DNA of 64,000 bases from Paramagnetospirillum magnetotacticum MS-1 (GTDB lineage Bacteria; Pseudomonadota; Alphaproteobacteria; Rhodospirillales; Magnetospirillaceae), in assembly GCF_000829825.1 (NCBI RefSeq), contig NZ_JXSL01000030.1, forward strand, positions 1,247,501-1,311,500, given 5' to 3'. This document shows, in pieces, positions 1-64,000 of this stretch (position 1 is the stretch's first letter; every line of letters begins with the position of its first letter). The position numbers and the translations under genes are program-made. The notes under the pieces were generated by a model that did no database searches, had not been told where the DNA came from, and saw only the letters and a list, made by a program, of their open reading frames with translations.

Positions 1-332
1 CCGACCGGGTGCGCGAGGCGGTGGGCATTCTGGACAGCCGCAAGGTGGACTTCGTCTATGACGGCGAAATGGCCGCCGATGTGGCGCTTGACCCGGATCT
101 GCTCAGCCATTTCCCGTTCTGCCGCCTGAAGGAACCGGCCAATGTGCTGGTGATGCCGGGTCTTTACTCCGCCACCATCGCCTCCAAGCTGCTGCAGAAG
201 CTGGGCGGGGTCAGCGTCATCGGCCCCATTCTGGTGGGCCTGTCCAAGCCGGTGCAGATCACCTCCATGGATGCCACCGCCAATGACATCGTCAACATGG
301 CCGTCCTGGCCAGCTATGATGCCGTCCGCTGA
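1..332 (+). CDS. maeB: NADP-dependent malic enzyme, C-terminal end (partial)
   Basis: The reading frame is open from the window edge (frame beginning at base 3) to a TGA at 330-332, so only the last ~109 residues are seen. They match the phosphotransacetylase-like C-terminal domain found in large malic enzymes: a VLVMPGLYSATIASKLLQ stretch followed by GGVSVIGPILVGLSKPVQI. Such enzymes decarboxylate malate to pyruvate with NADP, and the PTA-like domain is regulatory rather than catalytic. A stand-alone phosphate acetyltransferase shares this fold and cannot be excluded without the N-terminal part. The gene stops 15 bp before the next gene on the same strand. Confidence 0.8.
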   Translation, partial: DRVREAVGILDSRKVDFVYDGEMAADVALDPDLLSHFPFCRLKEPANVLVMPGLYSATIASKLLQKLGGVSVIGPILVGLSKPVQITSMDATANDIVNMAVLASYDAVR

Positions 333-347
333 TACTGAGCGGACGGA

Positions 348-1784
348 ATGATCAGAGGAACCGTCACCCCGCGCCGCGTCCTGCTGGTCGCCCTGTTCCT
401 GTCCAGCCCCACCGCCATCATGCTGGTGGTGCTGGCCGGGGCGGGGCGTCTCGATATCTGGCCCGCCATCGGCACCTGGGTGATGGTGACCTCGCTGTTG
501 CTGCCCTTGGTCCGCTCCCATCTGGGCGAGTTGTCGGGTCTGGCCAATTGGGTGCGCACCCTGGCCCATGGTGGCGACATCGCCACCGCTCCGGGCAAGG
601 ACGGCATGGCTCTGGCCGAGATCGCGGCGGCGGTGGCGGCGCTGCGCCGCCTGTGGCAGCACCGTTCCGCCGAACTGGCCGAGACGGCGCGCTGGAATGC
701 CAGCCTGCTGGAGAATCTTCCCGATCCCTTGCTCCTGCTGGATTCGGGCCGCCGGGTGGTCCGCGCCAACCGGGCCGCCACCCGCCTGTTCGGCCGTGAT
801 CCGGCGGGCAGTGATCTGGCCGCCGTGCTGCGCGATCCCACCGTTACCGAGGCGGTGCAGGCGGTGGTGTCAGGCGCTGCGCCATTTCGCGAATGCGAGT
901 TCACCCAGGCCATTCCGGTGGAGCGCTTTTTCGCGGCGCGCATCGAACGTCTGGACGGCCAGCCTGCCTTCGAGGCGGCCATCGCCCTGCTCACCTTGCA
1001 CGAACTGACCGCCATCCGACGCATGGAGCGCATGCGGGCCGATTTCGTCGCCAATGCCAGTCACGAATTGCGCACGCCGCTGGCGGCTCTCTCGGGCTTC
1101 ATCGAGACCTTGCAGGGCCCGGCCCGCGATGACGAAGAAGCGCGGGAAAAGTTCTTAGGCATCATGGCCGAGCAATCGGGCCGCATGAGTCGGCTGGTGG
1201 CCGATCTCCTGTCGCTGTCGCGCATCGAACTGGACGAACATTCGCAGCCCGGCGAAACGGTGGATCTGGCCCGGCTGGCGACCAGTGCCGCCGAGGCGCT
1301 GCGCCCCCTGGCCAGTCCGCGCGGCATGGAACTGGTTGTCGAGATCGCCGACGGTCTGCCTCCGGTGACCGGCCAGTCGGACCAACTGGCGCAGTTGCTT
1401 CAGAACTTGATGGAAAACGCGGTCAAGTATGGCAATGACGGCAGTGCCGTGGAAGTCAGCGTCGCCTTGGCCGACAGCGCGCCCTCGGGGGCGGGGACGG
1501 CGCTGCGTGCGGGTCCGGTGGTCCGGCTGGCGGTCAAGGATCACGGCGAGGGTATTCCGGCGGAGCATATTCCTCGCCTGACCGAGCGCTTCTACCGGGT
1601 GGACACGGCGCGCTCGCGCAAGATGGGCGGCACCGGTCTGGGTCTGGCCATCGTCAAGCACATCGTCAACCGCCATCGCGGCCTGCTGACCATCGATAGC
1701 CGCATGGGCGAAGGCTCGACCTTCACCGTGTGGCTGCCCGCCGCACCAGTCCGAGATAGACCAGCAGCGACATCAGCCCCATGA
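348..1784 (+). CDS. PhoR-type sensor histidine kinase
   Basis: A 478-residue membrane sensor kinase. Two hydrophobic segments (about residues 11-32 and 36-55) are followed by a PAS-like region (about 115-220). The HisKA helix has the phospho-acceptor His239 in NASHELRTPLAAL. The ATPase domain carries the N-box Asn357, a DHGEGIP G1 box (398-404) and GGTGLGL G2 box (427-433). The order TM-PAS-HisKA-HATPase is that of PhoR, the phosphate-limitation kinase, but no phoB or pst genes are visible next to it, so the signal is unproven. Its last 62 bp overlap the convergent MFS gene on the other strand. Confidence 0.85.
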   Translation: MIRGTVTPRRVLLVALFLSSPTAIMLVVLAGAGRLDIWPAIGTWVMVTSLLLPLVRSHLGELSGLANWVRTLAHGGDIATAPGKDGMALAEIAAAVAALRRLWQHRSAELAETARWNASLLENLPDPLLLLDSGRRVVRANRAATRLFGRDPAGSDLAAVLRDPTVTEAVQAVVSGAAPFRECEFTQAIPVERFFAARIERLDGQPAFEAAIALLTLHELTAIRRMERMRADFVANASHELRTPLAALSGFIETLQGPARDDEEAREKFLGIMAEQSGRMSRLVADLLSLSRIELDEHSQPGETVDLARLATSAAEALRPLASPRGMELVVEIADGLPPVTGQSDQLAQLLQNLMENAVKYGNDGSAVEVSVALADSAPSGAGTALRAGPVVRLAVKDHGEGIPAEHIPRLTERFYRVDTARSRKMGGTGLGLAIVKHIVNRHRGLLTIDSRMGEGSTFTVWLPAAPVRDRPAATSAP

Positions 1785-2946
1785 CCGCCACCATGGTGGC
1801 CAGCGGCCGCGCCGAGCCATCATAAAGCCGTCCCACCAGCCAGCCCGCCACCGCGCCGCCGCTCATCTGGATGAAGCCCATGGCCGAGGAGGCGGCTCCG
1901 GCGGCGCGTGGGAAGGGCGCGATGGCGCCCGCCGTGGCATTGGGCATGATCAGGGCGCAGGAGGCGAAGAACGCCATCACCGGCCCCATGATCATGACGA
2001 TGCCCGCCAGACCGCCCGGCCTGGCCAGTCCCGACCAGACCAGCCCGGCCAGGGCCAGTCCGGCCAGGGCGCAACCCAGTGTGCCGAGAAACACGGTGCG
2101 CTCGATGCCCTTGCCATGGGTGATCCGGGCTCCGGCGAATCCGCCCACCACGAATCCCGCCGAGGCGAAGGCGAAGGCCAGACCGAAGAAGCGGGGCTCC
2201 ATCCCCATGACGTCGATCATCACGAAGCTGGATGCCGAGATGAAGCTGAACAGCCCGCCGAAGGCCGCCGTCATGGTCAGCACATAGCCCAGGAACAGCC
2301 GATGGGTCAGGATCTCGCGGTAGTTCTCCGCCATGCGGCCGAGATCCATGGCTTGCGGGTCCTTGTGCTGGTTGGTCTCGCCCAGCATGCGCCAGACCAG
2401 GGCCAGCAACAGGACTCCGAACAGGGCCAGCAGAAGGAAATTGGAGCGCCAGCCGAACCATGTGTGGAACCAGCCGCCGATGGTGGGCGCCACCAAGGGC
2501 GCCAGCGCCATGGCCGAGGCCATGTAGCTCATCACCTTGGCCGCCTGCTCGCGGGCGAACAGATCGCGCACCACGGCCCGGCCCAGGACGGGGCCGCAGC
2601 AGGCTCCCACCGCCTGGACGAACCGTCCGGCGATCAGGGCCTCGATGCTGGGGGCGAAGACGCAATAGATGCTGGCCGCCACGTAGATAAGGATGCCGCC
2701 CAGCAGCAGCGGGCGGCGTCCGAAGCGGTCGGACAGCGGGCCATAGACCAACTGCATCACCGCGAAGCCGCCGACAAAGGCCGACAGCGTCAACTGCACC
2801 ATGGTGGTGGTGGTGGCCAGATCGCGGGCCATGTCGGGCAGCGAGGCGAGATAGAGATCGGTGCAGACCGGCCCGAACGCCACCAGAAGGGTCAACAGGA
2901 CCGCCATGCGCCGCGAAGGCGTTTCGTTACTCACAAGGGGCCCCAT
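1723..2946 (-). CDS. Bcr/CflA family multidrug efflux MFS transporter
   Basis: A 407-residue inner-membrane protein with about twelve hydrophobic segments, the usual size for the major facilitator superfamily. The loop between TM2 and TM3 has the MFS signature GPLSDRFGRRPLLL (69-82). TM1 holds LLVAFGPVCTDLYLASLPDM, the pattern typical of the Bcr/CflA drug:proton antiporter subgroup. The start overlaps the upstream gene by 20 bp; an internal ATG at residue 14 is an alternative. Substrate cannot be predicted. Its 3' end overlaps the convergent histidine kinase gene. Confidence 0.85.
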   Translation of the reverse strand: MGPLVSNETPSRRMAVLLTLLVAFGPVCTDLYLASLPDMARDLATTTTMVQLTLSAFVGGFAVMQLVYGPLSDRFGRRPLLLGGILIYVAASIYCVFAPSIEALIAGRFVQAVGACCGPVLGRAVVRDLFAREQAAKVMSYMASAMALAPLVAPTIGGWFHTWFGWRSNFLLLALFGVLLLALVWRMLGETNQHKDPQAMDLGRMAENYREILTHRLFLGYVLTMTAAFGGLFSFISASSFVMIDVMGMEPRFFGLAFAFASAGFVVGGFAGARITHGKGIERTVFLGTLGCALAGLALAGLVWSGLARPGGLAGIVMIMGPVMAFFASCALIMPNATAGAIAPFPRAAGAASSAMGFIQMSGGAVAGWLVGRLYDGSARPLATMVAVMGLMSLLVYLGLVRRAATR

Positions 2947-3634
2947 ATCGATGCAATTGCGGACCGTGCCGCTTTAGCCAAGCGCGCGGAGCCTTATAAT
3001 CTCCGGCCAGCTTTTCCACCAGCGCCCAGAAATCGGGACCGTGATTCATTTCCGCTAGATGGGCGACTTCGTGGGCGGCCACATAACGCCCCACCCAGTC
3101 GGGCGCCATCACCAGCCGCCAGGAAAAGGACAGATCGCCATGGGCCGAGCAACTGCCCCAGCGCGATGATGTGTCGCGTACCGAGATGCGCCCCGGCTTG
3201 CGGCCCAATTGAGTGGCAAGGTCTCGGGCGTGATGGGCCATGACCACGCGGGCCTCGCCCCGCAGGAACTCTTCCACCCGGCGGGGCAGATGCTCGGCCT
3301 GACCCGAGACGTGGATCACGCCCGCCTCGGCCCAGACGCCGCGCCGCGCCTGGGGCTGGTGGGCGATGACATGGGCCAAGCCCAGCAGGGGCACCTCGCC
3401 GCCATCCCTGAAGGGGACCGGGCCGGGCAGAACGGCGAGGCGGCTTTCGATCCAGGTGCTTTGGGCTTGCGCAAAGCGCAGGGCCTCCTTCTCCGGCACG
3501 CCGTCGGGCAGCACCACCACCAATGATCCGCCGCCGGAATCGAGGCGCAGGCTCATATTGCGCGCCCGGCCCGACCGCTTGATGGCGATGGGCAAGCTGC
3601 GCCCCTGGAGGTGGAGAAGAAAAGCATGAGCCAT
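2927..3634 (-). CDS. YgjP-like zinc metalloprotease (DUF45)
   Basis: A 235-residue protein of the YgjP/DUF45 family. The family core is visible: an SSRWGSCS segment (156-163), then HEVAH at 188-192 with a third likely zinc ligand His198 in NHGPDFW. This is a minigluzincin-type active site, so peptidase activity is expected although substrates of the family are poorly known. No signal peptide is seen, so it is probably cytoplasmic. It is divergent from cobQ, with 87 bp between the two starts, and overlaps the downstream MFS gene by 20 bp. Confidence 0.85.
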
Positions 3635-3721
3635 GGCCCCTCATATCGTGATCGGGGCGAAAGAGACAAGTGTTGGGTGTCGGTCTTGCTCCCATGCGCC
3701 GGGTCTGCGACAGTCCGGTCC

Positions 3722-5170
3722 ATGACGAAGACACCCGCCATCATGCTGCAAGGTACCGGCTCGGATGTGGGCAAGTCGCTGGTGGCGGCGGGCCTGTGCC
3801 GTCTGTTCGCGCGCCAGGGGCTGGTGGTCCGTCCCTTCAAGCCGCAGAACATGTCCAACAATGCCGCCGTGACGACGGATGGCGGCGAAATCGGCCGCGC
3901 CCAGGCGCTGCAGGCCCGCGCGGCGGGGGTAGAGCCCCGCTCGGACATGAATCCTGTGCTGTTGAAACCGCAAAGCGAGACCGGCGCCCAGGTGGTGGTC
4001 CAAGGCAAGGTGGTGGCCAGCGCTACGGCCAGGGATTATCACGGGCTCAAACCCACCTTGTTGCCGCGCGTGCTGGAAAGCTATGACCGCCTCGCGGCCG
4101 AAGCCGATCTGATGGTGGTGGAAGGCGCGGGCAGCGCCGCCGAAGTCAATTTGCGTGCCGCCGATATCGCCAATATGGGCTTTGCCGAGGCCGCCGATCT
4201 GCCCGTGGTGCTGGTCGCCGATATCGACCGGGGCGGTGTCATCGCATCCATCATCGGCACCTGGGTCATTCTGCCCGAGGCGGAGCGGGCCAGGCTCAAG
4301 GGCTATGTCATCAACCGCTTTCGCGGCGATCCGGCGCTGTTCATTCCGGCGCTGGACATCATCCGCGAGAAGACCGGCCTGAATTGTCTCGGCATCGTCC
4401 CCTGGTTCGCCGACGCTGCCCTGCTGCCCGCCGAGGATTCGGCTTCGCTGGGCCGAGGCAGGGCGGGAGGCGGGGGCTTGAAGATCGCCGTGCCGCGTTT
4501 GTCGCGCATCGCCAATTTCGACGATTTCGATCCCCTGGCCGCCGAGCCCGGGGTCAGTCTGGACATGGTGGAGCCAGGCCGCCCCTTGCCGCGTGATGCC
4601 GATCTGATCATCCTGCCCGGTTCCAAATCCACCATCGCCGATCTGGATTTCCTGCGGGCCCAGGGCTGGGACATCGACATCCTGGCCCATGCCCGCCGTG
4701 GCGGGCGGGTTCTGGGCATCTGTGCCGGATTCCAGATGCTGGGCAAAAGCGTTTCCGATCCCCTGGGCGTCGAAGGCCCTGCGGGGGGCGTCGCGGCTGG
4801 TCTGGGCCTGCTCGACGTGGAGACGGTGATGGAGGGCGACAAGGTGCTGCGCCGTGTCACCGGCCGCGATGCCGCGGGCCATGGGGTGACGGGTTACGAA
4901 ATGCATATGGGCCGCAGCACCGGTCCCGATAGCGCCCGGCCCTTCCTCACCCTGGAAGGTCGCCCCGATGGCGCGGTCTCGGCGGATGGCCGCGTCATGG
5001 GCTGCTATCTGCACGGCCTGTTCGGCTCCGATGCCTTCCGCGCCGCCCTGCTGGGCCAAGACAGCGGACTGGAATACGAGCCCATGGTGGATTGCGTGCT
5101 GGACCGCCTTGCCGACCATCTGGAACGGCATCTGGATATGGATGCGTTGCGGGGTCTGTCAGGCCTGTAG
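3722..5170 (+). CDS. cobQ: Cobyric acid synthase
   Basis: A 482-residue glutamine-dependent amidotransferase that amidates adenosylcobyrinic acid a,c-diamide to adenosylcobyric acid at four side chains. The N-terminal dethiobiotin-synthetase-like ATPase has the P-loop GTGSDVGKS (residues 8-16). The C-terminal triad-like glutaminase domain has Cys334 in [10 protein letters not shown] and His431 in LHGLF. The start ATG at 3722 was chosen because [15 protein letters not shown] is the normal CobQ N-terminus; an in-frame extension to 3611 would run into the divergent YgjP gene. It converges on cobD with a 12-bp overlap. Confidence 0.93.
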
Positions 5171-6154
5171 CCACAGACATCCGATGACCAGCCCCACCTG
5201 GATCAGGCAGGCCACGGTGTAAAGGTGCAGAGCCCGATGGATGTCCGAGACCTCGGCCCGCGCCCGGCCCGTTCCCAGCCATTTCTCGTCCACGGTGAGG
5301 CCGGGATATTTGCGCGGTCCCCCTAAGGCCAGATCCAAAGCGCCTGCCGCCGCCGCTTCGGGCCAGCCGGAATTGGGGGAGCGGTGGTGGCCGGAATCGC
5401 GGATCATGGTGACCAGGGCTTTGACCGGCTTGCCCTTCGGCACGAAGGGCGCGGCCAGGACCAGCAACAGCCCGGCCAGACGGGCGGGAACAAGGTTCAA
5501 GACATCGTCGAGGCGCGCCGAGGCCATGCCGAAATCCCGGTATTTGTCGTTTAGATGGCCGATCATGGAATCGGCGGTATTGATGGTCTTGTAGAGCAAC
5601 AGGCCGGGCAGGCCGAGGATTGCGTACCAGAAGACCGGCGCCACCACACCATCGGCGAAATTCTCGGCCAGACTTTCGATGGCGGCGCGGACCACGCCAT
5701 GGGAATCCAGGCTTTGGGGATCGCGGCCCACGATGCGCGACACCGCATAGCGCCCGGCCTCCAACCCGCTGTCCTTCAGGGCGCTGGCCACGTCGTGCAC
5801 ATGCTCGAACAAGGAGCGCTGCGCCAGCAAGGTGGCGGCCACGAAGACTTCGAACAGCCAGGCATGGGGAAGCGTTCGGGCCAGGAAAATGATCACCGCG
5901 CCGATTCCCAAGGCACCCAGGCTGAGGCCCAAGGCCACGGCCACGCCCCTGAACCGCCGCTCAGGACCGGTGCGTTCCGCCCGGTTGAGGCGGCGGTCGA
6001 GCAGGCCGATGACGCGGCCGATCAGCACCACCGGATGGGGCAGGATGCGAAACAGCGGACCCATCTCGCCCAGCGCGGCATCGAGGGCGATGGCCATGAA
6101 CAGCAGCATCAGCCCTTCGGGCGCGTGCGCGGAATGCATGAACAGCGGAAACAT
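5159..6154 (-). CDS. cobD: Adenosylcobinamide-phosphate synthase (CbiB type)
   Basis: An integral membrane protein of 331 residues that attaches (R)-1-amino-2-propanol phosphate, or the free amino alcohol, to adenosylcobyric acid. Family features are the early [22 protein letters not shown] stretch, an [19 protein letters not shown] segment, an [10 protein letters not shown] motif and a C-terminal GGPRKYPGL. Several hydrophobic segments fit a polytopic protein. The frame is open up to 6214, but the added residues are proline-rich and unlike the family; the ATG at 6154 is preferred. It is divergent from cbiX and convergent with cobQ. Confidence 0.9.
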
Positions 6155-6300
6155 GGGGGCAAGATTGTCGGGACGGGGGGGCTCCGTCAACCGGGATGAT
6201 TTGGCTGGAATCATTCCGGTGCTCCCGCCTATAGTCCGCGTTTCAAACCGGCCGGAGGCAGGGACCAGCCGGGTGGCTCGAAGGCAAGGACCAGGGCGAG

Positions 6301-7272
6301 ATGAGCGAGAAGATCGGTGTGATGTTGTGCGGCCACGGCAGCCGCGATGTGGATGCCATCCGGGAATTCCAGGCTTTGGCCGGGCATCTGACCCAGCGCC
6401 TGCCCCAATACGAGGTGGATTCGGGCTTTTTGGAATTCGCCACGCCCATCATCCGCACCAGCCTGGACGCGCTGAAGGCCAAGGGCGTGTCGCGCATCCT
6501 GGCGGTGCCGGGCATGCTGTTCGCGGCCGGTCACGTCAAGAACGACCTGCCCTGGGAGATCAATTCGTTCGCCGCCGAGAATCCCGGCATGACCATTGCC
6601 TTCGGGCGTGAGCTGGCCGTGGATACCAAGCTGTTGGCCGCCGCGCGCGCCCGCATCGAGGAGGCCGAGGCCGCGTCCTTAGCCGCTATCGATCGCAAGG
6701 ACACCCTGCTGCTGGTGGTGGGACGCGGCACCAACGACCCGGATGCCAATTCCAACATCGCCAAGGTGGCGCGCATGCTGTGGGAAGGCATGGGCTTCGG
6801 CTGGGCCGAGATCGCCTTTTCCGGCGTGGCCTATCCCCTGGTGGATCAGGCCCTCGAGCGGGTGACCAAGCTTGGCTATAAGCGGGTCATCGTCTTCCCG
6901 TATTTCCTGTTCACCGGCATTCTGGTCAAGCGCATCTACGACTGGACCGATCAGGCGGCGGCGGCCCATCCGGGCGTCGAGTTCCTCAAGGCTCCCTATC
7001 TCAACGACCATCCCCTGGTGATCGACAGCTTTGTCGAAAGGGTGGGGGAAATCCTCGAGGGCTCGCCCGCCATGAACTGCAGCTTGTGCAAATACCGCGA
7101 ACAGGTGGTGGGCTACGAGGCCTCTGTCGGTGCGGTTCAGGCCGGTCATCACCACCATGTGCGCGGCATCGGCACCGACGAGGATCACCACCACCATGAC
7201 CACGGCCATGATCACGGTCATGATCATGGTCATCACCACGGCCACGCCTACCGCCCCCACCGTCACGACTGA
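6301..7272 (+). CDS. cbiX: Sirohydrochlorin cobaltochelatase, long CbiX with His-rich tail
   Basis: A 323-residue chelatase that inserts cobalt into sirohydrochlorin at the start of the early-cobalt route to B12. Two class II chelatase halves are seen; the N-terminal one opens with GHGSRD containing the likely catalytic His12. Near the C-terminus is MNCSLC (258-263), matching the MXCXXC iron-sulfur motif described for long CbiX proteins. It is followed by a tail with 19 histidines in the last 41 residues, probably for cobalt storage or delivery. A shine-dalgarno-like AGGG lies 6 bases before the ATG. It begins the five-gene cob run and is divergent from cobD. Confidence 0.9.
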   Translation: MSEKIGVMLCGHGSRDVDAIREFQALAGHLTQRLPQYEVDSGFLEFATPIIRTSLDALKAKGVSRILAVPGMLFAAGHVKNDLPWEINSFAAENPGMTIAFGRELAVDTKLLAAARARIEEAEAASLAAIDRKDTLLLVVGRGTNDPDANSNIAKVARMLWEGMGFGWAEIAFSGVAYPLVDQALERVTKLGYKRVIVFPYFLFTGILVKRIYDWTDQAAAAHPGVEFLKAPYLNDHPLVIDSFVERVGEILEGSPAMNCSLCKYREQVVGYEASVGAVQAGHHHHVRGIGTDEDHHHHDHGHDHGHDHGHHHGHAYRPHRHD

Positions 7273-7281
7273 GGTGGTGCG

Positions 7282-7899
7282 GTGAGCGCCTGGATCGCGG
7301 ACCCCGCCGAAATCTACCGACAAAGCTTCGCCACCATCCGGGCCGAGGCTGATCTGGCGCGCATGCCCGCCGATCTGGCCGATCTGGCGGTCCGCGTCAT
7401 CCATGCCTGCGGCATGACCGATATCGCGGCCGATCTGGCCTGGACCGAGGGGGCGGGCAAGACCGGGACCGAGGCTTTGTCGCGCGGCGCTCCCATTCTG
7501 GTGGACGCCGAGATGGTGGCCCACGGCATCATCCGCCGCAATCTGCCCGCCGCCAATCGGGTGATCTGCACCCTGAACGAGGTGTCCCAGGCCGAGGCCA
7601 AGGCGGCGGCGACCACCCGTTCGGCCCTGGCCGTGGAGAAGTGGCTACCCCATCTGGATGGCGCAGTGGTGGCGGTGGGCAATGCGCCGACTGCCCTGTT
7701 CCACCTGCTGGAACTGATCGAAGCGGGGGCGCCCCGCCCCGCCCTGATCCTGGGCTTCGCCGTGGGCTTCGTCGGCGCGATGGAAAGCAAGGACGCGCTC
7801 ATCGCCTCGGGCCAGCCCCATGTGGCGTTGAAAGGCCGCCGCGGCGGCAGCGCCATGGCGGCGGCGGCGGTCAATGCCCTGGCGGGGGGATTGAAATGA
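7282..7899 (+). CDS. cobH: Precorrin-8X methylmutase
   Basis: A 205-residue enzyme that moves the C-11 methyl group to C-12, giving hydrogenobyrinic or cobyrinic acid. The active-site histidine region is visible as RVIHACGM (His41), and later the GAGKTGTEAL and GFVGAMESK stretches typical of CobH/CbiC. The start is GTG, 9 bases after the cbiX stop and just after a GAGG ribosome-binding site. The stop overlaps the cobL start (ATGA), indicating translational coupling. Confidence 0.92.
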   Translation: MSAWIADPAEIYRQSFATIRAEADLARMPADLADLAVRVIHACGMTDIAADLAWTEGAGKTGTEALSRGAPILVDAEMVAHGIIRRNLPAANRVICTLNEVSQAEAKAAATTRSALAVEKWLPHLDGAVVAVGNAPTALFHLLELIEAGAPRPALILGFAVGFVGAMESKDALIASGQPHVALKGRRGGSAMAAAAVNALAGGLK

Positions 7900-9071
7900 T
7901 CACCGTCATCGGCATTGGCGAGGACGGTCTGGACGGGCTGTCGCCCGCCGCCCGGACATTGCTCGATACCGCCGAGGTGCTGGTGGGCGGTGCCCGCCAT
8001 CTGGCCATGGTCCCGTCCAATGGGGCCGAACGGCTGGAATGGGCTTCGCCCTTCGCTGACAGCCGTGCCCTGTTGGAGGCCCGCACGACTAACCGCGTTG
8101 TCGTCCTGGCCAGCGGCGAGCCCCTGTGGTTCGGTGCCGCCGCCACTCTGATAAGCTGGTTCGGTGCCGATAAGGTGAGCGTGGTTCCCCATCCCGGCGC
8201 CTTCTCCCTGGCTTGCGCCCGTCTGGGCTGGGCCATGCAGGATTGCCTGTTCCTCACCATTCACGGGCGGCCCATTGACGCCCTGGCCCTGCATCTGGCG
8301 CCGGGGCGCCGCCTGCTGATCCTGGCCGAGGATCGCACCAGTCCGGCCCATGTGGCGGCTTTGCTGCGTTCCCACGGATATGGCGCCAGCACGATTACAG
8401 TGCTGGAGAATTTGGGCGGAGCGAAAGAGCGCATCACCGATCCCGAGGGCTGCGCCTCGGATCTCAATGTCGTGGCGGTGGAGTGTCGTCTGGACCGGGG
8501 TGTTCGCCCTCTCTCCACGGTGCCCGGCCTGCCCGACGAAGCCTTCGAGCATGATGGGCAGTTGACCAAGCGCGACATCCGCGCCGCCACCCTGGCCGCC
8601 CTTGCGCCGTTGCCCGGTCAGGTGCTGTGGGACGTGGGGGCGGGCTGCGGCTCCATCGCCATCGAGTGGATGCGGGCGGGCGGCCGGGCCATCGCCCTGG
8701 AAAGCCGCCCGGAACGCCTGGAGCGCATCGCCCGCAACGCGGCGCGCCTGGGGGTTCCCGGACTTGAGATCATCGCGGGCCGTGTTCCCGATACCCTGCC
8801 GCTCGACCGCGAGCCCCCCGACGCCATCTTCGTGGGCGGCGGCGTCTCCGAGGCCGGGCTGCTGGATATCTGCTGGTCGGCGCTGGGGCGCGGCGGGCGG
8901 CTGGTGGCCAATGCTGTGACCCTGGAAGGCGAGGCGGCCCTGGTCGCCCTGTTCGGCCTGCATGGCGGCGAGATGACCCGGCTGTCGGTGGCCCATCTCG
9001 ACCGGGTGGGCGGCTTCCACGCCTGGCATCCCGCCATGCCGGTGACCCGTTATGTGGGGTGGAAGAAGTGA
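7896..9071 (+). CDS. cobL: Precorrin-6Y/cobalt-precorrin-6B C5,C15-methyltransferase (CbiE-CbiT fusion)
   Basis: A 391-residue bifunctional enzyme. Residues ~1-205 are a tetrapyrrole methylase (CbiE) starting MITVIGIGEDGLDGLSP. Residues ~215-391 are a Rossmann methyltransferase (CbiT) with the SAM loop LWDVGAGCGSIAIEW. Together they methylate C-5 and C-15 and decarboxylate the C-12 acetate side chain. The ATG at 7896 overlaps the cobH stop by 4 bp; the frame is open further upstream but that is a shadow of cobH. The end overlaps the cobI start. Confidence 0.93.
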   Translation: MITVIGIGEDGLDGLSPAARTLLDTAEVLVGGARHLAMVPSNGAERLEWASPFADSRALLEARTTNRVVVLASGEPLWFGAAATLISWFGADKVSVVPHPGAFSLACARLGWAMQDCLFLTIHGRPIDALALHLAPGRRLLILAEDRTSPAHVAALLRSHGYGASTITVLENLGGAKERITDPEGCASDLNVVAVECRLDRGVRPLSTVPGLPDEAFEHDGQLTKRDIRAATLAALAPLPGQVLWDVGAGCGSIAIEWMRAGGRAIALESRPERLERIARNAARLGVPGLEIIAGRVPDTLPLDREPPDAIFVGGGVSEAGLLDICWSALGRGGRLVANAVTLEGEAALVALFGLHGGEMTRLSVAHLDRVGGFHAWHPAMPVTRYVGWKK

Positions 9072-9766
9072 CCGGGACCCTCTATGGCATCGGCATCGGC
9101 CCCGGTGACGCGGAACTGCTGACCTTGAAGGCGGTGCGTCTGATCCGCGACGTGCCGGTGCTGGCCTGGCCCGCGCCGTTGGAGGGCGAGGGGCTGGCGC
9201 GCAGTATCGCCGCCCCGCACATTCCTGCGGGCAAGACCGAGATCGCCATTCGCATGGGCTTTACCGTGGACCGGGCGGGCACCGAGGCGGCCTATGACCG
9301 GGCGGCGCAAGAGATTGCCGCCCATCTGGAAGCGGGCCGCGACGTGGCGGTGTTGTGCGAGGGTGACCCGTTCTTCTTCGGCTCGTTCATCTATCTCTTT
9401 GCCCGGCTGTCGCCGCGCTTTGGCGTGGAGGTGGTGCCGGGTGTGTCGTCCATCATGGCCGCCGCCGCCGATCTTCAGGCGCCGCTTTGCGCCTGGGATG
9501 ACGGCGTGGCGATCATTCCGGCCACCCGCAGCGAGTCCGAGATCGAGGCGGCCCTGGCTGCCTCCGATGCCGCCGTGATCATGAAGGTGGGCCGCCACCT
9601 GCCCAAGGTCAAAGCCGTGCTGCAACGCCTCGGCCTGTGGGAAAAGGCCCGTATCGTCGAGCGTGTCGGACTGCCGGGACGTAAACGTCACGATCCGACG
9701 ACCATCACCGAGCTTCCCTATTTCTCCCTCATCCTGGTGCACCGCAGAGGAAACGCATGGCTGTAG
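9068..9766 (+). CDS. cobI: Precorrin-2 C20-methyltransferase
   Basis: A 232-residue SAM-dependent tetrapyrrole methylase that methylates C-20 of (cobalt-)precorrin-2. It shows the family opening GTLYGIGIGPGDAELLTLKA, the CEGDPFFFGSF segment and VVPGVSS. The start is taken as GTG at 9068, giving a GTGA overlap with the cobL stop; a second GTG at 9059 is possible but lacks a ribosome-binding site. It overlaps the next gene by 10 bp, and that gene's AGAGGA site lies within cobI. Confidence 0.92.
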   Translation: MTGTLYGIGIGPGDAELLTLKAVRLIRDVPVLAWPAPLEGEGLARSIAAPHIPAGKTEIAIRMGFTVDRAGTEAAYDRAAQEIAAHLEAGRDVAVLCEGDPFFFGSFIYLFARLSPRFGVEVVPGVSSIMAAAADLQAPLCAWDDGVAIIPATRSESEIEAALAASDAAVIMKVGRHLPKVKAVLQRLGLWEKARIVERVGLPGRKRHDPTTITELPYFSLILVHRRGNAWL

Positions 9767-11550
9767 AAATTGCCCTGGTGGTGGTGACCCCCGCCGGACT
9801 GGAAACCGCCCGCGCCCTCAAAGCCGTGCTGCCCGGCGCCTCCATCCATGGCCTTGCGGGCCGGGTTGAAGGCGATGTGGGCTTCTTGGATACAAGCGCC
9901 CATCTGCGCGCCTTGTTCGCCGCCCGCACGCCCATCATCGGCATCTGCGCCGCCGGAATCCTGATCCGTTCCCTGGGCCCGGTTCTGGGCGACAAGCAGT
10001 CCGAACCGCCGGTCCTGGCGGTGGGCGTGGACGGGTCCTCGGTGGTGCCGCTGCTGGGCGGGCATCACGGCGGCAATGCTCTGGCGCGCGAGATCGGACG
10101 GGTCCTCGACGTGCCGCCCGCTCTTACCACCGCCGGGGAACTGGCCCTGGGCGTGGCGCTTGATGATCCGCCGACCGGCTGGCGGGTGGGCAATCCGCAG
10201 GCGGCCAAGTCGGTGACCGCCGCCCTGCTGGCCGAGGAGCCCGTGGCGCTGGAAGTGGAAACCGGCGACGGTCAATGGCTGAACGGACTGCCCTTCGTGG
10301 AGAAGGCTGATCACGCCATCCGTATCACCGACCGTTCGGTGGAATTCGACGACCACGAACTGGTGCTGCACCCCCCGACCCTGGTTCTGGGGGTGGGCTG
10401 CGAGCGCAATGCCCCGGCCGCCGAGCTGATCAGTCTGGTAAAGGATGTGATGGCCCAGGAGGCCCTGTCGCCCAAATCCATCGCCTGCGTCGCCAGTATC
10501 GATCTCAAGGCGGACGAAGGGGCGGTGCATGACTTGGCCGCCGAGCTGGGTGTTCCCGCCCGCTTCTTCAGCGCCGCCGAACTGGAGGCCGAGACGCCGC
10601 GTCTGGCCAGTCCCTCCGATGTGGTCTTCGCCGAGACGGGCTGCCATGGCGTGGCGGAAGGCGCCGCCCTGGCGGTGGCCGGTGCCGACGGCGTCCTGAT
10701 CGTTCCCAAGGTCAAAGGGGCGCGCACCACCATGGCCCTGGCCCGCTCGCCCCGTGCCATCGACGCACAAGGCAAAGGCCGGGCACGCGGCAAGCTGTTC
10801 GTGGTGGGCATCGGCCCCGGTACGCCCCAGTGGCGCTCGCCCGAGGCCTCGGCCGCCATCGAGGCCAGCAGCGATCTGGTGGGCTATGGCCTGTATCTCG
10901 ACCTGCTGGGCCATGCGGTGCACGGCAAGGCGCGCCACGAAAGCGCGCTGGGCGCCGAGGAGGCCCGCGCCGCCAAGGCCCTGGACCTGGCCGCCGAAGG
11001 CCGCAATGTCAGTCTGGTCTGTTCCGGTGATCCCGGCATCTATGCCCTGGCCACCCTGGTCTTCGAACTGCTGGACCGCAAGAAGCGCGCCGACTGGAAC
11101 CGGGTGGAGGTGGTGGTGGTGCCCGGCATCTCGGCTCTGCAGGCGGCCGCCGCGCGGGCGGGTGCGCCAGTCAATCACGATTTCTGCACCATCTCGCTGT
11201 CCGACCTGCTGACGCCGTGGGAGAGCATCGAGACCCGGCTGAAGGCCGCCGCCATGGCCGATTTCGTGGTCTGCTTCTACAATCCCGTCTCCCAGCGCCG
11301 CCGCGACCAGTTGCCGCGCGCCCGCGACATCCTGCTTTCGGGCCGTGGCCCCGACACGCCGGTGATCCTGGCCCGCCAGTTGGGCCGCGCGGGCGAGACG
11401 GTGGAGGTGATCCGTTTGGCCGATCTGGACGCCGACAAGGTGGACATGCTGACCATGGTGGTGGTGGGCTCCAGCGAGACCCGCAGTTTCGCCGCCGGTC
11501 AGAAGACTTGGACCTACACGCCTCGGGGCTATGGCAAGAAGATGGTTTAA
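9757..11550 (+). CDS. cobJ: CbiG-CobJ/CbiH fusion: cobalt-precorrin-5A hydrolase plus precorrin-3B C17-methyltransferase
   Basis: A 597-residue fusion. The first ~340 residues are a complete CbiG with N-terminal, central and C-terminal (CobE-like) parts; the GHHGGNALAR and FAETGCHGVAEGAAL segments are typical. Residues ~347-597 are a tetrapyrrole methylase beginning KLFVVGIGPGTPQWRSPEA, the C17-methyltransferase. CbiG opens the delta-lactone made by CbiH during ring contraction, so the fusion couples successive steps. A full CbiG together with CbiX fits the oxygen-independent route. ATG at 9757 follows an AGAGGA site. Confidence 0.9.
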   Translation: MAVEIALVVVTPAGLETARALKAVLPGASIHGLAGRVEGDVGFLDTSAHLRALFAARTPIIGICAAGILIRSLGPVLGDKQSEPPVLAVGVDGSSVVPLLGGHHGGNALAREIGRVLDVPPALTTAGELALGVALDDPPTGWRVGNPQAAKSVTAALLAEEPVALEVETGDGQWLNGLPFVEKADHAIRITDRSVEFDDHELVLHPPTLVLGVGCERNAPAAELISLVKDVMAQEALSPKSIACVASIDLKADEGAVHDLAAELGVPARFFSAAELEAETPRLASPSDVVFAETGCHGVAEGAALAVAGADGVLIVPKVKGARTTMALARSPRAIDAQGKGRARGKLFVVGIGPGTPQWRSPEASAAIEASSDLVGYGLYLDLLGHAVHGKARHESALGAEEARAAKALDLAAEGRNVSLVCSGDPGIYALATLVFELLDRKKRADWNRVEVVVVPGISALQAAAARAGAPVNHDFCTISLSDLLTPWESIETRLKAAAMADFVVCFYNPVSQRRRDQLPRARDILLSGRGPDTPVILARQLGRAGETVEVIRLADLDADKVDMLTMVVVGSSETRSFAAGQKTWTYTPRGYGKKMV

Positions 11551-11621
11551 GCCGACGCTTGCTCCCACCCGTGGACGTCGTATCATTTCTCCCTCACGGT
11601 TCCGTTCGCTTCGAGGGAAAT

Positions 11622-13079
11622 ATGCGCCGCACCGCCACCTTGCTTGCCGTCCTGCTGGCTTCGACCGTGCTGACCTCCTGCCAGGTGGCGCCGGGGACGG
11701 GCAAGAGCAACTTCAACATCATGTCGGCCGAGGAAGAGCAGAAGATGGGCGCCGAAGCCCATCCCGACGTGCTCAAGGAATTCGGCGGAACCTATGACGA
11801 CCCCCAGGTTCAGGCCTATGTGGCGGGGGTGGGCAAGCGGCTGTTGAGCCATACCGAAACGCCGGCCGCAACCTTCCGCTTCACGGTGCTGAACAGCCAT
11901 ATCGTCAACGCTTTCGCCCTGCCGGGCGGCTATGTCTATGTCACGCGCGGACTGCTGGCCCTGGCCGATGACGAGGCGGAACTGGCCGGTGTGGTGGGTC
12001 ACGAGATCGGCCATGTCACCGGCCGCCATACCGCCCAGCGCTACAGCCAGGCCATGGCCGCCAATGTGGCGACCGGGGTGCTGGGGGCTGTCTTGGGCGC
12101 GGTGACCGGCGTGTCCGGGCTGGGCGATATCGCCCAGTTGGGCGCGGCGGCCTATATTCAGGGCTATTCCCGCGAGAATGAGAGCGAGGCCGACGAACTG
12201 GGTATCCGCTACATGACGACCAGCGGCTGGAACCCCGACGGCATGACCACTTTCTTGAGCAAACTGCGTGACCAATCACGACTGGACGCGGTGCTGGCCG
12301 GGCGTTCTCCCGACGAGGTGGACGAGGCCAGTCTGTTCGCCAGCCATCCCCGCACCATCGACCGGGTGAGGGACGCCGCCAATCTCGCCAAGGGTGCTGA
12401 CCATAGCGGCGCCATCGGGCGCGAGCAGTATCTGGCCCATGTGGAAGGCCTGCTGGTTGGCGATGATCCCGACGAAGGCGTGGTGCGTGGCCGGGTATTC
12501 TCCCATGCCGGGCTGGGCATCCGCTACGAGGTTCCTGCTGGCTTCCGGCTGGTCAACGGTCCCAAGGCGGTGATGGCGACCCACAAGGACGGTTCGGCGA
12601 TCCGCTTCGACATGGGCGCCGAGGCCCATGGCGACATGACCAACTACCTCCAGAGCCAATGGGCCAAGGGCGCCCGGCTGTCCTCCATCGAGGCGCTGGA
12701 GATCAACGGTCTGGCCGCCGCCACGGGCGTGACCCGGCTCAATACCAACAAGGGCGCCATGGATGCGCGTCTTCTGGCGGTCAAGAACGGCAAGTCCACC
12801 TATCGTTTCCTTTACCTTACCCCTCCCGGCGTGACCAATGCCCATGCCCAGGAGTTCAAGACCTCCGGCCTCAGCTTACGCAAGCTTTCCGAGGCGGAGA
12901 AGTCGGCCATGAAGCCGCTGCGACTGAAGATCATCACCGCCCGCGCGGGTGACACGGTGGAAAAGCTGGCCGAGCAACTTCCCTATGAGGACCACAAGGT
13001 CGAGCGGTTCCGGCTGCTCAACGGGCTGGCGGAAAACCAGCCCCTCAAGCCGGGTCAGAAGCTGAAGATGGTTATTTAG
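11622..13079 (+). CDS. M48 family metalloprotease lipoprotein with LysM-like tail
   Basis: A 485-residue protein with a lipoprotein signal (LTSC, lipidated Cys20), so it should sit on the periplasmic face of a membrane. The peptidase domain has HEIGH at 127-131 and a downstream ENESEADELGIRYM segment supplying the glutamate ligand, as in BepA/YfgC and LoiP. The last ~50 residues (ITARAGDTVEKLAEQL to KPGQKLKMV) look like a LysM peptidoglycan-binding module. The ATG follows a GAGGGA ribosome-binding site; the longer open frame upstream only shadows cobJ. Role is probably outer-membrane protein quality control, by analogy. Confidence 0.87.
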   Translation: MRRTATLLAVLLASTVLTSCQVAPGTGKSNFNIMSAEEEQKMGAEAHPDVLKEFGGTYDDPQVQAYVAGVGKRLLSHTETPAATFRFTVLNSHIVNAFALPGGYVYVTRGLLALADDEAELAGVVGHEIGHVTGRHTAQRYSQAMAANVATGVLGAVLGAVTGVSGLGDIAQLGAAAYIQGYSRENESEADELGIRYMTTSGWNPDGMTTFLSKLRDQSRLDAVLAGRSPDEVDEASLFASHPRTIDRVRDAANLAKGADHSGAIGREQYLAHVEGLLVGDDPDEGVVRGRVFSHAGLGIRYEVPAGFRLVNGPKAVMATHKDGSAIRFDMGAEAHGDMTNYLQSQWAKGARLSSIEALEINGLAAATGVTRLNTNKGAMDARLLAVKNGKSTYRFLYLTPPGVTNAHAQEFKTSGLSLRKLSEAEKSAMKPLRLKIITARAGDTVEKLAEQLPYEDHKVERFRLLNGLAENQPLKPGQKLKMVI

Positions 13080-14106
13080 GTTCCTGGCATCCCAGGGCGC
13101 CCCGGATGCGGGGAAACAGGAAATCGGCAATGTGCTGATCGCCAGCGGGCGCGGTGTGCACATGATCGTAGAAGTCACCCTGAGCGGGCATCATGCCGTC
13201 GACCACGTCGATGCACAACGCGCCGGTGGTCCGGCAAGCCTCCATGGTGGCGCGGGCCTGAAGGCGGGCCTCTTCCAGCCGGGGGGCGGTGGGCTGGCCG
13301 TTCTCGACCACGCCGAACAACTTGCCCTCCTTCTCGAAATACCATCCCGCATGCTGGGTCGCGATGATGGGCAGGGCCCCCATGGCCTTGACCCGCTCGA
13401 CCAATTGGGCGAGGCGAGCGCCAAACGGAGCGTAATAGGCCGAGTTCATGGGGGGAAGAGGCGGCTTGGCCGCAATCTCCCCCCATTGGGGTGCGCTTCC
13501 AGCCTCGCCGATTGGTGTGGGTTTGAGCGGGCGCAGATGGCGCAGGGCGGTGTTGCCCCATCTTGCCAAGGCGCTGTTATTGGCCAGTACTTGAGTGAAG
13601 CGCTTCCAGGCCGTGGGCGGGCGGCCCGTATCGGCCATGTCCTGGGCCTCGGTCAGGTCCTCGTTGCTGCCCACATAGATCAGCACGGCCTGGGGCTTTA
13701 GGCCGGGGATCAGGGGAAACCATTCATCGAAGCGGCGGATCATGCCGCGGGTGGATTGGCCGTTCAATCCGGAAGCGGCGGTGGGCCGGGGGCATCCGGC
13801 TTCGGCGAAACGGGCGCCAAGCCGGGCGGGCATGGTCTGGGCATCGTCCACATATTGCTCGAAGACGGTGCCGTTGCCCATGACCAGAAGGCGGATCTGG
13901 TCGGGCGCGCCGAAGTCCCCGCGCAGACCGTTTTCGTCGGTGGTGACATGGGCGATGCCGCCATTCGCGTAGAGATTCCTCACATCGAACAGACGGTCGA
14001 AATGGCGCGGAATGCCGAGCGAGCCGTAATTGGGCCCCAGCCACTGGCCGAAAATCAGTTCGACGGCGCACAGGGTGGCGGCCGCGACGAGAAGGCCCCG
14101 CTTCAC
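13072..14106 (-). CDS. SGNH/GDSL hydrolase-like exported protein
   Basis: A 344-residue protein starting with a hydrophobic segment (GLLVAAATLCAVELIFG) that could be a signal peptide or anchor. A VLIYVGSNEDLTEAQ segment resembles the GxND block, and near the end DFYDHVHTAPAGDQHIADFL resembles the D-x-x-H block of SGNH hydrolases. The nucleophile block is less clear (VMGNGTVFEQYVDD), so activity is uncertain. Substrate unknown. It overlaps rppH by 4 bp at its start and converges on the M48 gene with an 8-bp overlap. Confidence 0.65.
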   Translation of the reverse strand: MKRGLLVAAATLCAVELIFGQWLGPNYGSLGIPRHFDRLFDVRNLYANGGIAHVTTDENGLRGDFGAPDQIRLLVMGNGTVFEQYVDDAQTMPARLGARFAEAGCPRPTAASGLNGQSTRGMIRRFDEWFPLIPGLKPQAVLIYVGSNEDLTEAQDMADTGRPPTAWKRFTQVLANNSALARWGNTALRHLRPLKPTPIGEAGSAPQWGEIAAKPPLPPMNSAYYAPFGARLAQLVERVKAMGALPIIATQHAGWYFEKEGKLFGVVENGQPTAPRLEEARLQARATMEACRTTGALCIDVVDGMMPAQGDFYDHVHTAPAGDQHIADFLFPRIRGALGCQEPK

Positions 14107-14615
14107 TTTGACGCCATGGCCTGGGCGATGGGCAGGAATTCAGCGACCACCTTGTCGTAGAGCACCCGCTTGAATGGAATGATCAGCGGCGGGATCTCTT
14201 CCAGCGCCATCCAGCGCCAGCGGCAAAATTCCGGGTGCTCGGTTTCCAGATTGATGTCCGCGTCACTGCCGGTGAAGCGGGCGCAGAACCACTTCTGGGT
14301 CTGGCCGCGGAAGCGTCCCTTCCAGCTCTTGTCGGCGATGTCGGGCGGCAGGTCGTAGGAAATCCAGTCACGGCTTTCGGCGATGATCTCGGCCTTGGCT
14401 GTGCCGATCTCCTCCTCCATTTCGCGCAGGACGGTGGCGCGCGGGTCCTCGCCCTCGTCGATGCCGCCCTGGGGGAATTGCCAGGCAGTGCCGGGCGTGT
14501 CCACCCGCTGGGCGACGAAGGCCAGCCCTTGGGTATTGAGCAGAACCAGCCCGATCCCGGGACGGTAGGGGCGCTGGTCATAGGGCAGCGGGGCCTTGTG
14601 CTTCTTCTTGCTCAT
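14103..14615 (-). CDS. rppH: RNA pyrophosphohydrolase (Nudix)
   Basis: A 170-residue Nudix hydrolase. The Nudix box lies at about residues 50-72 (GGIDEGEDPRA then REMEEEIG). The surrounding sequence (PYRPGIGLVLLN, WQFPQGG, WKGRFRGQTQKWF) is that of RppH/NudH, which removes pyrophosphate from the 5' end of RNAs to start decay; diadenosine polyphosphate hydrolysis is the related alternative. It sits between the YibQ-like and SGNH-like genes with 4-bp overlaps on both sides, so all are probably co-transcribed. Confidence 0.93.
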   Translation of the reverse strand: MSKKKHKAPLPYDQRPYRPGIGLVLLNTQGLAFVAQRVDTPGTAWQFPQGGIDEGEDPRATVLREMEEEIGTAKAEIIAESRDWISYDLPPDIADKSWKGRFRGQTQKWFCARFTGSDADINLETEHPEFCRWRWMALEEIPPLIIPFKRVLYDKVVAEFLPIAQAMASK

Positions 14616-16036
14616 GACTTTCCGGGGGCGGGCGGGGGCTGGACCAGGGTGGAGACCGGCACGATCACCAGTTTCTGGCCGTCGAAATCGTTCAGCCAGG
14701 GCAGCAGGCGGTCGAAGGACAGCGGCCGGGGATTGATCACCACCAGGGCCTTGCCCTTGGTCCGCGCCGCGATGGAGACCTGATTGAGGCGCATTTCGAT
14801 GGCTTCGCGGAACAGATCGGCATCGGCCACCGCCGTGACAGGGGCCAGGGCCGGGGTGCGGTCGGCGGGCGCGGCCCCCGGTCCCACGTAAAGCAGACCG
14901 CGGTCGCGCAACTGGCCCAGCATCTGGACCACCTGTTCCGAGGCGGCGAATTTGTCGCCCAGCGAGATCAGGCCGGTATAGGCCGCGCCTCGGCTCATCA
15001 CGCCTTCCAGGCGGGCCAGATTGCTTTCCGGCGGCACGGAATTGGTCATGCCCAGCGGGCCGGGGTCGCGGGGCTGGGTGCCGTTGGAATCAGCGGGCAG
15101 GACCATCATCACTTCATGGCCATAATCGCGGGCCTTCTTCACCCATTTGTCCAGACCCTGGGCATAAGGGCTGAAGGCCAGGGTCACCTCGGGCGGCAGC
15201 TTGGCGATGGCGGCCTCGGTGGCGACCTTGTCCAGACCCATATCCATGACCACCACGGCCACCTTGCCGCGATCGGCGGGGCCGGACCACGGGCGGGCAT
15301 AGACCTGCCACGGCTGCTTGCCGTCGGGCGACGGCACCGGCAAATCGCCGATGGCGGTGCGCTTTTGCATTTCCTTGTTGGGCGCGGGCGGCAGGGCCTT
15401 GACCTCGCCCTTGCGCTCGGGCAGCCCCTCATAGCTGGGCGGCTTGTCGGCGGCGCGCGGATTGGGCTGGGTGGGCATGCCCGAGGAATCCACCGCAGGC
15501 GGCGGCTTGGGCGCGAAGGCCTTGGAGACCGGGGATTCCGGCTCGGCCACGTAATCGCCGGGGGGCAGCGCCGCGGTCTTGGTGTCCGGCTTGGCCTCGG
15601 CCGGGGGCAGGCTGGCATTGGCGGGGGCATTGGCGGGGGCCAGTGCGGGCGGCAGAGAATCGGGCGACGGCGTGTCGTCGGGCAGGGCCTTGAGAATTTC
15701 GCCATTACCGGGCACGGCCGCGCCCGGCGCTACGGGAGGAGTGAGCAATCCGCTTCCGGTCCCCGGTTTGGGCGGCTCGCCCCGGCCGGGCAGATCGAAA
15801 GACAGCTTGGGCGGATTCTCGCCCACATCCATCAGGCCGATCACGTCGCGGGTTTCAAACGCGGTGAACAGATAGGCCACGCCGCCCAGACTGCCGCCCG
15901 CCACTAAAATCCCCAGGCCGATGAGGATCGGCTTGAGGTTCAGTGGCTTGCGTTCGGGCTTGATCTCCTCGACGACGATCTCGGGGACTGGATCCTCGTC
16001 CAGTTCCTCGAGATCGAAGTGGGTATCGTCAGCCAT
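14612..16036 (-). CDS. Divergent polysaccharide deacetylase family protein (YibQ-like)
   Basis: A 474-residue protein with one membrane segment (about residues 37-57) after an acidic cytoplasmic N-terminus. A long proline/alanine-rich linker (about 80-245) leads to a periplasmic deacetylase-like domain (about 255-465) with VVVMDMGLDKVATEAAIAKL, HEVMMVLPAD and the family's C-terminal pattern. Members of the DUF610/YibQ family often lie beside envC and ctpA, as here, suggesting a shared role in wall or septum remodelling. Some metal-binding residues of true deacetylases are not obvious. It follows ctpA by 21 bp. Confidence 0.8.
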   Translation of the reverse strand: MADDTHFDLEELDEDPVPEIVVEEIKPERKPLNLKPILIGLGILVAGGSLGGVAYLFTAFETRDVIGLMDVGENPPKLSFDLPGRGEPPKPGTGSGLLTPPVAPGAAVPGNGEILKALPDDTPSPDSLPPALAPANAPANASLPPAEAKPDTKTAALPPGDYVAEPESPVSKAFAPKPPPAVDSSGMPTQPNPRAADKPPSYEGLPERKGEVKALPPAPNKEMQKRTAIGDLPVPSPDGKQPWQVYARPWSGPADRGKVAVVVMDMGLDKVATEAAIAKLPPEVTLAFSPYAQGLDKWVKKARDYGHEVMMVLPADSNGTQPRDPGPLGMTNSVPPESNLARLEGVMSRGAAYTGLISLGDKFAASEQVVQMLGQLRDRGLLYVGPGAAPADRTPALAPVTAVADADLFREAIEMRLNQVSIAARTKGKALVVINPRPLSFDRLLPWLNDFDGQKLVIVPVSTLVQPPPAPGKS

Positions 16037-16057
16037 GTCGTGGAGTCCGAGCCCCGC

Positions 16058-17407
16058 TTACCGCTGGGCCGGACGGTACAGCGACAGGCCGCGCAACAGA
16101 TCCAGGGCGCGGGCCAGCTGGTAGTCCTGGGCCGGATCGCCCAACTTGATGGGCGCCGGAGCCTCGGCCTTGCCGCCTTCGCCCTTGGGCTGTTCGGGGG
16201 CCTTGGTTTCCTCGGCTTTTTCCTTTTCGGCGGGCTTGGCCTTTTCCCCATTGGGATTGGGCAGGGCCTTGCGCAAGGACGCTTCCGAGCGGCGCTCCAC
16301 CACGGCGCCCGCCACCGGCTCGACCTTGGACTGGGCGGCCTTGATGTCGGGTTCGATGCCCACCGCCTGGATGGAGCGGCCCGATGGCGTGTAGTACCGC
16401 GCCGTGGTCAGACGCAAGGAGCCGTGGCCATGCAGCGGCATCAGGGTCTGGACCGAGCCCTTGCCGAACGAGCGGGTGCCCAGCAGCACGGCGCGCTTGT
16501 GATCCTGCAGCGCACCGGCGACGATCTCCGAGGCCGAGGCCGAGCCGTCATTGATCAGCACCACCAGCGGCAGGCCGTCGGCGATGTCGCCGGGCCGGGC
16601 GTTGAAGCGCTGGGTATCCTCGGGACGGCGCGAACGGGTCGATACGATCTCGCCCTTGTCCAGGAAGTCGTCGGACACCGCCACCGCCTGGTCCAGCAGG
16701 CCGCCGGGATTGTTGCGCAGATCAATGACGAAGCCGGTCGGCGTCTTGCCGATATCCTTCTTCAACTGGGCCATGATGCGCACCAGATCGGCGTGGGTGG
16801 TGGCGCTGAACTGGGAGATGCGGATATAGCCGATATCGCCGTGGGTCTGGCCCTTGACGGTCTGCACCTTGATGACGGCGCGGGTCAGCTTGATGTCGAA
16901 GGGCTGTTCCACCCCGGCGCGGCGCACGGTCAGCTTGATGTCGGTATTGACGGTGCCGCGCATGCGATCCACCGCTTCCGACAGGGACAGACCCTGGACC
17001 TGCTCGCCGTCCAGATGGGTGACGAAATCGCCGGGCTGCATGCCCGCGCGATAGGCCGGGGTGTCGTCGATGGGCGACACCACCTTGACCCAGCCGTTCT
17101 CCATGGTCACTTCCAGGCCCAGCCCGCCGAACTCGCCACGGGTCTGGATGTCCATGTCCTTGGAGTTCTTGGGGTTGAGATAGCTGGAATGGGGATCCAG
17201 CGAGGCCAGCATGCCATTCAGCGCCGCCTCGATCAGGTCCTCGTCATTGACGGGCTCCACATACTCGCTGCGCACCTTTTCCAGCACTTCGCCGAACAGG
17301 TCGAGAAGCTTGTAGGTTTCCTTGCGCTCGGCGGCGGAAACGGGGGTGAGGGCGGTCGTCGACAGCAGGGCGAAGGTACCCGCCGCGATCAGGATCTTGC
17401 GAATCAT
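16058..17407 (-). CDS. ctpA: Carboxy-terminal processing protease (S41)
   Basis: A 449-residue periplasmic protease with an N-terminal signal peptide ending near TPVSAA. A PDZ domain spans about residues 90-165. The S41 catalytic core has the serine block GSASASE (288-294) and the lysine Lys316 in SFGKGS, forming a Ser/Lys dyad. The C-terminal ~70 residues are Lys/Glu/Pro-rich and low complexity. Such proteases trim the C-termini of envelope proteins. The start overlaps the envC stop (ATGA), so it is translated with envC. Confidence 0.92.
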   Translation of the reverse strand: MIRKILIAAGTFALLSTTALTPVSAAERKETYKLLDLFGEVLEKVRSEYVEPVNDEDLIEAALNGMLASLDPHSSYLNPKNSKDMDIQTRGEFGGLGLEVTMENGWVKVVSPIDDTPAYRAGMQPGDFVTHLDGEQVQGLSLSEAVDRMRGTVNTDIKLTVRRAGVEQPFDIKLTRAVIKVQTVKGQTHGDIGYIRISQFSATTHADLVRIMAQLKKDIGKTPTGFVIDLRNNPGGLLDQAVAVSDDFLDKGEIVSTRSRRPEDTQRFNARPGDIADGLPLVVLINDGSASASEIVAGALQDHKRAVLLGTRSFGKGSVQTLMPLHGHGSLRLTTARYYTPSGRSIQAVGIEPDIKAAQSKVEPVAGAVVERRSEASLRKALPNPNGEKAKPAEKEKAEETKAPEQPKGEGGKAEAPAPIKLGDPAQDYQLARALDLLRGLSLYRPAQR

Positions 17408-18921
17408 CCACTGGCCTTACTTTTTTGTGCCATGAGCCAAGGCAACGGGTTGACCGGCTGGCCATTGCGGCGCAGCTCTACATAAAGGTTGGGCTTGCTG
17501 TCGTCCTGCCCCATGACACCGACGGGTTCGCCCGTCAACAGCTTCTGGCCGACGGTACAATCGATCTGCGCCATTCCCGCCAGCAGCGTATGATAGCCTT
17601 CGCTGTGTTCGATGATCAAGAGAAGGCCGTAACCCCGGAACGGACCGGCAAAAGCCACATGTCCGTCATAGGGCGCGATGACCTGGGCGGCCTTGCGGGT
17701 GTTGATGGTGATGCCCTTGGCCACCTGGCCCACATCGTTGGGCTGGCCGTAGGTTTCGATGATGCGGCCGCGGGCGGGATAGGGCAGGCGGCCCTGGGCC
17801 TGGCTGAACGGTTTGTCGTTCTTTACCGGGCGGGTGGCGGCGGCCTCGCGCGAGGCTTGTTCCGCCTCATGGGTGGCCTTTTCGGCTGCCAGCTGCTTTT
17901 CCTTGGCTTCGGCCTGGGCCTTCAACTCGGCTTCCTGGGCGGCGCGGGCGGCGGCATCCTCGCGGATGCGGGCCTCGGCGGCGGCCTGCTGGGCCGCCTT
18001 GCTGGCTGCCTCGTCGCGGGCACGGGCCTCGGCGACGGCCTGTTGCGCGGCTTTTTGGGCAGCCAGTTCGGCGTCGCGCGCCGCTTTCTGGGCGGCCAGT
18101 TCAGCTTCGCGGGCCAGGCGCCGGGCCGTGGCCTCGGTTTCGCGGGCGATCTTTTCGGCGGCGGCCTTGGCGGCGGCCTCGGCGATCCGGCGCTCGCGCT
18201 CCTGGTCCAGGCGGGACAGCAGATCGCGCAGATCCTCGGCCTGGCTGCCCAGATCCTGAAGGCGGGCCTCCAGGGCGCGGCGCTCCTGCTCGGTGGCGTT
18301 CTGGACCTGGAACTTGCGTTCGAACATGTCCTTGATGCGGACATGCTCGCGTTCCAACTGGGAGGTGGTGCTGGCGATCAGCTTGCGCTGCTCGCCGATT
18401 TCGGTGCGCAGTTTCGCGACGCCGTCGATCTCGACGCGCAGTTCGCGGGCTGATTGCTCGATCTGGGGCACGGCGGCGCGCAGCAAAATGGCCGAGCGCA
18501 CCGTATCGGCGGGGCTTTGCGGCTGGGCCAGCAGGGCCTCGGTGGGGCGCCAGGCCAGCCGTTGCAGGGCGGTGAGTACGCCCACCATCTGGCGCGAGCG
18601 CCGTTCCAGGGCGTCGGAGCGGCTGATCTCGCGCTTTCTCAACTCCTCGAACTGGCTCTCCAGGTCGGACAGCAGGTCCTCGCTTTCCTGGGCGGCACGG
18701 GCGGCCTTGACCATGTCGGTGCGCAGCCGCGCCGTTTCGGCGGAGAGTTCCTCGGCCTTGCGCCGCACATCCTCGTGCTCGGCGCGCGAGCGTTCCAGTT
18801 GGCCTTCCAGTTCCTTGAGACGCTCGCCCGCATCCACCGGACGGTCCCAGGTGGCCAATGCGGGCGCCGCCCCGGCAAGGAGCAGCGCCGTTGCGAAGAG
18901 GGCTCCCTTAACCCGCCGCAC
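17404..18921 (-). CDS. envC: Murein hydrolase activator EnvC
   Basis: A 505-residue periplasmic protein with a signal peptide (ALFATALLLAGAAPALA). A long coiled coil covers about residues 30-260, followed by an Ala/Glu/Arg-rich helical stretch (about 270-385) and a C-terminal LytM/M23-like domain. The usual HxGID zinc site is replaced by KGITI, so the domain is probably non-catalytic and, as in E. coli EnvC, activates amidases at the septum. The start is GTG at 18921, chosen because the signal peptide begins right after it; more upstream frame is a shadow of gpmI. It overlaps gpmI by 14 bp and ctpA by 4 bp. Confidence 0.88.
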   Translation of the reverse strand: MRRVKGALFATALLLAGAAPALATWDRPVDAGERLKELEGQLERSRAEHEDVRRKAEELSAETARLRTDMVKAARAAQESEDLLSDLESQFEELRKREISRSDALERRSRQMVGVLTALQRLAWRPTEALLAQPQSPADTVRSAILLRAAVPQIEQSARELRVEIDGVAKLRTEIGEQRKLIASTTSQLEREHVRIKDMFERKFQVQNATEQERRALEARLQDLGSQAEDLRDLLSRLDQERERRIAEAAAKAAAEKIARETEATARRLAREAELAAQKAARDAELAAQKAAQQAVAEARARDEAASKAAQQAAAEARIREDAAARAAQEAELKAQAEAKEKQLAAEKATHEAEQASREAAATRPVKNDKPFSQAQGRLPYPARGRIIETYGQPNDVGQVAKGITINTRKAAQVIAPYDGHVAFAGPFRGYGLLLIIEHSEGYHTLLAGMAQIDCTVGQKLLTGEPVGVMGQDDSKPNLYVELRRNGQPVNPLPWLMAQKSKASG

Positions 18922-20470
18922 GGAGGGACTGGCGCAGCAGGGATTGGCCGCCCATCTCGGCTGGCTGGGGCAGTCCCAGCAGGGCCAGCAGGGTGGGCGC
19001 CACATCGGCCAGACGGCCGTCGCCGATGCCATCGATTCCGGCGGGCGGGGCGACCAGCACGGCGGGAACCGGGCCGGTGGTGTGGGCGGTGTGTGGCTCG
19101 CCCGTCACGGGGTCCTTCATCTGCTCGGCATTGCCGTGATCGGCGGTGACCAGCATGGTGCCGCCCGCCGTCTTCACGGCCGTCTCCAGTCGGCCCAGGC
19201 AGGCATCCACCGTCTGAGCGGCGGCGATGGCGGCCTTCATGAAGCCGGTATGGCCCACCATGTCGCCATTGGCGTAGTTGACGACGATCACGTCGAAGGT
19301 GCCGCCCTCGATGGCGGCGATCAGCTTGTCGGTGACTTCCGCCGCGCTCATCTCCGGCTGCAGGTCATAGGTGGCGACCTTGGGGCTGGGGACCAGGATG
19401 CGCTCCTCGCCCGGAAACACCATCTCGCGCCCGCCATTGAAGAAGAAGGTCACATGGGCGTATTTCTCGGTCTCGGCGATGCGCAGCTGCTTGAGTCCAG
19501 CGCGGCTCAGCACCTCGCCCAGGATGTTGTCCAGGGTCTCGGGCCCGAACAGGGTGCCAAGGAAGGCGTTGAGGTCCTTGGAATATTCGGTCAGCCCCAG
19601 GCGGGCGGCGAAGCTCACCTGACGGGCACGGGCAAAGCCGTCGAAGGCCGGGTTGACCAGGCAGTCCAGGATCTCGCGCGCCCGGTCGGCGCGGAAATTG
19701 CCCATCAAGAGCCCGTCGCCGTCCTTCATGCCCGCGTAAGAACCGATCACGGCGGGAAGCATGAATTCGTCGGTCTTGGAATCCGCATAGGAGGCGGCGA
19801 TGGCGGCCAGGGGATCGGCCCCGGCCACGCCCTTGGCCTCCACCATGGCGTTCCAGGCCAGCGAGACGCGGTCCCAGCGCTTGTCGCGGTCCATGGCGTA
19901 ATAGCGGCCCGAGACGGTGGCGAGATGAACGTCGTGGCCCTTCACGGCGGCCAGGAAGCGCTCCATGAAGCCCTTGGCGCTGCTGGGCGGCGTATCGCGG
20001 CCGTCGAGGAAGGCGTGGACCTGAACCGTGACGCCCGCATCGGCGATGGTCCGGGCCAGGGCAGCCAGATGATCCTGATGGGAATGCACGCCGCCGGGGC
20101 TGAGCAGCCCCATCAGATGCATGGCGCCTCCCCTGGCCTTGACCGCCGCGATGGCCTTGGTCAGTTCGGGATTGGCGGCCAGCGAACCATCGGCCACGGC
20201 GGTGTCGATGCGGGGCAGATCCTGCATCACCACACGGCCAGCGCCCAGATTCATGTGCCCCACCTCGGAATTGCCCATCTGGCCATCGGGCAGTCCCACC
20301 TGCAAACCGGAGGATTGCAGCAGCGAATGGGGATAGCTGGCCAGGAACCGGTCCCAATTGGGGGTGTCGGCCTGGGTGATGGCGTTGTCGGCGGAATCTT
20401 CGCGCCAGCCCCAGCCGTCCAGGATGCACAGAACGACAGGACGGGGGCGGCGGGGGGAAGCATTGGACAT
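18908..20470 (-). CDS. gpmI: 2,3-bisphosphoglycerate-independent phosphoglycerate mutase
   Basis: A 520-residue, two-domain, manganese-dependent enzyme that interconverts 3- and 2-phosphoglycerate in glycolysis and gluconeogenesis. The N-terminal VVLCILDGWGWR metal motif, the phosphoserine site Ser68 in MGNSEVGHMNLG, and the late TADHGNAEQM motif are all present. Length is normal. It is the first gene of the run gpmI-envC-ctpA-yibQ-rppH, a familiar alphaproteobacterial order. Confidence 0.95.
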   Translation of the reverse strand: MSNASPRRPRPVVLCILDGWGWREDSADNAITQADTPNWDRFLASYPHSLLQSSGLQVGLPDGQMGNSEVGHMNLGAGRVVMQDLPRIDTAVADGSLAANPELTKAIAAVKARGGAMHLMGLLSPGGVHSHQDHLAALARTIADAGVTVQVHAFLDGRDTPPSSAKGFMERFLAAVKGHDVHLATVSGRYYAMDRDKRWDRVSLAWNAMVEAKGVAGADPLAAIAASYADSKTDEFMLPAVIGSYAGMKDGDGLLMGNFRADRAREILDCLVNPAFDGFARARQVSFAARLGLTEYSKDLNAFLGTLFGPETLDNILGEVLSRAGLKQLRIAETEKYAHVTFFFNGGREMVFPGEERILVPSPKVATYDLQPEMSAAEVTDKLIAAIEGGTFDVIVVNYANGDMVGHTGFMKAAIAAAQTVDACLGRLETAVKTAGGTMLVTADHGNAEQMKDPVTGEPHTAHTTGPVPAVLVAPPAGIDGIGDGRLADVAPTLLALLGLPQPAEMGGQSLLRQSLRAAG

Positions 20471-20544
20471 GGCGGGCGGACCTGTAATGGCAAGGAAACG
20501 CTTATGGCCCGCACCTTATCCTTATTCAGGCTTTCCCGCCAGTT

Positions 20545-21543
20545 CTAGGCAGCGGGCAGTCTGTTCTTCAAACCTTCAGGCAGCGGCGCCAGGACCAGCC
20601 TGCGGGCATGGTGCCAGAAGGCCGACAGGCTAAGCAGCACCGAGCCGATCACCAGGGCGGTCAGCGCGAAGGCCGCGGTCGAAGACCCTGCCGCCTCGAA
20701 CAAGGTGGTGGCGGCATACAGCACATAGGCCAGGGCCGAAACCAGCAGGGCGCGGCGGTCTACCGCCAGGGCCACCAGGGCGAGGACGGCATAGAGGACC
20801 ACCGCTCCCACGGCTCCGGCGATGGTGGCACCTCCGGCGCCCAGCAGGGAAAAGACCGGGTGGACGATCATGGGGGCGGCGGCCAGATGCAGCCAGAAGG
20901 CCACGTCCGAACGCCGTGTCTTGCGCGCCAGATCACCCGCATCCCAGCGTAGAGCCAGGGCAAACAGCGCCAGCCCGGCGATGAAGACCAATGGCAGGAA
21001 GAACTCCCGCAGTGCCGGGACGAGGGCGAGGCCTAGGGCCAGCACGGCTCCGGCTCCGGTGACGGCTCCGGCGGCGATGGTGATGGGCACCATGAAGCGG
21101 CGCCAGTGCGCCCAGGCGGCCAGGGCGGCGATGGCGGCCGAAGCGGCGACGCCATAGCCGCCCCTGGCGAAATCCTCCACCCCCACCACGCCGAGCCCGG
21201 TGGAGAACACGCCCCAGACGAAGGCCAGCAACAGGGCCAGGCTGGGCAGGGCCATGCGGCGCTTGCGGGTAAAGTACTCGGCGAAGGCCCAGGCGGCGGC
21301 GGCACCCGCGGCGCCCCCCAGAATGGGGCTGACCTTGCCCGCCAGCCAACCCAAGGCCCACAGCAGCAAAACGGCGGCGATGGTGACGAAAATATCGTTG
21401 AAGCTGGTGACGAGGCGCACGCTCTCCTCGTCCGCCTCATGGGCATTCTGCCGCTTCGCGACAAAGTCCCGGAACGCTATGGCCGTTTCGGGCGTCAGGA
21501 TTCCGGCGGCACTGGCCGCGTCGAGATCATCGTCACTGTACAT
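20545..21543 (-). CDS. Polytopic membrane protein of unknown function
   Basis: A 332-residue protein with a soluble acidic N-terminus (about 55 residues) and then about nine to ten hydrophobic segments rich in Ala, Leu and Val. The layout (short helical head, then many TMs with a few intervening charged loops such as RRFMVP and RWDAGDLARKTRR) resembles DUF2157/DUF4401-type proteins, but I cannot assign it firmly. It stands alone between gpmI and the low-GC region. Confidence 0.7.
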   Translation of the reverse strand: MYSDDDLDAASAAGILTPETAIAFRDFVAKRQNAHEADEESVRLVTSFNDIFVTIAAVLLLWALGWLAGKVSPILGGAAGAAAAWAFAEYFTRKRRMALPSLALLLAFVWGVFSTGLGVVGVEDFARGGYGVAASAAIAALAAWAHWRRFMVPITIAAGAVTGAGAVLALGLALVPALREFFLPLVFIAGLALFALALRWDAGDLARKTRRSDVAFWLHLAAAPMIVHPVFSLLGAGGATIAGAVGAVVLYAVLALVALAVDRRALLVSALAYVLYAATTLFEAAGSSTAAFALTALVIGSVLLSLSAFWHHARRLVLAPLPEGLKNRLPAA

Positions 21544-21824
21544 GCCGGCTCACCTGCTGTTGCGCTGCCCATAGAACATGGTGGGGCCGGTGGGGGCAAG
21601 GGGGAAGGGTGTGAAACTATTAAAGTGTTCTTGCTGCTAGTCATATTACAAAGAGAATAGTTACAATGCGAGTCTTGAGCTAAAGGTTGCTGTGATAGCC
21701 AATAAACAGGGGATGGATGCATATTAAAATTATACAACACGTATAAATAGTGGACGTGGTGTTGAGATCCGTCCCCATGTCGAAAACCCATCCGAACCAG
21801 CTTCGGATCAAGGAGAGCAAAGAC
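21544..21824. other. Low-GC intergenic region before the astacin-like gene
   Basis: About 280 bp between divergent genes. Bases 21610-21750 are clearly richer in A+T than the surrounding genome (for example ATATTAAAATTATAC and GTATAAATAG), which marks either a promoter or recently acquired DNA. A TATAAAT near 21742 could be a -10 box, but no convincing -35 box was found. An AAGGAGAG ribosome-binding site at 21810-21817 precedes the chosen ATG. Confidence 0.5.
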
Positions 21825-23693
21825 ATGGCGACATCTTGCAATGCCACCGATCACCTCAATGACCTCGCCTGCACATGCACGATCAAGACCGTTGATCCGT
21901 CGTTGCTGGTCGCCGCGGCAGCCAGGGCGGTCGCGATCAATCCAGCCAACGCGCCGTCTCGGCATCTCATGGCCATGGCACCTGATGATGTGGTTCTTCC
22001 GCCGGAACATTTGGCGGTTCTGACCAATAAATACTGGGGCAAGAACGGAGTCACGCTGACCGTGGGCTTCCTGGACAATCCGCCCGCCGACCTGCGCGCG
22101 CGGATCTTGGCGCATATGAATGCGTGGGGCACTTACGCCAATACCCACTTTGCCGAAAGCAATGTCGATCCGCAGGTGCGCATCTCACGAACCGCCGGAG
22201 ATGGTTACTGGTCGTATCTCGGCACAGACGTGCTTACCATTGGGGCTGACAAGGCGACCATGAATCTCGATTCATTCACCATGAATACTCGGGATTCGGA
22301 ATTCTATCGGGTGGTCCGTCATGAAACCGGGCATACGCTGGGCTTTCCCCACGAGCATAGGCGCAAGGAAATCGTCGATCAGATCGACTTCGAGAAGGCT
22401 GTCGCCTATTTCATGGCCAGTCAAGGTTGGACCCGTGAGAAGGTCATTAGTCAGGTCCTGACGCCGCTCCAAGACGCTGACTTGAACGCCACGGCTGACG
22501 CCGATCGTACCTCCATTATGTGTTATTGGCTGCCAGGCTCGATCATGAAGAACGGTGAGCCCGTTGTCGGCGGCGTGGATATTGACAAGGTGGATGCCGA
22601 TTTCGCCGCCTCCATCTACCCCAAGCCCCGTTACCACGCCGTCTATCAGCAGGGCGATCCGGGCAACGGCATCGGCGGCTATGATCTGCATAGCGGTAAC
22701 GACCGGGCCTTCGCCTTTGATTACGACCACAGCGGTAAGACGGACCATATCGCTCTTTACCGCCCCGCCACCGGCACGTTCTGGATTTTGAAGAACGACG
22801 GCGGCACTTTCACGCCGGTCTACCAGCAGGGCGATCCGGGCAATGGCATCGGCGGTTACGATCTGCATAGCGGCAACGACCTCGCCTTCGCCTTCGATTA
22901 CGACCATAGCGGCAAGCAAGATCACATCGCGCTTTACCGTCCCGGCACCGGCACGTTCTGGATTTTGAAGAACGACGGCGGGACTTTCACGCCGGTCTAC
23001 CAGCAGGGTGATCCGGGCAATGGCATCGGCGGTTACGATCTGCATAGCGGCAACGACCGCGCCTTCGCCTTCGATTACGACCACAGCGGCAAGCTAGATC
23101 ATATCGCGCTTTACCGTCCCGGCACCGGCACGTTCTGGATTTTGAAGAACAACGGCGGCACTTTCACGCCGGTCTACCAGCAGGGCGATCCGGGCAATGG
23201 CATCGGCGGTTACGATCTGCATAGCGGCAACGACCGCGCCTTCGCCTTCGATTACGACCATAGCGGCAAGCAAGATCATATCGCGCTTTACCGTCCCGGC
23301 ACCGGCACGTTCTGGATTTTGAAGAACGACGGCGGCGCCTTCTCGCCGGTCTACCAGCAGGGCGATCCCGGTAATGGCATCGGCGGTTATGATCTGCATA
23401 GCGGCAACGACCGCGCCTTCGCCTTCGATTTCGAAAATAGCGGTAAGAAGGACCATATTGCGCTTTACCGTCCTGGAACCGGCACGTTCTGGGTCGTGCG
23501 GAACCTGAAGGGTATCTTCAGTCCGGTCTACAACGAGGGTGATCCGGGAAATGGGATCGGCGGCTATGATTTGCATAGCACAGCCGATGCGGCCTTCGCC
23601 TTCGATTACGATCACAGCGGTAAGAGCGATCATATCGCGCTCTATCGCCCCGGAACGGGAACGTTCTGGATCGTGGAGAAGAACGCGCCTTAA
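21825..23693 (+). CDS. Astacin-like zinc metalloprotease with six tandem FG-GAP-like repeats
   Basis: A 622-residue protein. Residues ~75-270 form a metallopeptidase domain with HETGHTLGFPHEHRR (His166, His170, His176), the M12A/astacin zinc motif, and a Met-turn SIMCY (Met232, Tyr234). Residues 273 to the end are six 59-residue repeats, each like GDPGNGIGGYDLHSGND then FDYDHSGK-DHIALYRPGTGTFW; the acidic D-x-D-x-S-G-K core suggests calcium binding and a beta-propeller. The ATG at 21825 has an AGGAG site 9 bases upstream, better than GTG 21750 or ATG 21777. No clear signal peptide is visible, so export is unproven. Confidence 0.8.
   Translation: MATSCNATDHLNDLACTCTIKTVDPSLLVAAAARAVAINPANAPSRHLMAMAPDDVVLPPEHLAVLTNKYWGKNGVTLTVGFLDNPPADLRARILAHMNAWGTYANTHFAESNVDPQVRISRTAGDGYWSYLGTDVLTIGADKATMNLDSFTMNTRDSEFYRVVRHETGHTLGFPHEHRRKEIVDQIDFEKAVAYFMASQGWTREKVISQVLTPLQDADLNATADADRTSIMCYWLPGSIMKNGEPVVGGVDIDKVDADFAASIYPKPRYHAVYQQGDPGNGIGGYDLHSGNDRAFAFDYDHSGKTDHIALYRPATGTFWILKNDGGTFTPVYQQGDPGNGIGGYDLHSGNDLAFAFDYDHSGKQDHIALYRPGTGTFWILKNDGGTFTPVYQQGDPGNGIGGYDLHSGNDRAFAFDYDHSGKLDHIALYRPGTGTFWILKNNGGTFTPVYQQGDPGNGIGGYDLHSGNDRAFAFDYDHSGKQDHIALYRPGTGTFWILKNDGGAFSPVYQQGDPGNGIGGYDLHSGNDRAFAFDFENSGKKDHIALYRPGTGTFWVVRNLKGIFSPVYNEGDPGNGIGGYDLHSTADAAFAFDYDHSGKSDHIALYRPGTGTFWIVEKNAP
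22641..23690 (+). repeat. Six tandem 177-bp coding repeats
   Basis: Units begin at 22641, 22818, 22995, 23172, 23349 and 23526, exactly 177 bp apart; the last is slightly short. Units 2 to 4 are almost identical in DNA, including third codon positions, while units 1, 5 and 6 have diverged more. This points to recent unequal crossing-over or gene conversion among the middle units. The period is a whole number of codons, so copy-number change keeps the frame. Confidence 0.95.
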
Positions 23694-23786
23694 TCGTTAG
23701 GGCGGATGGGGGCGGGGGGCTGTGGTCCCTCGCCCCCTCAAGCCAAGGTCCTGAATGTCTCGAGCGGCTGTCATCGTGGGTTGGCG

Positions 23787-24413
23787 TTACGTCCGCCAGC
23801 CCACTTCACGGGCCAAGGCTTCCAGGACCGAACTGGACGCCTCCCATTCCTCAGGGGGAGGCGCGCCGTCGGATTGGGCGGCGGCGCGGGCCGTGGCGAT
23901 GGTTTCGGCCAAAGGCGAGAGGCCCACGGCGGCGCGGCGGGCATCAACCTCGGCTTCGTCCTCGATGGGGAGCGGCGAGAGGCGGCCGCCTTGCCAATCC
24001 AATTGGGTGCCGTATTTCTGCGGGCGGCCTTCGAGCGCCCGGATGCGGTCCTCCAGCATGGCGGCGTGGCGCTTGGGCACTTCGTCGCGGTTGGCGGCGG
24101 ATTTCAAGAGACCAAGACAGCGGCGCATGAAGCTGGGGCGCGAGACGGCATGCATGGCCACCAGCCAGGCGGCTTCGGCCCCGTCGGCGGCGGCGGCATC
24201 GACGGTGGGCCAGCCCTCGTCGTCGACGATCAGTTCCAGTTCGCGGGCATTGGCTTCATGCAGTTGGCGCAAGCCGAGGGGGTAGCCGCCCACTGGCTCG
24301 CCCGATTGCAGCAATTCGAGGCGCAACGCCTGCTCGGCGTCCTTCAACGCCAGCAAGCGGTGGCGGAAATGTCCGGCCAAGGGCGGCTCTCCAGAAGAGG
24401 TAAGACCAATCAC
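23787..24413 (-). CDS. DUF6624 family protein
   Basis: A 208-residue protein with no signal peptide or membrane segment. It contains the DUF6624 pattern: GWPTVDAAAADGAEAAWLVA, then RRCLGLLK, KRHAAMLEDRI, and GRPQKYGTQ before a C-terminal acidic part. The family has no established function; members are scattered and often near phage or secretion genes. It converges on the astacin-like gene, leaving 93 bp with a G-rich imperfect hairpin at about 23708-23740. Confidence 0.75.
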   Translation of the reverse strand: MIGLTSSGEPPLAGHFRHRLLALKDAEQALRLELLQSGEPVGGYPLGLRQLHEANARELELIVDDEGWPTVDAAAADGAEAAWLVAMHAVSRPSFMRRCLGLLKSAANRDEVPKRHAAMLEDRIRALEGRPQKYGTQLDWQGGRLSPLPIEDEAEVDARRAAVGLSPLAETIATARAAAQSDGAPPPEEWEASSSVLEALAREVGWRT

Positions 24414-24577
24414 TTGCCCAGGCTGATATGCGATTCGTCACCATAGATCAACAAATTGCTGGGCGGAGCACGGGTGCTCCATACCATCGGCCGTCATGGC
24501 CGGGCTTGACCCGGCCATCCATGGACCCCCGGGACAAGCCCGGGGGTGACGGCAAAATGAAGGCGGCTCGGCAACCG

Positions 24578-26239
24578 CTAGTCCCGCGCACCCGACAGCA
24601 GGCCGCGCGCGATGACCTGGGCCTGGATCTCGGCGGCACCCTCGAAGATGTTGAGGATGCGGGCGTCGCACAGGATGCGCGAGATGGGGTATTCCTCGGC
24701 ATAGCCGTTGCCGCCATGGACCTGCAGCGCGTTGTCGGCATTGGCCCAGGCGACGCGGGCCGCCAGCAGCTTGGCCATGCCAGCCTCGATGTCGCAGCGG
24801 TGGCCCTCGTCCTTCTCGCGCGCCGAGAAATAGGTGAGCTGGCGGGCGATCATGGTTTCCACCGCCATCCAGGCGATCTTGCCGCCGACGCGGGGGAACT
24901 GGTAGATGGGCTTACCGAACTGGACGCGTTCATTGGCGTATTTCAGGCCCACTTCCATGGCGCACTGGGCCACGCCCACGGCGCGGGCCGCGGTCTGGAT
25001 ACGGGCCGATTCGAAGGTCTCCATCAGTTGCTTGAAGCCCTGGCCCTCGACGCCGCCCAGCAGGTTGGCGGCGGGGACCTTGAAGCCGTCGAAGCCCAGC
25101 TCGTATTCCTTCATGCCACGATAGCCGAGAACCTTGATCTCGCCGCCGGTCATGCCTTCGGCGGGGAAGGGATTGGCTTCGGTGCCGCGCGGCTTGGGCG
25201 CGATCATCATGGACAGGCCCTTCCAATCCTTGGTGTCGGGATTGGTGCGGACCAGGAGGGTCATCACATCGGTGCGCGCCGCGTGGGTGATCCAGGTCTT
25301 GTTGCCGGTCACCACGTATTCGTCGCCCTGTTTCACGGCGCGGGTGCGCAAGGACCCCAGGTCAGAGCCGGTATTGGGCTCGGTGAACACGGCGGTGGGC
25401 AGAATCTCGCCCGAGGCGATCTTGGGCAGCCATTCCTGCTTCTGCTCTTCGGTGCCGCCCAAACGGATCAGCTCGCCAGCGATCTCGGAACGGGTGCCGA
25501 GCGAGCCCACGCCGATATAGCCGCGCGACAGTTCTTCCGTCACCACGCACATGGACATCTTGCCCAGGCCCAGCCCGCCGTATTCCTCAGGGAGCGTCAG
25601 ACCGAACACGCCCATCTCGGCCACATGATCGACCACCTCGATGGGGATCAGCTCGTCCTTGAGGTGCCATTCATGGGCGTGGGGGATGACCTCGTTCTCG
25701 GCGAAGCTGCGGAACTGGTCGCGGATGAGGATCAGGGTCTCGTCTTCCAGGCCCGGCTCGCCGAAATGGTGGCCGTCCTTGATCAGTTCGGCGATGCGGT
25801 CGCGCACGGCCGCCGTACAGCCCTGACGGCGGAGCGTGGAGGTGGCGGTGGTGGCGAATTCGTGGACCGCCTTGGAATCCAGGCCCAGATCGCCGGGGCG
25901 CACCATCTCGCCCTGGCTCATGGGGATGCCGCCGAAGATCTGGGCGGTGTATTCGCCGAAGGCCGCCTGCAGCATCAGGGTCTCCAGCTCGCCCAGCTTG
26001 CCCTCGGCGTCAAGACGCTTGGCCCAGCCCAGCATCTGCTGCAGCGCCGCCACATAGGTGGCCAGCCAGGCATAGCCGTGGGCGGCGGTCTGGTTGGCGT
26101 CGAACAGGGCGCCGTTGACCTTGCCATCCTTGCTGACCATGGCGGTGACATTGGCCTTGGCGGTCAGCCGCAGCTTGTCGAGAACCGCGAGTGCGGCTTC
26201 GCAGGTGGGGATCAGATCGGTGATCAGGATGGCGGTCAT
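24578..26239 (-). CDS. mcd: (2S)-methylsuccinyl-CoA dehydrogenase
   Basis: A 553-residue flavoprotein of the acyl-CoA dehydrogenase superfamily. The ~150-residue N-terminal extension and the neighbouring ccr and ecm identify it as Mcd, which oxidises methylsuccinyl-CoA to mesaconyl-CoA in the ethylmalonyl-CoA pathway. Core motifs are TEPNTGSDLGSLRT, NKTWITHA and the C-terminal QVHGGNGYAEEYPISRI. ATG 26239 has a GAGGA site upstream; a longer frame to 26305 would translate the ccr terminator. It lies 73 bp downstream of ccr, separated by a strong terminator. Confidence 0.9.
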   Translation of the reverse strand: MTAILITDLIPTCEAALAVLDKLRLTAKANVTAMVSKDGKVNGALFDANQTAAHGYAWLATYVAALQQMLGWAKRLDAEGKLGELETLMLQAAFGEYTAQIFGGIPMSQGEMVRPGDLGLDSKAVHEFATTATSTLRRQGCTAAVRDRIAELIKDGHHFGEPGLEDETLILIRDQFRSFAENEVIPHAHEWHLKDELIPIEVVDHVAEMGVFGLTLPEEYGGLGLGKMSMCVVTEELSRGYIGVGSLGTRSEIAGELIRLGGTEEQKQEWLPKIASGEILPTAVFTEPNTGSDLGSLRTRAVKQGDEYVVTGNKTWITHAARTDVMTLLVRTNPDTKDWKGLSMMIAPKPRGTEANPFPAEGMTGGEIKVLGYRGMKEYELGFDGFKVPAANLLGGVEGQGFKQLMETFESARIQTAARAVGVAQCAMEVGLKYANERVQFGKPIYQFPRVGGKIAWMAVETMIARQLTYFSAREKDEGHRCDIEAGMAKLLAARVAWANADNALQVHGGNGYAEEYPISRILCDARILNIFEGAAEIQAQVIARGLLSGARD

Positions 26240-26263
26240 GGCGGCGTCCTCAAGGCGATTGAA

Positions 26264-26302
26264 TAAGAAAAAAACCCTCTCCCGGTGCCGGGAGAGGGTT
26301 TT
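26264..26302 (-). terminator. Rho-independent terminator after ccr
   Basis: A perfect 15-bp inverted repeat, AAAACCCTCTCCCGG with a 2-base loop (26271-26302), followed on the minus strand by a T run (A run at 26268-26274 on the plus strand). It ends ccr transcription, so mcd needs readthrough or its own promoter. Confidence 0.93.
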
Positions 26303-26312
26303 CACTCAAGGA

Positions 26313-27569
26313 TTAACCCTCGATGCAGTCCTCGACAGTGTAGCGGCCGGGCTTGTGGGCCTGGACCAGCACCGCCATGTTGCCGGGTTTGTGCAGGTTC
26401 TTCAGCATCTGCATGTGGGCATGCGGGATGTCGTTCCAGGCATAGACCTCGGACATGCACGGATCGATGCGGCGTTCGATAACCAGCTGGTTGGCCTGGG
26501 AGGCCTGCAGCAGGTTGGCGAAGTGGCTGCCCTGGATGCGCTTCTGGCGCATCCACACGAAGCGGGCGTCGAAGGTCAGGTTATAGCCGGTGGTGCCGGC
26601 GCAGAACACGACCATGCCGCCGCGCTTGACCACGTTGCACGACACCGGGAAGGTGGATTCGCCGGGATGCTCGAACACGAAATCGACGTCGTTGCCCTTG
26701 CCGGTGATGTCCCAGATGGCCTTGCCGAACTCGCGGGTCTTCTTCATGTAGTCGCTGAAGACCTTGGGATCGCCGTCCACGTCGGGCAGCTGGCCCCAGC
26801 AGTCGAAGTCCTTGCGGTTGATGACGCCCTTGGCGCCCAGGCCGAGGACGAATTCACGCTTGTCCTCCTCGGACACCACGCCGATGGCGTTGCCGCCCGA
26901 CACGGCCACCAGCTGGATGGCCATGGAGCCCAGGCCGCCAGCGGCGCCCCAGACCAGGACGTTGTGGCCGGGACGCAGCACATGCGGACGATGGCCGAAC
27001 AGCATGCGATAGGCGGTGGCCAGCGTCAGGGTGTAACAGGCGCTCTCTTCCCAGGTCAGGTGCTTGGGGCGCGCCATGACCTGCTGCGCCTGGACGCGGG
27101 CGAACTGGGCGAAGGAGCCGTCGGGGGTCTCATAGCCCCAGATGCGCTGGGTGGCGGAGTTCATGGGGTCGCCGCCATTGCACTCTTCGTCGTCGCCGTC
27201 GGTCTGGTTGCAGTGAACCACCACCTCGTCGCCGACCTTCCAGCGCTTCACCTTGGAGCCCACCTTGTAGATGATGCCCGAAGCGTCGGAACCGGCGATG
27301 TGATAATCGGCCTTGTGATAGTCGAAGGGCGAGATGGGCTTGCCCAGACAGGCCCAGACGCCGTTGTAGTTGACGCCCGCCGCCATCACCATGATCAGCA
27401 CTTCATGGGGATCGATATCGGGGGTATCGACCACCTCCACCTGCATGGCGGAGTCGGGATTGCCATGGCGCTCGCGCCGGATCGCCCAGGCGTACATCTG
27501 CTTCGGCACATGTCCGATCGGCGGAATCTCACCCAGCTCGTAGAGATCCTTGACCACCTGCTCGCTCAT
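26313..27569 (-). CDS. ccr: Crotonyl-CoA carboxylase/reductase
   Basis: A 418-residue medium-chain dehydrogenase/reductase that uses NADPH and CO2 to turn crotonyl-CoA into (2S)-ethylmalonyl-CoA, the key step of the ethylmalonyl-CoA pathway. Visible features are the Ccr-specific HCNQTDGDDEECNGGDP insert, the nucleotide-binding LVWGAAGGLGSMAIQL, and the FEHPGESTFP segment. ATG 27569 follows an AAGGAG site at good spacing; the open frame to 27671 is not family-like. It is divergent from ecm. Confidence 0.95.
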   Translation of the reverse strand: MSEQVVKDLYELGEIPPIGHVPKQMYAWAIRRERHGNPDSAMQVEVVDTPDIDPHEVLIMVMAAGVNYNGVWACLGKPISPFDYHKADYHIAGSDASGIIYKVGSKVKRWKVGDEVVVHCNQTDGDDEECNGGDPMNSATQRIWGYETPDGSFAQFARVQAQQVMARPKHLTWEESACYTLTLATAYRMLFGHRPHVLRPGHNVLVWGAAGGLGSMAIQLVAVSGGNAIGVVSEEDKREFVLGLGAKGVINRKDFDCWGQLPDVDGDPKVFSDYMKKTREFGKAIWDITGKGNDVDFVFEHPGESTFPVSCNVVKRGGMVVFCAGTTGYNLTFDARFVWMRQKRIQGSHFANLLQASQANQLVIERRIDPCMSEVYAWNDIPHAHMQMLKNLHKPGNMAVLVQAHKPGRYTVEDCIEG

Positions 27570-27784
27570 CCTAGAACTCCTTGACCCACTGGACGACACT
27601 TCCCCGACGCGGCCAGCCTCGGCGCTCGGTACACCGCCTTTTAGCGTTTTGTCGCTTTCTTCGCAATGCACAAAATGATAGTTTGTTTCGCGAAGTTGGG
27701 GAAATGGGAAATTTTAGGTCGCAGACCACCCCTAAGCCCTGGCAAAGTTGCATTTTTTTGAATGGATTCAGTCTGGAGCGCCCG
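27570..27784. promoter_or_regulatory. Divergent control region between ccr and ecm
   Basis: A 215-bp region, poorer in GC than its flanks, that must hold promoters for both ccr and ecm. It contains several short dyads: ACAAA-N7-TTTGT (27670-27686), TTCGCGAA (27687-27694) and GCAA-AG-TTGC (27742-27751). Regulators of the glyoxylate and ethylmalonyl-CoA routes (RamB/ScfR type) are known to use TTTGC/GCAAA-like sites, so these are candidate operators. Exact promoters could not be fixed. Confidence 0.45.
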
Positions 27785-29782
27785 ATGACCGACAAGACCG
27801 CCCGCGAAGCCGCCACCCCGTCGCGTGAGAAGCCCTGGCTGTTCCGCACCTATTCGGGCCATTCCTCGGCGGCCGAATCCAACAAACTGTACCGTACCAA
27901 TCTGACCAAGGGTCAGACCGGCCTGTCCATCGCCTTCGATCTGCCGACCCAGACCGGCTATGACAGCGACCATGCCCTGGCCAAGGGCGAAGTGGGCAAG
28001 GTGGGCGTTCCCGTCTGTCATATTGGCGACATGATGACGCTTTTCGAGGGGATCCCGCTCGAAAAGATGAATACCTCCATGACCATCAACGCTCCGGCGG
28101 CCTGGCTTTTGTCCTTGTATATCGCGGCGGCGGAACGCCAAGGCGCCCATCGTTCGGTCCTGAACGGCACCACCCAGAACGACGTGATCAAGGAATATCT
28201 GTCGCGCGGCACCTATATCTTCGCGCCGCAGCCCAGCTTGAAGCTGACCAGCGACGTCATCGCGTTTACCTATCGCGAGGTTCCCAAGTGGAACCCCATG
28301 AATGTCTGCTCCTACCATCTGCAGGAAGCCGGTGCCACGCCGGAGCAGGAACTGGCCTATGCCCTGGCCACCGCCATCGCCGTGCTCGACACCGTGCGCC
28401 CCACCGTTCCGGCGGCCGATTTCGAGCAGGTGGTCAGCCGCATCAGCTTCTTCGTCAATGCCGGCATCCGCTTCGTCACCGAATTGTGCAAGATGCGCGC
28501 CTTCACCGAATTGTGGGACGAGATCTGCGTCAACCGCTATGGCGTCAAGGACGAGAAGGCCCGGCGCTTCCGCTATGGCGTCCAGGTCAATTCGCTGGGC
28601 CTGACCGAGCAGCAGCCCGAGAACAACGTCTACCGCATCGTCATGGAAATGCTGGCCGTGGTTCTGTCCAAGAACGCGCGGGCCCGCGCCGTGCAGCTTC
28701 CCGCCTGGAACGAGGCCTTGGGCCTGCCGCGTCCCTGGGACCAGCAATGGTCGCTGCGCCTGCAGCAGATCATGGCCTACGAGTCCGATCTGCTGGAATT
28801 CGGCGACATCTTCGACGGCTCGCACGAGATCACCCGTAAGGTCGAATCCCTCAAGGAAGGCGCCCGCGAGGAATTGGCCCGCATCGACGCCATGGGTGGC
28901 GCCGTCTCGGCGGTGGAATCCAGCTACATGAAGCAGAAGCTGGTGGAATCCAATGCACGGCGTATCGGCGCCATCGAATCGGGCGAGCAGATCGTGGTCG
29001 GCGTCAACAAGTGGACCGAGACCGAGCCCAGCCCGCTCACCACCGGCGAGGGATCCATCATGACCGTCGATCCCAAGGCCGAGGCCGAGCAGATCGAGCG
29101 CTTGGCGGCCTTCCGCGCGTCGCGCGACGCCAAGGCCGTCGCTGCCGCCATGGCCGATCTGCGTTCGGCCGCGCAAGAGGGGCGCAATGTGATGGAGCCC
29201 TCCATCGCCTGCGCCCATGCGGGCGTCACCACCGGCGAGTGGGCCCAGGCCTTGCGCGATGTGTTCGGTGAGTACCGCGCCCCCACCGGCGTGGCGCGGG
29301 CTGCCGCCGAGATCAAGGGCGAGAAGATGGGCGCCGTGCGCCAGCGTGTGGAGGCGGTCTCCGCCAAGCTGGGCCGCCGGGTCAAGATCCTGGTGGGCAA
29401 GCCCGGTCTGGACGGCCATTCCAACGGCGCCGAACAGATCGCCGTGCGCGCCCGCGACGCCGGGATGGAAGTGGTCTATGAGGGTATCCGCCTCACCCCC
29501 GCCCAGATCGTTAACGCCGCCCTGGAAGAGGGCGTCCATGTGGTGGGGCTAAGCATCCTGTCGGGCAGCCATGTGCCGCTGGTCACCGAAGTTCTCGAGC
29601 GCATGAAGGCGGCGGGTCTGGGTGATATTCCGGTGGTGGCGGGCGGCATCATTCCGCCCGAGGACGAGAAGGTGCTGCTGGCCGCCGGCTGCGCCCGCAT
29701 CTATACGCCCAAGGATTACGACATCACCGCCATCATGGGCGACATCGTCGCCCTGCTGGACGCCTCGCCCAAGGCGGCGTAA
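27785..29782 (+). CDS. ecm: Ethylmalonyl-CoA mutase
   Basis: A 665-residue coenzyme-B12-dependent mutase that rearranges (2R)-ethylmalonyl-CoA to methylsuccinyl-CoA. The N-terminal substrate domain (about 1-500) is of the methylmalonyl-CoA mutase fold. The C-terminal cobalamin domain has the histidine ligand motif GLDGHSNGAEQIA, and downstream SILSGSH and VVAGGIIPPED. Its position opposite ccr favours Ecm over the related methylmalonyl-CoA mutase. ATG 27785 follows GGAG; the frame extending to 27581 lies in the promoter region. Confidence 0.93.
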   Translation: MTDKTAREAATPSREKPWLFRTYSGHSSAAESNKLYRTNLTKGQTGLSIAFDLPTQTGYDSDHALAKGEVGKVGVPVCHIGDMMTLFEGIPLEKMNTSMTINAPAAWLLSLYIAAAERQGAHRSVLNGTTQNDVIKEYLSRGTYIFAPQPSLKLTSDVIAFTYREVPKWNPMNVCSYHLQEAGATPEQELAYALATAIAVLDTVRPTVPAADFEQVVSRISFFVNAGIRFVTELCKMRAFTELWDEICVNRYGVKDEKARRFRYGVQVNSLGLTEQQPENNVYRIVMEMLAVVLSKNARARAVQLPAWNEALGLPRPWDQQWSLRLQQIMAYESDLLEFGDIFDGSHEITRKVESLKEGAREELARIDAMGGAVSAVESSYMKQKLVESNARRIGAIESGEQIVVGVNKWTETEPSPLTTGEGSIMTVDPKAEAEQIERLAAFRASRDAKAVAAAMADLRSAAQEGRNVMEPSIACAHAGVTTGEWAQALRDVFGEYRAPTGVARAAAEIKGEKMGAVRQRVEAVSAKLGRRVKILVGKPGLDGHSNGAEQIAVRARDAGMEVVYEGIRLTPAQIVNAALEEGVHVVGLSILSGSHVPLVTEVLERMKAAGLGDIPVVAGGIIPPEDEKVLLAAGCARIYTPKDYDITAIMGDIVALLDASPKAA

Positions 29783-29802
29783 GGCGGAAAGGTTGGGTAA
29801 AA

Positions 29803-29840
29803 GGGCGCGCGGGACGGTTTTGTCTCGCGCGCTCTTTTTT
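29803..29840 (+). terminator. Rho-independent terminator after ecm
   Basis: GGGCGCGCGGGAC pairs with GTCTCGCGCGCTC (two G-U pairs) around a short loop and is followed by TTTTTT. It starts 20 bp after the ecm stop. Confidence 0.85.
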
Positions 29841-29879
29841 CGCCATTTTCTTTACGAATTTCGCCATTTTCTTTACGAA
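29838..29879 (+). repeat. Two perfect tandem copies of a 21-bp unit
   Basis: TTTCGCCATTTTCTTTACGAA occurs at 29838-29858 and again, identically, at 29859-29879, directly after the ecm terminator. Purpose unknown: it may be a protein-binding site or slippage product. Confidence 0.9.
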
Positions 29880-29976
29880 TGCGTTTTGGCCGACAGGCAC
29901 TGACCTGCATCTCCTCGGCTTCCGCTGCATAGGGGGAACAATCGAAAGCACGTAAAAGGCGCAATATGTCGTTATA

Positions 29977-30043
29977 TTTTGACTCGTAACGAGTTAAAAA
30001 CCATGAAATGATCCCCAACGGTATTGAATGCGCAATTGCGCAT
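29977..30043. promoter_or_regulatory. Two palindromes upstream of the outer-membrane-like gene
   Basis: TTTTGACTCG-TAA-CGAGTTAAAA (29977-29999) is an inverted repeat with one mismatch and contains a TTGACT that could act as a -35 box. ATGCGCAATTGCGCAT (30028-30043) is a perfect 16-bp palindrome. Both lie within 100 bp of the next gene's start, as operators would. Confidence 0.5.
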
Positions 30044-30073
30044 AGCCTTAAGTGGCTGGAATTCGGGGGGGTC

Positions 30074-31420
30074 ATGAGTTATTGCCGAGGGGTTGCTGTC
30101 TTTGCTGTTGCCCTTATCACGGGTATTTCGTCGGCTTTGGCTGAGGGCGCGGTTGATAAGCTGGATCGATACACGACGCCACCAGAGCCTCGTCAGTGGA
30201 AATTCGGTGAGGATGGTGGCGGAGGATTCCACACCAAGCCGTCCGCCGATAAGGTGCGAAATACCGCCAAGGACTGCGCCGCCCAGATCGCGTCCGATGT
30301 CGTCGCCAGCAATGCCTCGGGGCAGACGAAGGATGGCTGCGCCCCCTTCAAGTCTCTGCAGAGTCTTTGGGGGCCGTTCCTGAAACTCGACGCCGGAGCC
30401 GAAGCCAATTTTTGGCAGCCCAATGCGAGTGGCATAAGAATCGTCGACTACGACACCACCGGTTTCAAAGGGTACAGCCTGAGCGCCAGCTTCGGCCTTA
30501 TGGACGGGGCTCCCATTCTATCGGCAAGCTATCGCGCTCCTTTCGACGGCACGTCGCGGCAAAGAGAGCTCATGCGCGCTGGCGGGACGTCGTCGCCGAC
30601 AGGCATGGAGCAATTCAATGTCGCCCTGGAAATGACCAAGCATATGGGGCTTGCGGCTGACTGGCTGTTCGGGCCCGCTAAGTCCGGTTTCGGCCCCTAT
30701 CTGTTCCGGACCATCGGCTCCTTCAAGCCGTCCTATCAATTCCAGCACTTCTTCGGTTTGGCGCAGGCCCACAGCAATATCGCCATCATTGGAGCGGGGG
30801 CGACACAACAGGGAAATATACTCACGGGAGGGGTCACGGCGCTCAATCCCGGCCAGGCCATGTCATTTCGAACCAATTTCGAGTCGGTGCGTGCATCCGT
30901 CGATCTCCTGGCGGGGAGCGTACCGAAGAAGACGGACGGCACTGATGCCTCCTTCCGCATCGGATATTTCGACACAAAGTACCGCCGTCCGACCGTCAAT
31001 GGACATGCCGGTGCCGACTACTTCGTCTGCAACACATGCGGAGCAGGGTGGCGCTACTATCTGTTCGATACGACGTTCCGGAGCCGAGGTATGATGCTGG
31101 ACGCCGAATTTTCGGGGAAGGGGCAGCAGTGGTCTGCTTATTTCGGGGCGGGCATCGATATCGGCATCGACAATGACGTGCGCGTGACCAACAGCTCCAT
31201 CAATCTCTACCCCCGCGGCATTTCCTATTTCGGGTCGCGGCTCCGGGCTGGCTATCAGTACGACTTCCTGGGAAAGGACGAGATCGCGGGAATCTTCCTG
31301 CGACTGGATGGCGAAATTGCCAGCCATGCCTGGGTGTCCGAGGGGTCGATCATGGGGCGTTTGTATGGTGACAGCGATATGAACGAACGGATTTCCGCGT
31401 CCCTGGGCATTCGATTCTAG
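30074..31420 (+). CDS. Exported, outer-membrane-like protein of unknown family
   Basis: A 448-residue protein with a clear signal peptide (VAVFAVALITGISSALA, cleavage before EG). The mature part alternates short hydrophobic and polar runs rich in Gly, Tyr and Phe and ends in ...GIRF, the aromatic C-terminus usual for outer-membrane beta-barrels. Two cysteines lie in CNTCGAG. I do not recognise a family. The ATG at 30074 was chosen because the signal peptide starts there. Base composition is lower in GC than the neighbours and the promoter DNA is A+T rich, so transfer is possible. Confidence 0.65.
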   Translation: MSYCRGVAVFAVALITGISSALAEGAVDKLDRYTTPPEPRQWKFGEDGGGGFHTKPSADKVRNTAKDCAAQIASDVVASNASGQTKDGCAPFKSLQSLWGPFLKLDAGAEANFWQPNASGIRIVDYDTTGFKGYSLSASFGLMDGAPILSASYRAPFDGTSRQRELMRAGGTSSPTGMEQFNVALEMTKHMGLAADWLFGPAKSGFGPYLFRTIGSFKPSYQFQHFFGLAQAHSNIAIIGAGATQQGNILTGGVTALNPGQAMSFRTNFESVRASVDLLAGSVPKKTDGTDASFRIGYFDTKYRRPTVNGHAGADYFVCNTCGAGWRYYLFDTTFRSRGMMLDAEFSGKGQQWSAYFGAGIDIGIDNDVRVTNSSINLYPRGISYFGSRLRAGYQYDFLGKDEIAGIFLRLDGEIASHAWVSEGSIMGRLYGDSDMNERISASLGIRF

Positions 31421-31513
31421 AGCAAGATGCCATATGAAAAATCTTCCGATTCTTCATAGTTCAAGGGCGCTCGGGCTGACCAGTTTTTCCCCCAGGCCTG
31501 AGGCTGAAAAATA
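31417..31513. repeat. Diverged intergenic palindromic repeat (CTAGAGCA family)
   Basis: Just after the stop of the outer-membrane-like gene is CTAGAGCAAGATGC, nearly the same as CTAGAGCATGATGC read on the minus strand at 34067-34080. Both places also share CGCTCGGGCT and AGGCCTGAGGC blocks, though in different order. This suggests two diverged members of a dispersed intergenic repeat. Confidence 0.45.
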
Positions 31514-31557
31514 AAAGGCGAGGGAGCCATCCGGGGAAACGGCCGGCTCCCTCGCCC
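31511..31557 (-). terminator. Rho-independent terminator after arsC
   Basis: GGCGAGGGAGCC (31517-31528) pairs perfectly with GGCTCCCTCGCC (31545-31556). On the minus strand the stem is followed by TTTTATTTTT, so it serves arsC, which ends about 108 bp upstream. Confidence 0.88.
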
Positions 31558-31664
31558 AAAGCCTGTCTTCCCTGACGAGGAGGAGACGGCCCGTTTCGGC
31601 AATCTATACCGATTCCAACCTGTCCGCCAAGGGGCGGAGGGTTGCGTTTCGGTGAAGGCCGCTC

Positions 31665-32012
31665 TTACAGAATCGCCAGCACGCTTTCCGGAGGACGGCC
31701 CAGCGCCGCCTTGGCATCCGCCACCACGATGGGGCGTTCGATGACGATGGGGTTGGCGACCATGGCCTGGATCAGGGCCGAATCGTCCAGTTTGGCCGGA
31801 TCGATGCCCGCCTCGGCGGCCTCCTTCTTGCGCAGGATCTCGGCGGGACGCTTGCCCAGCAAGCCAAGGATGCGGGCGAGTTCGGCGGCCGAGGGCGGTT
31901 CCTTCAGGTATTCCACGATTTTCGGGCTGATCCCCTTGTCCTCGATCAGCTTCAGCGTATCGCGCGACTTGCCGCAGCGCGGGTTGTGATAGATGGTGAC
32001 CTGATCGGACAT
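31665..32012 (-). CDS. arsC: Arsenate reductase (glutaredoxin-coupled), ArsC family
   Basis: A 115-residue thioredoxin-fold protein with the active-site Cys13 in HNPRCGKSRDTL and the conserved RPIVV arginine region near the C-terminus, as in ArsC that reduces arsenate using glutathione and glutaredoxin. No arsR, arsB or acr3 gene is nearby. The related Spx/YffB proteins share the fold, so a general redox role is possible. It is divergent from mscS with 30 bp between starts. Confidence 0.87.
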   Translation of the reverse strand: MSDQVTIYHNPRCGKSRDTLKLIEDKGISPKIVEYLKEPPSAAELARILGLLGKRPAEILRKKEAAEAGIDPAKLDDSALIQAMVANPIVIERPIVVADAKAALGRPPESVLAIL

Positions 32013-32042
32013 GCCTCGACCCTTCGAAAGCGGTTAAAGACG

Positions 32043-33332
32043 ATGAGTGCTGTTGCCCATAATGGCGTCTTGGGGCGCCTGCTCGCCACCGTGTTGTTGC
32101 TGATCAGTCTGAATGGGGGCGTCCTGGCCCAGACTGCGGCACCGCCGCCCGTTACAGCTCCGCCGCCGCCGTCCGTTGCTGCCAGTCCCGAATTGCCCGG
32201 CCAGATCAACGCCATCGGCGACAAGGCCGCCGATGTGGTGGTGCAGAAGCTGGCCGATCATTCGGGCCGCGACCAGTGGGGGCATACGGCGGTCATCGTC
32301 GTTCTCACCCTTTTCGTGGCGTTCGGCGCCGACCGCCTGTCCCGAGGGGCTTGGCACCGCTTCGCCGGGCGCAAGCTTTCCGACGAACAGCGCAACCGCA
32401 TCCGTCACCGCCTCGCCTGGCTGCGCCGCATCCTGCTGTTCGGCCTGGGCGCCGCCGTGGGACTGGTGATCATCCAGTCGCTGGGAATTTACGACGCTCT
32501 GGCGGTGGTGGGTTCGGAATGGGGCCGCCGCATCCTTTCGGGCCTGATCAACATCATCCTGGTCCTGGCCCTGGCCGTGGTGATCTGGGAGATCCTGCGC
32601 GCCGCCATCGAACGCTATCTGTCGGCCACCGATTCTGACGGCAACCAGTTGCAGCGCTCGGGCCGGGTGCGCACCTTGCTGCCCCTGGTACGCAATGCCG
32701 CGTTCTTCCTTCTGGTGGTGTCGGTGGGGCTGATCGTGCTGTCGGAACTAGGCGTCAATATCGCCCCGTTGCTGGCCGGGGCCGGTGTGTTGGGCATCGC
32801 CATCGGTTTCGGGTCGCAAAAGCTGGTCCAGGACATCATCACCGGCGCCTTCGTTCTGTTCGAAGACACCATCGCCGTCGGCGATGCCGTCAAGGTGGGC
32901 GAGCATGTGGGCACTGTGGAGGCCATCTCCATCCGCGCCATCAAGATCAGGGACGGCAACGGCGCGCTGCACACCGTGCCGTTCGGCGCCGTCTCCACGG
33001 TGATCAATTCCAGCCGGGGCTTCAATTACGCCGCCATGGACGTACCGGTGGCCTATGAGGTGGATACCGACAAGGCGGCCGAGGTGATCATCGCTCTCGG
33101 CGCCGAAATGCGCGGCGAGGCCGTCTGGGGGGCCATGATGATTGATCCGGTGGAGGTGCAGGGCATCGAACGCTTCGATTCCGCCTCGGTGGTCTTGAGA
33201 GTCCGCATCAAGACCACGCCGGGCGACCGCGTCACCTTGATCCGCGAATTCCACCGCCGCCTGAAACAGCGCTTCGACGCGGCGGGTATCCATATGAGCT
33301 CGCCCCAGGCCCAGAGGGTCGTTCCTGGATAA
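32043..33332 (+). CDS. mscS: Mechanosensitive channel, MscS family
   Basis: A 429-residue inner-membrane channel. A signal peptide (LLATVLLLISLNGGVLAQ) and a proline-rich periplasmic segment precede about four to five membrane segments. The pore helix and beta domain carry the family signature GAGVLGIAIGFGSQKLVQDI followed by FVLFEDTIAVGDAV. It should open on membrane tension to release osmolytes after hypo-osmotic shock. ATG 32043 is chosen because the earlier in-frame start at 31986 lies in arsC. Confidence 0.92.
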   Translation: MSAVAHNGVLGRLLATVLLLISLNGGVLAQTAAPPPVTAPPPPSVAASPELPGQINAIGDKAADVVVQKLADHSGRDQWGHTAVIVVLTLFVAFGADRLSRGAWHRFAGRKLSDEQRNRIRHRLAWLRRILLFGLGAAVGLVIIQSLGIYDALAVVGSEWGRRILSGLINIILVLALAVVIWEILRAAIERYLSATDSDGNQLQRSGRVRTLLPLVRNAAFFLLVVSVGLIVLSELGVNIAPLLAGAGVLGIAIGFGSQKLVQDIITGAFVLFEDTIAVGDAVKVGEHVGTVEAISIRAIKIRDGNGALHTVPFGAVSTVINSSRGFNYAAMDVPVAYEVDTDKAAEVIIALGAEMRGEAVWGAMMIDPVEVQGIERFDSASVVLRVRIKTTPGDRVTLIREFHRRLKQRFDAAGIHMSSPQAQRVVPG

Positions 33333-33352
33333 GACGCGCCTTTCGCGCGTCT
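33332..33352 (+). terminator. Hairpin at the mscS stop
   Basis: GACGCGC-CTTTC-GCGCGTC overlaps the TAA stop of mscS. The stem is strong but the following T-run is poor, so termination efficiency is uncertain. Confidence 0.55.
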
Positions 33353-33434
33353 CCAATGTTGTTGGGCGCGGGCGTGGTGCCTATCTTAGAAGTATCCGAT
33401 TGCCGGAAGGGCCGGTTTGCCAGGGAGGACGGCC

Positions 33435-33956
33435 ATGTTTCCAGTTTTCGATGTGGTGGAGATGACCGGGAGCCTGGGAAGCCGGATTGCCCTCGTCCAT
33501 TCCCACCTGAAAGCTCTGCCCCAATGCGCGGCCATATGCCGGGTCTCGCTGGCCCTGCATGACGGTGTGTCGGGCATGGTCCGAACCCTGGCCTTTTCCA
33601 ACAACGCCTCCCTCAACGTGAAGAGCATGGCCATCCCGTTACGCCAGGTGCCGTCCCTGGTGCAGTTGGCCAAAGCACGCTCGTATCGCCGGGTCGATGA
33701 CGTGGTCGACGTCTACGACGGCGCCCGCGACCATTCCGCCGAACTCATCAAGAGCGGCATCCGGTCCAGCCTTACCTTTCCCATACGTCACGAGGAGTTA
33801 CTGGTCGGATTCCTGTTCGCCAATTCTTCCGAACCGGAATACTTCACTCCGGAACGGGTGGACGCCCTGGCCCCCTATGTGACGATTCTGTCCCTGATGC
33901 TGATCGAGGAGAGCCGGAGGCTGAAGAAACTCGGGGTCGGCATGGTGGCGGTCTAG
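33435..33956 (+). CDS. GAF-domain-like protein
   Basis: A 173-residue soluble protein occupied by one GAF-like domain: an N-terminal helix, AICRVSLALHD, a central variable loop, then SSLTFPIRHEELLVGFLFANS and EYFTPERVDALAPYVTIL. GAF domains bind small ligands or redox groups, but no output domain is present, so it probably acts through a partner. ATG 33435 follows GGGAGG; an earlier ATG at 33417 lacks a site. The gene is alone. Confidence 0.7.
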   Translation: MFPVFDVVEMTGSLGSRIALVHSHLKALPQCAAICRVSLALHDGVSGMVRTLAFSNNASLNVKSMAIPLRQVPSLVQLAKARSYRRVDDVVDVYDGARDHSAELIKSGIRSSLTFPIRHEELLVGFLFANSSEPEYFTPERVDALAPYVTILSLMLIEESRRLKKLGVGMVAV

Positions 33957-33987
33957 ACCGTTTCGCGTTCATACGCGAACGGTCTAG
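33953..33987. repeat. 15-bp inverted repeat at the end of the GAF gene
   Basis: CTAGACCGTTTCGCGT and ACGCGAACGGTCTAG form a hairpin with a single bulged T and a 4-base loop; it includes the TAG stop. There is no T-run, so it may be a dispersed palindrome rather than an intrinsic terminator. Confidence 0.75.
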
Positions 33988-34047
33988 CTAGGCCTGAGGC
34001 GGAAAAAGCTCCGTTTTTTCCGGGCTTAAACGCCGCTCGGGCTCAGG

Positions 34048-34080
34048 AGCATGATTCAATGTGATTGCATCATGCTCTAG
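34048..34080. repeat. Palindromic repeat overlapping the recX stop
   Basis: GAGCATGAT at 34048-34056 and ATCATGCTC at 34069-34077 are perfect arms, with an inner CAAT-GTG-ATTG dyad, followed by TAG. Similar AGAGCATGAT palindromes occur widely between genes in Alphaproteobacteria. The last bases supply the recX stop codon. Confidence 0.7.
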
Positions 34081-34625
34081 CCGCCGATTTCGGGATCGGA
34101 TTCCACCACCGCGCGGGCGATCTCCCATGAGAATCCCGCGCGGCCCAATGTGGCAAGGTCCTTGGCGCGGAACTCTGCGCGCTTGTCTTGGGCGCGGAAC
34201 GGGCCGATCCGGCGGCGTCGCGCCAGGGTAAGGGCGGCATTCATCTCGGCGTCGCCATCCTGCTCGGACAGGGCGGCGGCGGTGGTCTCGGCTTCGACGC
34301 CTTTGGCGGCCAGGGTGGCGCAAATCAGGCGTGTGCTGGCACCCTTGCGCCGTAAACCGCGGACCTTGATTTCGGCATAGGCCGCGTCGTCGAGATAGCC
34401 GAGACCGGCCAGTTTTCCGATCACCGCTTCGACCAAGGACATGGCCTCGTCCCTCTCGCCGCCCCAATGGGCCAGGGAGCGATCGACTTTCCGCATGAGA
34501 ACCCGGCGAAGATTGGCCCTGGACGAGGAATAGCGTTCGAGATAATGCAGCGCTGCATTCTCGATGTATGCTGGCGTGATCTTGGGCGGGGGGCGCCTTG
34601 ATGTCTCGGAAATGGGGTCGGTCAT
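34077..34625 (-). CDS. recX: Regulatory protein RecX
   Basis: A 182-residue RecX protein, which binds RecA filaments and limits recombinase activity. The three-helix repeats are visible: ALHYLERYSSSRANLRRVLMRK, LVEAVIGKLAGLGYLDDAAYA and RGLRRKGASTRLICATLAAKG. recA is not in the window, so the pair is split here. ATG 34625 (MTDPISE) is preferred over 34643. Its start region overlaps the leader of the divergent ABC-2 permease. Confidence 0.85.
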   Translation of the reverse strand: MTDPISETSRRPPPKITPAYIENAALHYLERYSSSRANLRRVLMRKVDRSLAHWGGERDEAMSLVEAVIGKLAGLGYLDDAAYAEIKVRGLRRKGASTRLICATLAAKGVEAETTAAALSEQDGDAEMNAALTLARRRRIGPFRAQDKRAEFRAKDLATLGRAGFSWEIARAVVESDPEIGG

Positions 34626-34641
34626 GGAAAGCAAGTGTAGC

Positions 34642-35454
34642 ATGAGAGACGATCAAAGCATCCTGCCGCCCGTCCCCCGCTCTTATGGCCGGGTCAACTG
34701 GCTGGGCGCCTGGACCCTTCTGATGAAGGAGGTGCGGCGCTTTCTCAAGGTCTATTTCCAGACCATCATCGCGCCCGTGGTCACCACCTTGCTGTTCCTC
34801 TCGGTCTTCGCCCTGGCTTTGGGGCCCGTGGCGGCCCAGGTCAAGGGCGTGCCCTTCGTCCAGTTCCTGGCCCCCGGCCTGATCATGATGGCCATCGTCC
34901 AGAACGCCTTCGCCAATACCTCGTCCTCCATCATCATCGCCAAGGTCCAGGGCAATATCGTCGATATGCTGATGCCGCCGCTCACGGGGGCCGAACAGAC
35001 CGCCGCCGTGGCCCTGGGCGGTGTGGCGCGCGGGCTGGCGGTTGGCATCGCCGTGGGACTCGCCATGGCCCTGTTCGTCCCCATGCCGGTGCACAATCCC
35101 GCACTGATCGTCTATCACGCGGTAATGGGTTCGCTGATGCTGTCGCTGCTGGGCATGATGGGCGGCATCTGGGCCGACAAGTTCGATCACATGGCCGCCG
35201 TCACCAATTTCATCGTGACGCCGCTGTCCTTCCTGTCGGGCACCTTCTACTCCATCGACCGCCTGCCCCCGGCCTTTCACACGGTGGCCCTGGCCAATCC
35301 CTTCTTCTATATGATTGACGGGTTCAGGGCCGGATTCATCGGAGTGAGCGACGGATCGGTGGCTCTCGGCGTGATGGCCATGGCCATGGCCGATCTGGTC
35401 TTGCTGCTCATCACCTGGCGCATGCTGGACAGTGGCTACAAGCTCAGAAGCTGA
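34642..35454 (+). CDS. ABC-2 type transporter permease
   Basis: A 270-residue protein with about six membrane segments and the ABC-2 permease pattern: a basic N-terminal [36 protein letters not shown], and [21 protein letters not shown] followed by [14 protein letters not shown]. This subgroup (YadH/NodJ-like) exports polysaccharide, lipid or drug substrates together with an ATPase subunit. No ATPase gene is adjacent, so its partner is elsewhere. ATG 34642 follows GGAAAG. Confidence 0.85.
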
Positions 35455-35456
35455 GA

Positions 35457-35500
35457 AAACCCGCTCGCGGGTTGACATTCGAGGGTTTTCAACCGATATT
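35457..35500 (+). promoter_or_regulatory. Sigma-70 promoter of argD overlapped by hairpins
   Basis: TTGACA (35472-35477) and GATATT (35495-35500) are separated by 17 bp, a near-ideal sigma-70 promoter. An AACCCGC-TC-GCGGGTT hairpin (35458-35473) touches the -35 box, and GAAAACCC (35455-35462) can instead pair with GGGTTTTC (35483-35490). The first hairpin may terminate the upstream permease gene. Confidence 0.7.
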
Positions 35501-35575
35501 CTGCCGCTTTCCATGAGCGCACTGGCCTTTTCGCTCGCATTCGCGAGACCGCCAGGCATTCTCGGGAGAGCGTTT

Positions 35576-36745
35576 GTGATACCAGTGGTGATGCCGACCT
35601 ATGCGCGTTCCGACCTCGCTTTCGAGCGGGGCGAGGGCGCTTATCTGTTCACCATGGATGGTCGCCGCTTTCTGGATTTCGCATCTGGCGTGGCGGTCAA
35701 CGCCCTGGGGCATTGCCATCCGCGTCTGGTCAAGGCCCTGGCCGGGCAGGCCGCCAAGGTCTGGCACACCTCCAATCTCTACCGGGTCCCGGGCCAGGAA
35801 AGTGTCGCCGCCAAGCTTGTGGGGCAGAGCTTCGCCGACACGGTGTTCTTTTGCAATTCCGGCGCCGAGGCGCTGGAATGCTGCATCAAAATGGCCCGGC
35901 GCTATCACTTCGCCGCTGGCAACCCCCAGCGCACCCGCATCATCTGCGCCGAGGGCGCCTTTCACGGCCGGACGCTGGCCACCGTGGCGGCGGGCGGTCA
36001 GAAGAAGCATCTGGAAGGATTCGCCCCGGCGGTGGATGGTTTCGACCATGTGCCCTTCGGCAATCTCAACGCGTTGCGGGCCGCCATCACCGAAGAGAGT
36101 GCCGCCATCCTGGTGGAGCCCGTTCAGGGCGAGGGCGGCATCGTTCCCGGCGATCCCGACTATCTGCGGCGCCTGCGCGCCACCGCCGACGAGTTCGGCC
36201 TGCTGCTGATTTTCGACGAGGTGCAGACCGGAATGGGACGCACCGGCACCTTGTTCGCCCATGAACAGGCGGGGATCGCTCCCGATATCATGGGTCTGGC
36301 CAAGGGGTTGGGCGGCGGCTTTCCGGTGGGCGCCTGCCTGGCGACGGCCAAGGCGGCCTCGGGCATGGTGCCCGGCACTCACGGCTCCACCTTCGGCGGC
36401 AATCCCCTGGCCATGGCGGTGGCCGACGAGGTCATGACCATCATGGCCGAGCCGGGCTTCCTGGACCACGTCCGGGCCGTGGCGCAAAAGCTGCGCACTG
36501 GCGTTGAAGAGGCCGCGTCGCGCTTCCCTGACGTGATCGAGGAGGTGCGCGGCTTAGGCCTGATGCTGGGTTTCAAGCCCCGCATGCCCAATACCGACAT
36601 GGTGGCCCGTCTGGCCGCCAACGGCCTGCTGAGTGTGGGGGCCGGAGACAATATGGTGCGGCTGTTGCCGCCCTTGATCATCAATGACGCCCAAGTGGAC
36701 GAAGCGGTGGGCATCCTGGCCCGCACCTTCGGCGAGGTGAAATGA
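35576..36745 (+). CDS. argD: Acetylornithine aminotransferase
   Basis: A 389-residue PLP enzyme of the class III aminotransferases, converting N-acetylglutamate semialdehyde to N-acetylornithine. Conserved features are [17 protein letters not shown], the [15 protein letters not shown] block and the PLP lysine Lys243 in [15 protein letters not shown] at 35576 has a GGGAGAG site; the ATG at 35591 gives the usual MPTYAR start but has no such site. It overlaps argF by 4 bp (ATGA). Confidence 0.93.
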
Positions 36746-37659
36746 ACTCTGTCAACGCAACGGGCGCGCGGCGCCACTTCCTCGACCTGAATGAATTCGA
36801 TACGGCGACGCTGCGCCATATCCTGGATCTCGGGCTGGCCTACAAGCAGGGCAAGGGACCCAAGGCGCCCCTGGCGGGCAAGATGCTGGCCATGATCTTC
36901 GAGAAGCCCTCGACCCGCACCCGCGTCTCCTTCGAGGTGGGCATGAAGCAGCTGGGCGGCGACGTCATCATGCTGGCGGCGGGCGACACTCAACTGGGCC
37001 GGGGCGAGACCATCGCCGATACCGCCCGCGTACTCTCGCGCTTCGTCGATGTGGTGATGATCCGCACCAATCTGCCGGAAAAGATGACCGAGCTGGCCAA
37101 ATACGCCGACGTGCCGGTGATCAACGGCCTGACCGACGAATCCCATCCCTGCCAGGTTATGGCCGACGTCATGACCTTCGAGGAGCATCGCGGTTCCTTG
37201 AAGGGCAAGGTGGTGGCCTGGGTGGGTGACGGCAACAACGTGGCCGCCAGTTGGATACATGCCGCCGGTCACTTCGGCTGCGAGATCCGGCTGGCCTGCC
37301 CCGAGAGTCTGATGCCGTCGCGTAAGGCGGTGGACTGGGCGCGGGCCAGGGGCACCAGCGTGGTTCTGACCACCCATCCGGCCGAGGCGGTGGCGGGCGC
37401 CCATCTGGTGCTGACCGATACCTGGGTATCCATGGGCTGCCAGGACGACAATCGCCACGAATTGCTGGAACCCTATCAGGTCAACGAGGCGCTGATGGCC
37501 AAGGCCTCGCCCGACGCCCTGTTCATGCACTGCCTGCCCGCCCATCGCGGAGAGGAAGTGACCGATGCCATCATGGACGGGCACCAGTCGGTGGTGTGGG
37601 ACGAGGCGGAAAACCGCATGCATGTCCAGAAGGGAATTCTGACCTGGTGCCTGGCTTGA
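36742..37659 (+). CDS. argF: Ornithine carbamoyltransferase
   Basis: A 305-residue enzyme that makes citrulline from ornithine and carbamoyl phosphate. The carbamoyl-phosphate loop STRTR (57-61), the HPCQ motif (135-138) and the ornithine-binding HCLP (263-266) are all intact. Length is normal. It is translationally coupled to argD and overlaps hslO by 13 bp. Confidence 0.95.
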
Positions 37660-38555
37660 CCGATTCCGTCCTGCCCTTCTCGGTGATGGGCGGCGCGGTG
37701 CGCGGCCGTCTGGCCCGGCTTGAGGGCGCGCTGGACACCATTTTAGGCGACCAGCACGCCTATCCGGTGCCGGTGGCCGCCCTGCTGGCCGAAACCATGG
37801 CGCTGGCCGCCGTGCTGGCCACCTCCATGAAGTTCGACGGTATCTTCACCTTGCAGGCCCAGGGCAACGGCCCGGTCTCGCTGCTGGTGGCCGACGTGAC
37901 CAGTGGCGGCGACGTGCGTGCCCATGCCCGTTTCGACGCCGCCCGCCTGGATCAGGTGCCCGTGGCGTCGCGGGCCTCGGTGCCTGCGCTGCTGGGCAAG
38001 GGCTATCTGGCCTTCACCGTGGATCAGGGCCCCGACACCGACCGTTACCAGGGCATTGTCGAGTTGGAAGGTCCTACTCTCGAAGACTGCGCGCGGGCCT
38101 ATTTCAAGCAGTCGGAGCAGTTGGACACCGCCATCGAGGCCGCCATCCGCCCGCCATCCGGGGGACAGGGCTGGGCGGCCAGCGCTCTGATGATCCAGCG
38201 CATGCCCGCAGGCAGCGGCAGTGCCCCCATTCTGGTAGCCGAGGAGGCCGAGGAAACCTGGCGCCGTGCCGAGATCCTGCTGGCCAGCGTCAAGGGCGAT
38301 GAACTGGTCGATTCCGCCCTGTCCCCGGACCAGTTGCTGTACCGCCTGTACCACGCCGAACAGCTTCAGGTCTTCGAGGCCAAGGCCATGCGGGCCCGTT
38401 GCCGCTGTTCCCGTGATCGCGTGGAGGCGACGCTTCGGTCGCTTCCCGTCACCGAACTGGCCTCGGTGGCCGACCCGGAGGGGCAGATCGTGGTGACGTG
38501 CGAATTTTGCCGTACCGACCATGTCTTCCGGTTGACCGAGTTGCAGTCGGCTTGA
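37647..38555 (+). CDS. hslO: Redox-regulated chaperone Hsp33
   Basis: A 302-residue cytosolic holdase activated by oxidation. The zinc/redox switch is complete: Cys252 and Cys254 (CRC) plus Cys285 and Cys288 (CEFC). The N-terminal fold has [20 protein letters not shown] and the linker region follows. The GTG at 37647 is chosen for its AGGGAA site; a TTG at 37656 that would overlap the argF stop lacks one. Co-occurrence with argD-argF is common in Alphaproteobacteria. Confidence 0.92.
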
Positions 38556-38617
38556 CGGCCCGGTATACCGCACCGATATTGAGCCCAGATGTTTGCCAGC
38601 CAAGAGGATTTTCTCCG

Positions 38618-39211
38618 ATGATCGCACGGCATTTCCGCCTGGTGGCGGCCCTGGTCGCCGCCCTTACGGCCAGCGCCTGCCAAAACACCAAGCCGCCCAT
38701 GCAGAAGCTGCCTGAAATCAGCTTCGCCAATCTGCGGCCCTTCCAGCTTGATGTCGGCCAGTTGGAGATCGTCTCGGAATTCGTGGCCACCGGCCGCAGC
38801 CCCAATATCGAGCATCTGATGCCCGTCTCGCCCGAGGGCGCCGCCCAGCGCTGGGCCCAGGACCGCCTGAAGCCGGTGGGCCGCATCGGAACGGCTCGCG
38901 TGATCATCAAGGACGCCAAGGTGGTGGAGGTGCCTCTTGCCATCGACAAGGGCCTGTCTGGCGCCTTCAAGAAGGAACAGGAACTGCGCTACGACGCCGC
39001 CTTGGATGTGGCGCTGCAGATTCTCGACCAGCGCGGCATGGTCCAGGGCGAGACCATGGCGCGGGCCACCCGTTCGCGCACCGTGGCCGAGGGCCTGACC
39101 CTGAACGAGCGCGACCGCGTCCTCTACGACATCAGCGAAAGCCTGGCCAAGGATATCGACCAGCAAATGGCCCAGCTGATTCAGAACTATCTCGGGCGTT
39201 GGGTGAGGTAG
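38618..39211 (+). CDS. Lipoprotein of unknown function
   Basis: A 197-residue protein with a lipoprotein signal (LTASAC, lipidated Cys21). The mature part contains LPEISFANLRPFQLDVGQLEIVSEF and ends with a helical stretch. A WAQDRLKPVG segment in the middle and an SESLAKDIDQQMAQLI tail suggest a small alpha/beta domain seen in other Rhodospirillales lipoproteins, but function is unknown. ATG 38618 follows AGAGGA. It lies 62 bp after hslO. Confidence 0.8.
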   Translation: MIARHFRLVAALVAALTASACQNTKPPMQKLPEISFANLRPFQLDVGQLEIVSEFVATGRSPNIEHLMPVSPEGAAQRWAQDRLKPVGRIGTARVIIKDAKVVEVPLAIDKGLSGAFKKEQELRYDAALDVALQILDQRGMVQGETMARATRSRTVAEGLTLNERDRVLYDISESLAKDIDQQMAQLIQNYLGRWVR

Positions 39212-39378
39212 AGTCCATAAGGAATTGGATCGAATCGGATTCCGCGCTTGACGGCGGGGCTCCGCCACCTTAAAAACGCGGCTTCCTCCGATCGGAAGAT
39301 CGGGCCAATTTTCCACGGATAGCCTCGGCATTGGCCGAACCGGCGATCCGGCGAACGACTTGAAGCGAGGATTTTACC

Positions 39379-39684
39379 ATGGCACGTCGCTGCGCCATCA
39401 CCGGCAAGGGCGTTTTGACCGGCAACAACGTCAGCCACGCCAACAACAAGACCCGGCGTCGGTTCCTGCCCAACCTCCAGGAAGCCTCGCTGCTGTCCGA
39501 CGCTCTGGGTCACGCGGTGCGCCTGCGCATCTCGACCAATGGTCTGAAGACCATCGAGCACAATGGCGGCATCGACTCCTTCCTGCTCTCGGTGGCGACC
39601 ACCAAGCTGAGCGCCGAGGCTCGTCGCCTGAAGAAGCGCATCGAGCGCGCTCTGGCGTCCAAGCAGGACACCGCCGCGGCCTAA
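39379..39684 (+). CDS. rpmB: 50S ribosomal protein L28
   Basis: A 101-residue ribosomal protein starting [11 protein letters not shown], with the conserved [19 protein letters not shown] block and a basic C-terminal helix. A GCGAGGA site lies upstream. L28 binds 23S rRNA near the E site. It is monocistronic here, with its own terminator just downstream. Confidence 0.96.
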
Positions 39685-39710
39685 GGCTTCGCTGGGTAAA
39701 TACGTCGAAA

Positions 39711-39745
39711 GGGTCCGTGGGCAACCACGGGCCCTTTTGGTGTTT
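39711..39745 (+). terminator. Rho-independent terminator of rpmB
   Basis: GGGTCCGTGG-GCAA-CCACGGGCCC is followed by TTTTGGTGTTT, 27 bp after the rpmB stop. Confidence 0.85.
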
Positions 39746-39763
39746 CTGATGGGCAGGCGGCGT

Positions 39764-39855
39764 GATTCACCACGAAGGCTCGGAGGCACGAAGGATCACG
39801 GAGAAGAGGTTATCTCGTCTCTTTGCTTCATGCCTTCGTGCCTTCGTGGTGAATC
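39764..39855. repeat. Long inverted repeat with CACGAAGG blocks
   Basis: GATTCACCACGAAGGC (39764-39779) is perfectly complementary to GCCTTCGTGGTGAATC (39840-39855). Inside, GGCACGAAGG (39785-39794) pairs with CCTTCGTGCC (39833-39842). The two pairings compete for the right arm. The CACCACGAAGGCACGAAGG pattern recurs between genes in several bacterial genomes and is probably a REP-like element. Confidence 0.8.
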
Positions 39856-39883
39856 TTTCCGGGGATTGGTGACACGCCACGAA

Positions 39884-39915
39884 AAAGCCCCTCCCGGTGT
39901 CCCGGAAGGGGCTTT
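39884..39915 (-). terminator. Rho-independent terminator of the che operon
   Basis: On the minus strand AAAGCCCCTTCCGG pairs with CCGGGAGGGGCTTT and is followed by TTTC. It lies 24 bp beyond the cheR stop. Confidence 0.85.
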
Positions 39916-39938
39916 GCGCCGTCCAAAGGGACGAAGCG

Positions 39939-40775
39939 CTACTTGGTGGTGCCGATACCGGCCGGGGCGCGGGTGGTGGAGTAGACGCCGCGCTGATCGG
40001 GGATGGGCTTGAACTTGTCGGAGATGCCCAGCACCGTTTCGGCGCCGCCCAGATACAGGAAGCCGTCATCGGGCATGACCCGGCTCATATTGTCCAGGAC
40101 GCGGGTCTTGGTGGGCTGGTCGAAATAGATCAGCACGTTGCGGCAAAACACCACGTCGAACTGGCCCAAGGGCTTCAGGTCGTGCAGCAGGTTGTATTCG
40201 CGGTATTGGACCATGCCGCGGATGGCGGGGTCGATCTGCCACATCTCGGCGGTCTTCTTGAAGTATTTGACCAGCAATTGGATGGGCAGGCCGCGTTGCA
40301 CCTCGAACTGGGAGTAAAGGCCCGCCTTGGCCTTTTCCAGCATTTCGGTGGAGATGTCGGTGCCGACGATCTCGATCTTCCATCCGGCCAGCTTGGCGCC
40401 TTCTTCCTTCAGCACCATGGCCAGGGTATAGGCTTCCTGGCCCGAACTGGACGCCGCCGACCAGATGCGGAACGACTTCTTGGCGGCGCGGGTGGCCAGC
40501 AGATGGGGCAGAACGACATTCTTGAACTGGTCGAAGGGCTTGATGTCACGGAAGAAGAACGACTCGTTGGTCGTCATGGCCTCGGTAACTTCGCGCAGCA
40601 GATCCTCGCCCGCGGACCGCAGGCCCGAAACGAGATCATCCAGACCCTTCAGGCCGCGCTTGCGCGCCACGGGGGTGAGCCGGCTTTCCAGCAGATAGGC
40701 CTTGTCGCGCGTGATGACCAGACCGGACCGGTCCTTGAGCAACTTGGCGACGAAATCGAAATCTTCGGGCCGCAT
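39939..40775 (-). CDS. cheR: Chemoreceptor glutamate methyltransferase CheR
   Basis: A 278-residue SAM-dependent enzyme that methylates glutamates of chemoreceptors. The N-terminal helical domain has TTNESFFFRD, and the catalytic domain has WSAASSSGQEAYTLAM and the FDVVFCRNVLIYFD block that hold SAM. No C-terminal pentapeptide-binding beta-subdomain deviation is evident. It is the last gene of the operon, 4 bp after cheB. Confidence 0.93.
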   Translation of the reverse strand: MRPEDFDFVAKLLKDRSGLVITRDKAYLLESRLTPVARKRGLKGLDDLVSGLRSAGEDLLREVTEAMTTNESFFFRDIKPFDQFKNVVLPHLLATRAAKKSFRIWSAASSSGQEAYTLAMVLKEEGAKLAGWKIEIVGTDISTEMLEKAKAGLYSQFEVQRGLPIQLLVKYFKKTAEMWQIDPAIRGMVQYREYNLLHDLKPLGQFDVVFCRNVLIYFDQPTKTRVLDNMSRVMPDDGFLYLGGAETVLGISDKFKPIPDQRGVYSTTRAPAGIGTTK

Positions 40776-40779
40776 GGGT

Positions 40780-41925
40780 TTAGCGCCTCGCCGCCAGTTT
40801 CATGATCCAAGGGGCGATTTCCGGCAGCGGCAGGACGGCCGAGCAGATGCCCGCCGTCGCCGCTGCCCCCGGCATGCCCCACACAACCGAGGTGGGCTCG
40901 TCCTGGGCGATAACCGTACCGCCCGAGGCGACCACCGCCTGACCACCCTTCATGCCATCCGCGCCCATTCCCGTCAGGATGCAGGCCAGAACACGCTTGC
41001 CATAGGCAGCGGCGATGGACCGGAGCATGGGATCGACGGCGGGACGACAGAAGTTTTCAGGGGGATTTTTGTTCAATCGCAGCACTTTGTCGGTACCCTT
41101 GGTTTCGACCACCATGTGGAAGTCGCCCGGCGCGATATAGACGCGCCCGCTGTGGATCACTTCGCCATCCTGGGCTTCGCGGGCCTCCCAGCCCGAGACG
41201 CGGCTGATATGTTCGGCCAGGATGGTGGTGAAGGTGGCGGGCATGTGCTGGGTGATGACGATGGGCTGGCGGACGGTTCCCGCCTTCATGGTCCCCAGCA
41301 GGGTGAACAGGGCCTGCGGGCCGCCGGTGGAGGACCCGATGGCGATGATGTCCGGCGGTTCCGGGGTATTGCTGCGCAATTGCAGCGGTCCTGGCGGATG
41401 GATGGCGACCGGGCTGCGCGGCGTGGCGGGCGAGGTGACGGGGCGGGTCGCGGGCGGGCCGCCGGGACGGGCCGGGCGGGCGCCTGCGCGCCGCGCCTGA
41501 CCGAGGGCACGGATCTTGCCGACCAGTTCCGACTTGAAGTCCACGCCGCCCGCCAGATCGCGGGTGGAGGTGGGCTTGGGGATATAGTCGGCGGCGCCCA
41601 TCTGCATGGCGCGCAAGGAAACGTCGGCACCCTTGAGCGTCAGGGTCGACTGCATGATGACTTTGAGGCCGGGGTCGATCTGCAGCAGCTTGGGCAAAGC
41701 CGTCAGACCGTCCATCACCGGCATCTCGATATCGAGAATGACCACGTCGATCTCGTTGCGCTCCAGCGAGGCCAGCGCCATCTGGCCGTTTCCGACCGAG
41801 GCGACGACCTGAATGCCAGCTTCACCTTCCAGGATGCGGGTGACGAGACCGCGGACCACTGCGGAATCGTCGACCAGCATGACCCGGATAGAGTCGGCGG
41901 CCGGAGAGGAGGAATCAATGGCCAT
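40780..41925 (-). CDS. cheB: Chemotaxis methylesterase/deamidase CheB
   Basis: A 381-residue response regulator with an output enzyme. The receiver domain has the acidic pair LVDDS and the phospho-acceptor Asp65. A Pro/Arg-rich linker (about 145-185) leads to the methylesterase domain with Ser199 in IGSSTGGPQ, His227 in TQHMP and the GMGADGMKGG aspartate. It removes methyl groups added by CheR. It lies 24 bp after cheY. Confidence 0.94.
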   Translation of the reverse strand: MAIDSSSPAADSIRVMLVDDSAVVRGLVTRILEGEAGIQVVASVGNGQMALASLERNEIDVVILDIEMPVMDGLTALPKLLQIDPGLKVIMQSTLTLKGADVSLRAMQMGAADYIPKPTSTRDLAGGVDFKSELVGKIRALGQARRAGARPARPGGPPATRPVTSPATPRSPVAIHPPGPLQLRSNTPEPPDIIAIGSSTGGPQALFTLLGTMKAGTVRQPIVITQHMPATFTTILAEHISRVSGWEAREAQDGEVIHSGRVYIAPGDFHMVVETKGTDKVLRLNKNPPENFCRPAVDPMLRSIAAAYGKRVLACILTGMGADGMKGGQAVVASGGTVIAQDEPTSVVWGMPGAAATAGICSAVLPLPEIAPWIMKLAARR

Positions 41926-41949
41926 GGGTTTAAATCACCGGAACAGGGG

Positions 41950-42321
41950 CTACAGCAGTCCGACTTGCGAGAATTTCGCCTGAAGGATTTCGCTGTCGAA
42001 GGGCTTCATGATGTACTCGTTGGCGCCCGCCGTGATGGCTTCCTGAATGTGTTCGATATCATTCTCGGTGGTGCAGAACACCACGATGGGATGATCTCCG
42101 CCGGGAAGCTGGCGCATGGCACGCAGGAACTCGATGCCGTTCATGACCGGCATGTTCCAGTCGAGCAGCACCGCATCCGGCATGGCGCGCTTGCAGGCTT
42201 CAAGCGCCGCGGCGCCGTCCTCGGCCTCCTCGGTCTTGAAACTCAACTCGTGCAGGATCTTCTTGGCCACCATACGGATGACCTTCGAGTCGTCAACGAT
42301 CAGACAGGACTTCATGCCCAA
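41950..42321 (-). CDS. cheY: Single-domain response regulator CheY
   Basis: A 123-residue receiver domain with Asp10 and Asp11, phospho-acceptor Asp54 (LLDWNMP) and the late YIMKPFD lysine. The Thr in FCTTEND corresponds to the conserved signalling residue. It would carry phosphate from CheA to the flagellar motor or act as a phosphate sink. An ATG two codons later (42315) is equally good. It sits between cheW and cheB. Confidence 0.9.
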   Translation of the reverse strand: MGMKSCLIVDDSKVIRMVAKKILHELSFKTEEAEDGAAALEACKRAMPDAVLLDWNMPVMNGIEFLRAMRQLPGGDHPIVVFCTTENDIEHIQEAITAGANEYIMKPFDSEILQAKFSQVGLL

Positions 42322-42401
42322 GCTTGCCTCCGATGGAAGGGCGGTCTTATTCCCCTCGAGGGGGGTGCCACCCCTTCGTGGTCCCTTACCCCATGCCTAT
42401 A

Positions 42402-42887
42402 CTATTCGTTCCGCGTGAAATCCAGCAGCTTGCCGACATCAAGCACCACCAGCAGCTTATCATCCAAACGGTAGATGCCGATGGAAAAGTCGCGCCAATG
42501 GGGATCCAGTGTCGGCGGATTGCGCTCGAACTTGGCCGCGGGCAGCGACAGGACCTCGCCCACCTGATCGACCATCAGGGAGTATAGCTCGCCCGACTGG
42601 TCCACCACCACGCTCATGCCCTTCTTGTCCTCGGCCCGCTTCTTCAGGCCGAGGCGGAGCCGCACGTCGATGGCGGTGACGATGCGGCCGCGCAGATTCA
42701 AGGACCCCGCCACTTCGCGGGGCGCCAGGGGAATGCGGGTGATCTTCTGCGGACCCAGGACGTCCTGAACGGTCAGCACGGGGATTCCGAACAACTGGCC
42801 TTCGATGAACATGGTCACGAAGTCCTGGGTCTCGGGAGCGGCAAGCTCCGTTCCAGGGCGCTTTCCGGCGGGAACTAACTGATTCAT
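42402..42887 (-). CDS. cheW: Chemotaxis coupling protein CheW
   Basis: A 161-residue SH3-like coupling protein linking receptors to CheA. Typical stretches are FVTMFIEGQLFGIPVLTVQDVLG, ITRIPLAPREVAGSLNLRG and VDQVGEVLSLP. It overlaps the cheA stop by 4 bp, and about 80 bp separate it from cheY. Confidence 0.93.
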   Translation of the reverse strand: MNQLVPAGKRPGTELAAPETQDFVTMFIEGQLFGIPVLTVQDVLGPQKITRIPLAPREVAGSLNLRGRIVTAIDVRLRLGLKKRAEDKKGMSVVVDQSGELYSLMVDQVGEVLSLPAAKFERNPPTLDPHWRDFSIGIYRLDDKLLVVLDVGKLLDFTRNE

Positions 42888-45565
42888 GCGGCACCTTTGG
42901 AGGCTGCGATGGTGGAAGCCAGGGTCTGCAACAACGCATCGCGGTCGAATTTGGCGATGTAGTCGTTGAAGCCGACCTGACGGCCGCGCTCGAAGTCCTT
43001 TTCCGTGGCGTGCGACGACAGGGCCACCATCGGGATGGTGCCCCAGCGGCCGTCGGCGCGAACCGCGGTGGCGAAGTCAAAGCCGCTCATGCCCGGCATC
43101 TCGATATCGCTGATGATGGCGTCGAATTCGTCGCCACGCTCGCGCAGTTGCAGGGCCTTGTCGGCGCCGTCCACCGAGATGACCTCGTAGCCAGCCACCG
43201 ACAGCAACGGCGTCAGCAGGTTGCGGAAGAACGGCGAGTCGTCCACCAGCAGGACGCGCGGCGGATGGAAGTCGGCATTGCCGTATTCCTTGTCGTTGCG
43301 TCCGAACCAGTCGCCGAAGGCCTGCGGCAGGTAGTAGCCAGCATCGATGATGGTGGTGGCCTTGCCCGCGATGACGGCGGTTCCGATGACGCCGGGATTG
43401 TCGGCCGAGAGTTCCACCTTCAGGCGGTCCTCGACGATATCGACGATCTCGTCGACCACCAGGCCCATGGTGTGATCCTTGTCCGAGAACACCAGCACCG
43501 GCTGACGGCCCTCGTCGCGGAAGTTCATGATGCCGTCGATGGCGATCAGCGGCATCAGATGGCCACGGTACTGGACCATGGGCTTGCCATGGCTGTGTTC
43601 GATCTCGCCGACCTCGATCTCCTCGAGGCGCGCCACCAGGGCCAGCGGCACCGCCTTGAGATCGTCGCCACCGGCGCGGAACACCAGCAGCGAGGTCTTG
43701 AGATCGGCATGGCTCTCGCGCACCGTCTGGGCCTCGGCGTCGCGGGTGCCCGCGCCCATCATGCCCGATTCGCCGGTCGCGCCAGCGATGCCGTTGGGGT
43801 CGAGGATCATGATCACCGAACCGTCGCCCAGGATGGTGTTGCCCGAGAACATGGAGATGTGACGCAGGATCGGCGCCACGGGCTTGACCACGATTTCCTC
43901 GGTGTCGAACACCCGATCGACGATGATGCCGAAGGTGTAGGTGCCCACCTGGGTGACGACGATGAAGGTTTCCTGCTGCTCCTCCTCGCTCTCGGCCAGC
44001 TTGAGCAGACGCTTGAGCGAGACCAGGGGCAGAAGGCGATCACGCAGGCGCAGCACCGGCGCGTTGTTGATCATCTCGATGCCGTGTTCGGAATTATTGG
44101 TGACGCGCACCAGTTCCAGAACGCTGATCTGCGGAATGGCGAAGCGCTCGACGGCGCATTCGACGATCAGGGCCGAGACGATGGCCAGCGTCAGCGGGAT
44201 CTTGATGATGAAGGAGGAGCCCTTGCCGGGCTGGCTCTTCAACTCGACCGTGCCGCCGATCTTTTCGATATTGGTGCGCACCACGTCCATGCCGACGCCA
44301 CGGCCCGACACGCTGGTGACCTTCTCGGCGGTGGAGAAGCCCGCCTTGAAGATGAACTGGTAAATCTGCTGCGGCGTCAGCGCATCCAGTTCAGATTCGG
44401 TGGCGATGCCGTTCTGGATGGCCTTCTGCTTGATGCGGTCCAGATTGAGGCCGCGTCCATCGTCGGAGATTTCGATGATGATGTGGCCGCCCTCGTGGAA
44501 GGCGTTCAGCACGATCTTGCCCACTTCGGGCTTGCCGACCTTCTTGCGTTCCTCGGTGCCTTCCAGACCATGATCGGCCGAGTTGCGCACCATGTGGGTC
44601 AGCGGGTCCTTGATCAACTCCAGAACCTGGCGGTCCAGTTCGGTCTCGGCGCCGAGCATCTGGAGGTCGATCTTCTTGTTCATTTCGACCGCGAGGTCAC
44701 GGACGATACGCGGCAGCTTGGCCCAGGCATTGCCGATGGGCTGCATGCGGGTCTTCATCACACCTTCCTGAAGGTCGGTGGTGATGTGGCTCAAGCGCTG
44801 CAGCGGCGTGGCGAATTCGCTGTCATCCTTGCCGCGCACCATCTGGAGGAGCTGGTTGCGGGTCAGCACCAGTTCCGACACCAGGGTCATCAGGTTTTCC
44901 AGAAGCTCCACATTGACGCGGATGGTCTGGGCGGCGACGGCGGATTCCTTGGCCTCGCCAGCGGGAACCGGCGGCGCGGTGGGAGCCGACGGCTGGGCCG
45001 TGGTGGCGGGGACGCTGGCCTTGACCGGCTCGTGCTCCGGCTCGTGCTCGTGTTCCGGTTCGGGCTCGGGGGCCGGGGCGGGCGCGGCGGCGGCGGGTTC
45101 CGGCGCGGCGGGGGTTCCGGCGAAGACCGGTTCGAATTCCGGCATGGGCGGCGAGGGCGGCGGCGGAGCGGACGGCGCGCCGACGGCGCGTCCTTCGGCC
45201 ATGGCGTTGAGGCGCTCGATCAGATCTTCGTCGCTGCCCTCGGGCTCACACTCGTTTTGCTCGAGATGGCCCAGGATCAGCTTGATGCGGTCGATGGACT
45301 GCAGGATCAGAGTCACGGCATCGGGGGTGACTTCCAGTTCCCCATCGCGGAACTTGCCCAGCACGTTCTCGCCCGCATGGGCCACATGTTCCAGGCGCGG
45401 CAATCCGAGGAAGCCGCAGGTGCCCTTGATGGTGTGGACCAGACGAAAGATATTGCCCAGAATCTGTGGGTCGTTGGGGTTTTGCTCCAGATTCACCAGG
45501 GCAATGTCAAGAACGGAAAGACTTTCCGATGTCTCAGTCAGAAATTCACTGAGGAGATCATCCAT
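42884..45565 (-). CDS. cheA: Chemotaxis histidine kinase CheA with two CheW-like domains and a C-terminal receiver
   Basis: An 893-residue kinase. Domain order: Hpt with phospho-His44 (LVHTIKGTCGFLG); an Ala/Pro/Glu-rich linker (about 135-215) in place of an obvious P2; dimerisation helices; HATPase (MVRNSADHGLEG, ISDDGRGLN, GRGVGMDVV); a first CheW-like domain; a second CheW-like domain (about 640-765); and a receiver with LLVDDSPFFRN and IISDIEMPGMSG. Start ATG 45565 follows GGAG; an ATG four codons earlier is the alternative. It heads the operon. Confidence 0.93.
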   Translation of the reverse strand: MDDLLSEFLTETSESLSVLDIALVNLEQNPNDPQILGNIFRLVHTIKGTCGFLGLPRLEHVAHAGENVLGKFRDGELEVTPDAVTLILQSIDRIKLILGHLEQNECEPEGSDEDLIERLNAMAEGRAVGAPSAPPPPSPPMPEFEPVFAGTPAAPEPAAAAPAPAPEPEPEHEHEPEHEPVKASVPATTAQPSAPTAPPVPAGEAKESAVAAQTIRVNVELLENLMTLVSELVLTRNQLLQMVRGKDDSEFATPLQRLSHITTDLQEGVMKTRMQPIGNAWAKLPRIVRDLAVEMNKKIDLQMLGAETELDRQVLELIKDPLTHMVRNSADHGLEGTEERKKVGKPEVGKIVLNAFHEGGHIIIEISDDGRGLNLDRIKQKAIQNGIATESELDALTPQQIYQFIFKAGFSTAEKVTSVSGRGVGMDVVRTNIEKIGGTVELKSQPGKGSSFIIKIPLTLAIVSALIVECAVERFAIPQISVLELVRVTNNSEHGIEMINNAPVLRLRDRLLPLVSLKRLLKLAESEEEQQETFIVVTQVGTYTFGIIVDRVFDTEEIVVKPVAPILRHISMFSGNTILGDGSVIMILDPNGIAGATGESGMMGAGTRDAEAQTVRESHADLKTSLLVFRAGGDDLKAVPLALVARLEEIEVGEIEHSHGKPMVQYRGHLMPLIAIDGIMNFRDEGRQPVLVFSDKDHTMGLVVDEIVDIVEDRLKVELSADNPGVIGTAVIAGKATTIIDAGYYLPQAFGDWFGRNDKEYGNADFHPPRVLLVDDSPFFRNLLTPLLSVAGYEVISVDGADKALQLRERGDEFDAIISDIEMPGMSGFDFATAVRADGRWGTIPMVALSSHATEKDFERGRQVGFNDYIAKFDRDALLQTLASTIAASKGAA

Positions 45566-45734
45566 GATCGACTCCATACGGTCCTGTTTCAGTACGCGCA
45601 GGCGGCACCAAAACTACCTCTCCCCCCATCCGAACCGGACAGGCCATGCCGACTAATAGCACGGCGAGGATGTCTTTAGAAGAACCCAGAACAGGGTAAA
45701 TCCGCTTGCGAAACGATTTTTCCCACATTGCCTG

Positions 45735-46352
45735 TCAGGCCATGATCGAAATCTCCATCGGCCCGTGATCGAGCCTGATTTTCAAGCCCTTGCCTCGGGC
45801 GAGGTGCAGGGCGAACCAGGCCTGGGCGCCGCGTGGCCCGGAAGGCGGGGCGTCGTCGAGCAACACAAGGCGGGCCTCGGCGGTCAGCCCCAGGCCCTCT
45901 CCGGAGGCAATGACCCGCAAACCGGCGTCGCCGCCCCCTTGGGACGATTCGCAGCGGGCCGAGATCCGGCCGCCGCGCGGCAGGGCGTCGCGGGCGATCA
46001 GAACCGGATTGAGCAGCAGCCTTGCCGTCTCTCCGTCCATTTCCGGACGATCGCTGGACCAGTCCAGGGTGATGCCGCCGGTCACCGCTCCATTGAGATA
46101 GGCACGGATCAGGTCGCCCAGGGATTTCGGCGTGTGCGGCATGTCATTGGCCGGTCCCAGGGCGGCCCGCAGGAATTTCAGCCGTGCCGTGGCCGCCGCC
46201 ATGCTGGCCGAGACCAGGGCGAGGGTTTCCGGGTCGTCGCCGTCTTCCAGCAATTCCATGCCGGCCGAAGCGGCGCCCAGGGGGCTGGCAAGATCGTGGC
46301 ACAGACGGGCGCAGAGAAGCTCTGAGAGCTTTGTATCGAGGGTCGGGCTCAT
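45735..46352 (-). CDS. chpT: ChpT-like histidine phosphotransferase
   Basis: A ~205-residue protein with the ChpT pattern LSELLCARLCHDLASPLGAASAGMELL, where the His in CHDL is the phosphotransfer residue, followed by a degenerate ATPase-like domain. In Caulobacter ChpT passes phosphate from CckA to CtrA and CpdR. The start is uncertain: ATG 46352 gives MSPTLDTKL, while a GTG at 46376 extends it by eight residues; neither has a strong ribosome-binding site. It is 170 bp upstream of cheA on the same strand. Confidence 0.82.
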   Translation of the reverse strand: MSPTLDTKLSELLCARLCHDLASPLGAASAGMELLEDGDDPETLALVSASMAAATARLKFLRAALGPANDMPHTPKSLGDLIRAYLNGAVTGGITLDWSSDRPEMDGETARLLLNPVLIARDALPRGGRISARCESSQGGGDAGLRVIASGEGLGLTAEARLVLLDDAPPSGPRGAQAWFALHLARGKGLKIRLDHGPMEISIMA

Positions 46353-46414
46353 GGGTGAGAGTATCCGGGATTTCACCTATGGTACATAATCATACTATCG
46401 GCATATTTAATATG

Positions 46415-47743
46415 TCACAAGCGAAGGATTGTGACGGCCTCGAGATGGGTGGACCACGGGAACTGATCAATGGGAACGATATGTTCGATGTGCCAGCCGC
46501 CATCACAAAGGGTGCGAAGATCGCGGGCCAGGGTCGCCGGGTTGCATGACACCATGGCGATGGTGGCCGGTCCTGCGGGATTGGGGCGGGCCAGTTCGGC
46601 GGCCTGGGCGGCGGCTCCGGCGCGGGGTGGGTCGAGGATGACGGCGCGGTAGGCCTTCAATTCGTGGACGGCCAGGGGACGGCGGGCCAGGTCGCGCACT
46701 TCGGTGGAAAGCGCCAGGCCTTCGCGCCGGGCGGCGGCATCCAGGGCCGCCACGGGTCCTTGTTCTCCCTCGACCGCGTGGACCGGGCCGCGTAGTGCCA
46801 GGGGCAGGCTGAAGCTGCCGCAGCCACAATAGAGATCGGCCACCGGCACCCCTTCGGGTATGGCCGAGACGATGGCCTCGGCGATGGCCAGTTCACCCCC
46901 CTTGGTCGGCTGAAGGAAGGCGCCGGGGGCGGGTTCCACCGCGATGCCGCCGAAATGCACCAGGGCTGCCCGGCGCCGGGCGATGGGCTCGATGAAACCG
47001 CCTGCCGCGCCGATGCCGGGGCGGCGCCAGTGCAGACGGGCCAGATCCAGGCCTTCGGCGGCGGCCGCCAGGCTCTCCCGTTCGAACAGATCCAGGCGGG
47101 CGGGGGATTCCACCAGCACGTCCAGCCCATTCTCGGTCAGGGTCATGATCAGATCGCCGCCGCCTTCGACGGCGATCCCGGCCAGCATCTTGCGCAGACC
47201 GGGAAGGGCCGCCCCCAGGGCAGGATCCAGAAGCGGGCAGCGTTCGATATCGATGATGGTGTGGCTGGACCGTCCATTGAAGCCCAGGACGATGGCGCCC
47301 TTGGCCCGTGTGAAGGCAAAGGCTGCCCGGCGGCGCGAAGCGGGGGGCACCCGCACCAGCGGCTCGACTACCGCGTCGGCCAGCCCGTGCCGCGCCAGTT
47401 GGGTGATCAGCAGATCGCGCTTCCACGCGGCATAGAGGTCATCCTCCATGTGCTGAAGCGAGCAGCCGCCACACCGGCCGTAATGGGCGCAGGGCGGCAT
47501 GGCGCGGCCCGGTCCCGGCTCCAGAACCTCGATCAGCGCGGCGGTCAATCCGTCGCCGCGTCGGGCTTCGATGCGGGCCAGGACCCGGTCCCCGGCGACG
47601 GTGAAGGGGACGAATACCGCTTCGCCGTCCAGGCGGGCGATTCCGTCGCCGCGAGTTCCCACCGAGTCCACCACCAGTTCCACGGTGCGGGGCTGAACGG
47701 TGTTGCGGTTGGTGCGCGGCGGGGCCCTGCGGGGCTTTCTCAT
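46415..47743 (-). CDS. TrmA/RumA-type RNA (uracil-C5)-methyltransferase
   Basis: A 442-residue SAM-dependent enzyme. An N-terminal TRAM-like domain is followed by the 4Fe-4S cysteine cluster CAHYGRCGGC. The methyltransferase domain has VADLYCGCGSFSLPLA and the nucleophile motif VSCNPATLARDL. The family modifies U in 23S rRNA (RlmC/RlmD) or tRNA; which site cannot be told here. It overlaps the upstream lipoprotein gene by 4 bp, so it may be the last gene of the Mla operon. Confidence 0.88.
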   Translation of the reverse strand: MRKPRRAPPRTNRNTVQPRTVELVVDSVGTRGDGIARLDGEAVFVPFTVAGDRVLARIEARRGDGLTAALIEVLEPGPGRAMPPCAHYGRCGGCSLQHMEDDLYAAWKRDLLITQLARHGLADAVVEPLVRVPPASRRRAAFAFTRAKGAIVLGFNGRSSHTIIDIERCPLLDPALGAALPGLRKMLAGIAVEGGGDLIMTLTENGLDVLVESPARLDLFERESLAAAAEGLDLARLHWRRPGIGAAGGFIEPIARRRAALVHFGGIAVEPAPGAFLQPTKGGELAIAEAIVSAIPEGVPVADLYCGCGSFSLPLALRGPVHAVEGEQGPVAALDAAARREGLALSTEVRDLARRPLAVHELKAYRAVILDPPRAGAAAQAAELARPNPAGPATIAMVSCNPATLARDLRTLCDGGWHIEHIVPIDQFPWSTHLEAVTILRL

Positions 47744-48360
47744 CGGAGCGGAATGGAGGCCGAGGCCCGGGCCAGATCGGCCAGGAAACGGGCGAAGATC
47801 TCGTTTACTGCCTTCTCCATGGCGCGGGCGGCGTCCTCCACCCGGTCCGAGGCGGCGGGAATGCGCACGGCGTAGGTCTCCAGCAGGACCAACCGTCCGT
47901 CACGGGCGCCGACCACCGCCAGTTCCAGGTCGGCAACCACTTCGGAGCGGTCGGCGATCTGCTCGAAGCGCCGCACCTTGCCGCGCAGCACCCAGTCGGA
48001 CAGAACGCGGAGTTCGGGCGTCACCACCCGCCCGGCCAGACCGGATTCGGACAGGTAATGTTCCAGGCGGTCCTGCAGCAGAATGCCGGGCGGTTCGCTC
48101 CAGAAGTCGTATTTGTAATGGGCCAGGGCTCCGCCTTCGGTTCTGGCGAAAGCCACGGCCCGCTCGGCCGCCACGCCGTCCGAGGTCAGCCGGTTGACCT
48201 CCAGCACTCCGGGCAGGACCGGCTTGGGCAAGCGCTGGGCGGGCGCTGCCACCTCGATGCGGTAGAAGGCGTCGGGCGGCGCCGCCGGTCCGGTGCAGGC
48301 GGTCAGCACGAATAGTAGGAGGGCTGCCGTAACCGTGTTGCGCATGACCATGGCTCTCAT
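47740..48360 (-). CDS. ABC-type transport auxiliary lipoprotein (Mla-associated)
   Basis: A 206-residue lipoprotein (LTAC lipobox) of the ABC_trans_aux/PqiC-like family, with FYRIEVAAPAQRLPKPVLPGVLEVNRL and the FWSEPPGILLQDRLEHYL segment. Such proteins sit at the outer membrane and partner MCE-type lipid transporters. It follows mlaD with a 4-bp overlap, placing it in the transporter operon. Confidence 0.85.
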   Translation of the reverse strand: MRAMVMRNTVTAALLLFVLTACTGPAAPPDAFYRIEVAAPAQRLPKPVLPGVLEVNRLTSDGVAAERAVAFARTEGGALAHYKYDFWSEPPGILLQDRLEHYLSESGLAGRVVTPELRVLSDWVLRGKVRRFEQIADRSEVVADLELAVVGARDGRLVLLETYAVRIPAASDRVEDAARAMEKAVNEIFARFLADLARASASIPLR

Positions 48361-49319
48361 TTCCGTCCCGGGCCGTCCTCGCCCCGTTTGTTGCCGCCGA
48401 TCAGCACGCCGGGATTGTCGCGGATCTGGCGCGAGAATTCGTGCAGGTTCCGGGTCGTGCCGTCCAGATTGTAGGTGACCGAATCGATGGAGCGCGACAC
48501 CGCCTGAAGGGTATGGCGCAGATCCTTGATGCTTTGATCGATATTGTCCTGGTTGCCGGTGATGCTTTTGTCCAGCGAGGTCAGCATGGCATCGACCTTC
48601 TTGCGGCTGTCTTGCAGCCCCGCCGACAACTGGGCGGCGTTGTTCAAGGTCTCCTTGATGCGCTCGGCATTGGCGTCGGTGACCACCTTGCCCGACAAGG
48701 TGCCGGTCATCTTTTCCACATCGGCGGTGATTCTGGGCGTCTTGGCGGCCAGATCCTGGGTGACCGCCAGCAGATTGGCCATCAGTTCGGGGGCGTGCTT
48801 TTCCATGATGACGCCCAGGCTGCCCACCTGCTGGGTCAGGCTGAACAGCAGCGGCTTCAAGGCCGTCTGGTTAAGGTCGGTGATCTGGCCCGCCATGTCG
48901 TTCATGGCGGCGAAGATATTGGCGGCGGGGCCCGAGGGGATATCCGCGCCGGGCGCCAGCATCTCGGGCGAGGTGCCGCCCTTGATGTCCAACGTCACCG
49001 CCGCCAGCAGGCCCGAAGCGGCGACGCGGGCCAGGGAATCCTTGGGGATGCGCCAGTCGCTGGCCACCGAGACCTCCAGGCGGAAGGCGGTGGTATTGCC
49101 TTCGTGCACCGGCGATATCTTCTCCACTTGCCCCACCGGGAAGCCCTCGAAGGTGACCTTTGTGCCGTATTTGATGCCGGCCACATTGGCCAGCCGGGTG
49201 TAGTAGTTTTCCGTGGCGCCGGTCCGTCCCGTCAGCACCACCACCACCACCACCAGCGAGACCAGCATGGCCAGCACGAAGCCGCCCACCATGGCGTAAT
49301 TGATGCGGGAATCCTTCAT
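48357..49319 (-). CDS. mlaD: MlaD-type MCE protein
   Basis: A 320-residue protein with one N-terminal membrane helix (about 10-30) and an MCE domain (about 38-115) whose core reads GIKYGTKVTFEGFPVGQV. The rest is a long helical region (about 150-300), longer than E. coli MlaD, that could form a tunnel or bridge. It should hold lipid in the periplasm and bind the MlaE-MlaF complex. It overlaps mlaF by 4 bp. Confidence 0.9.
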   Translation of the reverse strand: MKDSRINYAMVGGFVLAMLVSLVVVVVVLTGRTGATENYYTRLANVAGIKYGTKVTFEGFPVGQVEKISPVHEGNTTAFRLEVSVASDWRIPKDSLARVAASGLLAAVTLDIKGGTSPEMLAPGADIPSGPAANIFAAMNDMAGQITDLNQTALKPLLFSLTQQVGSLGVIMEKHAPELMANLLAVTQDLAAKTPRITADVEKMTGTLSGKVVTDANAERIKETLNNAAQLSAGLQDSRKKVDAMLTSLDKSITGNQDNIDQSIKDLRHTLQAVSRSIDSVTYNLDGTTRNLHEFSRQIRDNPGVLIGGNKRGEDGPGRK

Positions 49320-50158
49320 GAGCTGCGGGTCCGGGTTTGGGTGGGAGCGGGGCCGCCGGTCAGCCGCCGCAGATAGGATTCTGCGTCGGGCTCGGCTTCT
49401 TCGGTGCGGCGGTTCAGCAGGTTCTGGATGCGTGGATCGGTGCTGGCGCGGATGGCGTCCACGGTGTCCAGCGCCAGGACATGGCCCCGGTCCAGAACGC
49501 AGATGCGGTCGGCGATCTTGAAGGTGGAATCGAGATCATGGGTCACCACCACGATGCTCATGCCCATGGCGTCGCGCAAGCGCAGGATCAGGTCGTCGAT
49601 GGAGGACGCCACCACCGGGTCCAGCCCCGCCGAGGGCTCGTCGCAGAACAGTAGATCGGGGTCCATGACGATGGCGCGCGCCAGGGCGGCGCGCTTGATC
49701 ATGCCGCCCGACAATTCGGCGGGCTTCAGGTTTTCAAACCCGGCCAGGCTGACCACTTCCAGCTTGAGCCGCGTCACGATGCCGATGGTGGTTTCGTCCA
49801 GTTCGGTATGTTCGCGCAGCGGCAGGGCGATGTTATCGCCCACGGTCATGGAACTGAACAGGGCACCCGACTGGAACGCCACGCCGGTGCGGGTGCGCAG
49901 ACGCTGAAGCGCGATGGGCGACAGCTTGGCGATGTCGTGACCCAAAATGCGCACCGTGCCCGAACTGGGCTTCTTCAGGCCCAGGAGGTGGCTGAGCAAG
50001 GTGGTCTTGCCCGAGCCCGAGCCGCCCATGATCACCATGATCTCGCCCTTGCCCACGGTGAGCGACACATTGTGCAGGATCTGGCGGCTGCCGTAATGGG
50101 TGACGAGGTTGCTGACCTCGATGCTGTTACCCTTGGCGCTATCGGGGGGGGCGGCCAT
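49316..50158 (-). CDS. mlaF: MlaF-type ABC transporter ATPase
   Basis: A 280-residue ATPase with Walker A GGSGSGKT (45-52), signature LSGGMIKRAALARAI and Walker B LLFCDEPSAGLDP, the combination typical of MlaF. It powers lipid movement through MlaE. The start shares one base with the mlaE stop (TGATG). Confidence 0.92.
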   Translation of the reverse strand: MAAPPDSAKGNSIEVSNLVTHYGSRQILHNVSLTVGKGEIMVIMGGSGSGKTTLLSHLLGLKKPSSGTVRILGHDIAKLSPIALQRLRTRTGVAFQSGALFSSMTVGDNIALPLREHTELDETTIGIVTRLKLEVVSLAGFENLKPAELSGGMIKRAALARAIVMDPDLLFCDEPSAGLDPVVASSIDDLILRLRDAMGMSIVVVTHDLDSTFKIADRICVLDRGHVLALDTVDAIRASTDPRIQNLLNRRTEEAEPDAESYLRRLTGGPAPTQTRTRSS

Positions 50159-51000
50159 CAGCGGGTCACCATGAAGACGAAGATCATGTCGGTGACCACG
50201 ATGGCCGAGATGGCGTGCACCACCGACCGGGTGGTCAGGCGGCCGACCCCTTCGGCGCCCCCGGTGACCGAGGCGCCGTTGACCACGCCCACCAGGGTGA
50301 TCAGCACGGAGAAGATGGCGCTTTTGCCCAGGCCGTGCCAGACGTCATTGAGGCGCACCAGATCGGTCATCTCGTCCACATAGGCGCCCATGGAGCTGCC
50401 CAGTTGCGGCGCGATGTAAAGACCGGCGGCGAACAATCCCACCAGATCGGACCACAGGGTCAGGGCGGGCAGCATCACCATCATGGCCAGCAGGGGCGGC
50501 ACCACCAGGAAGCGCACCGGCGAGACGCCCATGACGGTCAGGGCGTCGATCTCCTGGTTGATGCGCATGGTGCCCAGCCGCGCCGCCAGCGCCGAGCCCG
50601 ACCGGCCCGCCACCAGAATACCGGTGATCAGCGGCCCGAATTCGCGCACCACGCTCATGGCGACGCCCAGCGAGACGCGGGATTCCGCGCCGAACAGGCG
50701 CAGCGTATAGATGCCCTGGATGGCCAGCATGATGCCGATGGTGGCCGACAAAACGGTGACGATGGGCAGGGCGCCGATGCCGATTTCCATGGCCTGGGCC
50801 ACCACGGGGGCGAGGCGCACCGGCTGGCGGCGCTTTTTTCCCATGCCCAGCCAGTAGAGGCTTTCACCCAGCAGCGTGGCGCCGAAGCCGAACTCGGCGA
50901 TTGCCGCCGCCGCCCGGCGTCCCAGCCGGTCGAGAAAGCCGATAAATCCCTGAGGTTCGGCCTCGGCGCTCACCGCATCATCCCTCAAGGGCCGAATCAA
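50158..51000 (-). CDS. mlaE: MlaE-type ABC transporter permease
   Basis: A 280-residue inner-membrane permease with about five to six hydrophobic segments and the family pattern REFGPLITGILVAGRSGSALAARLGTM followed by EIDALTVMGVSP. It is the lipid-moving core of the Mla complex. The start overlaps the upstream STAS gene by 23 bp, a stronger coupling than usual. Confidence 0.92.
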   Translation of the reverse strand: MIRPLRDDAVSAEAEPQGFIGFLDRLGRRAAAAIAEFGFGATLLGESLYWLGMGKKRRQPVRLAPVVAQAMEIGIGALPIVTVLSATIGIMLAIQGIYTLRLFGAESRVSLGVAMSVVREFGPLITGILVAGRSGSALAARLGTMRINQEIDALTVMGVSPVRFLVVPPLLAMMVMLPALTLWSDLVGLFAAGLYIAPQLGSSMGAYVDEMTDLVRLNDVWHGLGKSAIFSVLITLVGVVNGASVTGGAEGVGRLTTRSVVHAISAIVVTDMIFVFMVTR

Positions 51001-51304
51001 GGGTGTCGGCGATGGTGAAGACCCGGTCCAGGCGGGACAGTTGCAGCACCCGGCGCACCGGATCGCTGATGGCGGCCAGAACGAAGCGGGTATCGTTCTT
51101 GCGGGCCATCTGATAGGCCTCGACCAGGCCCGCGATGCCCGAACTGTCGATATATTCCACCCGCGAGAGGTCCACGGCGACAGGGCGCTTTTCCAGCATC
51201 AGATCCATCAGCGCCTTGCGCAGAGTGGGTGAGTGGCGCAGGTCCACCTCACCCGACAGGGTCATGATGGTGGAGGCGCCAGCGGCGCGCGTTTCAATCT
51301 TCAT
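50978..51304 (-). CDS. STAS-domain protein (anti-sigma factor antagonist/MlaB-like)
   Basis: A 108-residue STAS domain. The switch-loop is YIDSSGIAGL with Ser54/Ser55, as in SpoIIAA/RsbV proteins that are phosphorylated by an anti-sigma kinase. MlaB, which also is a STAS protein, binds MlaF and controls transport. Here it lies between a SpoIIE-type phosphatase gene (4-bp overlap) and mlaE (23-bp overlap), so both readings are possible. Confidence 0.85.
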   Translation of the reverse strand: MKIETRAAGASTIMTLSGEVDLRHSPTLRKALMDLMLEKRPVAVDLSRVEYIDSSGIAGLVEAYQMARKNDTRFVLAAISDPVRRVLQLSRLDRVFTIADTLDSALEG

Positions 51305-52968
51305 GTGGGTTCGATCCGTTTCACCATTTGCAGCAGATTGCCGATTCCGGCCGGTGGCGGCAGAAATTCGACGCTATCCATGATCGAGCGCATCAGATGG
51401 GTCCCCAATCCCCCGGGCCGCACCTCGTCCAGCGGCCTCGGCTGGATTTTAGCCACATCCACGGCGGGAGCGAAATCCATAAGTCGTATGACGAGACGAT
51501 CATTCTCGCGATCAAGCTGAAGGACGATGTCGCCGTCCCCTCCCTGATAGGCATGACGGATGATGTTCTGACAGGCTTCGTCCACCGCCAGGACCACATC
51601 GCCGATGACGGCTTGGGGGCAGCCAAGAAGCCGCGCGTTTTCGCCCACGGCGCCGCGGATGGCCGCCAGTTCCTCGGGCCGGGCGGCATAACGGCGCTCG
51701 AAACCGGGCGGGGCGTTCCGCCGGTCCTCGATCACCATCACGGTGACGTCGTCGCGCAGGCCGCCGCTTTCTTCCAGGGACTGGACCAGGGCCCGCAGGC
51801 GTTCACCCGCAGGCAGGCCGGTGAAGCTTTGGATCAGGGCGCGGGCGCCCGCATCCTCCAGCATGGCGTCTTGGCGGGTACGGGCCTCGGTCAGACCGTC
51901 GGTGAAGAGATAGAGGGAGCCGCCGCCCAGGGCGATCTCGGTCTCCGGGCAGCCATCGGCGAACAGTTCGACGGCGATGCCCAGCGGCGGCATCTCGCCC
52001 TCGATGGGGATGAAGATGCCGTCCTTGAGCAAAAGCGGCGGCTCGTGACCGGCGATGGCCAGCACCACCTTTCCCGTATCGGGGTGAAACAGCCCGGCGA
52101 CCATGGTGACGAACATGCCGGGCATGCGGGTTTCCAGAAGTTCGGAATTGATGGCGGCCAAGACGTGTCCCGGCCCGGCTTCGCGCTTGACCAGACAGCG
52201 GAACAGGCTGGCGGTCTTGGACATCAGGAGCGAGGCCTTCATGCCCTTGCCCGACACGTCGCCGATGGCGAAAGCCAACCGGCCATCGGCCAGGGGCATG
52301 ATCTCGAAGAAATCCCCCGATACCCCCTGGGCGGGCAGGTTGATGCCGTGAATGGGCGATTCGTCGGGCTGGCGTCCGGGCAGCATGGCCCGCTGAATCT
52401 CGGACGCCAGTTCCAGTTCGCGCTTCAAGCCCTGCTGCACCGCCATGTCGGCCACCAGGCGGGCATTGATCAGGGCCAGGGCGGAACTGGCGGCCAGGGC
52501 CTGAAGCAGCCGGGAATCCGTCTGGGAAAAGGCGTTGCCGTCCTTCTTGTTGAACAGCTCGATGGCACCCAGCCTTGTGCCGCGCACCGTCATGGGGGCG
52601 CACAGGATGGACCGGGTCTCGAAGCCGGTGGCGGCGTCGATGGCGCGGGCGAAGTCCGGGTCCCTGCGGGTGTCCTTGACCAGTTGTGGCGCGCCAAGAT
52701 CGATGGTGCGCCCGACGATGCCGGTGCCAGGCGGCAGGCGCAAACCGGTGACGTCCACCGGCCCCATATTGGCCCGGCACACCAGTTCGCCGGTCTCCTC
52801 ATCGACGAGGAAGAGAGAGGCGGCCTGGGCTCCCACCCGCTGGGCGATGCGGTCCAGACCGAGGCGCAGAGCGGCCTCGATATCCAGGGAATGGGCGAAA
52901 TCGCCGGTCATCTCGACGATCAGGTCGAGATGGTGGGCGGATTCGGCGTCTGTGGATGAATTGGGCAT
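51301..52968 (-). CDS. GAF-SpoIIE phosphatase-HATPase regulator
   Basis: A 555-residue soluble protein with three domains: GAF (about 24-165); a PP2C-type SpoIIE/RsbU phosphatase (about 205-413) with metal aspartates in GDFFE (Asp219), GDVSGKG (Asp237), TDGLTE (Asp357) and RDD (406-407); and a GHKL ATPase (about 430-550) with DEACQNIIRHAY (463-474) and GGLGTHLM, as in RsbW/SpoIIAB. It therefore carries both the likely phosphatase and kinase of a partner switch. It starts the operon that continues into STAS and mlaE. Confidence 0.88.
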   Translation of the reverse strand: MPNSSTDAESAHHLDLIVEMTGDFAHSLDIEAALRLGLDRIAQRVGAQAASLFLVDEETGELVCRANMGPVDVTGLRLPPGTGIVGRTIDLGAPQLVKDTRRDPDFARAIDAATGFETRSILCAPMTVRGTRLGAIELFNKKDGNAFSQTDSRLLQALAASSALALINARLVADMAVQQGLKRELELASEIQRAMLPGRQPDESPIHGINLPAQGVSGDFFEIMPLADGRLAFAIGDVSGKGMKASLLMSKTASLFRCLVKREAGPGHVLAAINSELLETRMPGMFVTMVAGLFHPDTGKVVLAIAGHEPPLLLKDGIFIPIEGEMPPLGIAVELFADGCPETEIALGGGSLYLFTDGLTEARTRQDAMLEDAGARALIQSFTGLPAGERLRALVQSLEESGGLRDDVTVMVIEDRRNAPPGFERRYAARPEELAAIRGAVGENARLLGCPQAVIGDVVLAVDEACQNIIRHAYQGGDGDIVLQLDRENDRLVIRLMDFAPAVDVAKIQPRPLDEVRPGGLGTHLMRSIMDSVEFLPPPAGIGNLLQMVKRIEPT

Positions 52969-53002
52969 GGCCCATCATGCCAAGCCCCGGGCCGAGGGCC
53001 AA

Positions 53003-53335
53003 ATGGTTAGATCAGGTTATATCGATACAAAAAATATGCATGGAGGGCTCGACTTCTTCCGCTCCGCCCGTGTAAAGGGAGAGTGGGACGGGGATAAGGC
53101 CGTGTTGGGGCAAAAGATGTTGTTTTCGCGAGGCAAGGGCGGTCCCCGGATCGAGCCCGGCGACGTTTTTCACAAGCTTGGAACCTATGGCAGCGTCTGG
53201 ATGGTGGAGCGGATTTTCGACTATGCCGATATTCCGCGTCATGTCCGGCTCATCGATCAGGGCAGCGGACGCACCATGACGGTGGCGGCGGACATGCTGC
53301 TCGATCCCGACAATTTCGTCCGGCGCAGCGCCTGA
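53003..53335 (+). CDS. Small conserved-looking hypothetical protein
   Basis: A protein of about 110 residues, divergent from the phosphatase gene. The C-terminal two thirds are compact and convincing (FHKLGTYGSVWMVERIFDYADIPRHVRLI, then RTMTVAADMLLDPDNFVRR), while the first ~35 residues are less so. ATG 53003 has a GAGGG site; ATG 53036 or 53117 are alternatives. No known domain recognised. Confidence 0.55.
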   Translation: MVRSGYIDTKNMHGGLDFFRSARVKGEWDGDKAVLGQKMLFSRGKGGPRIEPGDVFHKLGTYGSVWMVERIFDYADIPRHVRLIDQGSGRTMTVAADMLLDPDNFVRRSA

Positions 53336-53348
53336 CTCAGCGCCCGAA

Positions 53349-53759
53349 TCAGGGGGGGCGGCAATCCAGGCTGCCAGCCAGATGCTTCTCGATCAGCGGC
53401 GGATAGTCGTAGATCAGGCGGCTTTGGCGCTGTTGCACGGCGACATCGGTCTCGTTGCCCTTGCGGATGAAATCCACCACCAGGAAGGTCTCGGTACGGA
53501 ACACCGCCTCGAGTTCGCCCACCAGTTCGGCACGGCTGCCATTGGGGGTGGTGTTGCAGCGATAATGGTAGTTGGGCCCGCGCGCGCACCACGACAGCAT
53601 GCGCGCCACTTTCGGACAGGCATTGGCCGGTGTCATGGCGGTGTGCAGGCCGACCCGGATATCGGCATTGGCGCGCGCTTCCTCGGCGCTGCGGTCGGGA
53701 GTGACCAGGGAGCAGGCCCCCAGGGTCAGCGCCAACGAAAGGATGACAAGCAATCGCAT
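53349..53759 (-). CDS. Small lipoprotein of unknown function
   Basis: A 136-residue protein with a lipoprotein signal (LTLGAC, lipidated Cys16). The mature part has four further cysteines (CPKVARMLSWC, YRCNT, LDCRPP), compatible with two disulfides in the periplasm. No family recognised. It ends convergent to the small hypothetical gene, 13 bp away. Confidence 0.7.
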   Translation of the reverse strand: MRLLVILSLALTLGACSLVTPDRSAEEARANADIRVGLHTAMTPANACPKVARMLSWCARGPNYHYRCNTTPNGSRAELVGELEAVFRTETFLVVDFIRKGNETDVAVQQRQSRLIYDYPPLIEKHLAGSLDCRPP

Positions 53760-53827
53760 GGGATTTCCGATACAGACCGGAGAAAGCCTAACCCGGTTTG
53801 CATTGGAACGGAACTAAGGTTTTCACA

Positions 53828-54640
53828 TTATAACTCTTGGATCATGCCCAGCATGGCGGCGACCATATTGGTCAGGCGGATCAGGTCTCCGTCACGCGAC
53901 AGGCGGTGATCGCCGTCCTTGACCAGGACGATCTCCACCTGTTCCGAGGCCAGGCAGTCGGCCAGACGCAACGCGGTTTGCCACGGCACGTCCTCGTCCT
54001 TTTGTCCCTGAATCAGCCAGACCGGGCAATGGATCTGGATCAGGTCGCGCAGCAGAAGATGATTGCGTCCATCCTCGATCAGCGAACGGTGAATGCGCCA
54101 GGGATTGTCCGGCTCATGGCAATTGGGCAGTTCCAGTTCGCCGGTTTCCATCAGGGTGCGGCGCTGTTCGAAGGTGAAGTCCTGCCACATGAGGTCTTCT
54201 GTGAAGTCGGGGGCGGCGGCGACGCCTACCAGTCCGGCCACCTTGTCCTTCATCTCCAGCGCGGCCAGCAAGGCGATCCAGCCGCCAAGGCTCGATCCCA
54301 CCAGAATCTGCGGCCCCTTGGTCAGTTCCCCGATGACGGCCACGGCGTCGGCGGCCCAGCGCCCGATGGTGCCAAGGGCCACATCGCCCGACGATTTGCC
54401 ATGGCCGAAATAGTCGAAGCGGAGGAAGGCACGGCCCTGGGCCTGGCACATCGCCTCCAGAGCCAGGGCCTTGCTCCCTTCCATATCGGAATGGAAGCCG
54501 TGCAGGAACACGACGCCGGGAGTCTTGCCTTCCAGCCTGCGGTAAGCGATTGTCGCATCGTCGGGGCGTGTTAGTATCCCGCCCCCTTCGGATATATGTC
54601 CTGTCTCGGAATTCTTGGTCATCGCTGTTCGGAAACCCAT
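53828..54640 (-). CDS. Alpha/beta hydrolase
   Basis: A 270-residue hydrolase. The oxyanion HGFHSDMEGSKA segment, the nucleophile elbow GSSLGGW, and a late GDHRLSR histidine are visible, as in ABHD10/serine esterase types. Substrate unknown. The first ATG (54640) shares its CATG with the start of the divergent glycosyltransferase gene; ATG 54622 is an alternative start. Confidence 0.82.
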   Translation of the reverse strand: MGFRTAMTKNSETGHISEGGGILTRPDDATIAYRRLEGKTPGVVFLHGFHSDMEGSKALALEAMCQAQGRAFLRFDYFGHGKSSGDVALGTIGRWAADAVAVIGELTKGPQILVGSSLGGWIALLAALEMKDKVAGLVGVAAAPDFTEDLMWQDFTFEQRRTLMETGELELPNCHEPDNPWRIHRSLIEDGRNHLLLRDLIQIHCPVWLIQGQKDEDVPWQTALRLADCLASEQVEIVLVKDGDHRLSRDGDLIRLTNMVAAMLGMIQEL

Positions 54641-55835
54641 GGATCACGTTGCCCCCATCGAAGCGCCTTCGGCGGCCATTCGTCAACCGGTCGTCTTGCA
54701 GGTGCTGCCTGCCCTGGTCACCGGCGGCGTCGAGCGCGGTACGGTCGACATGGCCGTCGCCCTGGCCGAAGCCGGATGGAAGGCTCTGGTCGTCTCCGAG
54801 GGCGGTCCCATGGTGCGTGAACTGACCCGCGCCGGGGCCGAGCACATCACCTTGCCCCTGGCCTCCAAAAATCCGCTGACCATCCGCGCCAATGCCCTGA
54901 AACTGGCCGATATCATCACCGCCCACGGGGTGGATATCGTCCATGCCCGGTCGCGCGCCCCGGCCTGGAGCGCCTGGATCGCCGCCCAGGCCACCGGGGC
55001 CCATTACCTCACCACCTTCCACGGGACCTATAATCTCGGCTGGTTCGGCTTGAAGCAGAAGTATAACGCCGTGATGACACGGGGCGAGAAGGTGATCGCC
55101 ATCTCCGATTTCATCGCCGAACATGCGCGGCGCATTTACGGATTGGATGCTGACCGGGTCCGGGTGGTGCATCGCGGCATCGATATGACGCGCTTCGACC
55201 CCACCAGGGTCAGCCCCGAACGCATCATCCAGTTGGCCCAGAAATGGCGCCTGCCCGACGGTTATCAGGTCATCATGCTGCCCGGCCGTCTGACCCGCTG
55301 GAAGGGCCAAGCCGTGTTGATCGAGGCTCTGGCCCTGCTGGGCCGCCACGACGTGCGCTGCCTGCTGGTGGGTTCGGACCAAGGGCGGACCGGCTATCGC
55401 GAAGAGCTGGTGGAACTGATCAAGCGGCGCGACCTCACCGATGTGGTTCATCTGGTGGACGAGTGCAACGACATGCCCGCCGCCTATATGCTGACCGATG
55501 TGGTGGTTTCGGCCTCCACCGACCCGGAGGCCTTCGGCCGCATCGCCGTCGAGGGCCAGGCCATGGGCCGTCCGGTGATCGCCACCGCCCACGGCGCCAC
55601 GGACGAGACGGTGCTGCCCGGCCGCACCGGCTGGCTGACCGCGCCCGGCGATCCGGCGGCGCTGGCCCAGGCCCTGGACCGCTTCCTGGCGCTTTCGCCC
55701 GAGGAGCGCGACCTGATGGCCCATGACGCCATGGATTTCGTGCGTTCCCGGTTCTCCAAGGAGAGCATGTGCGCCAGCACTCTCGGCGTCTATCGCGAGG
55801 TGCTGGGAATCTCCCAACCTGCTTCGGATGAATGA
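54639..55835 (+). CDS. Glycosyltransferase family 4
   Basis: A 398-residue GT-B glycosyltransferase. The N-terminal PALVTGGVERGTVDMA nucleotide-domain loop and the C-terminal PGRLTRWKGQAVLIEAL and STDPEAFGRIAVEGQAMGRPVI donor-binding block (E-x7-E) are typical of GT4. It probably acts on surface glycans, possibly lipopolysaccharide, with the GT9 gene downstream. ATG 54639 is chosen over the TTG at 54615. Confidence 0.87.
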   Translation: MDHVAPIEAPSAAIRQPVVLQVLPALVTGGVERGTVDMAVALAEAGWKALVVSEGGPMVRELTRAGAEHITLPLASKNPLTIRANALKLADIITAHGVDIVHARSRAPAWSAWIAAQATGAHYLTTFHGTYNLGWFGLKQKYNAVMTRGEKVIAISDFIAEHARRIYGLDADRVRVVHRGIDMTRFDPTRVSPERIIQLAQKWRLPDGYQVIMLPGRLTRWKGQAVLIEALALLGRHDVRCLLVGSDQGRTGYREELVELIKRRDLTDVVHLVDECNDMPAAYMLTDVVVSASTDPEAFGRIAVEGQAMGRPVIATAHGATDETVLPGRTGWLTAPGDPAALAQALDRFLALSPEERDLMAHDAMDFVRSRFSKESMCASTLGVYREVLGISQPASDE

Positions 55836-55860
55836 GAGGGCGGGATGGCGAGGTCTTGCC

Positions 55861-55967
55861 TGTCATCCCGAGGGAGCCTGCGACCGAAGGATCTCATCCT
55901 GGCAGAGCCTTCCCGGTGTCATGACGTCGGTTCAGGCGGAGATCCCTCGCTTGCGCTCGGGGTGACA
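55861..55967. repeat. Imperfect inverted repeat (TCATCCCGAG family)
   Basis: TGTCATCCCGAG (55861-55872) is the near-perfect reverse complement of CTCGGGGTGACA (55956-55967), with inner GGATCTC (55889-55895) and GAGATCC (55939-55945). Elements of this kind occur between genes in many Proteobacteria. The final A of the repeat is the first base of the GT9 start codon. Confidence 0.75.
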
Positions 55968-56899
55968 TGGTGAGTCTCTCCCGCATTCTGGTCATCAAGC
56001 TCGGCGCCTTGGGCGATTTCGTCCAGGCCATGGGCCCCTTCGCCGCCATCCGGGCTCATCACGCCTCGGCCCACATCACCTTGCTCACCACCCGGCCCTT
56101 CGCCGAACTGGCCGAGGCCTGCCCCTGGTTCGACGAGGTATGGCTGGACGAAAAGCCGCCCTTGTGGCGTCTGGACAAGGTGGCGGCCCTGGCCGCCCGT
56201 CTGCGGGGGGGGCGTTTCGAGCGGGTCTATGATCTTCAGACATCGGACCGCTCGTCCTGGTATTTCCGCCTGATGGGCAAAGGGGTGGAATGGTCGGGCA
56301 TCGCCAAGGGCTGCTCGCATCTCCATGCCAATGCGCGGCGGGATTTCATGCACACCATCGAGCGCCAGCGCGAGCAGCTGGCCATGGCCGGTATCCCAAA
56401 GGTGCCGCCGCCCGATCTGGCCTGGGCCGAGGCCGTGCCGGGCCGTTTCGACATTCCTGGCCGTTTCGTGCTGCTGGTGCCTGGTGGCGCGCCACACCGT
56501 CCGGCAAAGCGCTGGCCGGTGGAACGTTTCGCGCGGTTGGCTCTGTGGCTGGTGGGACACGGCTTTACCCCGGTCCTGCTGGGGACCAACAAGGAGCGGT
56601 CCGAGATCGATTCCATCCGCGCCACCTGCCCGCAGGCGGTGGATCTGGCGGAGCAGACCAGCTTCCCCGATATCATCGCCCTGGCGCGCCGCGCCGAGGC
56701 GGCCTTGGGCAACGATACCGGCCCCATGCATCTGATCGTCGCGGGCGGATGCCCATCGGTGGTGCTGTTCTCCCATGATTCCGACCCGGCCCTTTGCGCG
56801 CCGCGCGGCAATGTCACGGTGTTGCGCCGTCCGTCGCTCGCCGAATTGGGCGAGACCGAGGTCGAGGTGGCCCTGGATGGGATGTTGCCCACGGCTTGA
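55967..56899 (+). CDS. Glycosyltransferase family 9 (heptosyltransferase-like)
   Basis: A 310-residue GT-B enzyme with the N-terminal [20 protein letters not shown] loop and the donor-site [21 protein letters not shown] of GT9 heptosyltransferases that build the lipopolysaccharide core. The ATG at 55967 lies at the edge of the upstream repeat; GTG 55970 is also possible. It follows the GT4 gene by 131 bp. Confidence 0.88.
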
Positions 56900-56963
56900 C
56901 TTGGGGCCATTTGGCCGTAGAGTCCTCCCCCTGATTTGTTCCCAAAGCGTGAAAGAGAGCGTC

Positions 56964-58880
56964 ATGGTCGCCATCACCCTGCCCGACGGCAAGGTCCGCC
57001 AATTTGATCATCCGGTGACGGGTCTGGACGTGGCCAAGGATATCGGCCCCGGTCTGGCCAAGGCGGCGCTGGCCATCACCATCGATGGCGAGATGAAGGA
57101 TCTTGCCACGCTGATCACGCGCGACGTGAATCTGTCCATCATCACCGCCAAAAGCGGGGCCGACGCGCTGGAACTGCTGCGCCACGACGCCGCCCACGTC
57201 ATGGCCGAGGCGGTCAAGGAGCTGTATCCCGAGACCCAGGTGACCATCGGCCCCTCCATCGAGAACGGCTTCTACTACGACTTCGCCCGTCCCACCCCCT
57301 TCACGCCCGACGATCTGGAGAAGATCGAAAAGCGCATGGCCGAGATCGTCGATCGCGACGAGGCCATCACGCGCGAGGAATGGGACCGCGACACGGCGGT
57401 GCAGTTCTTTCTGGATGCGGGAGAGACGTACAAGGCGGAGATCATCGCCTCCATTCCCGCCGACCAGAAGATCGGCCTTTACCGCCAGGGCAATTTCATC
57501 GATCTGTGCCGTGGCCCCCATCTGCCCAGCACCGCCAAGCTGGGCAAGGCCTTCAAGCTGATGAAGCTGGCCGGGGCCTATTGGCGCGGCGATTCCAGGA
57601 ACGAGATGCTTCAGCGCATCTACGGCACCGCCTGGTTCGATAAGAAGGAGCTGGACGCCTATCTCCACATGCTGGAAGAGGCGGAAAAGCGCGACCACCG
57701 CCGCCTGGGCCGCGAGATGGAACTGTTCCATCAGCAGGAAGAGGCCGCCGGTTCGGTGTTCTGGCACAAGAAGGGCTGGACGCTCTATCGGGCCGTCGAG
57801 TCCTATATGCGCCGCCGTCTCGAGGCCAACGACTACCAGGAAGTGAAGACGCCGCAACTGGTGGACTTCTCCTTGTGGGAGGCGTCGGGCCACGCCGACA
57901 AGTTCTCCGAGTCCATGTTCACCATCAGGACCCAGGACGAGCGCCATCTGGCGGTCAAGCCCATGAACTGCCCCTGCCATGTGCAAATCTTCCGCCAGGG
58001 CATCAAGAGCTATCGCGATCTGCCGCTGCGCATGGCCGAGTTCGGCTCGTGTCACCGCTACGAGCCCTCGGGCGCGCTGCACGGCATCATGCGGGTCAGG
58101 GCCTTCACCCAGGACGACGCCCATATCTTCTGCACCGAGGACCAGATCACCTCGGAAACCATCGCTTTCTGCCAGTTGCTGAAGGAGGTCTACACCGATT
58201 TCGGCTTCACCGATGTCCGGGTCAAGTTCTCGGACCGTCCGGCCAAGCGGGCGGGCTCGGACGAGACCTGGGACAAGGCGGAATCCGCGCTGCTGGAGGC
58301 CTCCAAGGCCGCCGGTCTCGAGACCGTGCTCAATCCGGGCGAGGGCGCCTTCTATGGTCCCAAGCTGGAATTCGTGCTCAGAGACGCCATCGGCCGTGAC
58401 TGGCAATGCGGCACGCTGCAGGTGGACTTCGTCCTGCCCGAACGCCTGGACGCGGCCTATGTGGCCGAGGACGGCGCCAAGAAGCGCCCCGTGATGCTGC
58501 ACCGGGCCATCCTGGGTTCGTTCGAGCGCTTCCTCGGCATCCTGATCGAGAATTTCGCCGGGCGCTTCCCGGTGTGGCTGGCCCCCGTCCAGGTGGTGGT
58601 CGCCACCATCGTGTCCGAGGCAGACGTCTTCGCGACCGAGGTGGCGGCTACACTTAAGGCCGCCGGGATCCGGGTCGAGTTGGACTTGCGCAACGAAAAG
58701 ATCAACTACAAGGTCCGCGAACACTCGGTGGCCAAGGTGCCGGTGATGCTGGTGGTGGGTAAGCGCGAGGCAGAAAGTCGCCAGGTCGCTATCCGCCGCT
58801 TAGGCAGCCAAAACCAAGAAATTGTTGCGCTGGATCAAGCAGTCGCTACACTTGCCGCAGAGGCGACCCCGCCCGCGTGA
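56964..58880 (+). CDS. thrS: Threonyl-tRNA synthetase
   Basis: A 638-residue class II synthetase. Visible parts: TGS domain (1-62), editing domain with the [16 protein letters not shown] motif, and the catalytic core with [10 protein letters not shown] (zinc Cys) and [15 protein letters not shown] motif 2, then the anticodon-binding domain. It loads tRNA-Thr. ATG 56964 gives the standard [10 protein letters not shown] start; the open frame before it is a shadow of GT9. Confidence 0.96.
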
Positions 58881-58981
58881 CGGTGGGCGCCCATGGAACC
58901 GACGGCCCGGCCCCGCATTGAACGCGCCCGGGCACTAGGTGTACTCGAAACGATGGAGATTGTTCTATAGCTAGGCCCCCG

Positions 58982-59503
58982 ATGCAGACGCCGCCCAAGA
59001 ACGATGGGCCGCGCGTCAACCGCGAGATCGATGTGCGTTCCATCCGTTTGGTGGGCGCCGACGGAGAAATGATCGGAGTCGTGACCCTGCGCGAGGGTCT
59101 GGTGATGGCCGAGGAAGCCGGGCTCGACCTGGTCGAGGTCTCCCCCAACGCCGATCCGCCCGTCTGTAAGATACTGGACTTCGGAAAGTTCAAGTACGAA
59201 GACCAGAAGAAAAAGAATGCCGCCCGCAAGAAGCAGAAGGTGATCGAGGTCAAGGAGATCAAGCTCCGCCCGAACATCGATGACCACGACTACGGCGTCA
59301 AGATGCGCAGCATGCGCAAGTTCCTCGAGGAAGGCGACAAGGTGAAGGTCACTCTGCGCTTCCGCGGCCGCGAACTGGCGCACCAGGACCTGGGTATGAA
59401 GGTGCTGGAGAAGGTGCGCGACGACCTGGAAGATCTGGGCAAGGTCGAGCAGGTTCCCAAAATGGAAGGCCGTCAGATGGTCATGGTGATCTCGGCGAAG
59501 TAG
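58982..59503 (+). CDS. infC: Translation initiation factor IF-3
   Basis: A 173-residue IF-3: N-terminal [15 protein letters not shown] and [18 protein letters not shown], then the C-terminal domain [15 protein letters not shown]. It keeps the ribosomal subunits apart and proofreads the start codon. The start here is an ordinary ATG, not the rare AUU used in E. coli for autoregulation, though a rare upstream start cannot be excluded. rpmI and rplT, which usually follow, are missing. Confidence 0.95.
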
Positions 59504-59539
59504 GCTTCGCCGGGCTCTCCGACTTTAGTTTCCGCGCCC

Positions 59540-59580
59540 GCGTAAAGCGGGTTGCGGAGCGGAAGGCTTTACGCTATTTT
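59540..59580 (+). terminator. Likely terminator of infC
   Basis: GCGTAAAGC (59540-59548) pairs with GCTTTACGC (59566-59574), followed by TATTTT. It lies 37 bp after the infC stop. Confidence 0.6.
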
Positions 59581-59618
59581 CCGCGCCTCCCCACCGACCA
59601 GGGGATCAGCGACCCTGT

Positions 59619-59708
59619 GGAGGGGTGGCAGAGTGGTCGAATGCGCCGGTCTCGAAAACCGGTATGGGTGCAAGCTCATCGTGGGTTCGAATCCCACCCC
59701 CTCCGCCA
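59619..59708 (+). tRNA. tRNA-Ser(CGA)
   Basis: A 90-nt class II tRNA including an encoded CCA. The acceptor stem GGAGGGG pairs with CCCCTCC, and the T-loop GGTTCGAATCC is standard. The anticodon loop is CTCGAAA, giving anticodon CGA (reads UCG), flanked by the CCGGT/ACCGG stem. A long variable arm (TATGGGTGCAAGCTCATC) confirms tRNA-Ser. It stands at the left edge of the mobile-element region. Confidence 0.95.
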
Positions 59709-59740
59709 CTACTTCCAAAGAATAGATTCTCTGACGCATA

Positions 59741-59777
59741 GAGCCTTGGGCGAAAGCCCAAGGCTCTGCGCCGTTTT
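59741..59777 (+). terminator. Terminator after tRNA-Ser
   Basis: GAGCCTTGGGC (59741-59751) pairs with GCCCAAGGCTC (59755-59765) and is followed by TGCGCCGTTTT. It is about 33 bp past the tRNA. Confidence 0.8.
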
Positions 59778-59785
59778 AGGCCAGT

Positions 59786-59999
59786 AGCTGTTGACCTTCT
59801 GGTCTTGTGGCTGCGCATTCTTAACCAATTTTCTCTTCTCTCCCGCCCTGTTTCTCTGGAAGCTGTTGACCGTCACCAAACGGTACGGGTTTTAAAGTTG
59901 CAAGTAATTCAAAGAGTTGCGGCGCCAAAAGCTGTTGACCTTTTCGCAGTTTTTGCTGGCGCCGGAAAGAGTCTGGGAGTGGAATCGGCGGTCAACAGC
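59786..59999. repeat. Four copies of GCTGTTGACC
   Basis: AGCTGTTGACC occurs on the plus strand at 59786-59796, 59861-59871 and 59930-59940, and GGTCAACAGC (the same 10 bases on the minus strand) at 59990-59999. The centres are about 75, 69 and 59 bp apart. The surrounding 59780-60090 bases hold no convincing gene. The motif could be a set of operator, partition or initiator sites for the neighbouring element. Confidence 0.65.
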
Positions 60000-60093
60000 C
60001 GTCTTGGCGCCCCGCGGTGTCGCACGGGCCCAAGGGGACTTGCGCGCCAATCTCCCGTGCCGTGCCTGGATCGGCTCTGCTACTGTTCCACTC

Positions 60094-60384
60094 ATGGATA
60101 CCACCATCGCCACCATTACCGTGCAGCGCATCACCCCGATCAAGAATGCCGGCAAGCTTCTCGCCCTGGCTGATGTGGAGACCGTCATAGATGGCGTGGC
60201 CCTCGTCATCCACGGGGTTCAGGTAAGAGCCGATGGCGACAAGACGGAAATTGCCTTGCCGCGCTACCGTGCGCCCAATGGCGAATGGCAGACGGCGATC
60301 ACCCTTCCGGAGGAAGTGCGAGAGCCTATGGCCAATGTCGTGATCGCCGGCGCCATTGAAATCGGCCTGTTGAAACAGCGGTAG
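60094..60384 (+). CDS. SpoVG-like protein
   Basis: A 96-residue protein whose pattern follows SpoVG: an N-terminal strand TITVQRITPIKNAGKLLALADV, a central VIHGVQVRADGDKTEIALPRYRAPNGEW and a C-terminal LPEEVREPMANVVI helix. SpoVG is a small nucleic-acid-binding regulator known mainly from Firmicutes, though mobile elements of other phyla carry relatives. ATG 60094 has no good ribosome-binding site; the in-frame extension to 59917 is not family-like. It is transcribed away from the iterated repeats. Confidence 0.62.
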   Translation: MDTTIATITVQRITPIKNAGKLLALADVETVIDGVALVIHGVQVRADGDKTEIALPRYRAPNGEWQTAITLPEEVREPMANVVIAGAIEIGLLKQR

Positions 60385-60484
60385 ACGAGGCAATGAGGTG
60401 CGGTTGTGGGGCGCGGAGAATCAAGCGCCGTGCTCTTACCACTCTCATCACCGCCGGTCCCATTCTACCGGCAGATCATCGCCG

Positions 60485-60652
60485 TTACGCCGCGCGGGCG
60501 AGACGCTGCCTGACTTCCCTGACGAGGGTCCGCACATGATCGACGGAAAGGCGATCCCGCAGCAGAAAGGCATGCATGGTTGGATCGTCGAGGAGATCGT
60601 CCAGCGACGGCTCCCATATCCACCGATCAAGCCCGAAGTCTTGCGCCCGCAT
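60485..60652 (-). CDS. Very small protein (55 aa) in the recombinase element
   Basis: A 55-residue reading frame, below normal gene-finder cut-offs, translating to MRAQDFGLDRWIW then LDDLLDDPTMHAFLLRD and DHVRTLVREVRQRLARAA. It has a strong GGGAGGGG site 5 bases before the ATG, and a helical, charged composition with balanced codon use. Larger overlapping frames on both strands look like shadows. Function unknown. Confidence 0.55.
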   Translation of the reverse strand: MRAQDFGLDRWIWEPSLDDLLDDPTMHAFLLRDRLSVDHVRTLVREVRQRLARAA

Positions 60653-60777
60653 TTGCCCCTCCCAAGGTCTGCTATTCTCGACGACGCCTGATGTCTACAC
60701 TGCATCCGTCCGCTCGTCCGTGAACAATTGCATACAACGACCACCCAGCCGGCAAAGGCAGGATGGCCAATCACAAT

Positions 60778-61023
60778 TCAGTTTTCGGCCTTCGGCACGG
60801 ACCCCAGACGCTGCAGAAACTCAGGCTCGTCATAATCGCCCATTTCAGGATCGGCGGTCTGCCGGACGACATCCACGCCGGCAACGCTGCCACCCTCCAT
60901 CATGCGGCTGGCGCGTTGCAGGGCCTGTGGTTCGGTCTTGTAGGAAATGGGGGGCTGAGGTTTCAGTCCACCCCTTTTGCCGAGGATGTACGGCTGGCAG
61001 ATGAACAAGGTTTCGAGGGCCAT
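60778..61023 (-). CDS. Small protein (81 aa) in the recombinase element
   Basis: An 81-residue protein starting MALETLFICQPYILGKRGGLKP and ending with an acidic DPEMGDYDEPEFLQRLG segment. An AGGA site lies 9 bases upstream. It is on the same strand as the recombinase genes, 95 bp below the last of them. I do not recognise a family. Confidence 0.6.
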   Translation of the reverse strand: MALETLFICQPYILGKRGGLKPQPPISYKTEPQALQRASRMMEGGSVAGVDVVRQTADPEMGDYDEPEFLQRLGSVPKAEN

Positions 61024-61117
61024 GGCGGTATTCCTGCGGCAAGGGCGACCACCGCAGGGTGTTTCTATTTCGTTCTTTTGTCAATATGCATGGTCCCGCC
61101 GGGATTCATACGCCCGG

Positions 61118-61522
61118 TCACCGCGCCGCCATCCCGAATCTTTCCCGCTGCCGGTGCCATTCCACCGGCATGTCGTCCATCAGATCGGCCAGTTGAAGGG
61201 TGCGCGGCTGGCGGCCGTCGAGGATGGTTTCGACGATGTCGGGGGCCAGCAAGGTCAGGCGGTAGATTCGGGTCATGTAGGATGGACTGATCTTCTCGGC
61301 TTCAGACAATTCGTTCAGGGATGCCACCTGCCCGGATTCCAGCATGCGTTTCCAGCGATGGGCGCGGGCCAACGCCTTCAGCAGCGTGTCGTCGGGGGTG
61401 GGTTTGGCGCGTACCGGAACGCCTTCGCCCTCCGGCACGATCACCAGTTTGCGGCCACCATATCGCCGCAGGGTCAGCGGCACGCGGATGGTCAGGGTGT
61501 CGATCCGGATGCCGGCGGTCAT
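61118..61522 (-). CDS. Recombinase-associated helix-turn-helix-like protein
   Basis: A 134-residue protein. The middle (ALARAHRWKRMLESGQVASLNELSEAEKISPSYMTRIYRLTLL) resembles a helix-turn-helix of ParB-like type, and ends with ADLMDDMPVEWHRQR. Similar proteins commonly lie directly after large serine recombinases in mobile elements. The start overlaps the recombinase stop by 4 bp (ATGA), so both are made together. Confidence 0.72.
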   Translation of the reverse strand: MTAGIRIDTLTIRVPLTLRRYGGRKLVIVPEGEGVPVRAKPTPDDTLLKALARAHRWKRMLESGQVASLNELSEAEKISPSYMTRIYRLTLLAPDIVETILDGRQPRTLQLADLMDDMPVEWHRQRERFGMAAR

Positions 61523-62859
61523 GCCGCGCTCCTGTCGCCGGTCTGGGCGGTGATGTCGGCGATGACGCTGGCCAGTCCCTCGGCGCGGAGGCGGACCTCG
61601 GCGCCGTCTGGGGCGATGGCCACTTTCTCGACCAGAAGCTGGAGGATACGGGCCTGTTCGGCCGGGAACAACTCGTCCCAGAGTACCTCGAAGCGGTCGA
61701 GTGCCACATGCAGATCGGCGGGCGCCATGGACGGGGCCATCCGTTCGGCCCGCGCCCGGATCTCGGGGGCGCGCAACAATGCCCGGACTTGTCCGATGAC
61801 GGCCGCCTCGATCTCACCGGCGGCGATGCTGCGTACCGGGCAGGACTCGTGGCCGGAATGGATCGCCTTCATGCAGGTATAGTAGCGGTACAGCCGCCCC
61901 TTCTTGCGGGTCGAGCTCGGCGTCATGGCCCGACCGCAATGGGCGCAGTGGATCAGCCCCTTCAGCGGCGCCGGGGTCGAGGATCGCACCGCGTTGGCCC
62001 GCTTCCGAGGCGCATTGTCGGTCTTCACCGCCACCACCTTGTCCCAGGTGGCGCGGTCGATGATGGCGGGATGCTCGCCAGCATGGGCTTCGCCCTTGTG
62101 GACCGCCTCGCCGAGATAGACCCGGTTGTCGAGCAGCTTGTAGAGGAAGTTCTTGGTGATAGGCATGCCATCGCGGGTCTTGCCGTCCTGGGTGGTCCAG
62201 GACTTGGTATGGTGGCCTGCGGCGTTCAACTCCTTCACCAGCAGGGTGGCGGAGCCGAGTTTGAGGAAGCGGTCGAAGATGTGGCGGACCAGATCTGCCT
62301 CGGGCTGGTTGACCACCAGCTTGCGGGCGACCACATCGTAGCCGAGCGGCGGCACCCCGCCCATCCACATGCCCTTGCGGCGCGAGGCGGCGAATTTGTC
62401 GCGGATGCGTTCGCCGATCACTTCCCGCTCGAACTGGGCGAAGCTGAGCAGGATGTTGAGCGTGAGCCGCCCCATGGAGGTGGTGGTGTTGAACGACTGC
62501 GTCACCGAGACGAAGGTGACGGCGTTGCGGTCGAACACCTCGACCAGCTTGGAGAAATCCATCAACGAGCGGCTCAAGCGGTCGATCTTGTAGACCACCA
62601 CCACATCGATCAGGCCGGACTCGATGTCGGCCAGCAGGCGCTTCAGCGCAGGGCGTTCCAGGTTGCCGCCGGAGAAACCGCCGTCATCGTAATGGTCGGG
62701 CACCGGCACCCAGCCCTCGGCCTTCTGGCTGGCGATGTAGGCCTCGCAGGATTCCCGCTGGGCGTCGAGGCTGTTGAATTCCATCTCAAGGCCCTCTTCC
62801 GAGGACTTGCGGGTATAGATGGCGCAGCGGACCTTGCGGATGGGTTTGGGCGGGGTCAT
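61519..62859 (-). CDS. Large serine recombinase
   Basis: A 446-residue serine integrase. The N-terminal resolvase domain starts VRCAIYTRKSSEEG with the catalytic Ser in TRKSS and has YKIDRLSRSLMDF. A recombinase domain follows with the SFAQFEREVIGERIRDK helix, then a zinc ribbon with CAHCG and a second cysteine region (TCMKAIHSGHESCP). Such enzymes integrate and excise mobile elements. ATG 62859 overlaps the DUF2924 stop by 4 bp. Confidence 0.92.
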   Translation of the reverse strand: MTPPKPIRKVRCAIYTRKSSEEGLEMEFNSLDAQRESCEAYIASQKAEGWVPVPDHYDDGGFSGGNLERPALKRLLADIESGLIDVVVVYKIDRLSRSLMDFSKLVEVFDRNAVTFVSVTQSFNTTTSMGRLTLNILLSFAQFEREVIGERIRDKFAASRRKGMWMGGVPPLGYDVVARKLVVNQPEADLVRHIFDRFLKLGSATLLVKELNAAGHHTKSWTTQDGKTRDGMPITKNFLYKLLDNRVYLGEAVHKGEAHAGEHPAIIDRATWDKVVAVKTDNAPRKRANAVRSSTPAPLKGLIHCAHCGRAMTPSSTRKKGRLYRYYTCMKAIHSGHESCPVRSIAAGEIEAAVIGQVRALLRAPEIRARAERMAPSMAPADLHVALDRFEVLWDELFPAEQARILQLLVEKVAIAPDGAEVRLRAEGLASVIADITAQTGDRSAA

Positions 62860-63305
62860 CGGGCGGCCTCCAGCTTGCCATGCTTGCGCAACCCGAAGAA
62901 CAGCGGCCCATTCCAGCGGGTGCCGGTGATGGCGCGCGCCACCGCCGACAGGCTCTGGTAGCGGCGGCCCTGCCATTCGAAGCCGTCGGCCAGGGCGGTC
63001 ACTTCCTGCAGCACGCCCTGCCATTCCCGTATCAGCTTGGTGCCGACGATGGGGGCGGTCATGTCCTTGGGCTTCGGCTTCTTCTTGCCGTCCAGCTCAT
63101 CGACCAGATCGTCGAGGCGGCGTTCGGCCTGCATCGATAATCCGCCGAAGGCCAGTTCCTGGATTCGGTAAGCCAGTCGTTTGACCAGGAAGGTGCGGTT
63201 GTAGGGCGGCGGCTCGGTGCCGGTCAGCTCCCGCCACATGGCCTTCAATTTGGGCGTCGGCAAGGTCGGCAATTCGGCCACCTGGGTGAGGATCGCGGTC
63301 GTCAT
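62856..63305 (-). CDS. DUF2924 family protein
   Basis: A 149-residue protein of DUF2924: LTGTEPPPYNRTFLVKRLAYRIQELA near the N-terminus and LIREWQGVLQEVTALADGFEWQGRRYQSLSAVARAITGTRWNG in the second half, which resembles a small DNA-binding fold. The family regularly occurs directly upstream of serine recombinases. It overlaps both neighbours by 4 bp. Confidence 0.85.
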   Translation of the reverse strand: MTTAILTQVAELPTLPTPKLKAMWRELTGTEPPPYNRTFLVKRLAYRIQELAFGGLSMQAERRLDDLVDELDGKKKPKPKDMTAPIVGTKLIREWQGVLQEVTALADGFEWQGRRYQSLSAVARAITGTRWNGPLFFGLRKHGKLEAAR

Positions 63306-63505
63306 GGGCGGGAGTTCCTTCGTTTGTTCTCCACGCCATACACGCTCCGGCTGGCGGTGAAGTCGACGGAACTGTCTCCGCTGTCAGCAGATAAACGGCT
63401 GGACTTCCGCGCCATCAGGCGCATGGCCCCGGTCGCCAGAATCTCGGCGATTTCGTCGAGGCGCTCGGCGGCGGTCATGTGGTCGGGATGAAGGGCAATG
63501 GACAT
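63302..63505 (-). CDS. Small protein (67 aa) at the head of the recombinase operon
   Basis: A 67-residue protein with a helical MTAAERLDEIAEILATGAMRLMARKS segment and a basic C-terminus. Start ATG 63505 lies just downstream of the operator-like palindrome; an earlier frame to 63559 would run through it. It overlaps DUF2924 by 4 bp. Function unknown. Confidence 0.68.
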   Translation of the reverse strand: MSIALHPDHMTAAERLDEIAEILATGAMRLMARKSSRLSADSGDSSVDFTASRSVYGVENKRRNSRP

Positions 63506-63517
63506 GGGCGCACCCAC

Positions 63518-63573
63518 AAGAGAACGTTTTCTGATTGTTCTCTTATGGCGCAGTCGCACGTATTAGGTCTAAT
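63518..63573. promoter_or_regulatory. Two palindromes between the repressor and recombinase operons
   Basis: AAGAGAAC-N11-GTTCTCTT (63518-63544) is a perfect 8-bp-arm inverted repeat with an AGAAC core. ATTAG-GT-CTAAT (63562-63573) is a second perfect palindrome. Both lie between the S24 repressor gene stop and the first gene of the recombinase operon, where an operator for the repressor would be expected. It is not the GTTC-N7-GTTC SOS box of Alphaproteobacteria. Confidence 0.7.
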
Positions 63574-63580
63574 CCGAATT

Positions 63581-64000
63581 TCAGGACAGATTCCGCGCAA
63601 ACCAGACGATACGGCCGATGATGCGGATCTCCTCGCCGCTGCGGTCGTAGGGGGAATAGCGGCTGTTGTCGGAGATGATGCGGACAGAGGGGATTTCGCC
63701 TCCGGCAAGGCGCTCCAGCCGCTTGGCGACCAGCCCGAACCCGTCGTGCAGAACGAAGATGCCGGTGGGGTTGGGGATGGTCTGGGTGGTGTCGAGCATC
63801 ACCACGTCACCGCCAAGCAGGGTCGGCTCCATGCTGTCGCCGCGCACACGGATGAGCCTCAACCCTGCCGGCCTGAGACGCAGGACGCCACGCAGCCAGG
63901 ACTTCGGAAAGTGCCAGGGAGCGCCTTCTTCCTCGCTTTCCGCCACGGCCCCGCCTCCCATGTCGGCCTCGACGTCGACGAACGGTACAGCGACGTAATC
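63581..64000 (-). CDS. S24 family (LexA/CI-like) repressor, N-terminus outside window
   Basis: The C-terminal peptidase domain of a LexA/CI-type repressor. The frame remains open to the window edge, adding DYVAVPFVDVEAD before the first internal ATG, so the N-terminal DNA-binding domain is probably beyond it. The serine is in RGDSMEPTL and the lysine in VAKRLE. A GGDVVMLD stretch follows. Such repressors are inactivated by RecA-stimulated self-cleavage, tying element activity to DNA damage. Confidence 0.87.
   Translation of the reverse strand, partial: DYVAVPFVDVEADMGGGAVAESEEEGAPWHFPKSWLRGVLRLRPAGLRLIRVRGDSMEPTLLGGDVVMLDTTQTIPNPTGIFVLHDGFGLVAKRLERLAGGEIPSVRIISDNSRYSPYDRSGEEIRIIGRIVWFARNLS

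Follow-up and report, generated by a model that had tools for sequence, protein, structure and literature searches.

A partner-switching module encoded with an Mpc-like MlaEFD transporter in Paramagnetospirillum magnetotacticum MS-1 and its possible role in gating lipid transport

The six-gene run and its products

The stretch of Paramagnetospirillum magnetotacticum MS-1 DNA analysed here, referred to as the window, comprises 64,000 nucleotides (NZ_JXSL01000030.1, positions 1,247,501 to 1,311,500). On its minus strand, a run of six open reading frames extends from 47740 to 52968, with neighbours overlapping by 1 to 23 bases in the ORF list, and all six proteins give Pfam matches above the cut-offs for the domains after which they are named (Table 1). 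The six overlapping genes claimed by the initial annotation are thereby confirmed. Its description of a partner-switching module "fused" to a complete Mla operon applies to the overlap of the genes, not to their domains, and the system is not a complete Mla system because the run contains neither mlaA nor mlaC according to ORF list and Pfam and because its MlaD is of a long type with an extended C-terminal part. Five MlaC matches are present in the organism's own genome, all of them outside the window. The same is true for all ten Sigma70_r2 matches of this genome, in agreement with the earlier statement that no sigma factor gene is near. The RlmD-like methyltransferase gene is a frequent downstream neighbour of the operon in family genomes.

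Table 1. Features of the operon and its downstream neighbour (positions within the window)
Feature	Position	Strand	Basis and remarks
GAF-SpoIIE-HATPase_c_2 gene	51301..52968	-	Pfam above cut-offs; may act on the STAS protein as sensor, phosphatase and kinase
STAS gene, RsbV/SpoIIAA type	50978..51304	-	Pfam STAS, 77.8 bits; candidate MlaB-like subunit
Ser54-Ser55 codons, STAS switch loop	51140..51145	-	Alignment; 97/97 rows
MlaE-type permease gene, TTG start as listed	50158..51000	-	Pfam MlaE, 231 bits
MlaF-type ABC ATPase gene	49316..50158	-	Pfam ABC_tran; MlaFEDB chains among best solved relatives
MlaF C-terminal extension RIQNLLNRR...DAESYLRRLTG, residues 243-268	49355..49432	-	Motif census
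MlaD-type MCE gene, 320 aa	48357..49319	-	Pfam MlaD at residues 37-114, above cut-off
ABC_trans_aux (PqiC/MpcA-like) lipoprotein gene	47740..48360	-	Pfam PF03886, 43.4 bits
Uracil-5-methyltransferase (RlmD-like) gene	46415..47743	-	4-base overlap with lipoprotein gene

The first gene product combines a GAF domain (residues 28-166), a SpoIIE/PP2C phosphatase domain (228-414) and an RsbW-type HATPase domain (428-550) as delimited by Pfam. When the window protein was aligned with 11 full-length relatives, the PP2C residues D219, D237, D357, D406 and D407, which we take to be the metal ligands, were invariant, and so were E464, N468, D498 and the GGLGT motif of the HATPase, that is its N and G2 boxes are intact. 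In sequence, RsbW from B. subtilis (6m36, E 6.5e-10) is the nearest kinase of solved structure, and PP2C relatives are likewise found among the solved structures matched. Both the RsbW/SpoIIAB-like boxes and the full set of metal aspartates had been noted before and are borne out. Natural fusions of HATPase and STAS domains occur at two of the loci collected (L109 and L110).

The switch loop of the STAS protein, previously described as an intact DSSG loop, reads Y51-I-D-S54-S55-G, with Ser55 aligned to the second serine of the SpoIIAA DSSG motif. Judged from this sequence the loop is phosphorylatable, and both serines are identical in all 97 non-redundant transporter-paired rows, the window included. 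Among NCBIfam models, TIGR00377 reaches 82.4 bits whereas mlaB_1 scores 32 of the 90 bits required. The AlphaFold2 model (pLDDT 95.4) contains a fifth strand (residues 97-99) and a C-terminal helix (102-107), the elements that the minimal STAS domain of MlaB lacks, and a fold search retrieved RsbV and other antagonists best, with MlaB appearing from rank 28 on. By its modelled fold the protein belongs to the complete RsbV/SpoIIAA type rather than to the minimal kind represented by MlaB, and its predicted topology is unlike that of MlaB.

The transporter genes encode an MlaE-type permease and an MlaF-type ATPase as in canonical Mla systems. Pfam detects no STAS domain in the window MlaE, STAS being a separate gene. 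MlaF-type chains of MlaFEDB complexes are among the best solved relatives of the window MlaF. In MlaD, a match to Mce4_CUP1 at residues 178-290 falls just under the cut-off (31.6 of 32.6 bits) and TIGR04430 reaches only 59.4 of 135 bits; we infer that its C-terminal part is of the needle type. The lipoprotein has no NCBIfam match and was identified by Pfam. The C-terminal extension of MlaF was found by regular expression in 88 of 95 operons in which STAS stands beside MlaF, as opposed to 3 of 24 without this neighbourhood; in one genome (G178) STAS lies beside MlaF yet the YLxRL motif is absent. In E. coli, the MlaF extension touches MlaB via Y261, L265 and L266 (PMC7367683; here and below, published systems are described from the accessible parts of the reports cited), and we propose the extension found here as its analogue.

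Distribution of switch and transporter

In total, 120 paired loci, 97 of them non-redundant, were found across many alphaproteobacteria and in some gammaproteobacteria. MlaE comes next after STAS in 76 of the 80 best named loci, the majority of which bear Rhodospirillales-type names, and the complete order STAS-E-F-D-lipoprotein is present in 63 of these 80 within the sequence examined. Among 55 family genomes, STAS precedes MlaE in 42 (three by coordinates only). The order is retained at about 45% protein identity and also outside the class, in a symbiont of Solemya velum (L283) and in G568. Conservation beside mla had been set beforehand as the test on which the proposed link could fail, and the arrangement proved to be widely kept. 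Single deviations are G018, with STAS, MlaE and MlaD and no MlaF between them, and G030, where other genes follow STAS and MlaE.

The co-occurrence is asymmetric. Transporter and STAS occur together in 44 family genomes (three scored from hit coordinates and not from the STAS sequence itself), the transporter alone in none, STAS without transporter in four and neither in seven. In G001, a rearrangement has placed the HATPase-STAS part about 8 kb from the transporter on the same contig and both have been kept; this genome was therefore rejected as a case of a transporter without STAS. G015 was likewise dismissed as an instance of an operon-type MlaE without STAS, its MlaE falling into the clade of the other MlaE of the P. 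magnetotacticum MS-1 genome. In a sample of 385 genomes of the class, 16 encode the PP2C protein at E<=1e-60 (at most three candidates scored per genome) and 13 an MlaE of operon type at at least 55% identity; in 12, the window included, both are present and adjacent, and the PP2C matches in G208 and G061 could not be placed, being too incomplete or too close to the ends of contigs. Only 4 of 398 phylum-sampled genomes contain the PP2C protein. Mutual information with average-product correction (85 of the 97 non-redundant rows, effective number 52) revealed no excess over control pairs for STAS-MlaF and STAS-HATPase; even MlaE-MlaF was unremarkable, and the statistic is given no weight in either direction.

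On the other hand, the switch occurs without an operon-type transporter in four lineages, represented by one clade (G035, G036, G041) and by G016, G396 and G165, the latter an assembly that is 81% complete. Loci without the transporter include those of M. fulvum. In this clade, the one measured of the four lineages, the switch is under purifying selection without the transporter, with dN/dS values of its parts of 0.08-0.31 compared with 0.12-0.43 in relatives possessing the transporter. The idea that STAS residues are relaxed in relatives lacking the transporter was not borne out: of the 32 positions at least 90% conserved in transporter-linked STAS proteins, all are retained at four of the seven loci compared (L090, L092, L094, L142), and L139 differs at 1, L105 at 3 and L168 at 12. 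Conservation of STAS can therefore not be credited to MlaF. Since the switch is present without the transporter in several lineages, the transporter is not its sole output everywhere; the switch probably has more than one output, with another target where the transporter is absent.

A quick MlaE tree with SH-aLRT support only and a midpoint root places the operon MlaE proteins in a clade of their own (98) that adjoins a clade of MlaE proteins with N-terminal extensions; when three of the latter were tested by Pfam, STAS scored above the cut-off in one and below it in a second. A different combination was found on a single contig of a gammaproteobacterial MAG from the Ectothiorhodospiraceae (L280), where switch and STAS lie directly upstream of a canonical-type mlaE, whose product sits on a long branch of the tree, a short mlaD, mlaA and an MlaC-family gene. 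A second STAS match is absent from this 17.7-kb stretch. The convergent MlaF shares 61-68% identity with the operon's MlaF type (12 best matches) versus 42% with that of E. coli.

A possible phosphorylation switch and its alternatives

On balance, we favour the view that the STAS protein takes the place of MlaB on MlaF, with phosphorylation as the gate. An Mpc-like transporter made up of MlaEFD and a PqiC-like lipoprotein, presumably moving lipid between the membranes, would carry its own partner switch. Unphosphorylated STAS would bind MlaF at the MlaB position, aided by the C-terminal extension of MlaF, and would maintain an assembled, active ATPase. The same STAS protein would be bound by the HATPase domain and phosphorylated at Ser55, upon which phospho-STAS would leave MlaF and transport would stop. 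Removal of the phosphate by the PP2C domain, under the control of a signal presumably perceived by the GAF domain, would turn transport on again. The initial annotation had already suggested that transport may be gated by reversible phosphorylation of an MlaB-like subunit. This idea gains indirectly from the asymmetric co-occurrence, the MlaF extension, the neighbouring clade of MlaE, in which some have a fused STAS, and the L280 arrangement; a simple form of it is at odds with the Mpc-like transporter, the full RsbV type of STAS and the occurrence of the switch without the transporter. Whether STAS and MlaF constitute a portable pair gated by phosphorylation, which has transporter assembly and not transcription as its output, controls lipid flow between the membranes of many alphaproteobacteria and some gammaproteobacteria and can move into a canonical-type Mla system as in L280, standing in for MlaB there, while the switch serves a second target in some lineages, appears to us evenly balanced.

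The linkage of switch and transporter could also be explained by co-transcription alone. The GAF-PP2C-HATPase protein and STAS may serve another target, such as a sigma factor, an anti-sigma factor or an enzyme elsewhere, and share the operon for co-expression only. This is the most serious of the alternatives although we regard it as unlikely. It agrees with the four lineages lacking the transporter and the purifying selection in the clade measured, with the RsbV/SpoIIAA type of STAS, with the Sigma70_r2 matches that lie outside the window and with the action of the related bifunctional proteins HsbR and CrsR on sigma factors (PMC6482189). However, none of the 44 family transporters stands without STAS, even after the rearrangement in G001, the MlaF extension tracks STAS, and in L280 STAS and MlaF have stayed as a pair next to a different permease and MCE protein. 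It is highly improbable that the gene order merely reflects shared inheritance within one bacterial group without functional coupling. The preponderance of Rhodospirillales-type names and the rarity of the PP2C protein in the phylum sample point in this direction, but the order persists at low protein identity and outside the class, and in L280 the switch accompanies another permease.

Finally, STAS may be a constitutive MlaB-like subunit which kinase and phosphatase free or sequester for a second pathway, leaving transport ungated. The dependence of the transporter on STAS, but not of STAS on the transporter, would fit; still, we consider this improbable. RsbW-family kinases bind their STAS partners over the same switch loop. 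The contact of MlaB with MlaF is made by the helical face of MlaB with the loop residue at its centre (PMC7367683). MlaF and the kinase should therefore exclude each other from STAS, which counts against an ungated subunit. In favour of a gate, the MlaB exchange T52E weakens binding to MlaF in E. coli, and the complex purified without MlaB contains no MlaF (PMC7367683). On the other hand, the T52A variant is still bound yet inactive, which agrees with an ungated subunit in that this residue does not have to work as a binding switch, and an mlaB knockout is rescued by overexpressed MlaF (PMC7367683). A simple binding switch is therefore not assured for the phosphorylation-gated STAS that we favour either.

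Phosphoregulation of MlaB has already been published as a hypothesis in a report whose accessible part does not show phosphorylation of MlaB and calls the regulation of active MlaB levels an open question (PMC7367683). What is new here is a candidate kinase and a candidate phosphatase. A link between a partner switch and an Mla transporter was not found described in the titles and abstract beginnings listed by searches of the open PMC literature. As the operon holds candidate kinase, phosphatase, sensor domain and STAS beside the transporter, the hypothesis is directly testable in a natural system. The conserved cluster may represent a built-in on/off control of lipid movement between two membranes and would then bear on the question of transporter regulation. 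If this is true, partner switching reaches beyond gene regulation to the acute control of intermembrane lipid transport.

Relation to known systems

Among partner switches, RbaV-RbaW-RbaY from Rhodobacter capsulatus is likewise an alphaproteobacterial set of STAS, HATPase and PP2C proteins whose cognate sigma factor could not be identified; it consists of separate genes with a receiver-type phosphatase, and the accessible part of the report does not mention a transporter (PMC3999984). HsbR-HsbA and CrsR-CrsA resemble the operon in that a single protein unites PP2C and kinase/anti-sigma domains and has a single STAS protein as its target (PMC6482189). HsbR and CrsR are response regulators as opposed to the GAF protein studied here, and the outputs described, namely sigma factors, FlgM and a diguanylate cyclase, do not include a transporter (PMC6482189).

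With E. coli MlaFEDB the operon has in common the MlaF/MlaE core and a candidate STAS partner (PMC7367683, PMC7790496), and both MlaF proteins end in an extension with a tyrosine and leucine residues (PMC7367683). E. coli Mla, in contrast, uses a short MlaD, MlaC encoded in the operon, and MlaA. Its MlaB is a minimal STAS protein with D-T-G-G at the loop and without the fifth strand, and its phosphorylation is unreported in the accessible text (PMC7367683).

The Mla-Pqi chimera Mpc of Hyphomicrobiales comes closest in gene content, with MlaE and MlaF homologues and a PqiC-like lipoprotein in an operon without MlaA and MlaC and with a long MCE protein of 331 residues versus 320 here (PMC12436622), all of which the operon in the window likewise combines. 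MpcE carries at its N-terminus a fused STAS domain, termed homologous to MlaB (PMC12436622), whereas the STAS protein of the operon is free and of RsbV type. Kinase and phosphatase, which the accessible part of the Mpc report does not mention (PMC12436622), are both encoded as candidate enzymes in the operon described here.

Operon layout and properties of the switch proteins

The six minus-strand genes for the switch (a GAF-PP2C(SpoIIE)-HATPase protein, here termed PP2C protein, and a STAS protein) and the transporter (MlaE, MlaF, MlaD and an ABC_trans_aux lipoprotein) form a single overlapping run. An RlmD-like methyltransferase gene comes next in the run and overlaps the lipoprotein gene by four bases. 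Past it lie genes for a ChpT-like protein and a hybrid kinase, the former adjoining RlmD in most loci fetched from the genus. The 136-aa open reading frame upstream of the switch yielded no match in Pfam or NCBIfam, and among 60 family loci scanned it has matches in five close relatives only. Sigma70_r2 is matched ten times in the MS-1 genome, never within the window.

Features of the switch-transporter region in the window
Feature	Position	Strand	Basis
GAF-SpoIIE-HATPase	51301-52968	-	Pfam domains above cut-off
STAS	50978-51304	-	Pfam above cut-off
MlaE	50158-51000	-	Pfam above cut-off
MlaF	49316-50158	-	Pfam above cut-off
MlaD	48357-49319	-	Pfam above cut-off
ABC_trans_aux lipoprotein	47740-48360	-	Pfam above cut-off
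HPTransfase (ChpT-like) gene and CheA-like hybrid kinase (CheW, receiver domains)	42884-46376	-	
Small lipoprotein-like ORF	53349-53759		

The HATPase domain aligns with RsbW across the N box and the GGLG box, and the catalytic residues of the PP2C protein are shared with 11 aligned full-length relatives. The STAS protein scores 82 bits against the anti-sigma antagonist model and 32 bits against the MlaB model (cut-off 90); its nearest relatives by sequence are TM1442 and other antagonists, MlaB being weaker. In the structure predicted from 40 sequences (mean pLDDT 95.4), residues 97-99 form a strand and residues 102-107 the last helix. The fold is most similar to RsbV and other antagonists; MlaB ranks 28th or lower. 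MlaB is described without the fifth strand and the extra helix in passages of PMC7367683. The MS-1 genome holds ten scattered STAS_2 matches, nine of them above cut-off including that of the window, and at least two STAS genes (C25:225171 and C25:246466) adjoin other HATPase_c_2 genes.

Conservation and variation of the arrangement

The partner switch is linked to an Mpc-like lipid transporter, and this linkage is real and conserved; as far as our literature searches reached, it is undescribed. Within the family the PP2C protein is present in 47 of 55 genomes (E<=1e-60), and STAS and then MlaE follow it directly in 42 of these, 38 as read in fetched loci, one being the window and three (G024, G031, G032) taken from hit coordinates with STAS unread; family MlaE matches outside fetched loci were typed by score alone. 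In the class sample the PP2C protein occurs in at least 16 of 385 genomes, a lower bound with at most three candidates scored per genome. Twelve of the 16 have an adjacent MlaE resembling that of the window (operon type), two (G396 and G165) possess STAS without such an MlaE, and the remaining two, G208 and G061, stayed unplaced. MlaE of the operon type is found at >=55% identity in 13 class genomes, the thirteenth (G365) stopping at a contig edge. The phylum sample contributes four PP2C-bearing genomes out of 398, and the one outside the class, G568, has the full switch and transporter set. Among the best 80 of 362 loci from named genomes, a set thus selected by similarity, STAS is followed by MlaE on the same strand in 76, the exceptions being two loci of M. 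fulvum (L219, L223) and two contig ends (L240, L252), and 63 carry the complete STAS-E-F-D-lipoprotein set. These 80 include the alphaproteobacterium Magnetovibrio blakemorei and the gammaproteobacterial Solemya velum symbiont.

The arrangement varies in its details. The phosphatase match ends ahead of the HATPase in eleven genomes of the family; the HATPase has its own frame beside the phosphatase in ten of them and lies on another contig in G001. HATPase and STAS form one open frame in G011 and G012, and such a natural fusion is seen at L109:4225-4980 and in L110, in two genomes of one genus. Two tandem STAS genes occur in G112 and G406. In loci L146 and L147 the tandem pair sits between HATPase and MlaE; the HATPase-side copy has diverged (A58E and Q65R, among others), the MlaE-side copy keeps the usual pattern, and the two may split kinase and transporter roles. 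In G265, STAS-PP2C-HATPase is convergent with the transporter, whose MlaE falls on a long branch in the operon-type clade. Loci L104 and L099 show two further departures: in G030 the genes after STAS and MlaE resemble, by our reading of the sequence, hydrogenase maturation genes, and G018 is devoid of MlaF between MlaE and MlaD.

Possible dependence of the transporter on STAS and further targets of the switch

Transporter and STAS occur together in 44 of the 55 family genomes, which are related and hence not 55 independent cases: 42 have them adjacent, G033 has HATPase, STAS and transporter without the phosphatase, and in G001 HATPase-STAS lies about 8 kb from MlaE. No family genome has the transporter without STAS, four (G035, G036, G041, G016) have STAS without the transporter, and seven have neither; STAS was not found at E<=1e-8 in the six of these searched, and for the seventh, G053, it is taken to be absent on the basis of the PP2C search and the type of MlaE. 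Such an asymmetry would be expected were the transporter to need STAS and STAS to have additional functions.

The switch occurs without the transporter in G035/G036/G041, G016, G396 and G165 (81% complete). dN/dS, measured for the G035/G036/G041 clade only, is 0.08-0.17 in 14 of 15 gene-pair comparisons, RlmD included, and 0.31 in one GAF comparison, compared with 0.12-0.43 in four transporter-bearing pairs. Since STAS also retains 32 of 32 conserved positions there, the switch must have another target in this clade. In the PP2C tree (115 rows; quick method, SH-aLRT only, midpoint root), the three transporter-less M. fulvum-type genomes group together as the sister clade of the 13 remaining rows from the genus; as transporter-bearing genomes lie outside, this placement points to a derived loss of the transporter.

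Probable STAS-MlaF coupling and comparison with known systems

The initial annotation had proposed that reversible phosphorylation of an MlaB-like subunit could turn phospholipid transport on and off. In E. coli, according to passages of PMC7367683, the C-terminal extension of MlaF places Tyr261, Leu265 and Leu266, which we checked in the sequence, between MlaB and MlaF. Operon-type MlaF ends in a conserved ...NLLNRR.EE..DPDAYLRRLLG. Searched as a regular expression among non-identical MlaF proteins, this motif is present in 88 of 95 with STAS beside MlaF versus 3 of 24 without; in this census shared ancestry confounds MlaF type with motif. The seven misses comprise four close variants, one contig-end cut, one parsing failure with the motif visible and one locus, L140, truly without it.

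In trees calculated by a quick method (SH-aLRT only, midpoint roots), operon-type MlaE forms one clade (support 98) with locus L168 inside and L280 outside. The neighboring MlaE clade bears N-terminal extensions, in which Pfam STAS is above cut-off in L170, below it in L091 (17.1 of 29.2 bits) and without a match in L121. Locus L280, which lies on a 90.5-kb contig in a MAG from the gammaproteobacterial family Ectothiorhodospiraceae, has the switch and STAS directly upstream of a canonical-type MlaE, a short MlaD, MlaA and an MlaC-family protein. Its MlaE falls on a long branch within the E. coli clade (support 95), and its score of 266 bits does not reach the curated 315-bit cut-off for E. coli-type MlaE; the short MlaD exceeds its curated equivalog cut-off (160.7 versus 135 bits). 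MlaF, convergent behind this set, is 61-68% identical to operon-type MlaF (12 best matches) and 42% to that of E. coli, and falls within the operon-type MlaF clade (support 95). Thus STAS and MlaF would have stayed paired with a permease and an MCE protein of another kind, provided that this single MAG contig, for which misassembly is possible, is sound; G+C along L280 is 53-60% in the initial 10 kb and drifts to 50-56% in the remainder, with no sharp step.

We regard it as fairly probable that phosphorylation of STAS gates MlaF, the best explanation of the switch-transporter operon. Evidence against it comes from the lineages that have the switch but lack the transporter. In a coevolution test STAS-MlaF did not stand out from control pairs, and neither did MlaE-MlaF. 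In E. coli an mlaB knockout is rescued by overexpressed MlaF, and MlaB T52A is bound yet inactive (passages of PMC7367683); these data, too, are not those of a clean binding switch.

In MlaD of the window (320 aa), a single MCE domain is followed by a long C-terminal part. A second MlaE-MlaF pair (L128) is present in the MS-1 genome; the 16 kb read there gave no STAS match, and the adjoining genes resemble alr and radA by our reading of the sequence. The genome also holds five scattered MlaC matches. We take the ABC_trans_aux lipoprotein family, partly from general knowledge, to be PqiC, which agrees with passages of PMC12436622. Precedents for the switch are HsbR and CrsR, which, as portrayed in parts of PMC6482189, combine PP2C and kinase domains in one protein with one STAS target, just as the PP2C protein joins a PP2C and a kinase-type domain beside one STAS. 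For the operon as a whole, the nearest published system, judging from sections of PMC12436622, is Mpc, known from Brucella and other Hyphomicrobiales and consisting of MpcE with a fused STAS domain, MpcF, a 331-aa MpcD and the PqiC-like MpcA.
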